A stretch of 64,000 bases of DNA from Siphonodentalium dalli. Taxonomy: Eukaryota > Mollusca > Scaphopoda > Gadilida > Siphonodentaliidae. The notes beneath the pieces were generated by a model. The model saw only the letters and a program-made list of their open reading frames with translations. It did not search any database and had not been told where the DNA came from. The position numbers were made by a program, and so were the translations under genes. This document shows positions 1-64,000 of the stretch, piece after piece (positions within the stretch are counted from its first letter, which is position 1; each line of letters starts with the position of its first letter). Location of the stretch: assembly GCA_032622095.1 (NCBI GenBank), contig CP136068.1, forward strand, positions 8,223,314-8,287,313, given 5' to 3'.

Positions 1-2521
1 TGTTTGTTATGCACAATACATGAGTATATGTCGTGAATAAATTATAGTTCAATTCACGAAAGGTTGTTTGGTTATCATATTTGCACAGAGATGTCATGTG
101 AGTTTTGCCGAGATTGTCACATTCAAATGTTATGCAACCATTAGCTAGCCGTAAATTAATTGTTCAAAATTATAACGTAAATCATTTTAGCATACACTAA
201 TAGGCTGTGATTGCTTGGATTTTGATCATAATAATAAATAAATACGCCGAAATTATTTTCGTTTGAGAGCCTTTATATATATCTAAAATAAAGGTGAGTA
301 ACGCCGTGAGCGTGGCTGTGGTGTCGTCATCTTTTAAATGTGAATGAGTAGTAATTGGCGGGATATTGAATTACGCGAAGCGATATCCTTATGTTGAACT
401 TGGCGTCACAATCTTATAAAATGGAGGAGCCGTAATTAGCGGGATACATGTATTGAATTAAGTTATATAGTTGAGTTTGAGCGTAACTGGAAAATGATTG
501 GTGTTTTATCGCACAATTAGTAGGCTGTGATTTTAAAAAAATGGGTCTCGTAAACCTTTTTGTTCAAACATAAGTGTTCTTAAAGCTCATATACTGGAGT
601 AATTGGAAACCAATGTTGACAAGCTTCTTGTCGCTTAGTTGCCTCAAAAATGGCGCTACCTTAGCAACAGTGTGTGATTTCTGATAATTCTGGAAAATGA
701 CCACATATGAAGCATATCAGTGATAGCGGTGGACGTATTGGTGGATATCGTTATATAATAATATTTATATGTATATAGTCTCCACGACGGACCGCCAGTA
801 CTTACATGAAGGGTTAAGGGACAAGGTCACTCTGCAAAGTCAAGGTCACTGTTAAATATGTTTTTATTACTTTACTTCCTATTATTTGTCTTCATGATGA
901 TCCTATCTCAATTTGTTGCCTCATATTTATATTATGTTAGATGCTGGAGATATAATGGCCATACAGTCATTCAATGTACACATATATGCATTTCCCATAA
1001 ACATACAACCACTCCCTATTTATCCATACACCCCACTCATGGTCATACAACATACACATGGATATATACACACCCATCCATGACAATACAGCCATCCAAG
1101 ATAAACTTGTTGTACACAAATTCCACCAAAATGAGACATCAACAGAGATACACACATTACATACAGGGTTGTTTTTTGCTCAAATTATTTCTTCATTATG
1201 CTATACATGTACACATAGAATCGCCGATAGAGCCCCACACGTTCGCATTGTAAGTATATATATATCACTGAATTTCGCACTTTACTGTAGGATAACAGGT
1301 GTTTTTCATTCGATCGAATAACGTTCGTTGTCGCTTAAGTAACACTATTTTATTGATAGACAAAATAGTCGGTATTGGTGGATCCTCGATTAGATAAACA
1401 AGAACTATTAAGCTCGCAGCTATAACAGTCGATACTTCAGACTCAGATATACTATTGATAAAGTTATTTGGTTGTGTTGCATCAAATTGCTGCTGTCTCA
1501 GGAATTCTCCCTCACGGTTCAGATTTAATGACTATTTATTTCTGGACTAAAGAATTAGTTTACTACATAGGGATTTATGCTAATAAATACAATGCACTAT
1601 CATATTCCACATACATACTCGGTTCGTCTGTGGTGATTTGGTCACAACTAATATTTTAGCGATTCCATGTCACCATCTGGGCGTCCATCTTTGAAGTTGT
1701 ATTTAATGTTGAGCTCAACTTTATAGACGCCGATCAAGAAGAAAAAATATTCTGACAAATATTTATTTGTATATCTGTTTTCAACTCAATGGGGTAAAAG
1801 CCATTTTGTCGTGACATCTTCGGCCATTTGACGACCATCTTTGTTTTATCCAGATTTCGCAAATTCCAAGGCTGATAACGGGTTAGCCGGTGGATTAGTC
1901 AGAAGGGGACCCCAGACCACGGCCATAATCAGCTGAGAAAAACACTTTAGACGCGAAAACACGCATTAGAAAAAAACATGGGGATTATAAAGGAGTGTCC
2001 ATCAATGTATATTAATTTTCATTTTCACACAAGACGTCATTTATTTTCTTAAATGCGTACAAATTTAAAACTAGGAGATAAAGTTATTCTCCGTCCATCG
2101 AGAATAATAGACTGGCAGTGCAGTTCAGATAATAATTAACACAAAGAGTTCACGGTTTTTAGACCGGATAAGTTCTTCCGCTTTCAAATTTAATATAATA
2201 CAATACATGTTGTATAAACTGATCTGGCGATTCGAACACTGTGTGAGCATTTAGGCAAACCAACTGTATGAATCTAAATGGAACTAATATGCTCATTAGT
2301 TCTCAATCACATGGCAAGTTGTTCGGAAATTGTGAAGAAGTCAATTTTATTTTCATCTTGTTGGTTCCTTGCCACTTCCACGCATTATCAGTCTCCACAT
2401 AGTTGCTAACCAGAAGTCACGTACTAATATTGAACAAATCTATATCCACACTCCGATGTTGCCTGACCATATACGAAACAAATCATATGAAATCAATCGC
2501 ATGTCCGTAACTTATAGATAT
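1..2521. other. AT-rich non-coding stretch, no gene seen
   Basis: I see no convincing exon here. Short open frames exist on both strands, but they are low-complexity or lack splice and domain support. At about 820-851 there are two AAGGTCA-type half-sites close together, with AGTCAAGGTCAC as the second. This resembles nuclear-receptor half-sites but also a short dispersed repeat, and function cannot be claimed. The stretch ends at the left end of the inverted-repeat element that begins at 2522. Confidence 0.5.
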
Positions 2522-4710
2522 AGTCTGGTCGATAAACTAAAAATTTAGGGTCAACCTAGAACAAATTTGGACTAAGTTGGTTTCTATTCCATTTTGAAGA
2601 GGAATATATCCTCTATAACATATCCAAAATCCGCTAAAATCCGCTTTGAGCATTTACTGTAATACAAGATGGCGTCCATGGTGGCAGTTGGTATAGAAAA
2701 ATCCTGAATTTCGGTGGTAGGTGCGCCAACAAATACCAAATTAGTAATAAAATAAAATCCACACAAACAATCCTTAGTCGTAAACTATATCGGTAACATA
2801 TCTGTCCAAAATCGCCGCCAAAATGGACAAAATCGAATGGAATTTATAATTTGCGGAAATTGAATAGCTGGTTATACAAGAACGAACAGGCCGTCGAATT
2901 ATACGAGGAAGAATGATTTCAGAGTATAAGCGGAGCTATTAATAATAGTATGTAAGAATTCTCTCAAATGTATCTCGCGAGAGAGCAACCGAAAGCCAGG
3001 TCTCATACGATTGAATGTGGACTTTTTGGGCGCCAAAAAATAGAAGAATAACGCAGTTTTATCTGTACTGTTTATCTTGAATCGTGTAATATATGTGTAT
3101 TAAAACAGTTAAATGTGATCTAATAGGGATGTACTCATTGTGTGGCCTTTTCTAGAAGCAGAAATATATGTAATGAAAACTGTCTCACGAATGTGACCGA
3201 TAATCATTTATTTTTGAATCTACAACACACAGTCTGTCAAAATTTACTACTATAGAACAGTATGAAAAATATTCATATGGTACTAGGTAAAATGTGTAGA
3301 TCCTTTTGTCCGGTCTTAAAATAGTAGTCATAGTTGCCTACGGTCAAGTGATTAAACACGAATATTTCATTTTATCACACAAATACATGGTGGTATACCA
3401 TGAACGCAATTTATCAAAATACAAAGGATTACAATAGACTATCTTCAATAAATTCTCAACATAACCCAATTTGCCTACATACTCTATGGCAGAGACTGTC
3501 TTATACCTGGTAATTATGTGCACTTAAATGCACTAATGCCACATATACGCGAAACCTACGACCTTTTCTGCAACCGCATCGCCGCGTTTACCCATTCTCC
3601 ATAATGTTACACATATCTGCTGCATACAAAACCATAAATAGCAACATTGAGTGAATGGTAAACGCAGAACTAATAACTGTAAACGCTGATGACCTGATAT
3701 TTAGCGCAAGTATGTGGGTGGCAATGGTAACATAATTTCAAACAACAAGATACTGACAACTAATAGTGTGTATTGCGTGGTACATATTCATGTTGTAAAG
3801 TGCCGATTGAAGTAATTTGAACATAATTGTCTACTAAGAAACCGGTTTGGGAGCACCATGAAAATTAGTACTAAATAAAATGTACGATGTACAGTCTCTT
3901 CGATCTAGTGAGATAGGGTACTATTCTGTTAAAGAGATAAGTGTTTCTTGACAGTATAATCAGCATTACGACATACGTGTATGGTTTATTGTCACGGAGA
4001 GTGTTGAAAATTCTGGAAATATAACTAGTATTTACACAGATAGGGTGGGCACTTCAGTTTCTGCTTTACATTCAATAATTAATCATCATTCCAAAATGAA
4101 ACTACCACGCACTGTGTGACGAAATATTACTTCGTGTGTTGCATGCCCAAAATAACTGATTTTGGTCCGACTGTTGGATGTATTCTAATAAGAAAACCCG
4201 AACGTAAATCATTGGGTTAACGTGCGTAGCAGTGATCGATAAATAATTCAGATATATCTGTTTTAATTATATGTGTACCTTTAAAGATATATAACAACAT
4301 TCTTGTAAATTACAAATGTGTATTTTCGCTTATAGGGGGTTATCCAATATGTTGCTTTCATCGTAACATGGATTGCAGTTGCGGCCATTTTGACAGCCAT
4401 TTCATCGCCGCGATTGCATTGTTTTCTGTCCTTGTCACTCTATTCGCCCCCTATACTCTTTTACACAAACTGGTATATATCGGATGGAGGATTAATGCGT
4501 TCTGGTGTCGCCGATGCGGGATATTGTAGAAAAACGTACTTCGCAAGGTCAAAAAATGAGCATTTTTAAAAATCTCTGTAAAAAAAGTTTGCTCAAAGCG
4601 GATTTTAGCGGATTTTGGATATGTTGTAGAGGAAATATTCCTCTTCAAAATGGAATAAAAACCAACTTAGTCCAAATTTTTTCTAGGTCAAACCTTTTAT
4701 CGACCAGACT
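2522..4710. mobile_element. DNA transposon or foldback-type element with about 130-bp terminal inverted repeats (AGTCTGGTCG family), copy 1
   Basis: The left end starts AGTCTGGTCGATAAA and the right end reads, in reverse complement, AGTCTGGTCGATAAAA. Homology between the two arms continues for about 130 bp (2522-2655 against 4575-4710) at roughly 85-90% identity by eye. Both arms include the string CATATCCAAAATCCGCTAAA. The interior of about 1.9 kb has no transposase-like frame, so this looks non-autonomous. The flanks are T on the left and A on the right, and no clear longer target duplication is visible. A second, longer member of the family lies at 41885-46183. Short frames in the two arms are only the inverted repeat read in both directions. 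The superfamily is not assigned. Confidence 0.75.
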
Positions 4711-4860
4711 AATAATACACACATGACCGACGTATGTGTGTCTGTTATGGTCACTACGGTTTCATTAGCGCTCCGTATATACGTTATCTGATTAGTGTCC
4801 ATGACGTAAATTAAGTCGTCATTATCGTTACAACCGTTGTGGTATGTGTACAGCACTAAC

Positions 4861-5061
4861 CCTTGTCATGTCCTAGTGTCGTTAGCAGTGTTCCTACATC
4901 ATCCAACATCGCCTGATTCTCAATGGTTATGAGATGACTTCCGTCGTCATCACAACACATCCGTGCGACATCAGCAACGACTGGGGAATCCCCGAATCTC
5001 AGTAGATAATCGTTCCCATCGAGTGTTCGTAGTTCGTACCCAGAAGAACTGGCGCAAATGG
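4861..5061 (-). CDS. C-type-lectin-like domain exon (first half of CTLD), secreted-protein gene fragment
   Basis: This is an internal exon on the minus strand. The acceptor is a pyrimidine-rich TTTTACTCTCCAG just above 5061 and the donor is GTTAGT just below 4861. The exon is 201 nt with no stop in frame, and it starts and ends in phase 1, which is typical of shuffled extracellular domains. It encodes about 66 residues. The opening reads ICASSSGYEL, followed by DYLLRFGDSP, and then VARMCCDDDGSHLITIENQA. This matches the N-terminal half of a C-type lectin-like fold: the first Cys, the aromatic strand, the Cys after the helix, and the (G)xHLxxIxN strand. The second half, with the WxGL and WND-type motifs, was not found, so ligand binding cannot be judged. 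A decayed paralogous copy is at 9767-9924, with recognisable upstream intron homology. A signal-peptide exon of matching phase occurs at 11979-12072, but its link to this gene is inference. Confidence 0.6.
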
Positions 5062-8000
5062 CTGGAGAGTAAAACAGATAGCTTGAAATACATATATTTC
5101 ATGACCATGACACTTGTCTATCTTACCATAGCTTCTTGACTTTATGTTTATATGTGTAACATCATCTTTTCAACATTCATATTGCGTGTAACATGTTAGA
5201 GTAGAGGTGACAATGAAAGTAGATGTTAGACGAAAATTATAACTAGTATTATGTTACTAAATATATCAGTGTATATTCAAATGTTTACTGGTAGGACAAA
5301 GCGATTGTTTTTTTATCGTTCGTACGTGACCATCTGTTAGCGAGCCTCGTGTATATAAAGTATGTAATTTATAGATCATGGCCTCGGTTTATCAAACCTA
5401 GGTCGTCGGTGCTCAACATCACCAGTGCACCACTGTGTATGCACTGTTACACTGTAATCCAAATTATACATTTTCGCGAGTTTTTTAGAGTTAAAACGCA
5501 TTTTTTAACCATATGGGTGATAACTCGATTAACTGTTCCATTCCCCTCATAATATATGGTCCCAAAAAACGTAAAAATAATGGAAATCCCCATTGTGCGA
5601 GTCATAACAACGATAAAACCTCAAATTGTGATATCTCGATCGGTTCTCTCTCAATCGAGTCGGTTCTCTCCCGATGTATACATACGAGAAATACGATGAC
5701 TATTATTGCGACGGATACGTGAATATAACCAAGTAGGCATAACGAAATAAGCATTAAGTTGATTTTACACCACTTATTGTCAATTTCGGTGAGTTACAAT
5801 GCCTTCGTATATATAATTATTTTGGAATGAATGAGTCAGTGTGAACTGTGAAGATTGATCGCCCAACAGACCAATCATAATGGACGACACTTTACTTGGG
5901 AACAGGCCCCTTCTGTGTATCCTATTGTAGTCTATTATATCACGATCCTTGTAGGACCCTACATGTGTATACATTATGCATACATATATGCATATATAAT
6001 GAACTAATATAAATAAATACATGTCTTAATTTCATTTTGCACTTGATGGCATGCAATATGAACGATACAGTGAGTACGTGTCGATTTAGCAAGTTCCAGT
6101 ACCGGTATATTGCCTGTACTTAAGTTCGTTTTGGGCTTACTTATGCAATTGGGTTATTTATACATCATCTATAAATAGGCAGCTAAATATATACGAGCGC
6201 ATTCATATTTCATTTGATGGCATTTTGGATGGCGCTGGAATCGAACAAATATCCCATCTGGGACATTCAACCACATACCTGCCTCATTTAAAGTCAATTG
6301 TCGGTTTGCGTTCCCAAATACACGTCATAATATTCGCTTTTTATGTTTTCCCGATATAGACATAGGTCGATAAACACGTGAATTACCTTTCCACGAGCAG
6401 TGTAATTGACCCTACCGCAATTAGCTGTGTGAGCCAATGAGATAATTGCATTATAAAGCCTGGAGCAATGGTCGCTTCTGCGAACAGGCGGTTAGACAAA
6501 AAGACTCATTTTACCGGCTTACTCTATGTCGCTTTGATTTTGTTTTGTATAAAAGAGTATTGGTTTCATGTAAGTTGACACAATATACTAATATAACAGT
6601 AACAGAATGCGAAAGCGTCTCCCTACGGGCTTTTTGGATTAGTAAATTATGAAGGTTGGAAATGTCACGCTGAGCTAGAGAAATGACAACTGGAAATATG
6701 ATGAGGGGATTAGGAAATGCTAGATAAGCTTATTAGTTAAAACTATCAAATCAAACTATGTACACATTTGAGATAATGGACCATATAGTGTTGTAATCTC
6801 CAAGGGATGATTTGTTGGGGAAAGAGGGACACTACAATGGCCAATGTATATGATAGCACCTGTTAAATTCACCTGTTGTCGATTAATACAGGCTGATTAG
6901 GGCGCCTCTTCCTGATAGCTTTCGGATTTGTGATGGTTAGATTTGGTACATTATACATCATTTATTGGTATATTTTGTGAATAATTGGTATTCATGGCAT
7001 TTATACGTGGACTTACATACACAAACATTATGGCAGACCAATGGAATATTAGGGAACTGTGATATGAAAAATAATTTCTCAATATAATGAAACATGTTTG
7101 TTCTATACGCGTAATGTGCCAATTATGAAGATTATTAATTGTTATTATAACATTTATTTTTAATTTAAATGTCTTTATTAATTCCTTAGATATATAAGTC
7201 ACGTTTTACATAGCCCATCACACACCCACGTGGCAGGGATAAGGGCGTTCTTTTTGTCTGAAATAAAAGGATTATTATATATTGTACAGATGTTGTTCCA
7301 TAACCCCCTTCTTGGTAATAGGGTGGTCTGCTCTACGTCATTTGAAAATTGAAAAATATTACAAGTTACAACACACAGAGGCTCCATACACACGGCAAAC
7401 AGTCCCTATATTATTCTAGGACATATATAAACACTATATAGCAATATATGCCGTATGTATTGGAACCTATGGCTATGGAATTGCCCCCACTTTCTGTATA
7501 GGCGTGGTATTTTCAAATTCTAAATTAGTGACTAAGGAGTTAATAAAGAAAAAAAATCAAATATCAGATGCTTTGGTGTATCGGAAAGGATGGTGTGCTG
7601 CTACGTACGTATAGATAGATAGTTTAGTCAAAGAGGTTGAAGGCGGTCGATGACAAAACCATCTCCATATATGATCAATACGTTCACGTCCATAAGTCCA
7701 GTATAGGATCCAATATTTGCCCATCTATTAGAATATGTATCATTATCAAGAAAAAAACAATCAGTTATCCAGAAAAAAACAATCAATTATGACATGGAAC
7801 ACTTTTTGATACCAGTATGGTGCATCTTCGAAAAGGTACAAAAAACTGACTACAACGGATGAAAACATACAAGTCCTCTAATTTTTATCGAAATAGGGAA
7901 ATTGTATGGTACACCATCGATAAATTGATAGATCGTGTGTCTATTGTGAAGAGATATATTATAATAACATTAAATATTTATTATGTGTTACATATCCAGC

Positions 8001-8305
8001 TTGACAAGAACAGTGAATATCCGAAATTATCGAACAATTTATCTCAAAATCGACGCCATGTGCAGGTTCATTTTTCATCATGCTTCGGTGGTAATTTCCC
8101 CAACAAAGAGCTTGTCGTGGCAAATAAACATTGAAACTGAATGTATGTAGCCATCACTAAAGTACTTGTATTATTGTTGTCGCGATTTCAATGAAGTACA
8201 AGTCGAATTGAAGAAAAATCCAGCGAATTATGGTGGTAAGTCCACCAAATTTGAAACACGCGCATTCCTTGTTGTCAGACATATCGGCGTGTGATGTCTA
8301 ACCTG
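5062..8305. other. Non-coding stretch, likely intron or intergenic; one weak terminal-exon candidate
   Basis: No strong exon is seen. The part just above 5061 shares sequence with the equivalent place above 9924, consistent with conserved intron sequence beside the duplicated lectin-like exon. On the minus strand near 7200-7255, a CTTTTATTTCAG acceptor precedes a short frame ending CDGLCKT and a stop. AATAAA follows about 25 nt later. This could be a small terminal exon but is too short to trust. Near 7745-7790 there is a short direct duplication around CAGAAAAAAACAATCA. The rest is AT-rich sequence without recognisable features. Confidence 0.4.
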
Positions 8306-8452
8306 CTATAATTCAGTCTGGCAATTTATGGCAGGCGTGGTCATCGCCGCTGGGCAGTAGCGTGAATTATCGCCTATACAGAACGACGCATTGGGGTCAT
8401 CAACAAAATTTGAACCCGATGTCTGGTTCCAAATACAAAACAGCCATTTGCA
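8306..8452 (-). CDS. Possible cysteine-rich terminal exon, function unknown
   Basis: On the minus strand, TTCTGTTCAATTCAG forms a plausible splice acceptor at 8453. The next 147 nt stay open for 48 codons and then stop with TAG. The encoded piece contains CKWLFCIWNQ, NASFCIGDNSRYC and AINCQTEL, with five cysteines at irregular spacing and an N-glycosylation-type NAS. Such composition is typical of secreted or extracellular protein ends in invertebrates. I recognise no named domain, and no AATAAA is visible within 150 nt downstream. It lies upstream, in minus-strand order, of the lectin-like exon at 4861-5061, but no shared transcript can be shown. It may equally be a chance frame. Confidence 0.25.
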   Translation of the reverse strand, partial: CKWLFCIWNQTSGSNFVDDPNASFCIGDNSRYCPAAMTTPAINCQTEL

Positions 8453-8939
8453 CTGAATTGAACAGAAAAGAGCTATCTTGACATGTGGAAATGAAAAGCC
8501 TTTGTTTCTCTTCTGTCCGAAAAATTGTTAACAGCTGAAACAGATCTGTGACCATGGAATTAATTATCAGAGCATATGAGGCCGGTCTATATATATATTA
8601 ATATTTCGTGTATATTGCGACCAATTTTATACATCCTTCCAAATTACTTTGACAAAATGTGGAAGCTCGAATGAGCCATGTCCGTTTAAAATGAACAGAA
8701 TATCATGACAGTGGATGTCTAATTTAATTAGTTAAATTATATGGGCGGGCATGATTATATGATCCTATCCCCAACATGATGTTCAATATGTTGTCTCTGC
8801 CACTCGAAGTGAAGGTAATATCACTTAATTTTCTATGATATATATCTATATTTGCGAATGTCTGTCTGTCTGTGTTCTATAAATAAATCACCGCGGACCA
8901 TTTAGATGGCACCAAAGGGTCTACTAGGGGTAACTGTTT
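8453..8939. other. AT-rich non-coding stretch
   Basis: There is no gene, repeat or regulatory feature that I can support. A short run of GTCTGTCTGT lies near 8861, next to the start of the degenerate satellite. Confidence 0.4.
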
Positions 8940-9766
8940 ACGGGAAAGATAATTGTGCGGGTTAGGATTTTCTAAAGTGACGCCGTTGTTGTCAGGGGTA
9001 GAAAAGGGGAGGGCAGAACAATGTTTGTCGCCTATTGCCACGATACATAATCATTCCCATGATATGAGGGATCTAATAGTGTTGTTTAAATATGTCAAAG
9101 GTGGCACCATTCGCGTCAGGGATGCACGGAAGGGGAGAGGGGCACCAAAATTGATAAAACTAATTTTAGCGCCGATTTCCACAAAATTGATATATATTCT
9201 TCTACGTGACACGAGGACTCTAATTGTGCGATTTAAAGACTCCAAATTGCTGTTTGTTTCGATGAAAGATTCTGGGATGGGCACTCAACTTGATAAGAGT
9301 AGGTCTAGTCGCCTATTGCCACACACTTATACAATATCATCCCCATGGTACGGGAAGTCTAATGGTGTGGCTTAAATCTGTCAAAAGTGGCGTCATTCGA
9401 GTCAGGGGTGAACTGAAAGGCAGAAGGGCGCCAAAAATTATACGCAATAATGTTAGCGCCAATTTCCACAAAAGTGATACGCATTCTTATCAATAATACG
9501 AGGAGTCTGATCGTGTTATTTAAAGACGCCATGTTGGTGCTGTTTTAGGTGAGAGATGGGGGTGGGTGGGCACTAAATTTGATCAAAATTGATTTAGTCG
9601 CCGATTAGTACCAAACATATCAATAATCATCTCCATGATATCAGGAGTATAATTGTGTGTTTTAATGATGTCACAATCTGTCACAAGTGGGGCAATTCGA
9701 GTCAGGATGCATAGAGGATGAGAGGATCACACAACAAAGATGAAAAATATGTTTAACGCCGATTTC
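8940..9766 (+). repeat. Degenerate tandem satellite, about 145-bp period, five to six units
   Basis: A block of roughly 120-155 bp recurs with substantial divergence. Recurring landmarks are GTCAGGGATGC or a variant (near 8991, 9114, 9401 and 9702), TAATTGTGTGGTTTAAA-like strings, GGGGCACCAAAA-like strings, AGCGCCGATTTCCACAAAA, and a GATAC-rich join. Long open frames across it are by-products of the repeat and not genes. Single diverged units of the same family occur near 30690-30750 and 58370-58430 (GGCGTCGTCCCCGTCAGGGA). The right edge runs directly into the truncated lectin-like pseudo-exon. Confidence 0.7.
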
Positions 9767-9924
9767 GTAGTGTTCTCACATCATCCACCATCGCCCGACT
9801 CTCAATGGTTATGAGATGACCCCTCGTCCTCACAACACGTCCGTGTGGTATCACAATCACAGGGAAATCACCGAATCTCAGTTGAGTGTTCGTAGTTCGT
9901 AACCAGAAGAACTGGCACAGATGG
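9767..9924 (-). pseudogene. Broken copy of the C-type-lectin-like exon
   Basis: This is homologous to the exon at 4861-5061, at about 80% by eye. The acceptor side (TGTTTCAAG then CC ATC TGT GCC) and the residues ICASSSGYELRTL are kept. A deletion of about 14 nt follows and breaks the frame, and the CCDDDG part has been scrambled by further small indels. The tail HLITIES, then MVDDV, is still readable. The 3' end, with the donor, is missing where the satellite begins. Homology to the other copy continues upstream into the intron, for example ATGAATGCTGAA. It is a dead duplicate of the same gene family. Confidence 0.6.
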
Positions 9925-10767
9925 CTTGAAACAGATGGTTCGAAATAAATATATTATGATACTGAAGTCACTGCTATCATTATGGAAATACGGTCGTTCA
10001 GCATTCATATGTTATGCAATACTTTGGAGAATAGGCGAACAATATATATATAGCCATATATGTTTGCTACTGAATGTAACCGTATATATATCTACTGACC
10101 TCGTGTATACTAACGCGACAACCCGATTGGTATTATCACGTATACTAGAAACGTTAGTGAGATACATGGACATAAACATGCAAATCAACAAATTCAGTCC
10201 TAACTTTAGACGACATGAGACCAAAGATAGAATATTTATTTGGAATGTTAAACTTTTGAAATTATGAGTTTTCATTGGTTGGTGGACGGTCGTCATTACT
10301 ACATTCGGCAATGTTGTATCAGTCTATCCATATGCCAGTGGTTGGGATATATTATACTGTAACGACATAGAACTGTTGTTTATATTGATATAGTGAGTTG
10401 GTTGTATAAGTTGTATCCATTTACCAACGAGAATAGCAGAATGCCTATGTCATACCTGCGGTGGTCCGAGACACTGTTGTTGTTGTAGTTGATATCTCTG
10501 TTGTTTGCCCCCGTTGTTCGGTATCCTCTGAATCAGAATATATTTAACAGTTATTAACGAGTATTTCCCTTAGGAAATGTTCAGACAATAAGTTCAGTAA
10601 AGCACTATGGCCGGATTCGTCATCTTCGGTTTAAACCTCCGAGTTTAAATCTGGTTTAAACCTACATTGACGGTCCAGACAAACCGGGTCTAAGTTAGCG
10701 ATATTGTCGTTCAGTTGCCCGCTAATTGATAACTATGCGGCGATATGAGCATGCAGACAAACTACCC

Positions 10768-12626
10768 AGAGTCTTTATTTCGCTAAAAATCGGATTAGAG
10801 AATCCGAAGCCGATTAAGGGGGCGGGGCTAGTTCCCGATTCTAGGTCAGATTTTGAAATCCACGTGGTCTCCGAAACTATGTTTAATATTCTCCCAGCGT
10901 CAAACATGGCTCATGTATTTGACACAAGTATCATTTGTATCTTATATTTATAAAGTTCATGTTTGTTGTGAAAGTCATGCTTTTCTTCTATGTGTATATA
11001 CACGGCACATAATTTTCTGCCGATCCGACTTAATCGCATCTTTTTTTGTTCAAGTTAAAGTGTGTTTATTGATGAGGGCAAGCATATCTAAACGTGACAG
11101 CTCTATGCCTCCTGAATCAAATTCCGAATATGTTGTAAAGAACACACGACACTTGTCAGTTGAACAGGGACGTGACGACAGGGGTTGGTTGGGTGTCTCG
11201 ACCCCACCCCGAACTTTATTACAATTCGCTTAGCTGTGGAGTCATTCATACGTGAGGAAAATTTTTGACTAACTGTTCCAAATAATGATACGTACAAGCC
11301 AGCAAACGCAACAAACAAACCCGATTTGAAATAAATACATATACAAACTTATGACTAACTCGGGAGAGGGGGTGTCCAGTGATATGTATATATGTTTAGC
11401 TTGTTTTGGTAGTCATGTTGCTTTGCCATTACTAATTATTTATTTTTTCAGTGTAATAACATATGGGATAGGGGGTGCCCTTAAGTGAGTCAGCACTTGT
11501 CCTCCAATTCCTTTGTATGTATAAACAAATGTATGTGTTATATATCATGTGTTATCTAAATTTGACATATATTTGAAATAAATATATCTAAACTAAACTT
11601 TGGTACATTCCAGCAGTCGGAAATTTTATGCATGACACAACATTAGTTGGACATTAATTTGACACCATATATAGGTTGGCATTGTTCTCATTGTTTGATT
11701 TTTTTCAACCAGTAAAAGTTGGTAATTTTCCAATCTTGGTGTTTGTCAGGTTGGATATTTCCAAGGGGAGCAAATGGAATTCTGGGAACCTGTGAGATTG
11801 ATGTTTGGTTGAATGGGGGGGGGGGTGCAGTTGGTCTGAAATTTGAGACAACATCTAACCACGTCTCTAGAACACATGTCTGTTGTCTATACATAGACTA
11901 TTGTGCAAAACGACTGCATTTAACGAAACGAAACATTTTAAATATGAAATTGCTATAAGACTAGATGATAGTACATACGTGTATCTGATAATCCATCGAT
12001 ATCATATAATCCTTCTATTTCTTGAATAAGAAGAAACATTATAATAACGAACACAGCAGAAGACATATCCATGCAGGTTCATATGAATTCGGTCAATGGT
12101 GACGTATCCGCCGAATTCGAAATCGACATGCGTTCGGGCGGTATTTTATGGATGGAATTATGAAATGAACATATGAAAGTGACAATCAACAATGATTTAA
12201 TTTTGCTTCGTCATCAACCGAAGTGCTCCCCCAGCGTTACTATCAATAGCGTTATTATTTGGCTTATTTCAGTAATATTCTCCCAGTTTACATTCAATAA
12301 AACAAATTTGTCTCCGCAAATAAAATTCTTTGGTACAGATCGTTTATATTCTGCAATAATTTGTACACAAGAGACGGATTATTATGTTTTATTGTGTTTT
12401 TAAACTCCGAGGTGGCGAAATCTCGGTTTGTTTACATTACGAACATTTGAGTCCGTAATCGGAATACGAATCCAGAATCGAATTACCACGAAATTGAGAT
12501 TACGGTCTGTTCGTTTACCGATTCTGCCCATTTCTGGTCTGTTCTTTTGCCGAACCAAGTCGTACGGGGACCAATCTGTAATCTGAATCCAGATTCTGAA
12601 TCAGGATTTTAGCGAAATAACGCCTC
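10768..12626. mobile_element. TIR transposon, unit 1 only, carrying a host-like signal-peptide exon
   Basis: The left end reads AGAGTCTTTATTTCGCTAAA. The right end, reverse-complemented, reads AGAGGCGTTATTTCGCTAAA. Arm similarity continues for about 35-40 bp with small gaps. Units 2 and 3 have the uninterrupted site ACTACCCTGTGCC, so the insertion is directly visible. I see no target duplication, which is unusual. It might mean a different end position, target loss, or a rearranged copy. The element has no transposase frame. It contains a sequence at 11979-12270 that is homologous to a first exon and its 5' flank found at 20610 and 51448, which suggests gene-fragment capture of the Pack-TYPE kind. 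It also holds a CAGGGACGTGACG string near 11165 that resembles ends of the hAT-like repeats elsewhere in the window. Confidence 0.65.
11979..12072 (-). CDS. Signal-peptide first exon (secreted protein, partial)
   Basis: The minus-strand ATG at 12072 opens a 31-codon frame starting MDMSSAVFVIIMFLLIQEIE. This has a short N-region, an eleven-residue hydrophobic core and then polar residues, as in a signal peptide with cleavage probably near residue 19-21. The frame runs into GLYDIDGLSDT and meets a strong donor, GTATGT, after the first base of the next codon (phase 1). The lectin-like exon at 4861-5061 and its dead copy at 9767-9924 begin in phase 1, so the pieces are compatible. Joining them is inference. 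The 200 bp upstream is homologous to the flanks of decayed copies at 20610-20700 and 51448-51540, including ACGCTGGGGGAGC and GTCGATTTC, so promoter or 5' UTR sequence was copied as well. The exon sits inside a TIR element. Confidence 0.5.
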
Positions 12627-15100
12627 TGTGCCATGCGGAACAAAAGATATGGCGATTGTATGCTTATTGACACGCCATTAATTATCGCGAACCCGTGGAC
12701 GCTCATGTGAATGATTCATTGACAAACAAGTATCGCTCATGGACTAACTATTCCGATCTCTTTCTGGGTTTAAATCAACCGGACAAACGGCATGTCTCTC
12801 AACGCGAGTTTCGCGCGCTGCATGTTCATCACTTTGTTTGTGATATATTTTCTGCAAGGTGCTTTACCGTGAAAAGACAACAGTAGGTGTATTTACATGT
12901 ATAGCTGTATATCTAAAATAGTAGTACCTGTATATCCGTCTGTCTGTTCTCCCGGACCCGTGGGCCGGTTTCAACCACATTTGTGGTAAATCGGGGTAAA
13001 CAGGCGGATGTTATAACAGCGTTAGGTTTTCAAAATTTTGATTTTAAAGCAAGAACAATTTTATTTAAAAAAATTAAAAAATACCGTTGTGAAATTGAGC
13101 AAGGAGTTTAATCTAAGAAAAAACATAATATTATACGGCGTTATTTTCTAAAAAATAATATTTAAAAACAATTTGTTTATTTAAAAATAAATACTAATAA
13201 TTGTCGTTAAATTGAGCAAATTGAGTTCAATCTAAAATATTATTTCAAATATTTAATTTAAAAAACAAAATTAATATAATTTTGTGTTTTAAATATCACA
13301 ATTATTTAACGATTAAAGGAACCGCCGCTAAATATAGGCTGTCTAAGATGAAAATGTCACAAATGAGTCACATGAGCTCCTACGCTGAATAAAGACTCCC
13401 AAATGGAGCCTGTTTCAGCTAATATTACAGGTACAATTTTAGATGATTCACAGCATGTCCGCGATCGGTGTTATTAATAATTTTGCAAATGCAGACGAGA
13501 ACGGTTTTCGCCATCTTGCGATTAATGCATAGTTCATTTGTAAAGATAGACACCCCAATGGAGACATTCTAATCGATCCTGGACTAAGAAGTCAGTAAAC
13601 TAAAGACAATTTGATTATGGTTGCGCGCCACAAGCGGCATCTGAACTTTGGAAGTGTGCAACCAGAGGGTCTCCTGTTCGGGAATGGGTAAAAATGTTCC
13701 AACCTGTAGCTCAAACATTCTAACTTTTGGATATTTCCAGCCAGAACTCCTACATGGTAGAACATTTTCCAAATGATGACCATTTCAGTCACAAATTGGC
13801 CGGATGTGGTCTAAACAGATAACTCTACAGATAATGGTTGGAAAAACTATAAGAACAATTTCCATCTATTTGGTAAGATATTTTCAACTGATATTCTGTC
13901 GGACAAACCGAAGTTGAAATGTCTCACCCCAAACGAGAGCGAACCATCCCCTATTAACAGGAGAAATGTAACTTACTCATGGTAAAAGTTAAAATCGTGA
14001 ATGGTTCGTCAATTCTGAGTAAATTGTGGGAGGTCATATGGGGTTTGGAGTCACCCCTCTCATCTTTGGCATATGGGATCTTTATGTTTTCCAGATTCCT
14101 GTAATATTGTTGAATTGAAAGTTCAAACCGGAACCTTACACTCGCATTTCTAACAGTCATTAATATTCTAAATGAAAAAAATCACGTGTAAAATGTTGTT
14201 CATTTTTACTTCAGGCCCAGCCTTTCGCATCACAATTAGATCATGTGAACTTATTTCTTTGTTAATAACTACGTTGTAATAATCTAATTCACAGTAAGGC
14301 TGGTACCAGCTCGAAGTGGCATGATTTAATCGACATATGTGAGCAGATTGAAATGGGTTCCCGGGGAAATATCCATGATTGTAAGTGACACAAAGCAATT
14401 TGTTTCGCCTAATCGTGCAACCTCGAGCTGGGATCTTCACCTACTTCATAGCGGGAACTGCGCTTGTGTTAGACCAATGTATACAGCATCGCATGTATAA
14501 GATAATGCACCAGAGGAAGTGGGGCTTTCTTGCTTATTTTATTTCAACTTTCTGACTGATTCTGAAACTGCCTATACAGCAGGGTGCTCTGCCTATCAGT
14601 AGCTTATGCCAGCTTCCGGTGGGCAAGACATGGTACCTCTTATCGTGGACTCAAGTGTCATTGTGCATCCCCCTTTACTCATACAAAGCTACGCTATATG
14701 GAACCAGTGTTCTGTGATAGAGGAGTCTTTCGGTTTGTGACTATTTGACGTTTTCCTGACATACCAATAACTGGGCTAATTATTTACAAACTTATTATTC
14801 ATTTAGTTATCCGTTCATTTAGTTGACCATCTCATAGTCCTTAGTTTGTTTTATTCACCATATTCGCTCTGTAAATGTCCACCAGAACGTATTATTTGCG
14901 ACAAAACATTACATTTTAAATGATTATTTTGATATAAGCCGTACCAAACCATAATTTCACTGTTCATACTAAACAGCACGGGATATAATTTTAGTTATTA
15001 ATAGCACTGCCGCTACAGGCATTAAGGAACAATTAAGTTATATCAAGGCATTGTATAGCAATTATTGTCCCCCGACGTTCTGAAAGAAAAGGTTCGTCCG
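12627..15100. other. Unit 1 non-coding block shared with units 2 and 3
   Basis: No gene is supported. It includes a very AT-rich part (about 13020-13320) with two related halves around AAATTGAGCAA and TCAATCTAA. It also has a repeat segment at 13540-14165 with AACATTTTCCAAATGATGAC, whose reverse complement resembles strings near 15545 and 15925. A 90-codon minus-strand frame at 14168-14440 recurs at 35456 and 63629, but it shows no domain and is preserved only because the copies are recent. Near 14474-14511 a degenerate form of the hairpin motif described at 61004 is visible. Confidence 0.5.
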
Positions 15101-16650
15101 TCACACTCCTGAGTACCTTCATGGTGCAATCATCTCCTTCATATTTTATCCCAGAGATTTGAAACTTCAGAATATTGTTGCCCACATATTGAAGATGTGC
15201 AGCATGTACATAGCTGACATAAAAATATTTTTTGACGGAGTTATTAACCTTTTTCAACATTTTTTATAATTTTCAGTATGAGGGTACCTTCTTGGTGTAA
15301 TCAACTCCTCCTACAGTTTTGATCGTATATATTTGAAATTTCAGAGTGTTGTTACACATATCGGAGATGTTCAAGGAGGGATGTGGCTAGAGGGGGTGAG
15401 GGGGGGGGTGTCTCACCCCAACTTTGGACAAAATGTTCAACAATGGGTTGAAAATGTTCTTGTCGTTTGATTTTCAAACAATTTATTGGGGGAATTAATT
15501 GTTTTTGGACCAATATTTGCATATTTTCCTATTTTTTGGACTGAAATGGTTATCAGTTGGAAATTTTCCAACCTTAGTGGGGTGACAGGTCGGAAATTTC
15601 CAACACTTGGAAAGCTTGTGTCCTGGTCCTCCCCCGTGGCTAGTCAAAACTGCTACTAAATTTAAGAAAACAATATTGTCATACATTTGGTCAATTTTCC
15701 AACCTAAGTGAGGGGTGTCAGGTTTGAAATTTCCATCTCTAAGAAGACTTGAGGCTAGTCTAGATGCTAGGATTTTGCGATTTTCCTGTTCAGATTTCAA
15801 AATTTTCGAACACCGAGCCGAACCATGGTCGGCCCGGTGTGTCCCTGTCCCTCCCCCGTGGCCAATATAAAACTGCTAATTAGTTTAACAAAACAATAGT
15901 TTAGTACATTCGGTCAAACTTGTGGACTGAAATGGTCATCAGTTGGAGAATTTTCCAACCTAAGAGGGAGTATGAGGTTTGAAATTTCCAACACTAGGGA
16001 AGCTTCAGTTGAGGCCAGTCTAGATGCTAGGATTTGTGATTTTCTTGTATAGTTTTCCAAATTTTCTCACACCGGACTGAACAAACATGGACGGACACAA
16101 TGTCCTGGTGTCTTACCCGTAGCCGTGTGCATTTGTTTGGAGTAGGCTACTAGATGTTAGGATTTATGCAATTCTCAGGTTAAAGTATTTGAATTTTCTT
16201 ATACCGGGCATATAGAACAACATAGTGTATGAATACATAGGATATTAGGCCTGAGGACTGATGTGCAAGGGGGTGCAAATGGAATTATGCAAAAAGTTGT
16301 GTTGGTGCGATTCCGACTCAAGGGGGGGGGGGTGCAGTTGGAATTTCCCAAGGTGGACACCCCCCACAACGAGACCCTCTAGCCACATCCCTGTGTGCAA
16401 GACATATATAGATGACGGACAAATTATTTGTTTATGGAGTTATTAACCCTCTTCCGACTTAGAAAATTTCAACATTTTTTATATTTTTCTGTATGAAGGT
16501 ACCTTCATGGTGTAATCAACTCCTCCTACAGTTTTGATCGTAGATATTTGAAACTTCAGAGTATTGTTACCCACATATTGGAGATGTGCAACAAATATAT
16601 AGATGACGGAAATATTTTTTTTTTAAGGAGTTATTAACCTTTTTTTTTAT
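15101..16650. repeat. Tandem repeat of about 170 bp, interrupted by a MITE
   Basis: Repeat units are marked by GTACCTTCATGGTGCAATCA (near 15113), its close match near 15283 and another near 16499. Each is followed by an ACTTCAGA and CACATATTG-type string and an AGTTATTAACC tail. Unit 1 has three copies, with the second split by the element at 15376-16393. Unit 2 has two (near 36403 and 36565). This indicates copy-number change after duplication. Confidence 0.65.
15376..16393. mobile_element. hAT-type MITE (about 1.0 kb), unit 1 only
   Basis: The termini are GAGGGATGTGGCTAGAGGG on the left and, in reverse complement, CAGGGATGTGGCTAGAGGG on the right. The CAGGG start fits hAT ends. The flanks TGTTCAAG (15368-15375) and TGTGCAAG (16394-16401) make an 8-bp target duplication with one mismatch. 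Unit 2 shows the unoccupied site. The interior contains repeated GGAAATTTTCCAACC-like strings and G-runs, and no transposase. Related CAGGGACGTGG ends occur near 34512 and 62224. Confidence 0.65.
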
Positions 16651-18312
16651 TTCTTTAACACAGCGGCATCGACTTGCCACGTTGTCGGGGGACACTGTGG
16701 TCGGCTGACCTTTTATATTTTCAAGCCATTCATGACTTCACAGCAAATTTTTACTTATATTAATATAGTTTAAGACCACCGCCGTGCTCATCCCCACCGT
16801 GACGCAATCTGTGCCAATTATTGAGTTTTAAACACTGACATTATTTACTATATATAAGTTTGGTGTAAATCGGCTTCAAGCCTATTATAATCATCGTTTC
16901 GGAGATCATGTGTACTCGATAATCACGGTTCGAGAACAGGTGTACTCTAATCAACGAAACATGCGATTGCGATAAATGCCACCATAGTGATAATATTCTT
17001 TAGGATATTATAACTGTTGTAGGCTCGGTAAACTTACATGTAAATGGTTTGCCCCACCAACTCGAAAAAGCATTGCATTTGTATGGAAAACTCTTTTTTT
17101 CATAACCATAACTATACATGTATGTGGGATCCTTCATATCACTGTCTACTATAGACCAAAGACTGAGAGTCCATACTGCCCGAAAAACAACCACTTCCAA
17201 ATTGTGGACCAATCATTATGATGCCCAAATTTACTTATTGAATCAGAGAGCAAATCAATATCATGTGGCCTACATACATGTGAACTCCCATAAACAGCAT
17301 CAGCTATAAATATAGAACCAGAAGTTCAACCATTTATATGTTGCCATCTACACTGACTGGAAATGTTCCTGGTCCAAATTTTAAATCTGTCTCCATCGAT
17401 ATCCAGATATTTATCAAAATTTGCTATTATTGTCAGAGGGCAGAAACAAACTCCAGGATACAAGGGTGTGTGCGTGACTCTGAGCGCCGATGGTAGATTT
17501 TTCAAATGTCATGTAAATTATTTTAAAGATAAATTATGACTACTATAAGTATTTAACATGTACAGTTTTATAAAGCGGACCAACATAAAGCATTAATAAA
17601 CACAAGGCGGCTCATAGTTTCAATATTTACCCATAATATCATGGGGTGTGTCCTGATTATTACGAGGAACAACTTCCGCTGACAAAAACAAATAGTTTTT
17701 TCATCAGTTCTCATTGTTTTTTTTTTACATTCAATTATCACTCCAATGCCAACGTCAGCTCAGTTAATTTTTCATGTATGAATGGTATAAACATGTGTCC
17801 TGTATTATTGTATTGTAACACTTTCGAATGTTACACGGCGTAAGCAAGGTTAATTTAGAAGTCAATGTCCTGGCCCAAATATCAATACTTTGTGCGTGGG
17901 AAACTAACCCAGGATGAAATAGTCTATGCTATTTCATCATGGGCTAGTGGTCCCATAAAGAATATATTATCATAACATGTTTGGCCGGTCCACTATACGT
18001 TGAACAATGGTATGGCTACAGCTGGTTTGGGTGTTGGCTTCTAGATTCTCATATATACTAGTCTTGTTACAGCCGAGACTAAAGAAGATTCTGAATTCAC
18101 ACTCTTGCTTCGAACGTATTGTTGAGAAGATAATGTTTATATGTGATTATCCGTGACTGCCTGATGTTAACATGTAAATACGTGTATAATAATTGTCTAT
18201 GTCTGAGAGTTGCCGACTTAGTGTTAAAGAACCTGGGGAGTATTACAGTATTATGTTCATTAATTGGGTAGATGGGACCTTGGATTACTGTGACCTACCA
18301 ATAATTATAATG
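16651..18312. other. Unit 1 non-coding block (matches 37717-39349)
   Basis: No gene is supported. The block begins after GTCGGGGGAC (16683-16693), where unit 2 has an extra 963 bp. Short frames at 17646 and 38685 are conserved between units only through recent duplication. Confidence 0.45.
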
Positions 18313-18320
18313 AATACCAT

Positions 18321-18873
18321 CAGGGTTGGGTCAATTAAATTGAAATGTAATTAATTACAATTACAATTACATTGACATATGTCAATTACAATTACATTGG
18401 AAATGCAATGTAATTAATTACAATTACATTGGTTCAATTACAATTACAATTACAATTACTTTTGGTTAATGAAAATCGGGATTCGGGAAGAGCTTTAAGG
18501 AGGAAAGTCATTTGTGTTTGATGAACTTTATTGATATACATAAAATATAAAAGCAAATTAATGTAACACAGTGAAACAATGTAAACAAAACAATAAAACA
18601 ACAACTACATGTAGAGCACAAATTGTTCATTTGATGTGGTGGTTACACCTGACCATCATCATTCTTTCGAATTGCAGCTAGCAGGCTTAACCCAGGAAAG
18701 TTTGTACAATTAAGTCGCCCAGGGGCGGCGGAAGCTACAAAAAGTGGGGGGGGGGCATCATTTTTAATATACTACATGTATGAGTTAAAAACTGTTCAAA
18801 TGTGCGCCGCAATATTTTGCAAAGACTGTTTAGTATGATGTTATTCGTGGCTACCTTTATGAAAGTATAAAAC
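18321..18873. mobile_element. hAT transposon remnant, right part deleted (unit 1)
   Basis: It starts CAGGGTTGGGTCAATT after the 8 bp AATACCAT (18313-18320), exactly as the complete copy at 39358. It carries the same TAATTACAATTAC-rich subterminal block, and from 18720 the start of a nested CAGGGGCGGCGG element. Sequence then stops matching at 18873 and resumes with TTTCGGTAATG, which in unit 2 lies at 49211. So this is the left stump of the hAT element left by a 9.3-kb deletion. Confidence 0.8.
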
Positions 18874-19002
18874 TTTCGGTAATGTTTGGTAAAAGCAACT
18901 AAAAGAAAAACATAGCATATCACAAGAAGCAATCTGGAAATCAAATTATAGAACATAACGCATTTAACATCGATCGCGAGAAATGATGGCGAACTAAAAA
19001 AA

Positions 19003-19146
19003 ACGGAACACCCATCATTAGTAAAAACGGAATACCCATCATTAGTAAAAACGGAATACCCATCATTAGTAAAAACAGAATACCCATCATTAGTAAAAAC
19101 AGAATACCCATCATTAGTAAAAACGGAATACCCATCATTAGTAAAA
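19003..19146 (+). repeat. 24-bp minisatellite, 6 copies (unit 1)
   Basis: There are six near-perfect 24-bp copies, each ending in CATCATTAGTAAAA. A single A/G variant position follows the opening AC, and the first copy has GAACAC in place of GAATAC. The period is a multiple of three, so frames stay open on both strands without coding meaning. The array at 49833-50312 in unit 2 is the allele-like partner with 20 copies. Confidence 0.95.
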
Positions 19147-19191
19147 ACGATGTCCTATAACATGTATACATATACTCTATTTTATTTTATT

Positions 19192-19522
19192 ACATAATTT
19201 GGCCATAAAAGCAGTTTCATAATTATCGGTAATAGACACGTTTAATATCAGCGCGTGCGATGACGTCACGGCGTTCTTCAAATAACTTGCGATCGATGTA
19301 GTTTATGATTGTTGTTTTCGATGAATATTTCGCGTTGCTTCGGGTTTATTTGATCATGTGATAAAAGGTATCTCACACTCGTCCTATTTTATACGTAATT
19401 TATCAACCTCGTCCTCTAAATTATATTTGAGCCTCGGTAAACCTCGGCTCAAATCGAATTTAGTGAACTCGGTTAATAAATTCCGTATAAAATAGAAACT
19501 CATGTGAGATCCTCTATTTATT
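19192..19522. mobile_element. Small hairpin-bearing insertion, unit 1 only
   Basis: About 330 bp are present here and absent from unit 2, where TTTTATTTTATT runs straight into GTTTAG. TTTATT lies on both sides, compatible with a 6-bp duplication. The insert contains an imperfect inverted repeat of roughly 60-bp arms (19372-19430 with 19447-19509), with TATTTTATACGTAATTTAT facing ATAAATTCCGTATAAAATA. The tip is GAGCCTCGGTAAACCTCGGC. No protein is encoded. The insertion abuts the poly(A) signal of the PAN-like gene. Confidence 0.55.
19517..19522 (-). terminator. Poly(A) signal AATAAA of the PAN-like gene, unit 1
   Basis: TTTATT on the plus strand gives AATAAA on the minus strand about 45-50 nt after the PAN-like stop codon at 19567. 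In unit 1 it coincides with the possible target duplication of the adjacent insertion. Confidence 0.5.
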
Positions 19523-19566
19523 GTTTAGTTTTTCGTTTTGATTGTTATTCGGGTTATCAATGACGA

Positions 19567-19860
19567 CTATTTGTGTTCCCAAGTTGAATAATATTCTGAC
19601 TGATACTTGCCCATGTCGAAGACTCCTTTCTCATCGGCTAGCAGATAACATGCGGTCTCATTTAGTGTGAAGGAAACACATCCCGCGGTACTAAGACAAT
19701 CGGCACTACATGCGATCTTTGACCTTGGTCTTGTTGATGTGATAACATTGGTGACCGTCCCATCTCCATTTCTTTTGAATTTCGCTTTGACTATATTACC
19801 CGATGCCGTTGCCGATTGAGGAGTAAACCACCACAGAAATATAAGTCCCAGGATATTCAT
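19567..19860 (-). CDS. Small secreted PAN/apple-like protein, copy 1 (97 aa)
   Basis: A start at 19860 gives MNILGLIFLWWFTPQSATAS, a clear signal peptide with cleavage after the Ala-rich end. Then follow a charged strand (KAKFKRNGDGTVT) and a four-cysteine core, CSADCLSTAGCVSFTLNETACYL, that ends near the C-terminus in STWEHK. The CxxxC, GCxxF and xxxCxL spacing fits a PAN/apple fold, usually used for protein or carbohydrate binding in secreted or matrix proteins. NET is a possible N-glycosylation site. An in-frame upstream ATG at 19932 exists, but the inner ATG alone gives a proper signal peptide. AATAAA follows within 50 nt, so the frame may be a single-exon gene or a last exon. The second copy at 50402-50695 differs at three residues (4, 9 and 44). 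The ligand is unknown. Confidence 0.55.
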   Translation of the reverse strand: MNILGLIFLWWFTPQSATASGNIVKAKFKRNGDGTVTNVITSTRPRSKIACSADCLSTAGCVSFTLNETACYLLADEKGVFDMGKYQSEYYSTWEHK

Positions 19861-20609
19861 GTCCTGCACGTGCACTTCAGAGTGAAAGAGTTGTCCGCCT
19901 GATCCGGTGATATATTTCAACAGCCAATTCAAGCGAAGACAAATGCGACCGGCTCGCTCTCCTCTTCAGCTCATAAATGAGAATCTATCGCGTGAGATAA
20001 CGCCAATATTCACGGAATGTAATCAATGTCCCCGCGTCAGTGAACCAGTGTCTGTAACAAGTGACAGTTCTTTGCCACGGAATAATCGCTCATACTGGAA
20101 CAAACTCTTTATATTTCTGGCCAGTATTTATATCGACATCTTGAATGTTGTTAGACATCGAAGGACACGGATGTTCCGTATGTTCATGTCGCCATAGCGA
20201 ATATGGATAAAAAAAACTAGAAATTGCATGGTTGTTTAAAAAATGATCGACTAACCGGGTGTAACAACCACAATACAACATGCGTTCGTGTTACCTGCCC
20301 CCATTTACAACAATAACGCTCGACATCCAATTCATCACACATAGTTCTTGCTTTGTTCCACAGATATATATTCAAAAGCACATCGGCGTATAAATTAGAA
20401 CTGTATTGCTACTAAACAGCTACACGATCTAATTTCACTTTGATAGAAGTTATAATGTCGGATACGGTGACCTGTGAAATAACGGCATGGGGCCTACACA
20501 ATGCATGCACATAATACCTCTATCATAATAAAAGTATCGTCGTATGCTTCTAAAATCTCGGAGCTGGCGTATTTGTTCGAAAGTATGTTTTTGATATTTA
20601 GACTACATT

Positions 20610-20700
20610 GGTTCGATTGATAATCCATCAATAATCATACTATTTTCTTGAATCGAAGGGAAACACATAATTGTGAACAAAGCAGAAGATACATTAATGC
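20610..20700 (-). pseudogene. Decayed signal-peptide exon, unit 1
   Basis: This is homologous to the exon at 11979-12072: TATCTTCTGCTTTGTTCAC against TGTCTTCTGCTGTGTTCGT, then TTCAAGAAA and GATGGATTATCA. Relative to that exon it has a 2-nt shift after the ATG and a stop (TAA) in the original frame. A short alternative frame of 19 codons is not convincing. The upstream flank is cut short here, because the roughly 215 bp present in unit 2 (about 51551-51770) is missing. Confidence 0.5.
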
Positions 20701-20702
20701 AT

Positions 20703-21813
20703 GTTCAGGCATGTTGAAGTTGGAAGTTTATCCCATGCATAGTCTAGCTGTCAATCAAGACCACCAGAAGTACGATTGGCCTAATGTATACTGTGCAATT
20801 ACTGATAATCACCTCAGGAAACACAGGGTTCATGTGAATCTCATTTGGTGGGAATACCAGGGAATCTATAAACTAATTTTGAAAAAAATTAAGAGCCACA
20901 GCTGCCCTCATGTGAATGGTTAACTTTGGTTCGTTATTGCGCTAGCGTATGGACATATTGTGGTCATATTGTGACACGAAATTACATCCGTTTGGCATCC
21001 TAGCGTACCGGGCAGTATGTCAGTTATTGATTAATTGCGTACGTGTGGTCTACAATAATAACTATACTAATATAACTCAATTTTGTTTGTATGTTTGTTT
21101 GTCCGCTTACAGGTGACCAAGCGGCTTGACCATAGGAGCTGAAAATTCGCAAATAGTGGTAATTTTACCCGGTGAGCATTATTAGACTGGTCCCGTTAAA
21201 CTCAGATGTCATAAATAATGTCACTAATACTAATTATATATATATTGCTAGAGGCGACCTAATAGTTGGACGGAGGAGCTGATATTTTTTTTACATATGG
21301 GCAAGTTGACCCTATGGGTCTTATTATGTAGGTACCGGTGACCTCATATGTCTTAAAAGGGTTATATTAATTAATTTAACTTAACAGTTAAGCATTACAA
21401 TAACTGTTGCACTGTAGTCGGTGAAAATTAAAACACGTGAATAAATTGACCCGTAGATTGTCATGATATATGTCGTTGACCTCAGGGTTAAGGGGAAACG
21501 TGAGCAATACAGGGCGTTTCTTATCAGCTTAGAAGATATGTAGGAACACTAGTACATATTGGTCACCTGGCCTTGGGATAGGCGCATTTGACATCAGATG
21601 AATTTAATAATAATACTAATCATATGATCAATACAGAGCGCTTCTTATTAGCCCAGGCGATATGTGGGGAAATGAGTGCACACAATTAAATGACTCGCGG
21701 GAATGTCACAGAATAAGTGCCGTTGGTCTCAATTTACTTAAAGATGCACTAATAATTAGCAATAAAGAGCGCTTAGTATCAGCTTAATATTTTTATGTAC
21801 CTTTATCAGGAAA
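20703..21813. other. Unit 1 non-coding block (matches 51771-52864)
   Basis: No gene is supported. Short recurrent strings such as GAGCGCTT and TATTAGC appear, but nothing more can be said. Confidence 0.4.
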
Positions 21814-21829
21814 GTCCTGCAGTATATAT

Positions 21830-23839
21830 ATATATATTTCTTTTGTATATTTTTTATTCATATGATTTATGTACATTATATACAGTGATGTCATACAAAC
21901 ATATATGTAAGTATTACAAAAACAATTATGTTAATAATTAAAATGACATCACATGTGGGGCGGGTGGGGGTCCTTGCACACTAACCATGCACTCTCATTG
22001 CACACCATACAGTACATGCATATCAATAAGTGTTTATATATGATAGACAAAACAAAAAACAAACAATAATACACGATATATGTTGGTATTTAGTTGTGTT
22101 TGCGTGTACACCTATATCAGTAAAACAAACTATAAGTTGGATTGATACCTGGTGTCAGTGTTTGTATTGATTGTATCTGATTATTTGTCAAAATAGCTTT
22201 TTTATTGCTTATGAGCTATTGTTTAACGCTTTTGTCAAAGCACCCCATTCCTCCTGAAAATTCAACAGTCTATCACATCTCAAAGCAATGATCTTTTCCA
22301 TATGAGTTCGGTTAACTAATTCATTCAAAAAAGCTTTTAAAGAAAATTCAATGGGATCGAATTTCGTTTTATAGATACAGTATTTTAAAATAATTAAAAT
22401 AATGTTTCTTATATTGGCACCCTTTTCCGGCGACACCCCAAATAATATGTTACATTTTGTAAGTTGGATATCTAGTATGTTGGTGTTTATCCAGCGTTGT
22501 ACTGTTCTTAAGAAACATGATACTATAGGACAGTCAAAAAATATGTGGGAAATTGATTCTATCATATGACATCGGTTACAGTTACTATCGCTAGTAATTT
22601 TCATCTTTTGTAGTAATTGTTTGGTCGCCAGAATTCTAGTATTTATGCGGAACTGGAACCATCGCAACCTGGTGTCAGAGAGTGATTTAAACGGCAGTGC
22701 GAATGTATATGTCCATGGTACTTGATAATTGTTATGTCCAAGTTCTAATGCCCATTTCTGTATTGAGGAAGGTTTTGCCATTTTATCCGAATTTAGAATG
22801 TCATAAAAATCTTTGCAACCCCGTATACTTTTTAGAAGTAATGATAACTGCCCGGGAATGAGGGGATTTGGTTGTTTTGATAGTCTTTGGTCAAGCAAAT
22901 GCGACAGCTTGATCAACTGTTTATTTATGCTATGGATTGTAATAAAGTTTGTCGATATATCATACATTTCTTTCATCCTAGCTACAGTTGGGAGTTCATT
23001 GTTGTCGGAAATAAGGTCATTCACAAATATCACGCCTTTTCGCTTCCATTCCTGTATATCAATCGAGTATTGGTTTATGTTAATAGTATCGTTGTTCCAT
23101 AAAGTATTTGAGATTAGATGTGAATGTTTACTGGATAGCTTCTTGAGTAAGTTTTTCCAAGCCGTTATGACGTCACACCAAAATGGGTTTATGATTGTAT
23201 CCTTGATTGATTCCAGGTATTTTGCACCGTATGTGAGAAATAGTGGATCAGATAATATTTCGGGGCGATACTTATCCATTTTGCGTGTTTTGTGGTGAAT
23301 CGTCTGAGCCAGGTTGTTTTTAGAGCTTCGATAAATTCTTTAATTTTTGTCATTTTTAGGCCGCCTTGTTGATAATTTTTGCACATTTGTGAACGTTTAA
23401 TTCGGTCTCGTTTCCCGTTCCAGATAAACCTGAATAACATGGTATCTATTTCGTCAATACAAGTTTGGGTGGGATTTGGAAGAGATTGGAATAGATGGAC
23501 TAATTTTGGAATTATGGTAGATTTGATTATTACAATACGACCCAGTGGAGTTAAGGCTCTATGCTTCCATTTTTCAATTCCGGCTTTCATTTCGATAAGT
23601 TTGTTTCCAAAATTGAGCGTATGCAATTGTGATAAATCTGTACTGTATGTTATTCCCAGCAATTTGAATTGTTTTCTTACAGAAATGTCGCAATTTTCGA
23701 TGGGTGCACCGGTGGTGTCCTTTTTTGCGCCTAACCAAACTATCTGACATTTTTCCAGGTTGGCTTTCAATCCTGACATGTTTGCGAATGTGTCTAGAAC
23801 ATTCAAGCTTTCTTTAAGGGATTCTTCGTTTCCGTTCAG
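21830..23839 (-). mobile_element. 5'-truncated LINE (non-LTR retrotransposon), unit 1 copy, with 16-bp target duplication
   Basis: The insert is bounded by perfect 16-bp direct repeats GTCCTGCAGTATATAT (21814-21829 and 23840-23855). It runs on the minus strand, its 3' side at low coordinates being T-rich on the plus strand. Coding sequence begins right after where the catalytic YADD box of the reverse transcriptase would be, so only the RT thumb and C-terminal region remain. The same insertion with the same duplication is in unit 2 (52881-54931), so it predates the duplication. Confidence 0.85.
22209..23833 (-). pseudogene. LINE ORF2 C-terminal fragment, frameshifted (unit 1)
   Basis: The frame starts with LNGNEESLKESL and GLKANLEKCQIVWLG, the region following the RT active site. 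It continues through GRIVIIKSTIIPKLVHLFQS and FIWNGKRDRIKRSQM, hallmarks of L1/Tx1-like ORF2 C-terminal halves. One base is missing in a run of C near 23265, which shifts the frame. The second segment then runs to the zinc knuckle CNRCHMIESISHIFFDCPIV and stops at 22209. Unit 2 keeps the missing base at that place. With no catalytic YADD and no endonuclease it cannot move on its own. Confidence 0.8.
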
Positions 23840-23855
23840 GTCCTGCAGTATATAT

Positions 23856-24866
23856 TGGTTATCCCAGATGACTATAATAGTTATTTAAAATTACTTGAAG
23901 GGCCATTAATCAATTACGCACTCTTCACACGAACAACACCGGGTACCATGCTAATACAAAATAAATTGGTTTTGGTAGCCAGTGACTGCTGTAAAAGGCA
24001 CAGAGAGCAATATGATATATGCAATTATTTTGTGATGATTTTATAGTGTTGACATGCGGATGTCACATTTTGTCATTAAACTGGGTGTATGTGTTATGAA
24101 GCTAGCCGTGTACAGGACTACTGATACATGCTTATTGACTTGAATATCGACTAGCAGAAACACTGACAAAGAATAAGACATTGATGGCCACTGCCTGAAG
24201 TACATGTAAGTGTAGTCAGAGTGGAATATATCATTTACACCCTATTTATCAGGTTTCCCAGAAAACATGGCTTCCAGGAAATTGAGTTTGTAAACAAAAA
24301 ACACTTGTGCCACCATGCTCGTGAAGATCATTGCTCACATATTTATTCAATGAGCATCAATCTAGATTCCAAACTTAGATTTCGGCGGGGCATGTTATGT
24401 CTCAGAAGTATGCCCGTATATGACAATCCATTCACTTTTAAAAAAAATCATAAACCTCTGACGACCATCACAACAAAGTTGAGCCGTACATCAGCATTAA
24501 TGTTCCACTAAACTTATTTGATCTACTACTAACTTATATGTTAAGTTACAATGTTACGTTATATGTAAATAATTCGTGCTACTATATATTATACTATGGG
24601 GGACTTCAAGATGAATCACGTAAATGCATCTACAGCAGTGGTTTCTGTTTGTGCTGCGTCGAGTAACCATGGGCATAGCTAGTACTGGAAAAGCCGCCCT
24701 AGCACTGGGGCTATATTATTTTGCTGCCGTTTAATGGACATGGAGATGGGACCTTTTAAAGAGATTTTATCTATGTCAACTCAGGAATTGGGAACGTGTG
24801 TGCAAATGACTCAGATTCTAATTTCAAACAATAAGAAACAACTGATCAATCATATGGCATCAGGGA
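23856..24866. other. Unit 1 non-coding block (matches 54948-55959)
   Basis: No gene is supported. A 96-codon plus-strand frame at 24221-24511 (also 55313-55603) has no domain or splice support. Confidence 0.4.
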
Positions 24867-27800
24867 TATACACGTGATTGATACCAAAAGCCCAAATATT
24901 ATATGGCTCAAGCTTTCTAAGCAGTGGTTCAGAATACCGAATGATATTTATTTATGTACAGCTTATTGTGCGCCAGACAATTCTTCAGCCCAAAAGGCTG
25001 GTGGGGAAGACACTCTTAAACTTATAACGGGAGACATTTCCAAATATGCCGCTAAAGGGAACATTATTATACAGGGCGATTTAAACGCGAGGACAGGATC
25101 AATCAAGGACTCGATATCGCACGACAATACAACCATGCAAATGCCCCCCCCCCTCGATTATATCCCGCATACTCAATTGCCATGTAGGCGCAGTAGAGAT
25201 AATAAGATTAACACGCGAGGCAGAAACCTCATAAAACTTTGCATGGACTCCAGCATGAGGATAGTGAATGGCCGCACTGCGGGAGATTTTCTTGGTAACT
25301 TCACCTCCTATCAACCCGCAGGGTGTAGTGTAGTAGATTATGTAATAGGTAGCCAAGCTCTCTTTGATCGAATACCGTTCTTTCATGTGAACCCATTGAC
25401 TATTTTATCTGACCATTGTCAATGCTGGTTTATCTTAAACATTGGCTCTTCAATTACTGACTCTGAACAGCATGAGACATTTCCTTAGCGTGCGAAACCA
25501 CTGCGATTTAAATGGGATGAACTGGCCTCATTTCCGTTTAGGGAAGAGTTTAACACACCAGATGTACAGGTCAATTTGCGAAAAATATTTGAAGATGAAG
25601 AAAGCTCTTCAAAAGTACTTGTCTCCAAACTCAATGCTATAATGCATATTGTTGCTTCTAGGTCCTTCAAACGACAATCTACACAACACAGACGAAAACA
25701 CAATATACATGCCAGTAAACCCTGGTACGATCATACATGTGCTGAACTGAAACGTCAGTTGACTCGCTCTGTTAAATCCCTAAATGACAACCAACTAGAC
25801 CTCATCATTCGTGGGCGTTATTTTAATTTGAAGAAGCAGTATCGGAAGTTTTTAAATTCCAAACGAAAATCATTTAGACTCGATAAATATCACACTCTTG
25901 TGGGGATGGAAAATAAATCACCTTCACGATATTGGGCTATTATTGATGAATTAAAACATGAATCTAATGGCAGGCCCAATTTTGCAGGTACTAACTTTCA
26001 CCAAAAAGAACTATATGATCATTTTAAAAATCTAGGCAGTTTGACTGCAGACACTGACCAGTTATTCAAACATACCGTTCTCGCAGAACTTCCAATATTA
26101 GAAGAACGGGCGCGAGACATAACTGACCTTGACTATGAAATTTCCGAATTAGAAATCAGGCACGCGATCACGAGACTAGCTAATGGCAAGGCTGAAGGCA
26201 TTGATTGTATTAAACCAGATATGATAAAAAGCGTTAAAGATCAGCTCATACCTATTTAAAAAAAAATGTTTAAACGACTACTTACAAATGGAGATTTCCC
26301 TGAAGAATGGCTTGAGGGTTTCATAATTCCTATACCAAAATGTAAACACCCAACAACAACAAACGACCTTCGCGGGATCACCATTACCAGTGTATTGGGT
26401 AAAATATATGCTGATATACTGCTTAATCGGCTAACTTCGTTTTTTCAACATAAGGGTATACCTTCGAAATTTCAAGCAGGTTTCCGCAAAGATCATACGA
26501 CATTCGATAACACGCTTGTTTTACGAACACTCATAAATAAATCTATACTAAAACGGAAAAAGGTGTATACGTGTTTCGTAGACTTCAATAAGGCTTTCGA
26601 TATAGTATGGCGTGAAGGTTTGCTGTATAAACTAATCAAATTGGGTGTGGGTGGTACAGTATATACCACAGTTAAAAAGATAATCACTGAATATACAACT
26701 AGTGTCCAATGTGGGATAAATAGTTTAACAGACAAATTCCAGGGAGCAGTGGGATTGATGCAGGGAAATAATTTAAGCCCTTTATTTTTCAATATATTCA
26801 TAGATGAAATTGCTTCGATCCTACTCGAAAGCAAATCAGACGCCCTAATGTTTTCGGCGAAGTAGTCCCGTGCTTGATGTATGCCGACGATCTTGTTTTG
26901 ATTTCAGAAAGCCCCGGTGGCCTCCAGACAATGCTAAATTCATTACATAAATACTGTCGGGAATGGCAAATTACCCTGAACAGTTCTAAAACAAAAACTC
27001 TTGTTTTTCATGCTGGTGGTCAACATATCTCAAAACCAACATTTACCTTCGGCAACCAAAGTCTTGAATCGACACAGTCATATACATATCTTGGTATTAA
27101 ATTCTTTGCTTCCGGCAAAATGACACATGCTATATTGGATCTAAAAAACAGAGCATCAAGAGCACTTTTCAAATTGCGCTCAAGTCTTGATCACGATTTA
27201 CCTGTCGAAGTATCAACAAAACTATTTGACACATGTGTTAAACCGATCCTCACCTACGCATCCGAGACATGGGGTGACGAGACAGTTAATAGACAGTCAA
27301 ATGAAATAGGGAAATTTCACCTAAACTATGCAAAAAATCTCCTCGGTATCAGTAAAACTGCAACAAATGTAGCCGCACTTGCGGAGCTGGGGAGATTTCC
27401 AATAAGACTAGATATCCTGAGAGATATGGTAAAATTTTGGCTCCGTCTAGAAAATATGGACACGAATAGACTGCCGGCCAAATGTCTGGCAGAAATGAAA
27501 ACATGGACTAATTGCGCATGGCTTAACTGTGTCCGGAAAATCATGGTTACATATGGCTTTCAAAACGTATATGAAAACCCGCGTAATATAGACCGACAAA
27601 CGTTTTCCAACAATTTTCTCCAAACCATGAAAGAAAAATATGCCAGTTCATGGAAAGTCAGTGATATTTATGGAAAACCCACTGAGAATATTAAGGTAAA
27701 ATTCATATCCAAATTAAAACCGGCTGACACATACGAGCTATCAAATTACCTCAGAAATTTACCGCGAGGTGGCCGTAAAGTGATTTCTAAATTAGTGACC

Positions 27801-28103
27801 AGCTGCCATAATCTAGAAATTGAACGCGGCCGATACACTAAGCCTATTACCCCCAGACTGGACCGTGTATGTAAACAGTGTCATACAGGCGTCGTTGAGG
27901 ACGAGGAACATTTTATAATACACTGTCCTCGATATAATATCCAACGGATATTGCTATATGAAACAATGGAACAAAATACAACAAATTTCATGGAACTTGA
28001 CGCTAACGCCAAACTACGTATACTTTTTGCAGTTGATGATCGACTTTGTAATAGGCCCCTCAGTAATTTTATTCAGACAGCTTCTTATTTAAGACGCGAA
28101 TAA
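24862..28103 (+). pseudogene. LINE ORF2: endonuclease (partial), reverse transcriptase, zinc knuckle; three lesions
   Basis: The order of domains is as follows. The C-terminal part of an APE-type endonuclease has IIIQGDLNAR near 25062-25092, VVDYVIGS near 25330-25355 and SDH near 25411. A linker follows, then the reverse transcriptase with ITITSVLGKIYADIL, CFVDFNKAFD near 26573-26602, GLMQGNNLSPLFF, and YADD at 26880-26891. The thumb comes next, and then a C-terminal knuckle CKQC, HFIIHC near 27871-27933. Lesions are an in-frame TAG at 25486-25488, an in-frame TAA at 26257-26259, and a missing base near 26847 that shifts the frame just before YADD. The N-terminal part of the endonuclease and ORF1 are absent. 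All RT motifs are otherwise readable, so the copy, or its source, is fairly young. Confidence 0.85.
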
Positions 28104-28294
28104 TGTGACAATAACGGGCCAATGCTAGACAAGAACTTTATATTTCAGAATTTATGCTTGTATATTGCCCATTGATTACCATACCATGTTATATGTTTGT
28201 TTTCTTTATTTTCTGTATGTGTACATGTACATGTATATTGCGATACCCAAATGTATTTGTTTGTGGTCGCGCAATAAAGATCTATCTATCTATC
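24867..28294 (+). mobile_element. 5'-truncated LINE with (ATCT)n tail, unit 1 only
   Basis: The insertion is seen by comparison. Unit 1 has GGCATCAGGGA, then the element, then TATTAGTGAGAATG. Unit 2 has GGCATCAGGGAAATATTAGTGA near 55950. The element is about 3.43 kb and starts within the endonuclease domain. Its short 3' UTR ends in GCAATAAAGATCTATCTATC with four ATCT-type repeats in place of poly(A). No target duplication is visible, and two A bases of the empty site are absent. The clade is not assigned: a LINE with an APE-type endonuclease and a microsatellite tail. Confidence 0.85.
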
Positions 28295-31200
28295 TATTAG
28301 TGAGAATGTAAGGCTGATATATAACTTATTGCTTGTGGGTCCGATAACGTATCGAAAGCTGTAATCTTGAAAACTGTAGAGCTATTGGCGATGTTACTGT
28401 CCCGGTGGAAGAGCAAAACGATGCTTTGGCGACTAATGTTGGAAGTGCTCACAGCGATAGTTGATGCGCGAAATGGATGTGTATAATTTGAAGCAAAGTG
28501 GCCTGAAACTAAGATGTCCCTGCAACAAAGACAATTCTAATGGCTGTCGTGAAGATGCTAACCGGGTTTTGATAAAGTGTGCTATTACTTTATTTATAAA
28601 TTATCTATGTAATGTGTTTCATACAGATATACGCTGAAGCTGTGATGATCGATGACATCTTTGAAATGCAATATGTTATTCATCGTCCTTTCGCACTATT
28701 CCGCGTTGATGGGAGAAAGTTTTTAGTGCCATGGACGTTCAGAAATGGCTAGGAGAGTATTATAGTCAGGAGGAAGGTCAGAGCAAAGGTGGCTAGAACA
28801 ATTTTTTGCTAACCATTTTTAGTACCATATGCCAACAATGTTAATAATGTGCTATGGGATACCCCGATAATTAAAATCATTGTTGGCAATTTTCTAGTTG
28901 CCTATGTCAATGTCAAAGGTCAATGTCGAATTAGATAAGCCAAATTTGCATAAATTGGACTTTAAAAAACTGTTTTAACATTTTCGAGTGAAAGGGCTAA
29001 GACTGCCAGAAACTTTGTGTCCACATTAAAAGTTCCCTCCCCATTCCTCTCATGTTGATTAAGTTGTCAAATGTGTTGTCCATGAAAACAGTTGCTATGC
29101 ATTTAAATTACCATAGCAACGAGACCAAATTCTAACTTTAATAATCATTTTATTTCTATGCCAAATATACCAAACTTTGTATATTGTTCACAATTTAATT
29201 GATACTTGGCATATGTGCTTCAACAGCATATATATTAATGAATACATTCTCTCTTCCTTTCTTAGTTATATACCTTGGACTAAGAACTGTTTCTGTTGCA
29301 TTTTCCCTACTTTTACTATTATTTTCGTGAAAACACTTGAACTCTAAATAACTTTCAAAATTGCGGACAATTTATTGTATTCAACAAACTCGGAAACATG
29401 AATACACGCATGCATGCATATAATGCTGTTATAATTGATGAAATAAATTAACTTTTTGAACATGGAATATTCATAATATTGTTGAAGCTAATATAGATTA
29501 ACCCAAACTATGAACCACAAGGGCTTTTAACTTGGCCCCCTCCCTGGCTTATGTCGAGTAATATAATATACTGAGACTAAATAGTGTAGCGGCCAAACGC
29601 CATAAGTGGTCTGGTACCCCTACCCACGGTAGAACAAGTTGAAACCAATTTTTCTTGAAGGAGAAACATATATTATTCACGAAATTGATAGTGAAAAATA
29701 TCGGAATTGGTGGTGGTTATTGTCAAATTGACGATGAACGATACCCACCAGTCACTTTTTCCAGAAATTAACGATTTTGGTCAGGCGAACGCTGTGGCGA
29801 AGTCATTTGCCAAGATTGTTTATTTGTCAAGATTGTTTGTGTTAATATTGCCATATCATACCATATCTCTACTTTATAGGAAATATGTGTTGGTAAATTT
29901 GGATTGTCCCGCCATTTGGAGCCGAAACATTTATTTCCTGCTGAAAAATCTCTCTTTTTCACGGAAATATATTTTTTCAAACATTATCATTTAAACGGAT
30001 ATGGCAATAACGCCAACATATTTAATCCATATGATGCAGTAGTTATCTAACAAGCATACGGATAAAGAAGTTAACAGAAATTTTGAACGGTTTGCGAGAT
30101 ACTTGATTTTAGCTACCCCTCCCACAAACGCGTTTTGGTCGAACAATTACATAATTTTGATAAAGACTTTACAACAATTTTCTAATTGATCTTAATGTGA
30201 CCCGATATCGTGTACTGACAGGGGTTCCAGAGATGCTGTTTCATTGATTACAGATATGCTTAGGCTTCCATACCCCAGTTAAAACCACAACATATTTTAT
30301 TGATACCTGGTAATTCTGTATGAACGTATAATTTTAGAGCGTCCCTAAGCTAATTATTGACACATCCGCACACAATTAACTGAGTGGGGTATATAACGTC
30401 TCACATAAGAACCCCCGTGCGTAAAAATCAAAATTTGGCCGTATATATCTACTGGCATATTTACATATCCGTAATCGTATTCGTGATTTTGCGAAAGGTC
30501 TCTAGTACATATAATTTTAATACGTCGTTTACAGATACATAAATGGCACACCGCTACAATCAGGGACGATTGAAAAAATTGCCTCAGAGTTAATAAACAC
30601 TTTTATTGTTGGTGGTTTCTACCAAACTTATGTGTGGTAATCTCCATGGTATATGTAAGAGTATAATACTGTGGTTTAAGTATACATATGTTGCATTGTG
30701 GCGTCGTCCCCGTCAGGGATGCGGAGAGGGGCACAAAACTTACCGAGCTATTGTATAGGAAATATGTGCTATGATTCAAAGAAAGTGCAACCACCGGCTT
30801 GATTATTATGATTGGAGCACTTCGACACAAGAGTGCTTTGAGTCTGAAAACGAAGTCGTTTGGGAATAGAAACGAGTGACTCTCCCATTTTCACAAGTAT
30901 CACGTACGTCAATTTGAATGTCGCTTCAAGAAATCAAGCAACAATTATTTTGCTTTAGTATTATGAACTTCCTTGTTCAGACTTCTTAATAGCGGACATT
31001 TTGGCTCGAGTGTATGTAAGTCATCGACCTCCTGGCTGTGTTCATACTTGAACATATTTACGAGAAATAATTTCTATTCACGTTAAGAACTACTGAGCAA
31101 ATGGGCGTTATTTTGCAAAGTGGCGTTCAAATATCTGATGGAGGCTGTTCAGTAGACAAATTGTTGAATTAGAGTTTGAAATTGTGCGTTCTTAAATACC

Positions 31201-31608
31201 ATCTACATACCAACTCCACGGAATTGTACTTCGTATAATAATATTTAAATTATATATATTCATGTTAAGAACTACTGAGCATATTGACGTTATCTTTTAC
31301 AGTTGTGTTGAGATATCTTATAGAGGCTGTTCAGTAGACACATTGTTGATACTTGGCCAACATTTATACAATTGTCTCTACTTGTTCCTTATGTGTATAC
31401 TGGTTGCGAATTTGTATTTGTATTTGTTTATCAGACAACCAAGCGGCTCTTAAAACATGATTGTTGTGACATTGTTGAGAGGCAGTGCATATGCGCTCAA
31501 CATATTTTATGTAACCCGGTGTGCATAATATTCTTCATTTATATAATGGGTCACAATATATATGTTAAACTTTGATACACTTGGAAACTATATTCCCATA
31601 ACAGCCCA
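28295..31608. other. Unit 1 non-coding block (matches 55962-59294)
   Basis: No gene is supported. Contents include a 9-bp inverted repeat GTTGCTATG/CATAGCAAC at 29091-29120 and a single diverged unit of the 8940-9766 satellite near 30690-30750. A duplicated stretch near 31083 and 31265 shares TTAAGAACTACTGAGCA and AGGCTGTTCAGTAGACA about 180 bp apart. Confidence 0.45.
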
Positions 31609-31743
31609 CAGTCAATGCGGGTCGACGACGCCTTGCATTTTTTCTTCCAGTGCCAATTATTTGAAGAAATGGCTAAATGGATTTTTTTGTTGATAGGGTT
31701 GAAGATATCCTCTTCTGTCAAAGCAACCTATCCAATACTCTGA
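31609..31743 (+). pseudogene. Trace of a LINE zinc-knuckle region (unit 1)
   Basis: The short frame contains VDDALHFFFQCQLFEEMAKW, resembling the second half of the C-terminal knuckle of LINE ORF2 proteins (acidic pair, H-F-x-x-x-C-x-x-x-x, then a helix). The upstream CxxC pair is not readable and the frame stops at 31743. The same trace is at 59295-59429 in unit 2. It is an old fragment of low confidence. Confidence 0.3.
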
Positions 31744-32431
31744 ATGATAAATTGTTTAGCAGCACGCAGGTAGATCCCATTGACGGAAAACTTTCAAAAT
31801 CCCAATAAGCCTAAATTTCGCCTATGTATTCGCCCATATTGTTATCCAAAGTCTCGGCTCATCTAGCCATAGGACTTACATCCCCTCCGTGATATATGTC
31901 CACTCACAACTCCAGACCTCACCCTGAATCTCGATCTCATTTTTAGGTACTACATTTCAATTAAGCAAACTTTGAGACCAAACATAATACAATATATAAA
32001 TATTATTATGCAATTCAATATTGTTAAGGGAGAGGGGCAATACTCTAAGTTGAATAACTTGTTCTTCCATCCCTTGTGATTAACTCGTGTCATTTTTCAG
32101 ATTCTATGTGCCAAGTATAAAATGTAATAAAATTATATAGGGCACTTTAAAAAGGGCGGCTGGCGAATAAGAAAGTTTAATTTTCTTTGTTTTGACGCCC
32201 CCCTACCCCATTTAAAGTCCTAAATACACCACAAACTGAAAGTTATATGCTCCCAATATTAAATGAGTGAATTTGTATGGGTGGTTCCAGAAAACTAGGG
32301 CACTTTACAAAAGGCAGCTGGAAAATACGAAATGTGAATTTTCGTTGTTTTGAGGTCCCTACCCCATTTGAAGTCTACACACTACGAACTGAAATGATGT
32401 TCCGAATGTCTGGGATACTTCACAAAAATCG
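31744..32431. other. End of unit 1, non-coding
   Basis: No gene. Two related strings around GGGCACTTTAAAAAGGGCGG and GGGCACTTTACAAAAGGCAG, each followed by a CCCTACCCCATTT string, suggest a degenerate local duplication of about 150 bp. The junction with unit 2 lies at about 32431. Confidence 0.4.
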
Positions 32432-33279
32432 GCGAACAGTATATATAGCCATATATTTTTGCTACTGACTAACCGTATATATCTACTGACCTCGTGTAGA
32501 CTAATGTGACAACCCGATTGGTATTATCATATGTACGAGAAACGTTAGTTATATAAATGGACATAAACATGCACAATAACAAATTCAGTCCTAACTTCAG
32601 ACGACAGGAGATCAAAGATATAATTTGTTAACGTGTTCATATTTATTTGGAATGTTAAACTTTTGAAATAATGAGTTTCCATTGGTTGGTGGACTGTCGT
32701 CATTACTACATTCGGCAATATTGTATCCGTCTATCCATATGCCAGTGTTTGGGATATATTATATTGTAACAAGTAGAACTGTTGTTTATATTGATATAGC
32801 GAGTTGGTTGTATAAGTTGTATCAATTCACCAACGAGAATATCATAATACCTATGTCATACCTGCGGTGGTCCGGGGTACTATTGTTGTTGTAGTTGTTG
32901 TCTCTGTTATTTGCCCCCGTTGCTCGGTATCCTCTGAATCTGATTATATTAAACAGTTATTAACGAGTATTTCCCTTAGGAAATGTTCAGACAATAAGTT
33001 CAGTAAAGGACTGTGGCCGGATTCGTCATCTTCGGTTTAAACCTCCGAGTTTAAATCTAGTTTAAACCTACATTGACAGTCCAGCCAAACCGGGCCTAAG
33101 TTCGCGATATTGTCGTTCAGTTGCCCGCTAACCCCTTACCCAACAAACCGGCCAAAACCGGCCAAATAAAGCTTCAACAGCCTAAAATATCTTCGGTCTG
33201 TCTCAATAGAACCATACAAATATGGATATCATTGGAACCGGCTCCTTGATCACATTGTGATAGTTAGTTATACCCTGTG

Positions 33280-33346
33280 CCAATGCATTCTCTTATATAT
33301 GCTAGTCGACCATAGGTCGCCTCACATATATAAGAGAATGCATTGG
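33280..33346. repeat. 67-bp palindrome, left, unit 2 (slightly mutated)
   Basis: The arms begin CCAATGCATTCTCTTATATA and end TATATAAGAGAATGCATTGG, with inner CGACC/GGTCG around ATA. Compared with unit 3, two positions have changed near the inner arm ends (CTAG for CGAG and CTCACA for CTCGCA), so the hairpin is weakened. Confidence 0.85.
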
Positions 33347-33427
33347 CCTAAAAAAAATCTTTTTTTAACACTTTTTACTATTTTTTCTTACATTCTTTAA
33401 CAATTTTATAATTTTTAATGTGTTAAG

Positions 33428-33494
33428 CCAATGCATTCTCCTATATATGCGAGGCGACCTATGGTCGACTCGCATATATAAGAGAATGCATTGG
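33428..33494. repeat. 67-bp palindrome, right, unit 2
   Basis: This is the reverse complement of the left palindrome, with one change (CTCC for CTCT). The inner part reads GGCGACCTATGGTCGAC. Confidence 0.85.
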
Positions 33495-34440
33495 CACAGG
33501 GCCATTCTGTTGGGTAAAGGGCTAATTGATAACTATGCGGCGATATGAGCATGCAGACAAACTACCCTGTGCCATGCGGAACAAAAGATATGGAGATTTT
33601 ATGCTTATTGACACGCCATCAATTATCGCGAACTCGCGGACGCTCATGTGACTTATTCATTGAAAAACAAGTATCGCTCATGGACTAACTATTCCGATCT
33701 CTTTCTGGGTTTAAATCAACCGGACAAACGGCATGTCTCTCAACGCGAGTTTCACGCGCTGCATGTTCATCACTTTGTTTATGATATATTTTCTGTGGAT
33801 GCTTTACCGTGAAAAGACAACATTAGGTGTATTTACATGTATATCTGTATATCTAAAATAGTAGTACCTGTATATCCGTCTGTCTGTTCTCCCGGACCCG
33901 TGGGCCGGTTTCAACTACATTTTTGGTGATTCGGGGTAAACAGGCGGATGTTATAACAGCGTTAGGTTTTCTAAATTTTGATTTTAAAGCAAGAACAATT
34001 TTATTTTAAAAAATGAAAAAATACCGTTGTGAAATTGAGCAAGGAGTTTAATCTAAGAAAAAACATAATGTTATACGGCGTTATTTTCTAAAAAATTATA
34101 TCTAAAAACAAATTATTTATTTAAAAATAAATGCTAATAATTGTCGTTAAATTGAGCAAATTGAGTTCAATCTAAAATATAATTTCAAATATTTAATTTA
34201 AAAAACAAAATTAATGTAATTTTGTGTTTTAAATATCGAAATTCTTTAACGATTAAAGGAACCGCCGATGAATATAGGCTGTCTAAGATGAAAATGTCAC
34301 AAAGGGGTCACATGAGGTCCGACACTGAATAAAGACTCCCAAATTAGAGCCTGTTTCAGCTAATATTACAAATACAATTTTAGTTGATTCACAGCATGTC
34401 CGCGATCGGTGTTATTAATAATTTAGCAAATGCAGACGAG

Positions 34441-34787
34441 AACAGTGAGTAGTTAGAAGCGAATGTGAATATTTTAGCTGACGAGGAAATTTAATCCTGT
34501 CAAAAATAATCAACAGGGACGTGGCGACAAGAGTGGGTGGGTGTCTCACCCCAAACTCTCTTCTAAATTTTCAACAGTTGGAAAGTTCATGCCTCAATGT
34601 GACACAATGTGACAACAAAATTAGGTTGTAATTTTCCAACCATGCAGTAATTACATGTATACTATAGGAAGTTTGTTGTTTACAGACACAGTTTTCCAAA
34701 ATTAGGGAGCGTGTCTATATACAAAATTATAACAGTTGAACAGATTTAAGAACCAGTTCAATCAAGTGTGGTGTACAAATGGAATTT
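34441..34787. mobile_element. Segment present in units 2 and 3 but not unit 1, with hAT-like end
   Basis: Unit 1 joins GCAGACGAGAAC directly to GGTTTTCGCCATCTTGCG (about 13500). Here about 347 bp intervene. Inside, CAGGGACGTGGCGACAAG near 34512 resembles hAT-type ends, followed by GGGTGTCTCACCCC and TTTTCCAACC strings as in the MITE at 15376. The other end of such an element is not clear, so this may be a deletion in unit 1 and not an insertion. The unit 3 counterpart is 62154-62458, where part of the CAGGGACG start is deleted. Confidence 0.45.
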
Positions 34788-36753
34788 CGCCATCTTGCGA
34801 TTAATGCATAGTTCATTTGTAAAGATAGACACCCCAAATTGAGACATTCTAATCGATCCTGGACTAAGAAGTCAGTAAACTAAAGACAATTGGATTATGG
34901 TTGCGCACCTCAAGCGGCATCTGAACTTTAGAAGTGTGCAACCAGAGGGTCCCCTGTTCGGGAATGGGTAAAACTGTTCCAACCAGTAGCTCAAACATTC
35001 TAACTTTTGGATATTTCCAGCCAGAACTCCTACATGGTTGAACATTTTCCAAATGATGACCATTTCAGTCACAAATTGGCCGGATGTGGTCTAAACAACT
35101 CTACAGAAACTCTACAGATAAGGGTTGGAAAAACTATAAGAACAATTTCCATCTATTTGGTAAGATATTTTCAACTGATATTCTGTCGGACAAACCGAAG
35201 TTGAAATATCTCACCCCAAACGAGAGCGAACCCTCCCCTAATAACATGAGAAATGTAACTTACTCATGGTAAAAGTTAAAATCGTGAATGGTTCGTCAAT
35301 TCTGAGTAAATTGTGGGAGGTCATATGGGGTTTGGGATCACCCCTCTCATCGTTGGCATATGGGATCTTTAATGTGTTCCAGATTCCGGTAATATTGTTG
35401 AATTGAAAGTTCAAACCGGAACCTTACACTCGCATTTCTAACAGTCATTAATATTCTAAATGAAAAAAATCACTTGTAAAATGTTGTTCATTTTTACTAC
35501 AGGCCCAGCCTTTCGCATCACAATTAGATCATGTGAACTTATTTCTTTGTTAATAACTACGTTGTAATAATCTAGTTCACAGTAAGGCTGGTACCAGCTC
35601 GAAGTGGCATGATTTAAGCGACATATGTGAGCAGATTGAAATGAGTTCCCGGGGAAATATCCATGATTGTAAGTGACGCAAAGCAATTTGTTTCGCCTAA
35701 TCGTGCAACCTCGAGCTGGGATCTTCACCTAATTCATAGCGGGAGCTGCGCTTGTGTTATGCCAATGCATACAGCATCGCATGTATAAGAGAATGCACCG
35801 GAGGAAGTGGGGCTTTCTTGCTTATTTTATTTCAACTTTCTGACTGATTCTGAAACTGCCTATACAGCAGGGTGCTCTGCCTATCATTAGCTTATGTCAG
35901 CTTCCGGTGGGTAATACTTGGTACCTCTTATCGTGGACTCAAGTGGCATTGTGCATCCCCTGTTACTCATACAAAGCTACGATATATGGATCCAGTGTTC
36001 TGCGATAGAGGAGTCTTTCGGTTTTTGACTATTTGACGTTTTCCTGACATACCAATATCTGGGCTAATTATTTACAAACTTATTATTCATTTAGTTCTCC
36101 GTTCATTTAGTTGACCATCTCTTAGTCCTTAGTTTGTTTTATTCACCATATTCGCTCTGTAAATGTCCTCCAGAACGTATTATTTGCGACAAAACATTAC
36201 ATTTTAAATGATTATTTTGATATAAGCCGTACCAAACCATAATTTCACTGTTCCTACTAAACAGCACGGGATATAATTTTAGTTATTAATAGCACTGCCA
36301 CTACAGGCATTAAGGAACAATTAAGTTATATCAAGGCATTGTATAGCAATTATTGTCCCCCGACGTTCTGAAGGAAAAGGTTCGTCCGTCACACTCCTGA
36401 GTACCTTCATGGTGCAATCATCTCCTTCATATTTCATCCCAGAGATTTGAAACTTCAGAATATTTTTGCCCACATATTGAAGATGTGCAGCATGTACATA
36501 ACATATTTTTTGACTGAGTTATTAACCTTTTTCAACATTTTTTTATAAGTTTCAGTATGAGGGTACCTTCTTGGTGTAATCAACTCCTCCTACAGTTTTG
36601 ATCGTATATATTTGAAACTTCAGAGTATTGTTACCCACATATTGGGGATGTGCAGCAGATATATAGATGACGGAATTATTATTTGTTTACGGAGTTATTA
36701 ACCCTTTTTTATTTCTTTAACACAGCGGCATCGACTTGCCACGTTGTCGGGGG
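34788..36753. other. Unit 2 non-coding block (matches 13510-16693 minus insertions)
   Basis: No gene is supported. It contains the same repeat segments as unit 1 and two copies of the roughly 170-bp tandem repeat. A degenerate hairpin motif lies at 35762-35799. Confidence 0.45.
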
Positions 36754-37716
36754 ACTTTTGGTTGTTGAGTCGTTTCCGGCCGAAGGCCGGGTAGGATGGT
36801 CGGACTGCAGTTTGCATGTCCCTTCACCCTTTCTTGATTTATTCGATGAAGATCGGTAATTTTGGTTGTTGTAGGTGCTGTGGTTGGAGGCAAGGCGGCG
36901 AAAGCGTGGTGGGGGAGTCCTTGCGGCGGTTGTTTTGTGTCTTTCTATTTCTCTTTTTTGGCGGTGGTTCGGATGGTGATGTTTGGTAACTTGAAGTCGG
37001 ACGATTGAAGAGCTTTTCGGTTTCGGATTGTTTTAACTCGGCTTTTCTTAATGATTCTTGTGCTTTCGCTAAGAGTTCCATTGTGTGCTTTTGTCTTTCT
37101 TCGGAATCGGAGTCGGAATCAGATGTGTCGTAGGAGTCGGAATCAGATGTGTCGTTGGTGTCGGAGTCAGATGTGTCTTCTGAGTCGGATGTTTGTGCTT
37201 CTTTTGCTTCTAATTCGTCTAAGATTGCCTTTGCTTTCATTCTAGTCTCTTCTGCTTTCTTAATTGTTTCGTCTACGCTGGCTCGATATTTAGCTGATTC
37301 TTTCATGTAGTTGTAGTTTTCTCTCCATTGTCTGGTGGCATCTGTTTCTTGTTCGGTTACCGGTGGTATAGGATTGGCAGTTGAAGGCTCCGGCTCAGTG
37401 TATTCCGGAGTCTTCGGGTTGAAGTCCATGTCTGGCCGTGGAGGCGATGGTGGTGGTGATTCCATCTCCTGGACAGACTGGGCCGGGATTTCGACTGCAT
37501 GGGAGGAGCTGGCTGGTGTGATGTCCGTCGCCTTCTTCTCTTTCCATGCGGCTAGTCTCTCGGCATCTCTTTTTTTTCTTGATGGTGATTTCTTTTTCTT
37601 CTTTTTTATCTTTTGTCGTCGAACTTTCCGTGTTGATCTGGTATTATCCGGTCCACTCCCGGTAGGGAGCCCTGAAAAGGGCTGTGCCGGGCCGGACTGG
37701 AAATCCAGAATCAACT
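36754..37716. mobile_element. Segment unique to unit 2, flanked by 10-bp direct repeats, carrying a 296-codon frame
   Basis: GTCGGGGGAC precedes and follows the segment (36744-36753 and 37717-37726), while unit 1 has a single GTCGGGGGAC near 16684-16693. This is either an insertion with a 10-bp target duplication or a deletion in unit 1 between direct repeats. The left end has a GC-rich palindrome, CCGGCCGAAGGCCGG, near 36776-36790. GC content and codon composition differ sharply from the AT-rich surroundings. Confidence 0.55.
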
Positions 37717-37729
37717 GGTCGGGGGACAC
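36839..37729 (-). CDS. Lysine-rich, Ser/Asp-repeat protein, possible retroelement ORF1-like or last exon; unknown function
   Basis: This is a 296-codon open frame, by far the least interrupted non-repeat frame in the window. It opens without ATG; the first ATG is at codon 89 (MESPPPSPPRPDMDF). So either translation begins there or the frame is an exon entered at TGGATTTCCAG near codon 11. Composition in order: a basic block KIKKKKKKSPSRKKRDAERL (about 40-59), a Pro/Glu-rich part (about 90-125), a charged helix-prone part (about 135-180), an acidic repeat of SDSEDTSDSD type (about 180-212), a second helix rich in Lys/Glu, and a basic tail PPKKRNRKTQNNRR. The SPSRKKRDAERLAAW motif recalls proteins of invertebrate retroelements, but I cannot name a family. 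The stop codon overlaps AATAAA, and a TATAAAAG lies just upstream. It is absent from unit 1. Confidence 0.4.
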   Translation of the reverse strand: MSPDQLILDFQSGPAQPFSGLPTGSGPDNTRSTRKVRRQKIKKKKKKSPSRKKRDAERLAAWKEKKATDITPASSSHAVEIPAQSVQEMESPPPSPPRPDMDFNPKTPEYTEPEPSTANPIPPVTEQETDATRQWRENYNYMKESAKYRASVDETIKKAEETRMKAKAILDELEAKEAQTSDSEDTSDSDTNDTSDSDSYDTSDSDSDSEERQKHTMELLAKAQESLRKAELKQSETEKLFNRPTSSYQTSPSEPPPKKRNRKTQNNRRKDSPTTLSPPCLQPQHLQQPKLPIFIE

Positions 37730-39349
37730 TGGTCGGCTGACCTTTTATATTTTCAAGCCATTCATGACTTCACAGCAAATATTTACTTATATTAATATAG
37801 TTTAAGACCACCGCCGTGCTCATCCCCACCGTGACGCAATCTGTGCCAATTATTGAGTTTTAAACACTGACATTATTTACTATATATAAGTTTGGTGTAA
37901 ATCGGCTTCAAGCCTATTCTAATCATCGTTTCGGAGATCATGGGTACTCGATAATCACGGTTCGAGAACAGATGTACTCTAATCAACGAAACATGCGATT
38001 GCGATAAATCCACCATAGTGATACTATTCTGTAGGATATTATAACTGTTGTAGGCTCGGTAAACTTACATGTAAATGGTTTGCCCCACCAACTCGAAAAA
38101 GCATTGCAATTTTATGGAAAACTCATTTTTTGATAACAATAACTATATGTGGGATCCTTCATTTCACTGTCTACTATAGACCAAAGACTGAGAGGCCATA
38201 CTGCCTGAAAAACAACCATTTCCAAATTGTGGACCAATCATTATGATGCCCAAATTTACTTATTGAATCAGAGAGCAAATCAATATCATGTGGCCTACAT
38301 ACATGTGAACTCCCATAAACAGCATCAGCTATAAATATAGAACCAGAAGTTTAATTTATATGTTGCCATCTACACTGACTGGAAATGTTCCTGGTCCAAA
38401 TTTTAAATATGTCCCCATCGATATCCAGATATTTATCAAAATTTGCTATTATTGTCAGAGGGCAGAAACAAACTCCAGGCAAGGGTGTGTGGGTGACTCT
38501 GAGCGCCGATGGTAGATTTTTCAAATGTCATGTAAATTATTTTAAAGATAAATTATGACTACTATAAGTATTTAACATGTACAGTTTTATAAAGCGGACC
38601 AACATAAATCATTAATCAACACTAGGCGGCTCATAGTTTCAATATTTACCCAATAATTTATATTTAACAACATAATATCACGGGGTGTGTCCTGCTTATT
38701 ACGAGGAACAACTTCCACTGATAAAAAAAAAGAATTTTTCCATCAGTTCTCATTGTTTTTTTTTTACATTCAATTATCACTCCAATGCCAACGTCAGCTC
38801 AGTTAATTTTTCATGTATGAATGGTATAAACATGTGTCCTGTATTATTGTATTGTAACACTTTCGAATGTTACACGGCGTAAGCAAGGTTAGTTTAGAAG
38901 TCAATGTCCTGGCTCAAATATCAATACTTTATGCGTGGGAAACTAACCAGGATGAAATAGTCTATGCTATTTCATCATGGGCTAGTGGTCCCATAAAGAA
39001 TATATTATCTTAACATGTTTGGCCGGTCCACTATACGTTGAACAATGGTATGGCTACAGCTGGTTTGGGTGTTGGCTTCTAGATTCTCATATATACTAGT
39101 CTTGTTACAGCCGAGACTAAAAAAGATTCTGAATTCACACTCTTGCTTCGAACGTATTGTTGAGAAGATAATGTTTATATGTGATTATCCGTGACTGCCT
39201 GATGTTAACATGTAAATACGTGTATAATAATTGTCTATGTCTGAGAGTTGCCGACTTAGTGTTAAAGAACCTGTGGAGTATTACAGTATTATGTTCATTA
39301 ATTGGTAGATGGGACCTTGGATTACTGTGACCTACCAATAATTATAATG
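37727..39349. other. Unit 2 non-coding block (matches 16694-18312)
   Basis: No gene is supported; see the unit 1 counterpart. Confidence 0.45.
37742..37749 (-). promoter_or_regulatory. TATA-box-like TATAAAAG upstream of the 296-codon frame
   Basis: TATAAAAG on the minus strand lies about 15 nt upstream of the open frame start and outside the inserted segment, so it is also present in unit 1 (near 16708). It could serve as a core promoter for the minus-strand frame, or be chance in AT-rich DNA. Confidence 0.25.
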
Positions 39350-39761
39350 AATACCATCAGGGTTGGGTCAATTACATTGAAATGTAATTAATTACAATTA
39401 CAATTACATTGAAATATGTCAATTACAATTACAATTACATTGGAAATACAATGTAATTAATTACAATTACATTGGTTCAATTACAATTACAATTACAATT
39501 ACTTTTGGTTAATGAAAATCGGGATTCGGGAAGAGCTTTAAGGAGGAAAGTCATTTGTGTTGATGAACTTTATTGATATACATAAAATATAAAAGCAAAT
39601 TAATGTAACACAGTGAAACAATGTAAACAAAACAATAAAACAACAACTACATGTAGAGCACAAATTGTTCATTTGATGTGGTGGTTACACCTGACCATCA
39701 TCATTCTTTCGAATTGCAGCTAGCAGGCTTAACCCAGGAAAGTTTGTACAATTAAGTCGAC

Positions 39762-40189
39762 CAGGGGCGGCGGAAGCTACAAAAAGTGGGGGGGGCATCC
39801 TTTTTAATATACTACATGTATGAGTTAAAAACTGTTCAAATGTGCGCCGCAATATTTTGCAAAGACTGTTTAGTATGATGTTATTCGTGGCTACCTTTAT
39901 GAAAGTATAAAACAAGAGTTTAAATTATGGTAGGCTGCTGCTCATCACTTATGTTTGCAGCCAAATACTGACCAAGGGATTACTTGACTTGCTATCTTGC
40001 TAGCCATAGCCATAACAGCATAAGTGATAAGATTAAACACATGTGTCTATTAATGGAATGTTTTCTTGGGAATAAAAAATTATTTTATCCAATGATTTTA
40101 GCATTGGAAGATGTTGAACCCATAATTGGGGAAAAAGTGGGGGGGGGGGGCACGTGCCCCCTGTGCCCACCCTGGCTCCGCCGCCCCTG
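39762..40189. mobile_element. MITE nested in the hAT transposon (428 bp)
   Basis: The ends are CAGGGGCGGCGGA and, in reverse complement, CAGGGGCGGCGGAGCC. The flanks AAGTCGAC (AAGTCGCC in unit 1) and AATACGCC are a weak 8-bp match. G-runs meet a perfect 16-bp palindrome, GGGGGCACGTGCCCCC, near 40146-40161. Proline-rich frames over it are by-products of the G/C runs. The left part is also present in unit 1 from 18720. Confidence 0.55.
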
Positions 40190-40217
40190 AATACGCCAGT
40201 ATGTGAGTGGACTGATA

Positions 40218-40340
40218 TCACTGGGCACGCACGGTTCCTGCAGATGTTTCGTAATCACTGTCAGTTGTGAGGATCGGTGTAGTTGGCACTTCATCCATGA
40301 AACTGAAGAGGGCGCGCTCATATTGATCCCTATGTTTCCG
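40218..40340 (-). pseudogene. hAT transposase exon 2 remnant
   Basis: The acceptor TTTTTGTTTCAG at 40341 is followed by CGG AAA CAT, giving RKHRDQYERALFSFMDEVP, which completes the BED finger begun in the exon at 40922-41039. The frame reaches TGA at 40218. The nested MITE begins about 30 bp further on and separates this from C-terminal traces. Confidence 0.6.
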
Positions 40341-40921
40341 CTGAAACAAAAATAATTAACATTAAGATACATCATTATGTATAATTTGCCTACATACTAA
40401 TAGCAGGTATTAAAACAATCAAGCCAGCTAGGGTTGTAAATCACACACAATGACATAATCAGGATTATGAAGTAAAACAGGCCACCTGCCTAAGGCTGCC
40501 TTTGTTAGGGGATTAACGCATTGATAAAATACTGCAGTGGAGTCATATAATTAGGACAGCAAGACAGATTAAGTGCACAAAACTGACCAGATATGGAGGT
40601 GAATACAGTTAAGCTCAAAACAAATAGACTAAATGATGTTTTGTTATGAAGACAAAATGCATTTATTATTAACGTTATAAAACAATTATTGTTTTAAAAT
40701 GTATGTATTACTTTTAAAGATATATTCCGGGAATGTTCAGAAACAACAATAATGTTTATGAAATTATTATTATTTTGTTTAATTCAATACATGTTCTTGT
40801 ATTACTTATGTACATATTGTCATGATGATATACACATTAATGTAGGTGTATTAAAACATATACATATAATAATAACAATAACATATATAAATAATATAAA
40901 ATAAAATTCAACATGACTTAC

Positions 40922-41039
40922 CTTTAGATGTGTGATGAAATTTGAAGTTGCTTTTGCTGAACCCGAAATCAGTGTTGGACAATGTTTACATGTAGCTTTG
41001 AATTTGTCAGAAATATCATTGGGCAAGGTAAAATGTTGC
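40922..41039 (-). pseudogene. hAT transposase BED zinc-finger exon
   Basis: The acceptor TTCTATTCATTAG is at 41040 and the donor GTAAGT follows AAG at 40922. The 118-nt exon encodes FTLPNDISDKFKATCKHC, then SNFITHLK. Splicing to 40340 in frame gives CxxC and HLKRKH, the zinc ligands of a BED finger, which binds DNA at transposon ends. The splice phases agree. Downstream catalytic parts (RNase H-like core with inserted domain) are missing, so the copy is non-autonomous. Confidence 0.7.
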
Positions 41040-41330
41040 CTAATGAATAGAAGAAAAATATGAGGATAATGACCCCATATGTATAACACTAGTCAAGTAA
41101 ATGCTGATGTGTTAACTTGTTATATTGGTCTGTATTTTTGGAATGTAATTGAAAATGTAATTGAAATGTAATTGAAATTACACCCCTTTTCTCAATGTAA
41201 TTAATTACATTCAATTACATGTAATTGAAAAAACCTTCAATTACAAATTACATCCAATTACTTGGGAAAATGTAATTAATTACATTCAATTACAATTACA
41301 AATTACAATTACCCCAACCCTGAATACCAT

Positions 41331-41884
41331 ACCTGTCTATAAATATAAATTTCATTGACCATTTTGTATATGACATTCCCCACTGTGATTGATATTCTTC
41401 AATAAACACTTTAAAAAAATTATAATGAAAATAGATGATTAATTGAACATAACATGCTAATTATTACAAAACATGTTTTCACCTTTGAGATGAAAACATT
41501 TTATTTCGGGATTACTGTTTCTGCCACGTGATCTTGTAATGCGCTCTGCTGCGCACTTTACACCCAAACCCGCTTACATTGACTCCCCGTATGTACCGCC
41601 CTACATGTATATACGTGCCTGCTATATGCACCATGGTAATATGCATGTGTATCACGTGTGTTAATTACGCCACATAAGGGTAGTACAATATGGGGGTGTG
41701 GTGGAGCAGCGAACGCGTTACAGGACCTTGTTTTCAGCCATTTGCAAATCATCCATGTATTTTGTAAGTGTGGTTTTCAGTTACTTGTCATTTTTGCATG
41801 GAACAAACTGAAGATGGGAAATTATATATTCAATACAGAGACTGGGCGACTATTTTGTCATCCAGTCGGGGCAAGTCACAACAT
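41331..41884. other. Non-coding stretch between two transposons
   Basis: No gene is supported. Confidence 0.4.
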
Positions 41885-41899
41885 AGTCTGGTCGTTGAG

Positions 41900-42790
41900 A
41901 CTTGATTTTGAGGTGAACCTAGAATAAATTGGTTACAAGCTGTTTTGGTGTCATTTTGTCGGGCAGAATCTGGGGATCAATATATCCACTAAAATCCGAT
42001 TTGGGGAATTTTGTTTACAGCTCGCTGAAATGGGGTTCTATTTATGGCTTTTTGTGTAAATTTTGCTGTTCCTTATTAGTCTAGTCAATCTGATGGAAAG
42101 AAAAACCCAACCGTGAACAAATTACTATGCAATGTCTTTTGGTGTGTTAGAATGTGACTATATCCATATGATAAGATAACCAAAATCCCCATGAATCCTA
42201 GGGTGGGAAAATCGTCATTTTTAGGTCAAAATACAGGAATATTAAAAAAAAATGGTACTTAGATTTTAAGGTGAACCTATATTAAATTGGTAACAAGCTG
42301 TTGTTGGTGTTATTTTGTCGGGCAGAATCTGGGGAACAATATATCCGAAATTCGCTTTGGGGGAAATTTTCTACATATCTTTGAAATAGGGTCCTATTTA
42401 TGGCCTTTTTTTTGGTCAAGTTTGCAGATCCTTATTAGTCCAGTCAAACGGATGGAAGGAAACGCCCAACCATGACAAAATTTGCAATGCAACGACTGTT
42501 GGTCTTTTTGAGTATGACTATACTCATATAATAACATATCCAAAATCCCCATGAACCAGAATGGGAAAGTCGCAATTTTTGAGTCAACATACTGGAATAT
42601 GTAAACAAAAATGGTGAAAATTGGAATTTTTTTAATAAACAAATCTGCCAACCATAAACGCTCAGTCAAGTTATCTGACTGCCAAATGTGACCATATAAT
42701 AACATATCCAAAATGGCCACGCGTTTAATGAAGGGAAAGTCGTTAATTTTGGATAAAAATGAAGAAAATATGTAAGAAAATGGTGAAAAT
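41900..42790 (+). repeat. About 360-bp direct repeats inside the AGTCTGGTCG element
   Basis: Two long copies and one partial copy share TTTTGTCGGGCAGAATCTGG, GATGGAAGGAAACGCCCAAC-like text, and AACATATCCAAAATCCCCAT. Identity is about 75-80% by eye, so the repeat is old. Confidence 0.65.
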
Positions 42791-44042
42791 TGGAATGTTT
42801 GTCTGGGAACCAGGTCGGCCAAAATGCTTTGCCAGACTGGGGCCCCAGTATTAAACTTGATCCATTTTTTCGTAAGGATGTCTGCTCCAACTAATTTGAT
42901 GCGACCATGTGGCCGTGAATGTTACGGGGAAATGTGGCGGCAATTTCCTGGAGTGTACGACCATTCATTACAGGGTCCTCTGAATGTATTAATGTGACAG
43001 AAACATGCAACAAAAAACCGCATTATTCCTTTTGCCATAGCATAATTAAGCCTGTCATTTCGTGCATAATTTGACCCTAAAATTATAAAATGGCGAATCC
43101 TAATCCGCTATAGTAAGTCATATCCCGAGGATTTGACAATTCGGTGTCTAAACAGTTTTCAAAATGACAGCGAAAATGGCGTCGGAAGTGAACAATTGAA
43201 GCGTTTTTTTTTTGTTGATTTTTTTTACTAAAACTTACGATATCGTATAGCCAATATGTAATCATATATGCCACCAACCGAGTTTCCAAAGTCACCAATA
43301 GTTTCATAGTACACCAAATGAGTGTCCCGAACCACACAACGAGTCCGTTAAACCATATACAGAGTTACAAAACCCATCTGGTATATAAAAAAAACAACAT
43401 GTGAGTATCCAAATCCATACGACGGGCGCCCCAAATCCAAACATTGTTCCAAACCATCGACGGGATGTCCCAATCCACCAAACGAGTTTCAAAAAACACC
43501 CAGACTGATGTGGACTGAGGTAGGTAGCTCCCGAAACGATACTCAACTTATCTTAACTGGTGTTATAACTGTCATTACCCACACATATAGTCCCCTAAAA
43601 CAAATATCTTTATAAAAACATATTCCCCGGCTGAGTCCATACTGATGTACATGTAACATTGATCTCTTACAACGAAATTACAGTGACATCATTACTTTAT
43701 GTTAAAGATAGATTATCTCTTCTGCAACATGATTTATATATAGGTTCCGAACTTCCTGTGTGTCTATATATAAATATAATACGTTAAACGGGCTCCCGAA
43801 GGGAGCCTTTATTCAGCGTCGGAGGATTGGCATCTGTTCATATTGGACGTACATGTATTTGATTCTGTGGACTTATACACGTTATTCCGTTGGATGGCTC
43901 GGGCCACAGTGAAAACACATAATTATATAAAGAGCGCACATATTTGCTGCAACATAATTTACATATCCTCGTGCAAATTGGTTCATATTGGACTTATTTT
44001 ATTCTGAAATGGGCCCATAGTGAGCTTATTTAAAGTTATATT

Positions 44043-44965
44043 AAACACTCCAGTAGGGTGATCAAATAGAAATGGTGAATAATCTTCCTCAAAGTATAGT
44101 TATATTGTACAAATATTATATCCAAATTGACAGCACACCGCCATTCTTATATATTAATGAAATGCAGTGATTCTCGATGGCGAAATAAATTTCGTAAATT
44201 TATCGCCGATAGTTGGGTCCCGAAATTGTAAGTAAATATTTACATTTGAGCTTAATTCAGACGACGTTTTCTTTGGGATGATACGGTCAATTTGCTTCTG
44301 ATTTTCCGTTATGTTAGTAGAATGCTAAATTCCCCCTTGATGACATGGTGCTGAATACTAACTTATCAGTTTTACGTACCCGAACAAGTCTTAAATTTGT
44401 TTTTTATTTAAATCAGAATTTTGAAAAACTAACGCCGTTATATCCTCCGCCAGGGTACCCCGAGTCAACACACCAAATTCGGTTGAAATTGGACCAGAAG
44501 TCTGGGAGAAAATACGGACAGACAAACGGAAAGACAAACAGATCCTACTCTCTATGGAACCACAACGGAGAAGAGTTTGAATAACATTCGCCAATAGCTT
44601 AAAGACATATTATGTACTTGTTCGAGTGTGATAAACTTATAAGTTAGTACTCCTGCGCTATGCTAACCTCGGGAATGTGTCATCCTACTAAGATTACAGA
44701 AAATTTCAAATGAATCGACCATACCACTCCATAGAAAACATCGTCTGAACTACGCTCAATTGTAGATATTTACACCTCAATTCGGGACGCAACAATCGGC
44801 GATAAACTATATAACGTAAACGATTTCGCCATCTAGAGTCATTGCATTTAATTTATACATAAGAATGACGGTGTGTGCTGTCAATTTGGATTAATATTCG
44901 TACAAATTAACTACTTTGAGCAAGATTATTCTCCATATCCATTTGGTCACCCTACCGGAGTGTTT
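44043..44965. mobile_element. Foldback element with arms of about 330 bp
   Basis: The left arm starts AAACACTCCAGTAGGGTGAT and the right arm, in reverse complement, AAACACTCCGGTAGGGTGAC. Homology is followed inward through TTGACAGCACAC, TTATCGCCGAT, TTCAGACGA and TACTAACTTAT, so nearly the whole element folds back on itself. The loop (about 44410-44600) contains AATTCGGTTGAAATTGGACC and CGGACAGACAAACGG, a motif type seen in many invertebrate repeats. No coding capacity. It is nested in the 4.3-kb TIR element. Confidence 0.75.
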
Positions 44966-46407
44966 CACATCACTTTAAGTCTTAACAGGGCGCCGCCATT
45001 TTGTAACGAAAATTACGTCACCATTTGCAACGTTGCTATGGGGACGTAATTTCAAACTGAAACGGTACGGAATCTGACGAGGTTTGTCGAATTCTATGCG
45101 CCTATTTCAACTAAATACACATTAATCAATTAATTTTGAATAAGGGTGCCTGTGTTTTTCAAATTTAATAGTGTTGCTATGGGGAAGCTGATCAAAGAAG
45201 GAAAAATAAATTCGTTTTGTTAGTTTTTCAATTCATTTTACAGGCTGGTTCGAGGTTATTTCCCCATGGCGGCCCCCATAGGGGCCCATAGGTCCGAATC
45301 GCCCGGATGTAAAAACAATTTTTCAGGTTGAAGGACTACCTAAATTAGTGACGTCACAACTATACTTGCGTCGCTTACGAACCGTAAAACAACCCGCGGG
45401 TTGTGATTATCTGATTAGGGTCCGACATCATTTACTGTTGTGATAGCCATTACATGTTTTTTCGTCTAAATGGAAACAATCTGGTGAACTTTAACGAGAA
45501 TTCCCAATTATACTACTTTGAGTAGCCATGGTGTCCCTATTTGTGGAAGTGATTGCATCGTTTCTGCTAAAATGGGCACTAGTGGTTCATATATGACGTC
45601 TAATGAGTATTCAGTACACTGGTGTGTTCGATTTGCGGTTATTCTGGGCATTAAAATAATATTTTATTTTTGTTCGAAATATAGTACTATCTATTTCGAA
45701 TTCCCAATCCTCGTGGTATGGCTCACAATTATCAGACATTGATTTAAAATGGTGTATGTTGTCACAAATGGCAATTTAAATCAAATTTCTTATAAATGGA
45801 AACGATCTGGTGAAATTTAGTAAAAATTGTCCAATTTTACCAATTTCGGTGCCATTTTGTCGGTCATTTTGAATTTTGACAATCAAATTGTACACGAAAT
45901 AACATACGTCTGTCATGACAACAATAATAATTTGTTTATGTTGCATATTCCTGCCATCTGTATAACTTTAATTTAAATGACATTCATGTGTATATTTCAT
46001 AAGAAACGGAAAATCATACATAAAAACACAAATAGGACCTTTTTTTTCAAAATGTTCTAGAAAATTTTCCCCAAAGCGGATTTAGCGGATTTTGGATATG
46101 TTCCCCAGGTTCTGCCCGACAAAATGACACCAACACAGCTTGTAACCAATTTTTAATAGGTCCAATGCTTCAACGACCAGACTCACATGAGAGAATACGC
46201 TTCTGTGCAGGCACACCTTTGTCGCATATTTTCTGCCGATAAACTATGGGTATGTGTGCTGAACCTTATTTGACAAGTTTAGTTAATAAGTGTTTTGTGA
46301 TTTCTGAAATTTCTTGTGCTTTTCCTTAAGCCTACCTGACTGTCTTATCCTTATTTTCATCGTTTTTTAACAAACATTGGCGGCGGGTTCCCAATTGTTC
46401 TTGTGAA

Positions 46408-47392
46408 AACACTTATGTTGGAGGGGTGTGTGTCCCAGGTCAGCACGTCGCAGATTTAGAAAAGATCCAATTAAAATTTCTAAAATATGTTTTAGGGTTA
46501 AAACCAAGCACACCAAGTATGATGGTATACAGAGAAACAGGGGTATATCCTTTAATTATTGACATAACATGTAGAATGTTAACATACTGGGCTAATGTCA
46601 GACAAACACAAACTTTACAAACTGCTGTATGGTTATTTACTCCAAAAATATGAGAGTGGAACATACACTCATCCCTGGATCGATTACGTCCAGAGGTCAC
46701 GAGGAGAATTGGAACAAACCAGTTTATACACGAAATTAACCCTAAGTCGGTTAAAAATATCACACGACAAACTCTGGAAAATAAATTTCAAAACCAGTGG
46801 AGAAACGAGATTAACTCTATGAATAAGTGTCGAAATTATCGGATCATAAAATATAAATTCACATAAGAAAATTATTTATCCGATCTCCACCAAAAACAAG
46901 CAGTTATTTCAGCTAAATTCAGATGTTCAAACCATCACCTCCCATTAGAAACTGGATCATAGTACAAAACTGATTACCAAATGAGAAAGTGCACGCTGTG
47001 TGATAAGAGCGAAATAGGGAACGAATATCACTACATAATGGACTGTAACAAATTGAACTCACTCCGAAGACGATTTTTACCCTTACACTTGACAGAACAA
47101 AAAAATGTCCATAATTTCAGAAATATAATGAACCCAAAAAACAATGTATGCTTCTACAAGCTATGCGGATTCATAAAAAAATCTTCGAAATTATTTTGGA
47201 TCACCTCTGACCTTATCAAACCCACCATCCCATTCGCACATTATGTTCGTATAGAATACGTTGTTGTCATAGCCATTTTTTGTTGTGGTCAAATTTGGTT
47301 AATACACCAATGGCATATCATGTACTGTATAATTATAAATATGTCTTTTGTCACATAGTGTGATTTGAGTAAATAAAACATTGAACTTGAAA
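46408..47392 (+). pseudogene. LINE ORF2 3' fragment (different family), decayed
   Basis: Segments in three frames line up to a LINE C-terminal region. VADLEKIQLKFLKYVLGLK and YRETGVYPLIIDITCRMLTY (46440-46600) belong to the post-RT helical region. KLYKLLYGYLLQKYESG (46605-46665) follows after a frameshift. CRNYRIIKYKF and KFRCSNHHLPLE come next, interrupted by two stops. The zinc knuckle MRKCTLCDKSE, HYIMDC starts at 46981. The fragment ends near AATAAAACATTGAACTTGA at about 47375-47392. It is 5'-truncated well past the RT domain. No target duplication was found. Confidence 0.75.
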
Positions 47393-49210
47393 GAAAACAT
47401 TGCGTTCCCAGGGTGGTGGGTCACAAAAATAAAAAAAATAAAAAAGTCAACCTTGTTTTTATAGGAAACTGTTTGTACAACAAACCAATAATATGCGATG
47501 TTTCGGGGGGGTGGTCATCCACTTTGTTCCATACACTAGGCCGGGGTGGGTGGGTGGTTCAGCTGCGAAAAAGTCACTTTTTTCCTGAGTGGTCAGGAGT
47601 GGTCGCAATTTTTTCCTCTTACAACATGTCTTCAATATAAATGCCTCAAAGTGTTCAGCATCATTGTTAAGGTGTGTATGAAACTTAGGGCAGTGCTTAG
47701 GGGGGTAGTTAGTGTGGATATGGGCATGATGCTTCTCAGAAATCCAGATTACGAACCAACTCTCAGGAATTCGCCGTTTACATCCGATCACATTGCCATG
47801 TACCAATGCTACTGGTTCCAGATGAAAATGGACAGTTATGTAGCACATGAATAAACTTTAATATAAATAAAATGAAAAAAGCTATTCATTTATCTCATTA
47901 ATATTTACTCATTATACCTGATCAGACCAGATGACTCAGTCAAACTTGTATCGGAACTTGGCATGGGACTGTAGACTGCAACAACGCATATCACTGAGAT
48001 AATAATCTTCAGATGGTGGGACCCAGATAAAAGATTGGGCGAGCATACATAGACCTTGAATGTGTAGATATGGAGAAGGCTGCTAAGTGGAATAAACAAA
48101 ATCAGAACAGATGAGTGAAAAGAAGGGAAAGAAAATATAATATAACTTAATATAATATGCAAGTCTAAAAATAATGTGCTGGTCATCAGCAAAATGATCG
48201 AAGTCTGCAGAGGGCGAATTTGGCGATACTACCCGGCATAGCATCAACAAATTCAACCTCTAACGACCTCATTCTATTTTGGTCTAGACCAACCATGGAG
48301 AACTAGCTACATATGAGGGTCAAATATGGTGAATCTGGTAATGCTATAGCCCACTATGCTGGGTAGCATCACAAAACTCACCCTCCTTGGAGCTTATTCT
48401 GCAGACTGCATATGACCGTCTTATTTTCAAGTTTCTATTTACACGCAGTACATGTATTTGTATGAATGCTTGACCTGGGTCTGGCCTTAGCACAGTACCT
48501 AGCCCAAGAACTCAGCTCATGGAAATGAAAATTAGTTTTGTGATACATAGTGGATTTCAGCTGAATACCTGTATTGTTGGAGAGTTAATTGCCAGGTGGT
48601 GTTGCCCTAATATTTTTTTCAAAAATCATAATTGACATAAATTCATGTGATACTATGGGGCACATCTAAAGTTACACTTTCTGTGATGAAAAGAAGGTAC
48701 ACTAATGCTTTTATATTTGTTTACATGTATAATGAGCATTATGAGCTACCTTAGACAATATTTGGGGAAGAATCAATCAATAATTTACTGTTCAGCACAT
48801 GTATTCTGTGTGTTATTTTGGGTTTTTCCAGGTATTTTTTTAGAACCTGTTTCGTGTTGTTACAAAAGTTGGAATGACTTAGAAGAACCAGAAATGGAAA
48901 TAGGGTAACTGTAATACTGACCATCAAGCTTAAATGGTGTGATATTACAGATTTGGAGGTAAAAAGGGGGTGGGTACCCCGCATGAAATTGGAAAAAATA
49001 TTTTTTCCTTCAAATTGGGGGGGGGTGGTGGTGGGTACCCAAGAGCCGGAAAAAAGTTTTTTCAACCAAATGTCATGTCACTTTTTTCCGACCCCCCCCC
49101 TGGATGTTTCATCAATTATCTGGGTTTTGTATAGGTTCGACATCTGGGCGTTGTAATATTTTCAATTGTAATTTTGGCCACACTGAAACAAATATGAATC
49201 TGTAATCCGT
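47393..49210. other. Non-coding stretch with G-rich tracts
   Basis: No gene is supported. G/C runs with GGTGGGTGGG near 47500-47560 and GGGGGGTGGTGGTGGG near 49016 resemble the G-rich ends of nearby MITEs. The stretch ends at 49210, where unit 1 homology resumes. Confidence 0.4.
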
Positions 49211-49310
49211 TTTCGGTAATGTTTGGTAAAAGCCACTAAAAGAAAAACATAGCATATCAGCCGCACAAGAAGCAATCTGGCAATCAAATTATAGAACAAT
49301 ACGCATTTAA

Positions 49311-49793
49311 AGGCACGTGCGGCCTTAATTGTCGAAAATATTCATATTTGTTCCAAACCGTAAACAGAAAAACAGTAAAACGCATACAGTTCCGTTCATA
49401 TATACCATGACCATCGCGTAAACGGCATGTTATCATAAAGACCTACTATATTTTACCTAAGCACGAGCACAATGAAGACAACACAATGCTACTGGCTAAT
49501 CGCACACAAATGGCATAAACGCTCTTTATTAGTTCCATATCAGGTATTCACCAACAAGGAACGCTCTTTATGTTTACCATCATAATATAAACAAACACCA
49601 GAAAAGTAACTTTTTACGCTTTTGTTTACATAACAATGGTCAAACATATGACCATAACATACTGTTTATGCGATATTTCTTATTTGTATACGGACAAAGT
49701 CTATCTACATTTTGATGTTATTTCTGTTTGTGGCGGTTTTTGACGGGTGGAGATATTTTCACAGGATACCCACCGCCAAGGCCAACCGTGTCT
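49311..49793. mobile_element. piggyBac-type MITE with TTAA target duplication (483 bp), unit 2 only
   Basis: TTAA lies at 49307-49310 and at 49794-49797. Unit 1 has a single TTAA at the same place (GCATTTAACATCGATCG). The ends are AGGCACGTGCGGCCTT and, in reverse complement, AGACACGGTTGGCCTT. The TTAA rule is diagnostic for the piggyBac superfamily. It encodes no transposase and is presumably moved in trans. Confidence 0.75.
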
Positions 49794-49832
49794 TTAACAT
49801 CGATCGCGAGAAATGATGGCGAACTAAAAAAA

Positions 49833-50312
49833 ACGGAATACCCATCATTAGTAAAAACGGAATACCCATCATTAGTAAAAACAGAATACCCATCATTAGT
49901 AAAAACAGAATACCCATCATTAGTAAAAACGGAATACCCATCATTAGTAAAAACGGAATACCCATCATTAGTAAAAACAGAATACCCATCATTAGTAAAA
50001 ACAGAATACCCATCATTAGTAAAAACAGAATACCCATCATTAGTAAAAACAGAATACCCATCATTAGTAAAAACAGAATACCCATCATTAGTAAAAACAG
50101 AATACCCATCATTAGTAAAAACGGAATACCCATCATTAGTAAAAACAGAATACCCATCATTAGTAAAAACAGAATACCCATCATTAGTAAAAACGGAATA
50201 CCCATCATTAGTAAAAACGGAATACCCATCATTAGTAAAAACGGAATACCCATCATTAGTAAAAACGGAATACCCATCATTAGTAAAAACAGAATACCCA
50301 TCATTAGTAAAA
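49833..50312 (+). repeat. 24-bp minisatellite, 20 copies (unit 2)
   Basis: There are twenty uninterrupted 24-bp copies (480 bp), identical except for an A/G switch at one position. Because 24 is divisible by three and the unit lacks stops in some frames, long frames read through on both strands (KTEYPSLV repeats on plus, LLMMGI repeats on minus). They are not taken as genes. Flanks match the 6-copy array at 19003-19146. Confidence 0.95.
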
Positions 50313-50351
50313 ACGATGTCCTATAACATGTATACATATACTCTATTTTAT

Positions 50352-50357
50352 TTTATT
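50352..50357 (-). terminator. Poly(A) signal AATAAA of the PAN-like gene, unit 2
   Basis: AATAAA on the minus strand about 45 nt after the stop at 50402, followed directly by AATAAAATAG. Here the site lacks the insertion found in unit 1. Confidence 0.5.
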
Positions 50358-50401
50358 GTTTAGTTTTTCGTTTTGATTGTTATTCGGGTTATCAATGACG
50401 A

Positions 50402-50695
50402 CTATTTGTGTTCCCAAGTTGAATAATATTCTGACTGATACTTGCCCATGTCGAAGACTCCTTTCTCATCAGCTAGCAGATAACATGCGGTCTCATTTAG
50501 TGTGAAGGAAACACATCCCGCGGTACTAAGACAATCGGCACTGCATGCGATCTTTGACCTTGGTATTGTTGATGTGATAACATTGGTGACCGTCCCATCT
50601 CCATTTCTTTTGAATTTCGCTTTGACTATATTACCCGATGCCGTTGCCGATTGAGGAGTAAACCACCACATAAATATAAGTCCCCGGATATTCAT
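50402..50695 (-). CDS. Small secreted PAN/apple-like protein, copy 2 (97 aa)
   Basis: Paralogue of 19567-19860. The start at 50695 gives MNIRGLIFMWWFTPQSATAS, still a usable signal peptide despite an Arg in position 4. The Cys pattern and the end STWEHK are unchanged. Differences from copy 1 are L4R, L9M and R44I, plus two silent changes. That ratio gives no sign of strong constraint over this short time. An extension of the frame upstream to 50848 adds a non-signal leader and is less likely. The 24-bp minisatellite array begins about 90 bp beyond the stop. Upstream lies a decayed signal-peptide exon of another gene family (51448-51540). Confidence 0.55.
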   Translation of the reverse strand: MNIRGLIFMWWFTPQSATASGNIVKAKFKRNGDGTVTNVITSTIPRSKIACSADCLSTAGCVSFTLNETACYLLADEKGVFDMGKYQSEYYSTWEHK

Positions 50696-51447
50696 GACCT
50701 GCACATGCACTTCAGAGTGAAAGAGTTGTCCGCCTGATCCGGTGATATATTTCAACAGCCATTTCACGCGAAGACAAATGCGACCGACTCGCTCTCCTCT
50801 TCCGCTTATGAATGAGAATCTATCGCGTGAGATAACGCCAATATTCACGGAATGTAATCAATGTCCCCGCGTTGTCAGTGAACCAGTGTCTGTAACAAGT
50901 GACAGTTCTTTGCCACGGAATAATCGCTCATACTGGAACAAACTCTTTATATTTCTGGCCAGTATTTAAATCGACATCTTGAATTTTGTTAGACATCGAA
51001 GGATACGGATGTTCCGTATATTCATGCCGCCATAGCGAATATTGATAAAAAAATAGAAATTGCATGGTTGTTTAAAAAACGATCGACTAACCGGGTGTAA
51101 CAACCACAATACAACATGCGTTCGTGTTTCCTGCCCCCAGTTACAACAATAACGCTCGACATCGAATTTATCACAGATAGTTCTTGCTTTGTTCCACAGA
51201 TATATATTCAAAAGCACATCGGCGTATAAATTAGAACTGTATTGCTACTAAACAGCTACACGATCTAATTTCACTTTGATAGTAGCTATAATGTCGGATA
51301 CGGTGACCTGTGAAATAACGGCATGGGGCCTACACAATGCATGCACAGAATACCTCATTTCAGAATAAAAGTATCGTCGTATGCTTCTAAAATGTCGGAG
51401 CTGGCGTATTTGTTCGAAAGTATGTTTTTGATATTTAGACTACATTG

Positions 51448-51540
51448 GTTCGATTGATAATCCATCAATAAATCATACTATTTTCTTGAATCGAAGGGAA
51501 ACACATAATTGTGAATAAAGCAGAAGATACATTAATGCAT
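51448..51540 (-). pseudogene. Decayed signal-peptide exon, unit 2, with its 5' flank
   Basis: Counterpart of 20610-20700 and homologous to the intact exon at 11979-12072. It has the same 2-nt shift and early stop. Unlike unit 1 it keeps the flank to about 51705, in which ACGCTGGGTGAGCGCT and GTCGATTTC match the flank of the intact exon. Confidence 0.5.
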
Positions 51541-51705
51541 GTTCAGGCAAATTCAGTCAATGGGGAAAGTTACACGATGACGTTGTTCGTCGTAGATTTT
51601 CGTTGAAATCGACACGGTGACACATTGTGAATACAATGAACAGCTATGAAATGGACACGCTGCTCCATGTAGTATCTCAGCCGCAGCGCTCACCCAGCGT
51701 AAAGA

Positions 51706-52864
51706 AATATATTGCTTAAATTCAGTAAAAAATGTCCCGCTCCCCTCTTGACAATATAACTATTTTCATTTTGAAGTTGAAAGTTTATGCCATGCATAGT
51801 CCAGCTGTCAATCAAGACCACCAGAAGTACAATTGGCCTATTTTATACTGTGCAATTACTGATAATCACCTCAGGAAACACAGGGTTCATGTGAATTTCA
51901 TTTGGTGGGAATACCAGGGAATCTATAAACTAATTTTGAAAAAAATTAAGAGCCACAGCTGCCCTCATGTGAATGGTTAACTTTGGTTCGTTATTTCGCT
52001 AGCGTATGGTCATATTGTGGTCATATTGTGACACGAAATTACATCCGTGTGGCATCCTAAAGTACCGGGCAGTATGTCAGTTATGGATTAATTGCGTGTG
52101 GTCTACAATAATACCTATACTAATATAACTCAATTTTGCTTGTATGTTTATTTGTCCGCTTACAGGTGACAAAGCGGCTTGACCATAGGAGCTGAAAATT
52201 CGCAAATAGTGGTAATTTGACCCGGTGAGCATTACTAGACTGGTCCCGTTAAACTCAGATGTCATAAATAATGTCACTAATACTAAGTATATATATATTG
52301 CTAGAGGCAACCTAATAGTTGGACGGCGGAGCTGATATTTCTGTACATATGGGCAATTTGACCCTATGGGTCTTATTATGTAGTTACCGGTGACCTCATA
52401 TGTCTTAAACGGGTTATATTAATCAATTTTACTAAACAGTTAAGCATTACCATAACTGTTGCACTGTAGTGGTGAAAATTAAAAGACGTGAATAAATTGA
52501 CCCGTATATTGTCATGATATATGTCGTTGACCTCAGGGTTAAGGGGAAACGTGAGCAATACAGGGCGTTTCTTATCAGCTTAGAAGATATGAAGGAACAC
52601 TAGTACATATTGGTCACCTGGCCATGGAATAGGCGCATTTGACATCAGATGAATTTAATAATAATAATAATCATATGATCAATACAGAGCGCTTCTTATT
52701 AGCCCAGGCGATGTGTGGGGAAATGAGTGCACACAATTAAATGACTCGCTGGAATGTCACATGATAGGTGCCGTTGGTCTCAATTTACTTAAAGATGCAC
52801 TAATAATTAGCAATAAAGAGCGCTTAGTATCAGCTTAATATTGTTATGTACCTTTATCAGGAAA
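51706..52864. other. Unit 2 non-coding block (matches the unit 1 stretch to 21813)
   Basis: No gene is supported. Confidence 0.4.
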
Positions 52865-52880
52865 GTCCTGCAGTATATAT

Positions 52881-54931
52881 ATATATATTTCGTTTGTATA
52901 TTTTTTATTCATATGATTTATGTACATTATATATACAGTGATGTCATACAAACATATATGTAAGTATTACAAAAACAATCATGTTAATAATTAAAATGAC
53001 ATCACATGTGGGGCGGGTGGGGGTCCTTGGCACACTCCTTGCACACTAACCATGCACTCTCATTGCACACCATACAGTACATGCATAGCAATAAGTGTTT
53101 ATATATGATAGACAAAACAAAAAACAAACAATAATACCTTCGTCTGTCAAAAACACGATATATGTTGGTATTTATTTGTGTTTGCGTGTACACCTATATC
53201 AGTAAAACAAACTATAAGTTGGATTGATACCTGGTGTCAGTGTTTGTATTGAATGTATCTGATTATTTGTCAAAATAGCTTTTTTATTGCTTATGAGCTA
53301 TTGTTTAACGCTTTTGTCAAAGCACCCCATTCCTCCTGAAAATTCAACAGTCTATCACATATCAAAGCAATGATCTTTTCCATATGAGTTCGGTTAACTA
53401 ATTCATTCAAAAAAGCTTTTAAAGAAAATTCAATGGGATCGAATTTCGTTTTATACATGTAGATACAGTATTTAAAAATAATTAAAATAATGTTTCTTAT
53501 ATTGGCACCCTTTTCCGGCGACACCCCAAATAATATGTTACATTTTGTAAGTTGGATATCTAGTATGTTGGTGTTTATCCAGCGTTGTACTGTTCTTAAG
53601 AAACATGATACTATAGGACAGTCAAAAAATATGTGGGAAATTGATTCTATAATATGACATCGGTTACAGTTACTATCGCTAGTAATTTTCATCTTTTGTA
53701 GTAATTGTTTGGTCGCCAGAATTCTAGTATTTATGCGGAACTGGAACCATCGCAACCTGGTGTCAGAGAGTGATTTAAACGGCAGTGCGAATGTATATGT
53801 CCATGGTACTTGATAATTGTTATGTCCAAGTTCTAATGCCCATTTCTGTATTGAGGAAGGTTTTGCCATTTTATCCGATATGAGAATGTCATAAAAATCT
53901 TTGCAACCCCGTATACTTTTTAGAAGTAATGATAACTGCCCGGGAATGAGGGGATTTGGTTGTTTTGATAGTCTTTGGTCAAGCAAATGCGACAGCTTGA
54001 TCAACTGTTTATTGATGCTATGGATTGTAATAAAGTTTGTCGATATATCATACATTTCTTTCATCCTAGCTACAGTTGGGAGTTCATTGTTGTCGGAAAT
54101 AAGGTCATTCACAAATATCACGCCTTTTCGCTTCCATTCCTGTATATCAATCGAGTATTGGTTTATGTTAATAGTATCGTTGTTCCATAAAGTATTTGAG
54201 ATTAGATGTGAATGTTTACTGGATAGCTTCTTGAGTAAGTTTGTCCAAGCCGTTATGACGTCACACCAAAATGGGTTTATGATTGTATCCTTGATCGATT
54301 CCAGCTATTTTGCACCGTATGTGATAAATAGTGGATCAGATAATATTTCGGGGGCGATACTTATCCATTTTGCGTGTTTTGTGGTGAATCGTTTGAGCCA
54401 GGTTATTTTTAGAGCTTCGATAAATTCTTTAATTTTTGTCATTTTTAGGCCGCCTTGTTGATAATTTTTGCACATCTGTGAACGTTTAATTCGGTCTCGT
54501 TTCCCGTTCCAGATAAACCTGAATAACATGGTATCTATTTCGTCAATACAAGTTTGGTGGGATTTGGAAGAGATTGGAATAGATGGACTACTTTTGGAAT
54601 TATGGTAGATTTGATTATTACAATACGACCCAGTGGAGTTAAGGCTCTATATATGCTTCCATTTTTCAATTCCGGCATTCATTTCGATAAGTTTGTTTCC
54701 AAAATTGAGCGTATGCAATTGTGATAAATCTGTACTGTATGTTATTCCCAGCAATTTGAATTGTTTTCTTACAGAAATGTCGCAATTTTCGATGGGTGCA
54801 CCGGTGGTGTCCTTTGTTGCGCCTAACCAAACTATCTGACATTTTTCCAGGTTGGCTTTCAATCCTGACATGTTTGCGAATGTGTCTAGAACATTCAAGC
54901 TTTCTTTAAGGGATTCTTCGTTTCCGTTCAG
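52881..54931 (-). mobile_element. 5'-truncated LINE, unit 2 copy, with 16-bp target duplication
   Basis: Same insertion as 21830-23839, with GTCCTGCAGTATATAT at 52865-52880 and 54932-54947. It contains a small extra piece near 53030-53045 and another near 53140 relative to unit 1. Confidence 0.85.
53291..54925 (-). pseudogene. LINE ORF2 C-terminal fragment (unit 2), broken at other places than unit 1
   Basis: Same protein region as 22209-23833, including GLKANLEKCQIVWLG, FIWNGKRDRIK and the knuckle CNRCHIIESISHIFFDC. This copy has a missing G near 54556, a small insertion near 54650, and a nonsense change (TAC to TAG) near 54307. It keeps the base that unit 1 lost near 23265. Confidence 0.8.
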
Positions 54932-55943
54932 GTCCTGCAGTATATATTGGTTATCCCAGATGACTATAATAGTTATTTAAAATTACTTGAAGGGCTATTA
55001 ATAAATTACGCACTCTTCACACGAACAACACCGGGTACCATGCTAATACAAAATAAATTGGTTTTGGTAGCCAGTGACTGCTGTAAAAGGCACAGAGAGC
55101 AATGTGATATATGCAATTATTTTGTGATGATTTTATAGTGTTGACATGCGGATGTCACATTTTGTCATTAAACTGTGTGTATGTGTTATGAAGCTAGCCG
55201 TGTACAGGACTACTGATACATGCTTATTGACTTGAATATCGACTAGCAGAAACACTGAGAAAGAATAAGACATTGATGGCCACTGCCTGAAGTACATGTA
55301 ATTGTATTCAGAGTGGAATATATCATTTACACCCTATTTATCAGGTTTCCCAGAAAACATGGCTTCCAGGAAATTGAGTTTGTAAACAAAAAACACTTGT
55401 GCCACCATGCTCGTGAAGATCATTGCTCACATATTTATTCAATGAGCATCAATCTAGATTCTAAACTTAGATTTCGGCGGGGCATGTTATGTCTCAGAAG
55501 TATGCCCGTATATGACAATCCATTCTCTTTTAAAAAAAATCATAAACCTCTGACGACCATCACAACAAAGTTGAGCCGTACATCAGCATTAATATTCCAC
55601 TAAACTTATTTGATCTACTACTAACTTATATGTTAAGTTACAATGTTACGTTATATGTAAATAATTCGTGCTACTATATATTATACTATGGGGGACTTCA
55701 AGATGAATCACGTAAATGCATCTACAGCAGTGGTTTCTGTTTGTGCTGCGTCGAGTAACCATGGGGGTAGCTAGTACTGGAAAAGCCGCCCTAGCACTGG
55801 GGCTATATTATTTTGCTGCCGTTTAATGGACATGGAGATGGGACCTTTTAAAGAGATTTTATCTATGTCAACTCAGGAATTGGGAACGTGTGTGCAAATG
55901 ACTCAGATTCTAATTTCAAACAATACGAAACAACTGATCAATC

Positions 55944-55975
55944 ATATGGCATCAGGGAAATATTAGTGAGAATGT
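55944..55975. other. Unoccupied target site of the unit 1 LINE
   Basis: ATCAGGGAAATATTAGTGAG is continuous here. In unit 1 the same sequence is split by 3.4 kb of LINE at 24867-28294, with two A bases lost. It shows no footprint of a removed element. Confidence 0.85.
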
Positions 55976-58900
55976 AAGGCTGATATATAACTTATTGCTT
56001 GTGGGTCCGATAACGTTTCGAAAGCTGTAATCTTGAAAACTGTAGAGCTATTGGCGATATTACTGTCCCGGTGAAAGAGCAAAACGATGCTTTGGCGACT
56101 AATGTTAGAAGTGCTCACAGCGATAGTTGATGCGCGAAATGGATGTGTATAATTTGAAGCAAAGTGGCCTGAAACTAAGATGTCGCTGGAACAAAGACAA
56201 TTCTAATGGCTGTCGTGAAGATGCTAACCGGGTTTTGATAAAGTGTGCTATTACTTTATTTCAAAATTATCTATGTAATGTGTTTCATACAGATATACGC
56301 TGAAGCTGTGATGATCGATGGCATCTTTGAAATGCAATATGTTATTCATTGTCCTTTCGCACTACTCCGCGTTGATGGGAGAAAGTTTTTAGTGCCATGG
56401 ACGTTCAGAAATGGCTAGGAGAGTATTATAGTCAGGAGGAAGGTCAGAGCAAAGGTGGCTAGAACAATTTTTTGCTAACCATTTTTAGTACCATATGCCA
56501 ACAATGTTAATAATGTGCTATGGGATACCCCGATAATTAAAATCATTGTTGGCAATTTTCTAGTTGCCTATGTCAATGTCAAAGGTCAATGTCAAATTAG
56601 ATAAGCCAAATTTGCATAAATTGGACTTTAAAAAACTGTTTTAACATTTTCGAGTGAAAGGGCTAAGACTGCCAGAAACTTTGTGTCCACATTAAAAGTT
56701 CCCTCCCCATTCCTCTCATGTTGATTAAGTTGTCAAATATGTTGTCCATGAAAACAGTTGCTATGCATTTAAATTACCATAGCAACGAGACCAAATACTA
56801 ACTTTAATAATCATTTTATTTCTATGCCAAATATACCAAACTTTGTATATTGTTCACAATTTAATTGATACTTGGCATATGTGCTTCAACAGCATATATA
56901 TTAATGAATACATTCTCTCTTCATTTCTTAGTTATATACCTTGGACTAAGAACTGTTTCTGTTGCATTTTCCCTACTTTTACTATTATTTTCGTGAAAAC
57001 ACGTGAACTCTAAATAACTTTCAAAATTGCGGACAATTTATTGTATTCAACAAACTCGGAAACATGAATACACGCATGCATGCATATAATGCTGTTATAA
57101 TTGATGAAATAAATTAACTTTTTGAACATGGAATATTCATAATATTGTTGAAGCTAATATAGATTAACCCAAACTATGAACCACAAGGGCTTGTAACTTG
57201 GCCCCCTCCCAATATGCGTCACCCCTAAACACATACACGGGGCCCCTGGCTTATGTCGAGTAATATAATATACTGAGACTAAATAGTGTAGCGGCCAAAC
57301 GCCAAAAGTGGTCTGGCACCCCTACCCACGGTAGAACAAGTTGAAACCAATTTTTCTTGAAGGAGAAACATATATTATTCACGAAATTGATAGTGAAAAA
57401 TATCGGAATTGGTGGTGGTTATTGTCAAATTGACGATGAACGATACCCACCAGTCACTTTTTCCAGAAATTAACGATTTTGGTCAGGCGAACGCTGTGGC
57501 GAAGTCATTTGCCAAGATTGTTTGTGTTAATATTGCCATATCATACCATATCTCTACTTTATAGGAAATATGTGTTGGTAAATTTGGATTGTCCCGCCAT
57601 TTGGAGCCGAAACATTTATTTCCTGCTGAAAAATCTCTCTTTTTCACGGAAATATATTTTTTCAAACATTATCATTTAAACGGATATTGCAATAACGCCA
57701 ACATATTTAATCCATATGATGCAGTAGTTATCTAAGAAGCATACGGATAAAGAAGTTAACAGAAATTTTGAACGGTTTGCGAGATACTTGATTTTAGCTA
57801 CCCCTCCCACAAACGCGTTTTGGTCGAACAATTACATATTTTTGATAAAGACTTTACAACAATTTTCTAATTGATCTTAATGTGACCCGATATCGTGTAC
57901 TGACAGGGGTGTCCAGAGATGCTGTTTCATTGATTACAGATATGCTTAGGCTTCCATACCCCAGTTAAAACCACAACATATTTTATTGATACCTGGTAAT
58001 TCTGTATGAACGGATAATGTTAGAGCGTCCCTAAGCTACTTATTGACACATCCGCACACAATTAACTGAGTGGGGTATATAACGTCTCACATAAGAACCC
58101 CCGTGCGTAAAAATCTAATTTTGGCCGTATATATCTACTGGCATATTTACATATCCGTAATCGTATTCGTGATTTTGCGAAAGGTCTCTAGTACATATAA
58201 TTTTAATACGTCGTTTACAGATACATAAATGGCGCACCGCTAGAATCAGGGACGTTGGAAAAAATTGCCTCAGAGTTAATAAACACTTTTATTGTTGGTG
58301 GTTTCTACCAAACTTATGTGTGGTAATCTCCATGGTATATGTAAGAGTATAATGCTGTGGTTTAAGTATACATATGTTGCATTGTGGCGTCGTCCCCGTC
58401 AGGGATGCGGAGAGGGGCACAAAACTTACCGAGCTATTGTATAGAAAATATGTGCTATGATTCAAAGAAAGTGCAACCACCGGCTTGATTATTATGATTG
58501 GAGCACTTCGACACAAGAGTGCTTTGAGTCTGAAAACGAAGTCGTTTGGGAATAGAAACGAGTGACTCTCCCATTTTCACAAGTATCACGTACGTCAATT
58601 TGAATGTCGCTTCAAGAAATCAAGCAACAATTATTTTGCTTTAGTATTATGAAGTTCCCTGTTCAGACTTCTTAATAGCGGACATTTTGGCTCGAGTGTA
58701 TGTAAGTCATCGACCTCCTGGCTGTGTTCATACTTGAACATATTTACGAGAAATAATATCTATTCACGTTAAGAACTACTGAGCAAATGGGCGTTATTTT
58801 GCAAAGTGGCGTTCAAATATCTGATGGAGGCTGTTCAGTAGACATATTGTTGAATTAGATTTTGACATTGTGCGTTCTTAAATACCATCTACATACCAAC

Positions 58901-60152
58901 TCCACGGAATTGTGCTTCGTGTAATAATATTTAAATTATATCTATTCATGTTAAGAACTACTGAGCATATTGACGTTATCTTTTACAGTTGTGTTGAGAT
59001 ATCTTATAGAGGCTGTTCAGTAGACACATTGTTGATACTTGGCCAACATTTATACAATTGTCTCTACTTGTTCCTTATGTGTGTACTGGTTGCGAATTTG
59101 TATTTGGATTTGTTTATCAGACAACCAAGCGGCTCTTAAAACATGATTGTTGTGACATTGTTTAGAGGCAGTGCATATGCGCTCAACATATTTTATGTAA
59201 CCCGGTGTGCATAATATTCTTCATTTATATAATGGGTCACAATAGATATGTTAAACTTTGATACACTTGGAAACTATATTCCCATAACAGCCCACTGTCA
59301 ATGCGGGTCGACGACGCCTTGCATTTTTTCTTCCAGTGCCAATTATTTGAAGAAATGGCTAAATGGATTATTTTGTTGATAGGGTTGAAGATATCCTCTT
59401 CTGTCAAAGCAACCTATCCAATACTCTGAATGATAAATTGTTTAGCAGCACGCAGGTAGATCCCATTGACGGAAAACTTTCAAAATCCCAACAAGCCTAA
59501 ACTTCGCCTATGTATTCGTCCATATTGTTATCCAAAGTCTCGGCTCATCTAGCCATAGGACTTACATCCCCTCCGTGATATATGTCCACTCACAACTCCA
59601 GACCTCACCCTGAATCTCGATCCCATTTTTAGGCACTACATTTCGATTAAGCAAACTTTGAGACCAAACATAATACAATATATAAATATTATTATGCATT
59701 TCAATATTGTTAAGGGAGAGGGGCAATACTCTAAGTTGAATAACTTGTTCTTCCATCCCTTGTGATTAACTCGTGTCATTTTTCAGATTCTATGTGCCAA
59801 GTATAAAATGTAATAAAATTATATAGGGCACTTTAAAAAGGGCGGCTGGCGAATAAGAAAGTTTAATTTTCTTTTTTTTGACGCCCCCCTACCCCATTTA
59901 AAATCCTAAATACACCACAAACTGAAAGTTATATGCTCCCAATATTAAATGAGTGAACGAAAGAAAGATAGTGTTGTCATGGGTTATATAGAATTTGTAT
60001 GGGTGGTTCCAGAAAACTAGGGCACTTTACAAAAGGCAGCTGGAAAATACGAAATGTGAATTTTCTTTGTTTTCAGGACCCTACCCCATTTGAAGTCTAC
60101 ACACTACGAACTGAAATGATGTTCCGAATGTCTGGGATACTTCACAAAAATC
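55976..60152. other. Unit 2 non-coding block (matches 28309-32431)
   Basis: No gene is supported. It contains the LINE knuckle trace at 59295-59429, the inverted repeat at 56757-56786, a 40-bp-scale extra piece near 57210-57250, and another near 59957-59998 relative to unit 1. Confidence 0.45.
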
Positions 60153-61003
60153 GGCGAACAGTATATATAGCCATATATTTTTGCTACTGACTAACCGTAT
60201 ATATCTACTGACCTCGTGTAGACTAATGTGACAACCCGATTGGTATTATCATATGTACGAGAAACGTTAGTTATATAAATGGACATAAACATGCACAATA
60301 ACAAATTCAGTCCTAACTTCAGACGACAGGAGATCAAAGATATAATTTGTTAACGTGTTCATATTTATTTGGAATGTTAAACTTTTGAAATAATGAGTTT
60401 CCATTGGTTGGTGGACTGTCGTCATTACTACATTCGGCAATATTGTATCCGTCTATCCATATGCCAGTGTTTGGGATATATTATATTGTAACAAGTAGAA
60501 CTGTTGTTTATATTGATATAGCGAGTTGGTTGTATAAGTTGTATCAATTCACCAACGAGAATATCATAATACCTATGTCATACCTGCGGTGGTCCGGGGT
60601 ACTATTGTTGTTGTAGTTGTTGTCTCTGTTATTTGCCCCCGTTGCTCGGTATCCTCTGAATCTGATTATATTAAACAGTTATTAACGAGTATTTCCCTTA
60701 GGAAATGTTCAGACAATAAGTTCAGTAAAGGACTGTGGCCGGATTCGTCATCTTCGGTTTAAACCTCCGAGTTTAAATCTGGTTTAAACCTACATTGACA
60801 GTCCAGCCAAACCGGGTCTAAGTTAGCGATATTGTCGTTCAGTTGCCCGCTAACCCCTTACCCAACAAACCGGCCAAAACCGGTCAAATAAAACTTCAAC
60901 AGCCTAAAATATCTTCGGTCTGTCTCAATAGAACCATACAAATATGGATATCATTGGAACCGGCTCCTTGACCACATTGTGATAGTTACAGTTATGCCCT
61001 GTG

Positions 61004-61070
61004 CCAATGCATTCTCTTATATATGCGAGTCGACCATAGGTCGCCTCGCATATATAAGAGAATGCATTGG
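61004..61070. repeat. 67-bp palindrome, left, unit 3 (intact)
   Basis: The arms of 26 bp are perfect: CCAATGCATTCTCTTATATA then TGCGAG, answered by CTCGCA then TATATAAGAGAATGCATTGG. One T/C mismatch follows, then CGACC-ATA-GGTCG. Confidence 0.9.
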
Positions 61071-61137
61071 CCTAAAAAAACTTTTTACTATTTTTTCTTA
61101 CATTCTTTAACAATTTTATAATTTTTAATGTGTTAAG

Positions 61138-61204
61138 CCAATGCATTCTCTTATATATGCGAGGCGACCTATGGTCGACTCGCATATATAAGAGAATGCA
61201 TTGG
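61138..61204. repeat. 67-bp palindrome, right, unit 3 (intact)
   Basis: Exact reverse complement of 61004-61070; the inner part reads GCGACCTATGGTCGA. Confidence 0.9.
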
Positions 61205-61277
61205 CACAGGGCAATTCTGTTGGGTAAAGGGCTAATTGATAACTATGCGGCGATATGAGCATGCAGACAAACTACCC

Positions 61278-62600
61278 TGTGCCATGCTGAACAAAAGATA
61301 TGGAGATTTTATGCTTATTGACACGCCATCAATTATCGCGAACTCGCGGACGCTCATGTGACTTATTCATTGAAAAACAAGTATCGCTCATGGACTAACT
61401 ATTCCGATCTCTTTCTGGGTTTAAATCAACCGGACAAACGGCATGTCTCTCAACGCGAGTTTCACGCGCTGCATGTTCATCACTTTGTTTATGATATATT
61501 TTCTGCAAGATGCTTTACCGTGAAAAGACAACATTAGGAGTATTTACATGTATATCTGTATATCTAAAATAGTAGTACCTGTATATCCGTCTGTCTGTTC
61601 TCCCGGACCCGTGGGCCGGTTTCAACCACATTTGTGGTGATTCGGGGTAAACAGGCGGATGTTATAACAGCGTTAGGTTTTCAAAATTTTGATTTTAAAG
61701 CAAGAACAATTTTATTTAAAAAAATGAAAAAATACCGTTTTGAAATTGAGCAAGGGGTTTAATCTAAGAAAAAACATAATGTTATACGGCGTTATTTTCT
61801 AAAAAATTATATCTAAAAACAAATTATTTATTTAAAAATAAATGCTAATAATTGTCGTTAAATTGAGCAAATTGAGTTCAATCTAAAATATAATTTCAAA
61901 TATTTAATTTAAAAAACAAAATTAATGTAATTTTGTGTTTTAAATATCAAAATTCTTTAACGATTAAAGGAACCGCCGCTGAATATAGGCTGTCTAATAT
62001 GAAAATGTCACAAAGGGGTCACATGAGCTCCGACGCTGAATAAAGACTCCCAAATTAGAGCCTGTTTCAGCTAATATTACAAATACAATTTTAGTTGATT
62101 CACAGCATGTCCGCGATCGGTGTTATTAATAATTTAGCAAATGCAGACGAGAACAGTGAGTAGTTAGAAGCGAATGTGAATATTTTAGCTGACGAGGAAA
62201 TTTAATCATGTCAAAAATAATCACCAGGGACGTCTCACCCCAAACTCTCTTCTAAATTTTCAACAGTTGAAAAGTTCATGCCTCAATGTGACACCATGTG
62301 ACAACAAAATTAGGTTGTAATTTTCCAACCATGCAGTAATTACATGTATACTATAGGAAGACACAGTTTTCCAAAATTAGGGAGCGTGTCTATATACAAA
62401 ATTATAACAGTTGAACAGATTTAAGAACCAGTTCAATCAAGTGTGGTGTACAAATGGAATTTCGCCATCTTGCGATTAATGCATAGTTCATTTGTAAAGA
62501 TAGACACCCCAATGGAGACATTCTAATCGATCCTGGACTAAAAAGTCAGTGAACTAAAGACAATTTGATTATGGTTGCGCACCACAAGCGGCATCTGAAC
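61278..62600. other. Unit 3 non-coding block
   Basis: Matches 33568-34940. No gene is supported. It includes the AT-rich part and the segment shared with unit 2 only (62154-62458). Confidence 0.45.
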
Positions 62601-63632
62601 TTTGGAAGTGTGCAACCAGAGGGTCTCCTGTTCGGGAATGGGTAAAACTGTTCCAACCAGTAGCTCAAACATTCTAACGTTTGGATATTTCCAGCCAGAA
62701 CTCCTACTTGGTTGAACATTTTCCAAATGATGACCATTTCAGTCACAAATTGGCCGGATGTGGTCTAAACAACTCTACAGAAACTCTACATATAATGGTT
62801 GGAAAAACTATAAGAACAATTTCCATCTATTTGGTAAGATATTTTCAACTGATATTCTGTCGGACAAACCGAAGTTGAAATGTCTCACCCAAACGAGAGC
62901 GAACCCTCCCCTATTAACAGGAGAAATGTAACTTACTCATGGTAAAAGTTAAAATCGTGAATGGTTCGTCAATTCTGAGTAAATTGTGGGAGGTCATATG
63001 GGGTTTGGGGTTACCCCCTCTCATCTTTGGCATATGGGATCTTTAATGTTTTCCAGAATCCGGTAATATTGCTGAATTGAAAGTTCAAACCGGAACCGTA
63101 CACTCGCATTTCTAACTTTGGAAGTATGCAACTAGAGGGTCTCCTGTTCGGGAATGGGTAAAACTGTTCCAACCAGTAGCTCAAACATTCTAACTTTTGG
63201 ATATTTCCAGCCAGAACTCCTACTTGGTTGAACATTTTCCAAATGATGACCATTTCAGTCACAAATTGGCCGGATGTGGTCTAAACAACTCTACAGAAAC
63301 TCTACATATAATGGTTGGAAAAACTATAAGAACAATTTCCATCTATTTGGTAAGATATTTTCAACTGATATTCTGTCGGACAAACCGAAGTTGAAATGTC
63401 TCACCCCAAACGAGAGCGAACCCTCCCCTATTAACAGGAGAAATGTAACTTACTCATGGTAAAAATTAAAATCGTGAATGGTTCGTCAATTCTGAGTAAA
63501 TTGTGGGAGGTCATATGGGGTTTGGGGTCACCCCCTCTCATCTTTGGCATATGGGATCTTTAATGTTTTCCAGAATCCGGTAATATTGCTGAATTGAAAG
63601 TTCAAACCGGAACCTTACACTCGCATTTCTAA
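62601..63632 (+). repeat. 516-bp tandem duplication, unit 3 only
   Basis: The segment starting TTTGGAAGTGTGCAACCAGA (62601) is repeated in full from 63117 (TTTGGAAGTATGCAACTAGA), with a 516-bp offset. The copies differ at only a handful of positions, so the event is recent. Units 1 and 2 have one copy. Confidence 0.9.
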
Positions 63633-64000
63633 CAGTCATTAATATTATAAATGAAAAAAATCACGTGTAAAATGTTGTTCATTTTTACTACAGGCCCAGC
63701 CTTTCGCATCACAATTAGATCATGTGAACTTATTTCTTTGTTAATAACTACGTTGTAATAATCTAGTTCACAGTAAGGCTGGTACCAGCTCGAAGTGGCA
63801 TGATTTAAGCGACATATGTGAGCAGATTGAAATGAGTTCCCGGGGAAATATACATGATTGTAAGTGACGCAAAGCAATTTGTTTCGCCTAATCGTGCAAC
63901 CTCGAGCTGGGATCTTCACCTACTTCATAGCGGGAACTGCGCTTGTGTTAGACCAATGTATACAGAATCGCATGTATAAGAGAATGCACCGGAGGAAGTG
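63633..64000. other. Unit 3 non-coding tail to window end
   Basis: Matches 14168-14520 and 35456-35810. It includes the degenerate hairpin motif near 63953-63991. No gene. Confidence 0.45.

Follow-up and report, generated by a model that had tools for sequence, protein, structure and literature searches.

A probable piggyBac-type MITE with two inverted palindromes in a tandem segmental duplication of Siphonodentalium dalli

The analysed window, a stretch of 64,000 nucleotides of Siphonodentalium dalli DNA (contig CP136068.1), contains a short mobile DNA element without genes, a MITE, of 378 bp at 60854-61231. The element is well bounded and is probably a non-autonomous member of the piggyBac type, with an internal structure, two identical palindromes in inverted orientation, that is unusually regular. 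The account that best covers the data as a whole, and which we hold to be quite probable, is that of a gene-less piggyBac-type MITE whose palindromes serve as internal transposase-binding repeats.

The boundaries, the terminal inverted repeats (TIRs) and the target site of the element could be fixed because the window holds both a second copy and an empty site. The window contains a three-unit tandem segmental duplication, in which the element is found in units 2 and 3 and is absent from unit 1. The unit 2 copy (33132-33521, 390 bp) was recognised by alignment of the window and by its TIRs. The TIR is 14 bp long, CCCYTTACCCAACA, with one mismatch between the ends, and is written CCC(C/T)TTACCCAACA in both copies. 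In unit 3 the left TIR, CCCCTTACCCAACA, occupies 60854-60867 on the plus strand, and the right TIR, CCCTTTACCCAACA, is read on the minus strand at 61218-61231. Allowing up to two mismatches, CCCYTTACCCAACA has five matches in the window (0.68 expected). The four exact ones are the ends of the two element copies and the fifth, at 6813 and with two mismatches, lies outside both.

The motif CTAA stands on either side of the element, at 60850-60853 and at 61232-61235, and is single in the paralogous empty site of unit 1. This site, with GCTAA once at 10721-10725, reads GCCCG-CTAA-TTGATAAC (about 10725). It was recognised from flank matches and the printed sequences: unit 1 positions 10673-10725 and 10721-10767 each match one flank of the element, with an overlap of five bases. 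A three-way alignment was left out, as it forces unit 1 against the element. The interval 60854-61231 holds no open reading frame (ORF) of at least 100 aa in the ORF list. Terminal repeats, target duplication and paralogous empty site together give good support to the first-pass annotation, which had called a MITE at 60854-61230; given the symmetric ends, only its right boundary has to be moved, to 61231.

The three tandem units span 10030-64000, with an offset of about 27.7 kb between units 2 and 3. The same annotation had placed the palindromes in a tandem array. The units are indeed in tandem, but the array is in fact this three-unit segmental duplication, with the element in two of the units. 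In the two stretches that adjoin the element, unit 1 has diverged by 4.7-8.6% from the other units and units 2 and 3 by 0.4-1.7% from each other (3/705 positions in the left flank, 15/880 in the right). As their flanks are shared, the copies in units 2 and 3 would go back to one and the same insertion event. In unit 1 the element was either never present or was lost precisely, and the empty site fits both. Because unit 1 is without it, the element was probably not the cause of the duplication that separated unit 1, with loss by precise excision being possible.

Several other repeats were seen in the window. A 1.86-kb insert (10768-12625), found in unit 1 only and 42 bp from the empty site, has AGAG..TTATTTCGCTAAAA-type inverted ends and no evident target duplication. 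Between units 1 and 2 lies a LINE-type retroelement (24871-28294), whose matches to endonuclease and to reverse transcriptase fall in different ORFs. It ends in ATCT repeats and is absent at the equivalent position, 55961, between units 2 and 3. A 24-bp tandem repeat is present in about 20 copies in unit 2 (49829-50314) and in 6 copies in unit 1 (18999-19149). A 516-bp sequence is duplicated in tandem at 62598-63633 with 98.7% identity, so that unit 3 has it twice, and units 1 and 2 have it once each. The octamer TACATGTA occurs 26 times in 1-64000, compared to 2.5 expected from dinucleotides, and a tRNA scan of the window returned nothing.

TIRs of piggyBac elements are about 12-19 bp long and start with CC[C/T]T or CCC. 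The 14-bp TIRs found here agree with this description, the right end CCCTTTACCCAACA fitting CC[C/T]T and the left end CCCCTTACCCAACA fitting CCC, although its fourth base is C. The target CTAA, seen in one insertion event and with a 5-bp reading GCTAA also possible, is one step from TTAA; that it is not TTAA itself counts against this placement. We regard piggyBac membership as probable, because a CCCTT start is combined with a 4-bp TTAA-like target and CTAA has been published as a minor target. Indeed, CCCTT is described as the most conserved TIR start of surveyed piggyBac elements, with CTAA among the few variant targets (PMC10813416). For Pokey, CTAA is given as the target of 0.85% of insertions, and alternate target sites in other studies are described as keeping the middle T and A (PMC3849761); CTAA fits this pattern because both are kept. 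CTAA is also named among non-canonical piggyBac sites in a study where TTAA makes up 93% (PMC3983033). In PMC3078864, consulted for variant piggyBac targets, the one match to CTAA lies inside a primer. Furthermore, piggyBac-related MITEs are described with 13-14 bp TIRs starting with CCCTTT or CCCC (PMC2872659), and in beetles CCCTTT makes up three of six listed TIR-start motifs, CCCT being the most prevalent (PMC12732532).

If the target duplication were five bases long, GCTAA, this would speak against piggyBac, and the element would be a MITE of another superfamily. We consider this unlikely. The reading builds on the G that precedes CTAA on both sides, the right one of which is given to the TIR when four bases are counted, so that five bases are repeated. 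It loses the symmetry of the ends, however, as the left end then starts with CCCCTT and the right end with CCTTT, whereas the 4-bp reading yields a 14-bp TIR with one mismatch and a CCCTT start that fits piggyBac. No transposase was found among the 10 scanned of the 28 window ORFs of at least 100 aa; five of the ten gave matches, all of LINE type (endonuclease, reverse-transcriptase or zf-RVT domains). A partner that supplies the transposase could sit anywhere in the genome. The matches listed in a literature search with the TIR core look unrelated by title.

Inside the element lie two near-perfect palindromes of 69 bp. Palindrome 1 (61003-61071, plus strand) begins 149 bp from the left tip and palindrome 2 (61137-61205, minus strand) lies 26 bp from the right tip; they thus face the two tips identically, at unequal distances. 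Palindrome 1 and the reverse complement of palindrome 2 show no difference in 69 positions. Each palindrome is made of 33-nt arms that are 97% complementary, with 3 nt between them, and the spacer between the two is 65 bp in unit 3. Two 67-bp palindromes, 67 bp apart and in opposite orientation, had been described here before. Their existence and orientation are real, while length and spacing are corrected to 69 and 65 bp; the earlier spacing arises from counting the palindromes as 67 bp. Both are enclosed by an outer inverted repeat with arms of 88 nt and 95% complementarity, at 60988-61075 (plus) and 61133-61220 (minus). This repeat extends 15 nt past the palindromes towards the tips. On the right side the extension takes in the 12 nt between palindrome 2 and the TIR, plus 3 nt belonging to the TIR itself, and its left counterpart has diverged. 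We also considered the palindromes alone as a nested second element and rejected this, as no matching duplication was seen on its two sides. Among the matches listed in a literature search for such structures in MITEs, none was recognised as the same by title or the start of the abstract. Exact searches with 20 bases of the palindrome arm gave no match in viral and prokaryotic contig collections, which has little bearing on a eukaryotic family.

The predicted folding of this structure is strong. A comparison of folding energy with shuffled sequence, proposed in the first-pass annotation, bears out the expectation for 60854-61230 (z -20.6 as DNA and -26.1 as RNA, with 0/100 shuffles as good in each case). 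Taken singly, the four hairpins in the two copies reach z values of -12.2 to -14.3, and none of 200 shuffles was as good for any of them. Eight hairpins in the window reached the score threshold of a hairpin scan, the six best all lying in the element and its second copy.

Selection on folding, which had been suggested from the strictness of the structure, is not supported by comparison of the copies. Units 2 and 3 differ in the element by 8 substitutions and 16 gapped columns, and the spacer between the palindromes is 79 bp in the unit 2 copy compared to 65 bp in unit 3. The palindromes are not depleted of substitutions (3/138 positions compared to 5/240 elsewhere, both small numbers). Five of the eight substitutions fall on paired positions, three in the palindromes and two more in the outer repeat, and all five leave a pair that is formed in unit 3 but disrupted in unit 2. 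On these grounds we rejected conserved or compensatory pairing, and the comparison of the two copies, on small numbers, gives no sign of folding constraint since insertion. The same data bear on the idea that the palindromes have been retained to form a hairpin RNA, as a precursor of siRNA or miRNA-like products. The unit 3 hairpins do fold as RNA at -54.3 kcal/mol each (-44.5 and -50.1 kcal/mol in unit 2). Yet in mobile elements inverted repeats form strong folds even with no RNA function, all three palindrome substitutions between the copies break pairs in palindromes that are not depleted of substitutions, and Rfam at gathering scores matches nothing in the window. We consider an RNA precursor very improbable.

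How the nested form arose is suggested by a shared irregularity. Each palindrome has one and the same internal mismatch, and because the inverted copy repeats it exactly, the data suggest that the palindrome already existed when its inverted copy was made. Identical inverted copies with the same mismatch are also what is expected if strand switching during replication or repair copied an existing palindrome, and the nested palindromes might be a mere by-product of such an event, without a role in transposition. The absence of any sign of constraint afterwards fits as well. This explanation is compatible with much of the one we favour, as it denies only the binding role; we regard it as a serious possibility, but doubt it on balance. 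Against it, the 15-nt extension of the outer repeat towards the tip, with its diverged left counterpart, suggests an old subterminal module, and a relic of the palindrome exists elsewhere in the window.

This relic is a decayed lone palindrome, of which every one of the three units has a single example. Its best-kept arm lies at 63968-63988 on the plus strand, with counterparts at 14489-14509 and 35777-35797. When up to three mismatches were allowed, the 21-base arm had no match in 100 shuffles of the window. Since it is present once in each of the three units, the decayed palindrome would be older than the duplications. The palindrome is consequently not always paired, which had been posed as a question beforehand, and single occurrence, named at the same time as speaking against a folding role, is seen in part, at least in this relic. 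We further asked whether the relic is a whole second MITE and rejected this: its best alignments to the element scored above 100 base shuffles in all three units, but only over 24 nt, and the flanks of the unit 2 relic without its 44-nt core stayed below the 95% point of 200 shuffles in four of four comparisons.

By analogy with known piggyBac ends, transposase binding would be the likeliest role of the palindromes. Palindromic sequences of 19 bp, identical to one another, are described in these ends at asymmetric distances from the tips, and a cryo-EM structure has the palindromic sequence bound by two cysteine-rich domains (PMC11707139). On our preferred account, a tip-proximal segment that already contained a palindrome would have been copied in inverted orientation before insertion, which would explain the nested form. 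The element may then have been mobilised in trans by a piggyBac-like transposase, with the two identical palindromes, unequally distant from their tips, acting as putative internal binding repeats. One insertion into a CTAA site, followed by duplication of the unit that held it, would account for its presence in units 2 and 3. Strong folding would then follow from the way the element is put together, without having been selected for as such. A variant of this account, in which the binding repeats of a piggyBac-type family have grown into long nested hairpins and govern assembly of the two ends via extruded cruciforms instead of linear sites, strikes us as very improbable. We conclude that the locus offers a well-bounded gene-less transposon insertion with an empty paralogous site, and that the geometry of identical palindromes at unequal tip distances could serve in tests of how diverse ends are recognised by piggyBac-like transposases. 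Aside from the bounded insertion and the palindrome geometry, this is ordinary repeat biology.

Long inverted repeats that fold back are also typical of Foldback elements, and Tm1 is reportedly, by the title of its paper, a Mutator/Foldback family. Foldback-type target duplications are longer than 4 bp, unlike that of the element described here. The coral CMITE resembles it in having the 13-14 bp TIRs with CCCTTT or CCCC starts mentioned above and no ORF, and an allele without the element is described, comparable to our empty site; CMITE differs in its length of about 100 bp and its TTAA target, and the terms "hairpin" and "secondary structure" are absent from the text of that paper (PMC2872659). 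The mPok element of Daphnia Pokey is likewise a non-autonomous piggyBac element, with TIRs of 12 or 16 bp, and the CTAA target found here is also among the rare targets of Pokey. In contrast, mPok is about 750 bp long and has ends matching an autonomous element already known, a counterpart that is missing here (PMC3849761). The internal repeats of piggyBac are 19 bp, whereas the nested palindromes here are much longer at 69 bp, a point against the account we favour, and the two are likened by description and not by sequence; in both cases, identical palindromic sequences lie at unequal distances from the tips (PMC11707139).
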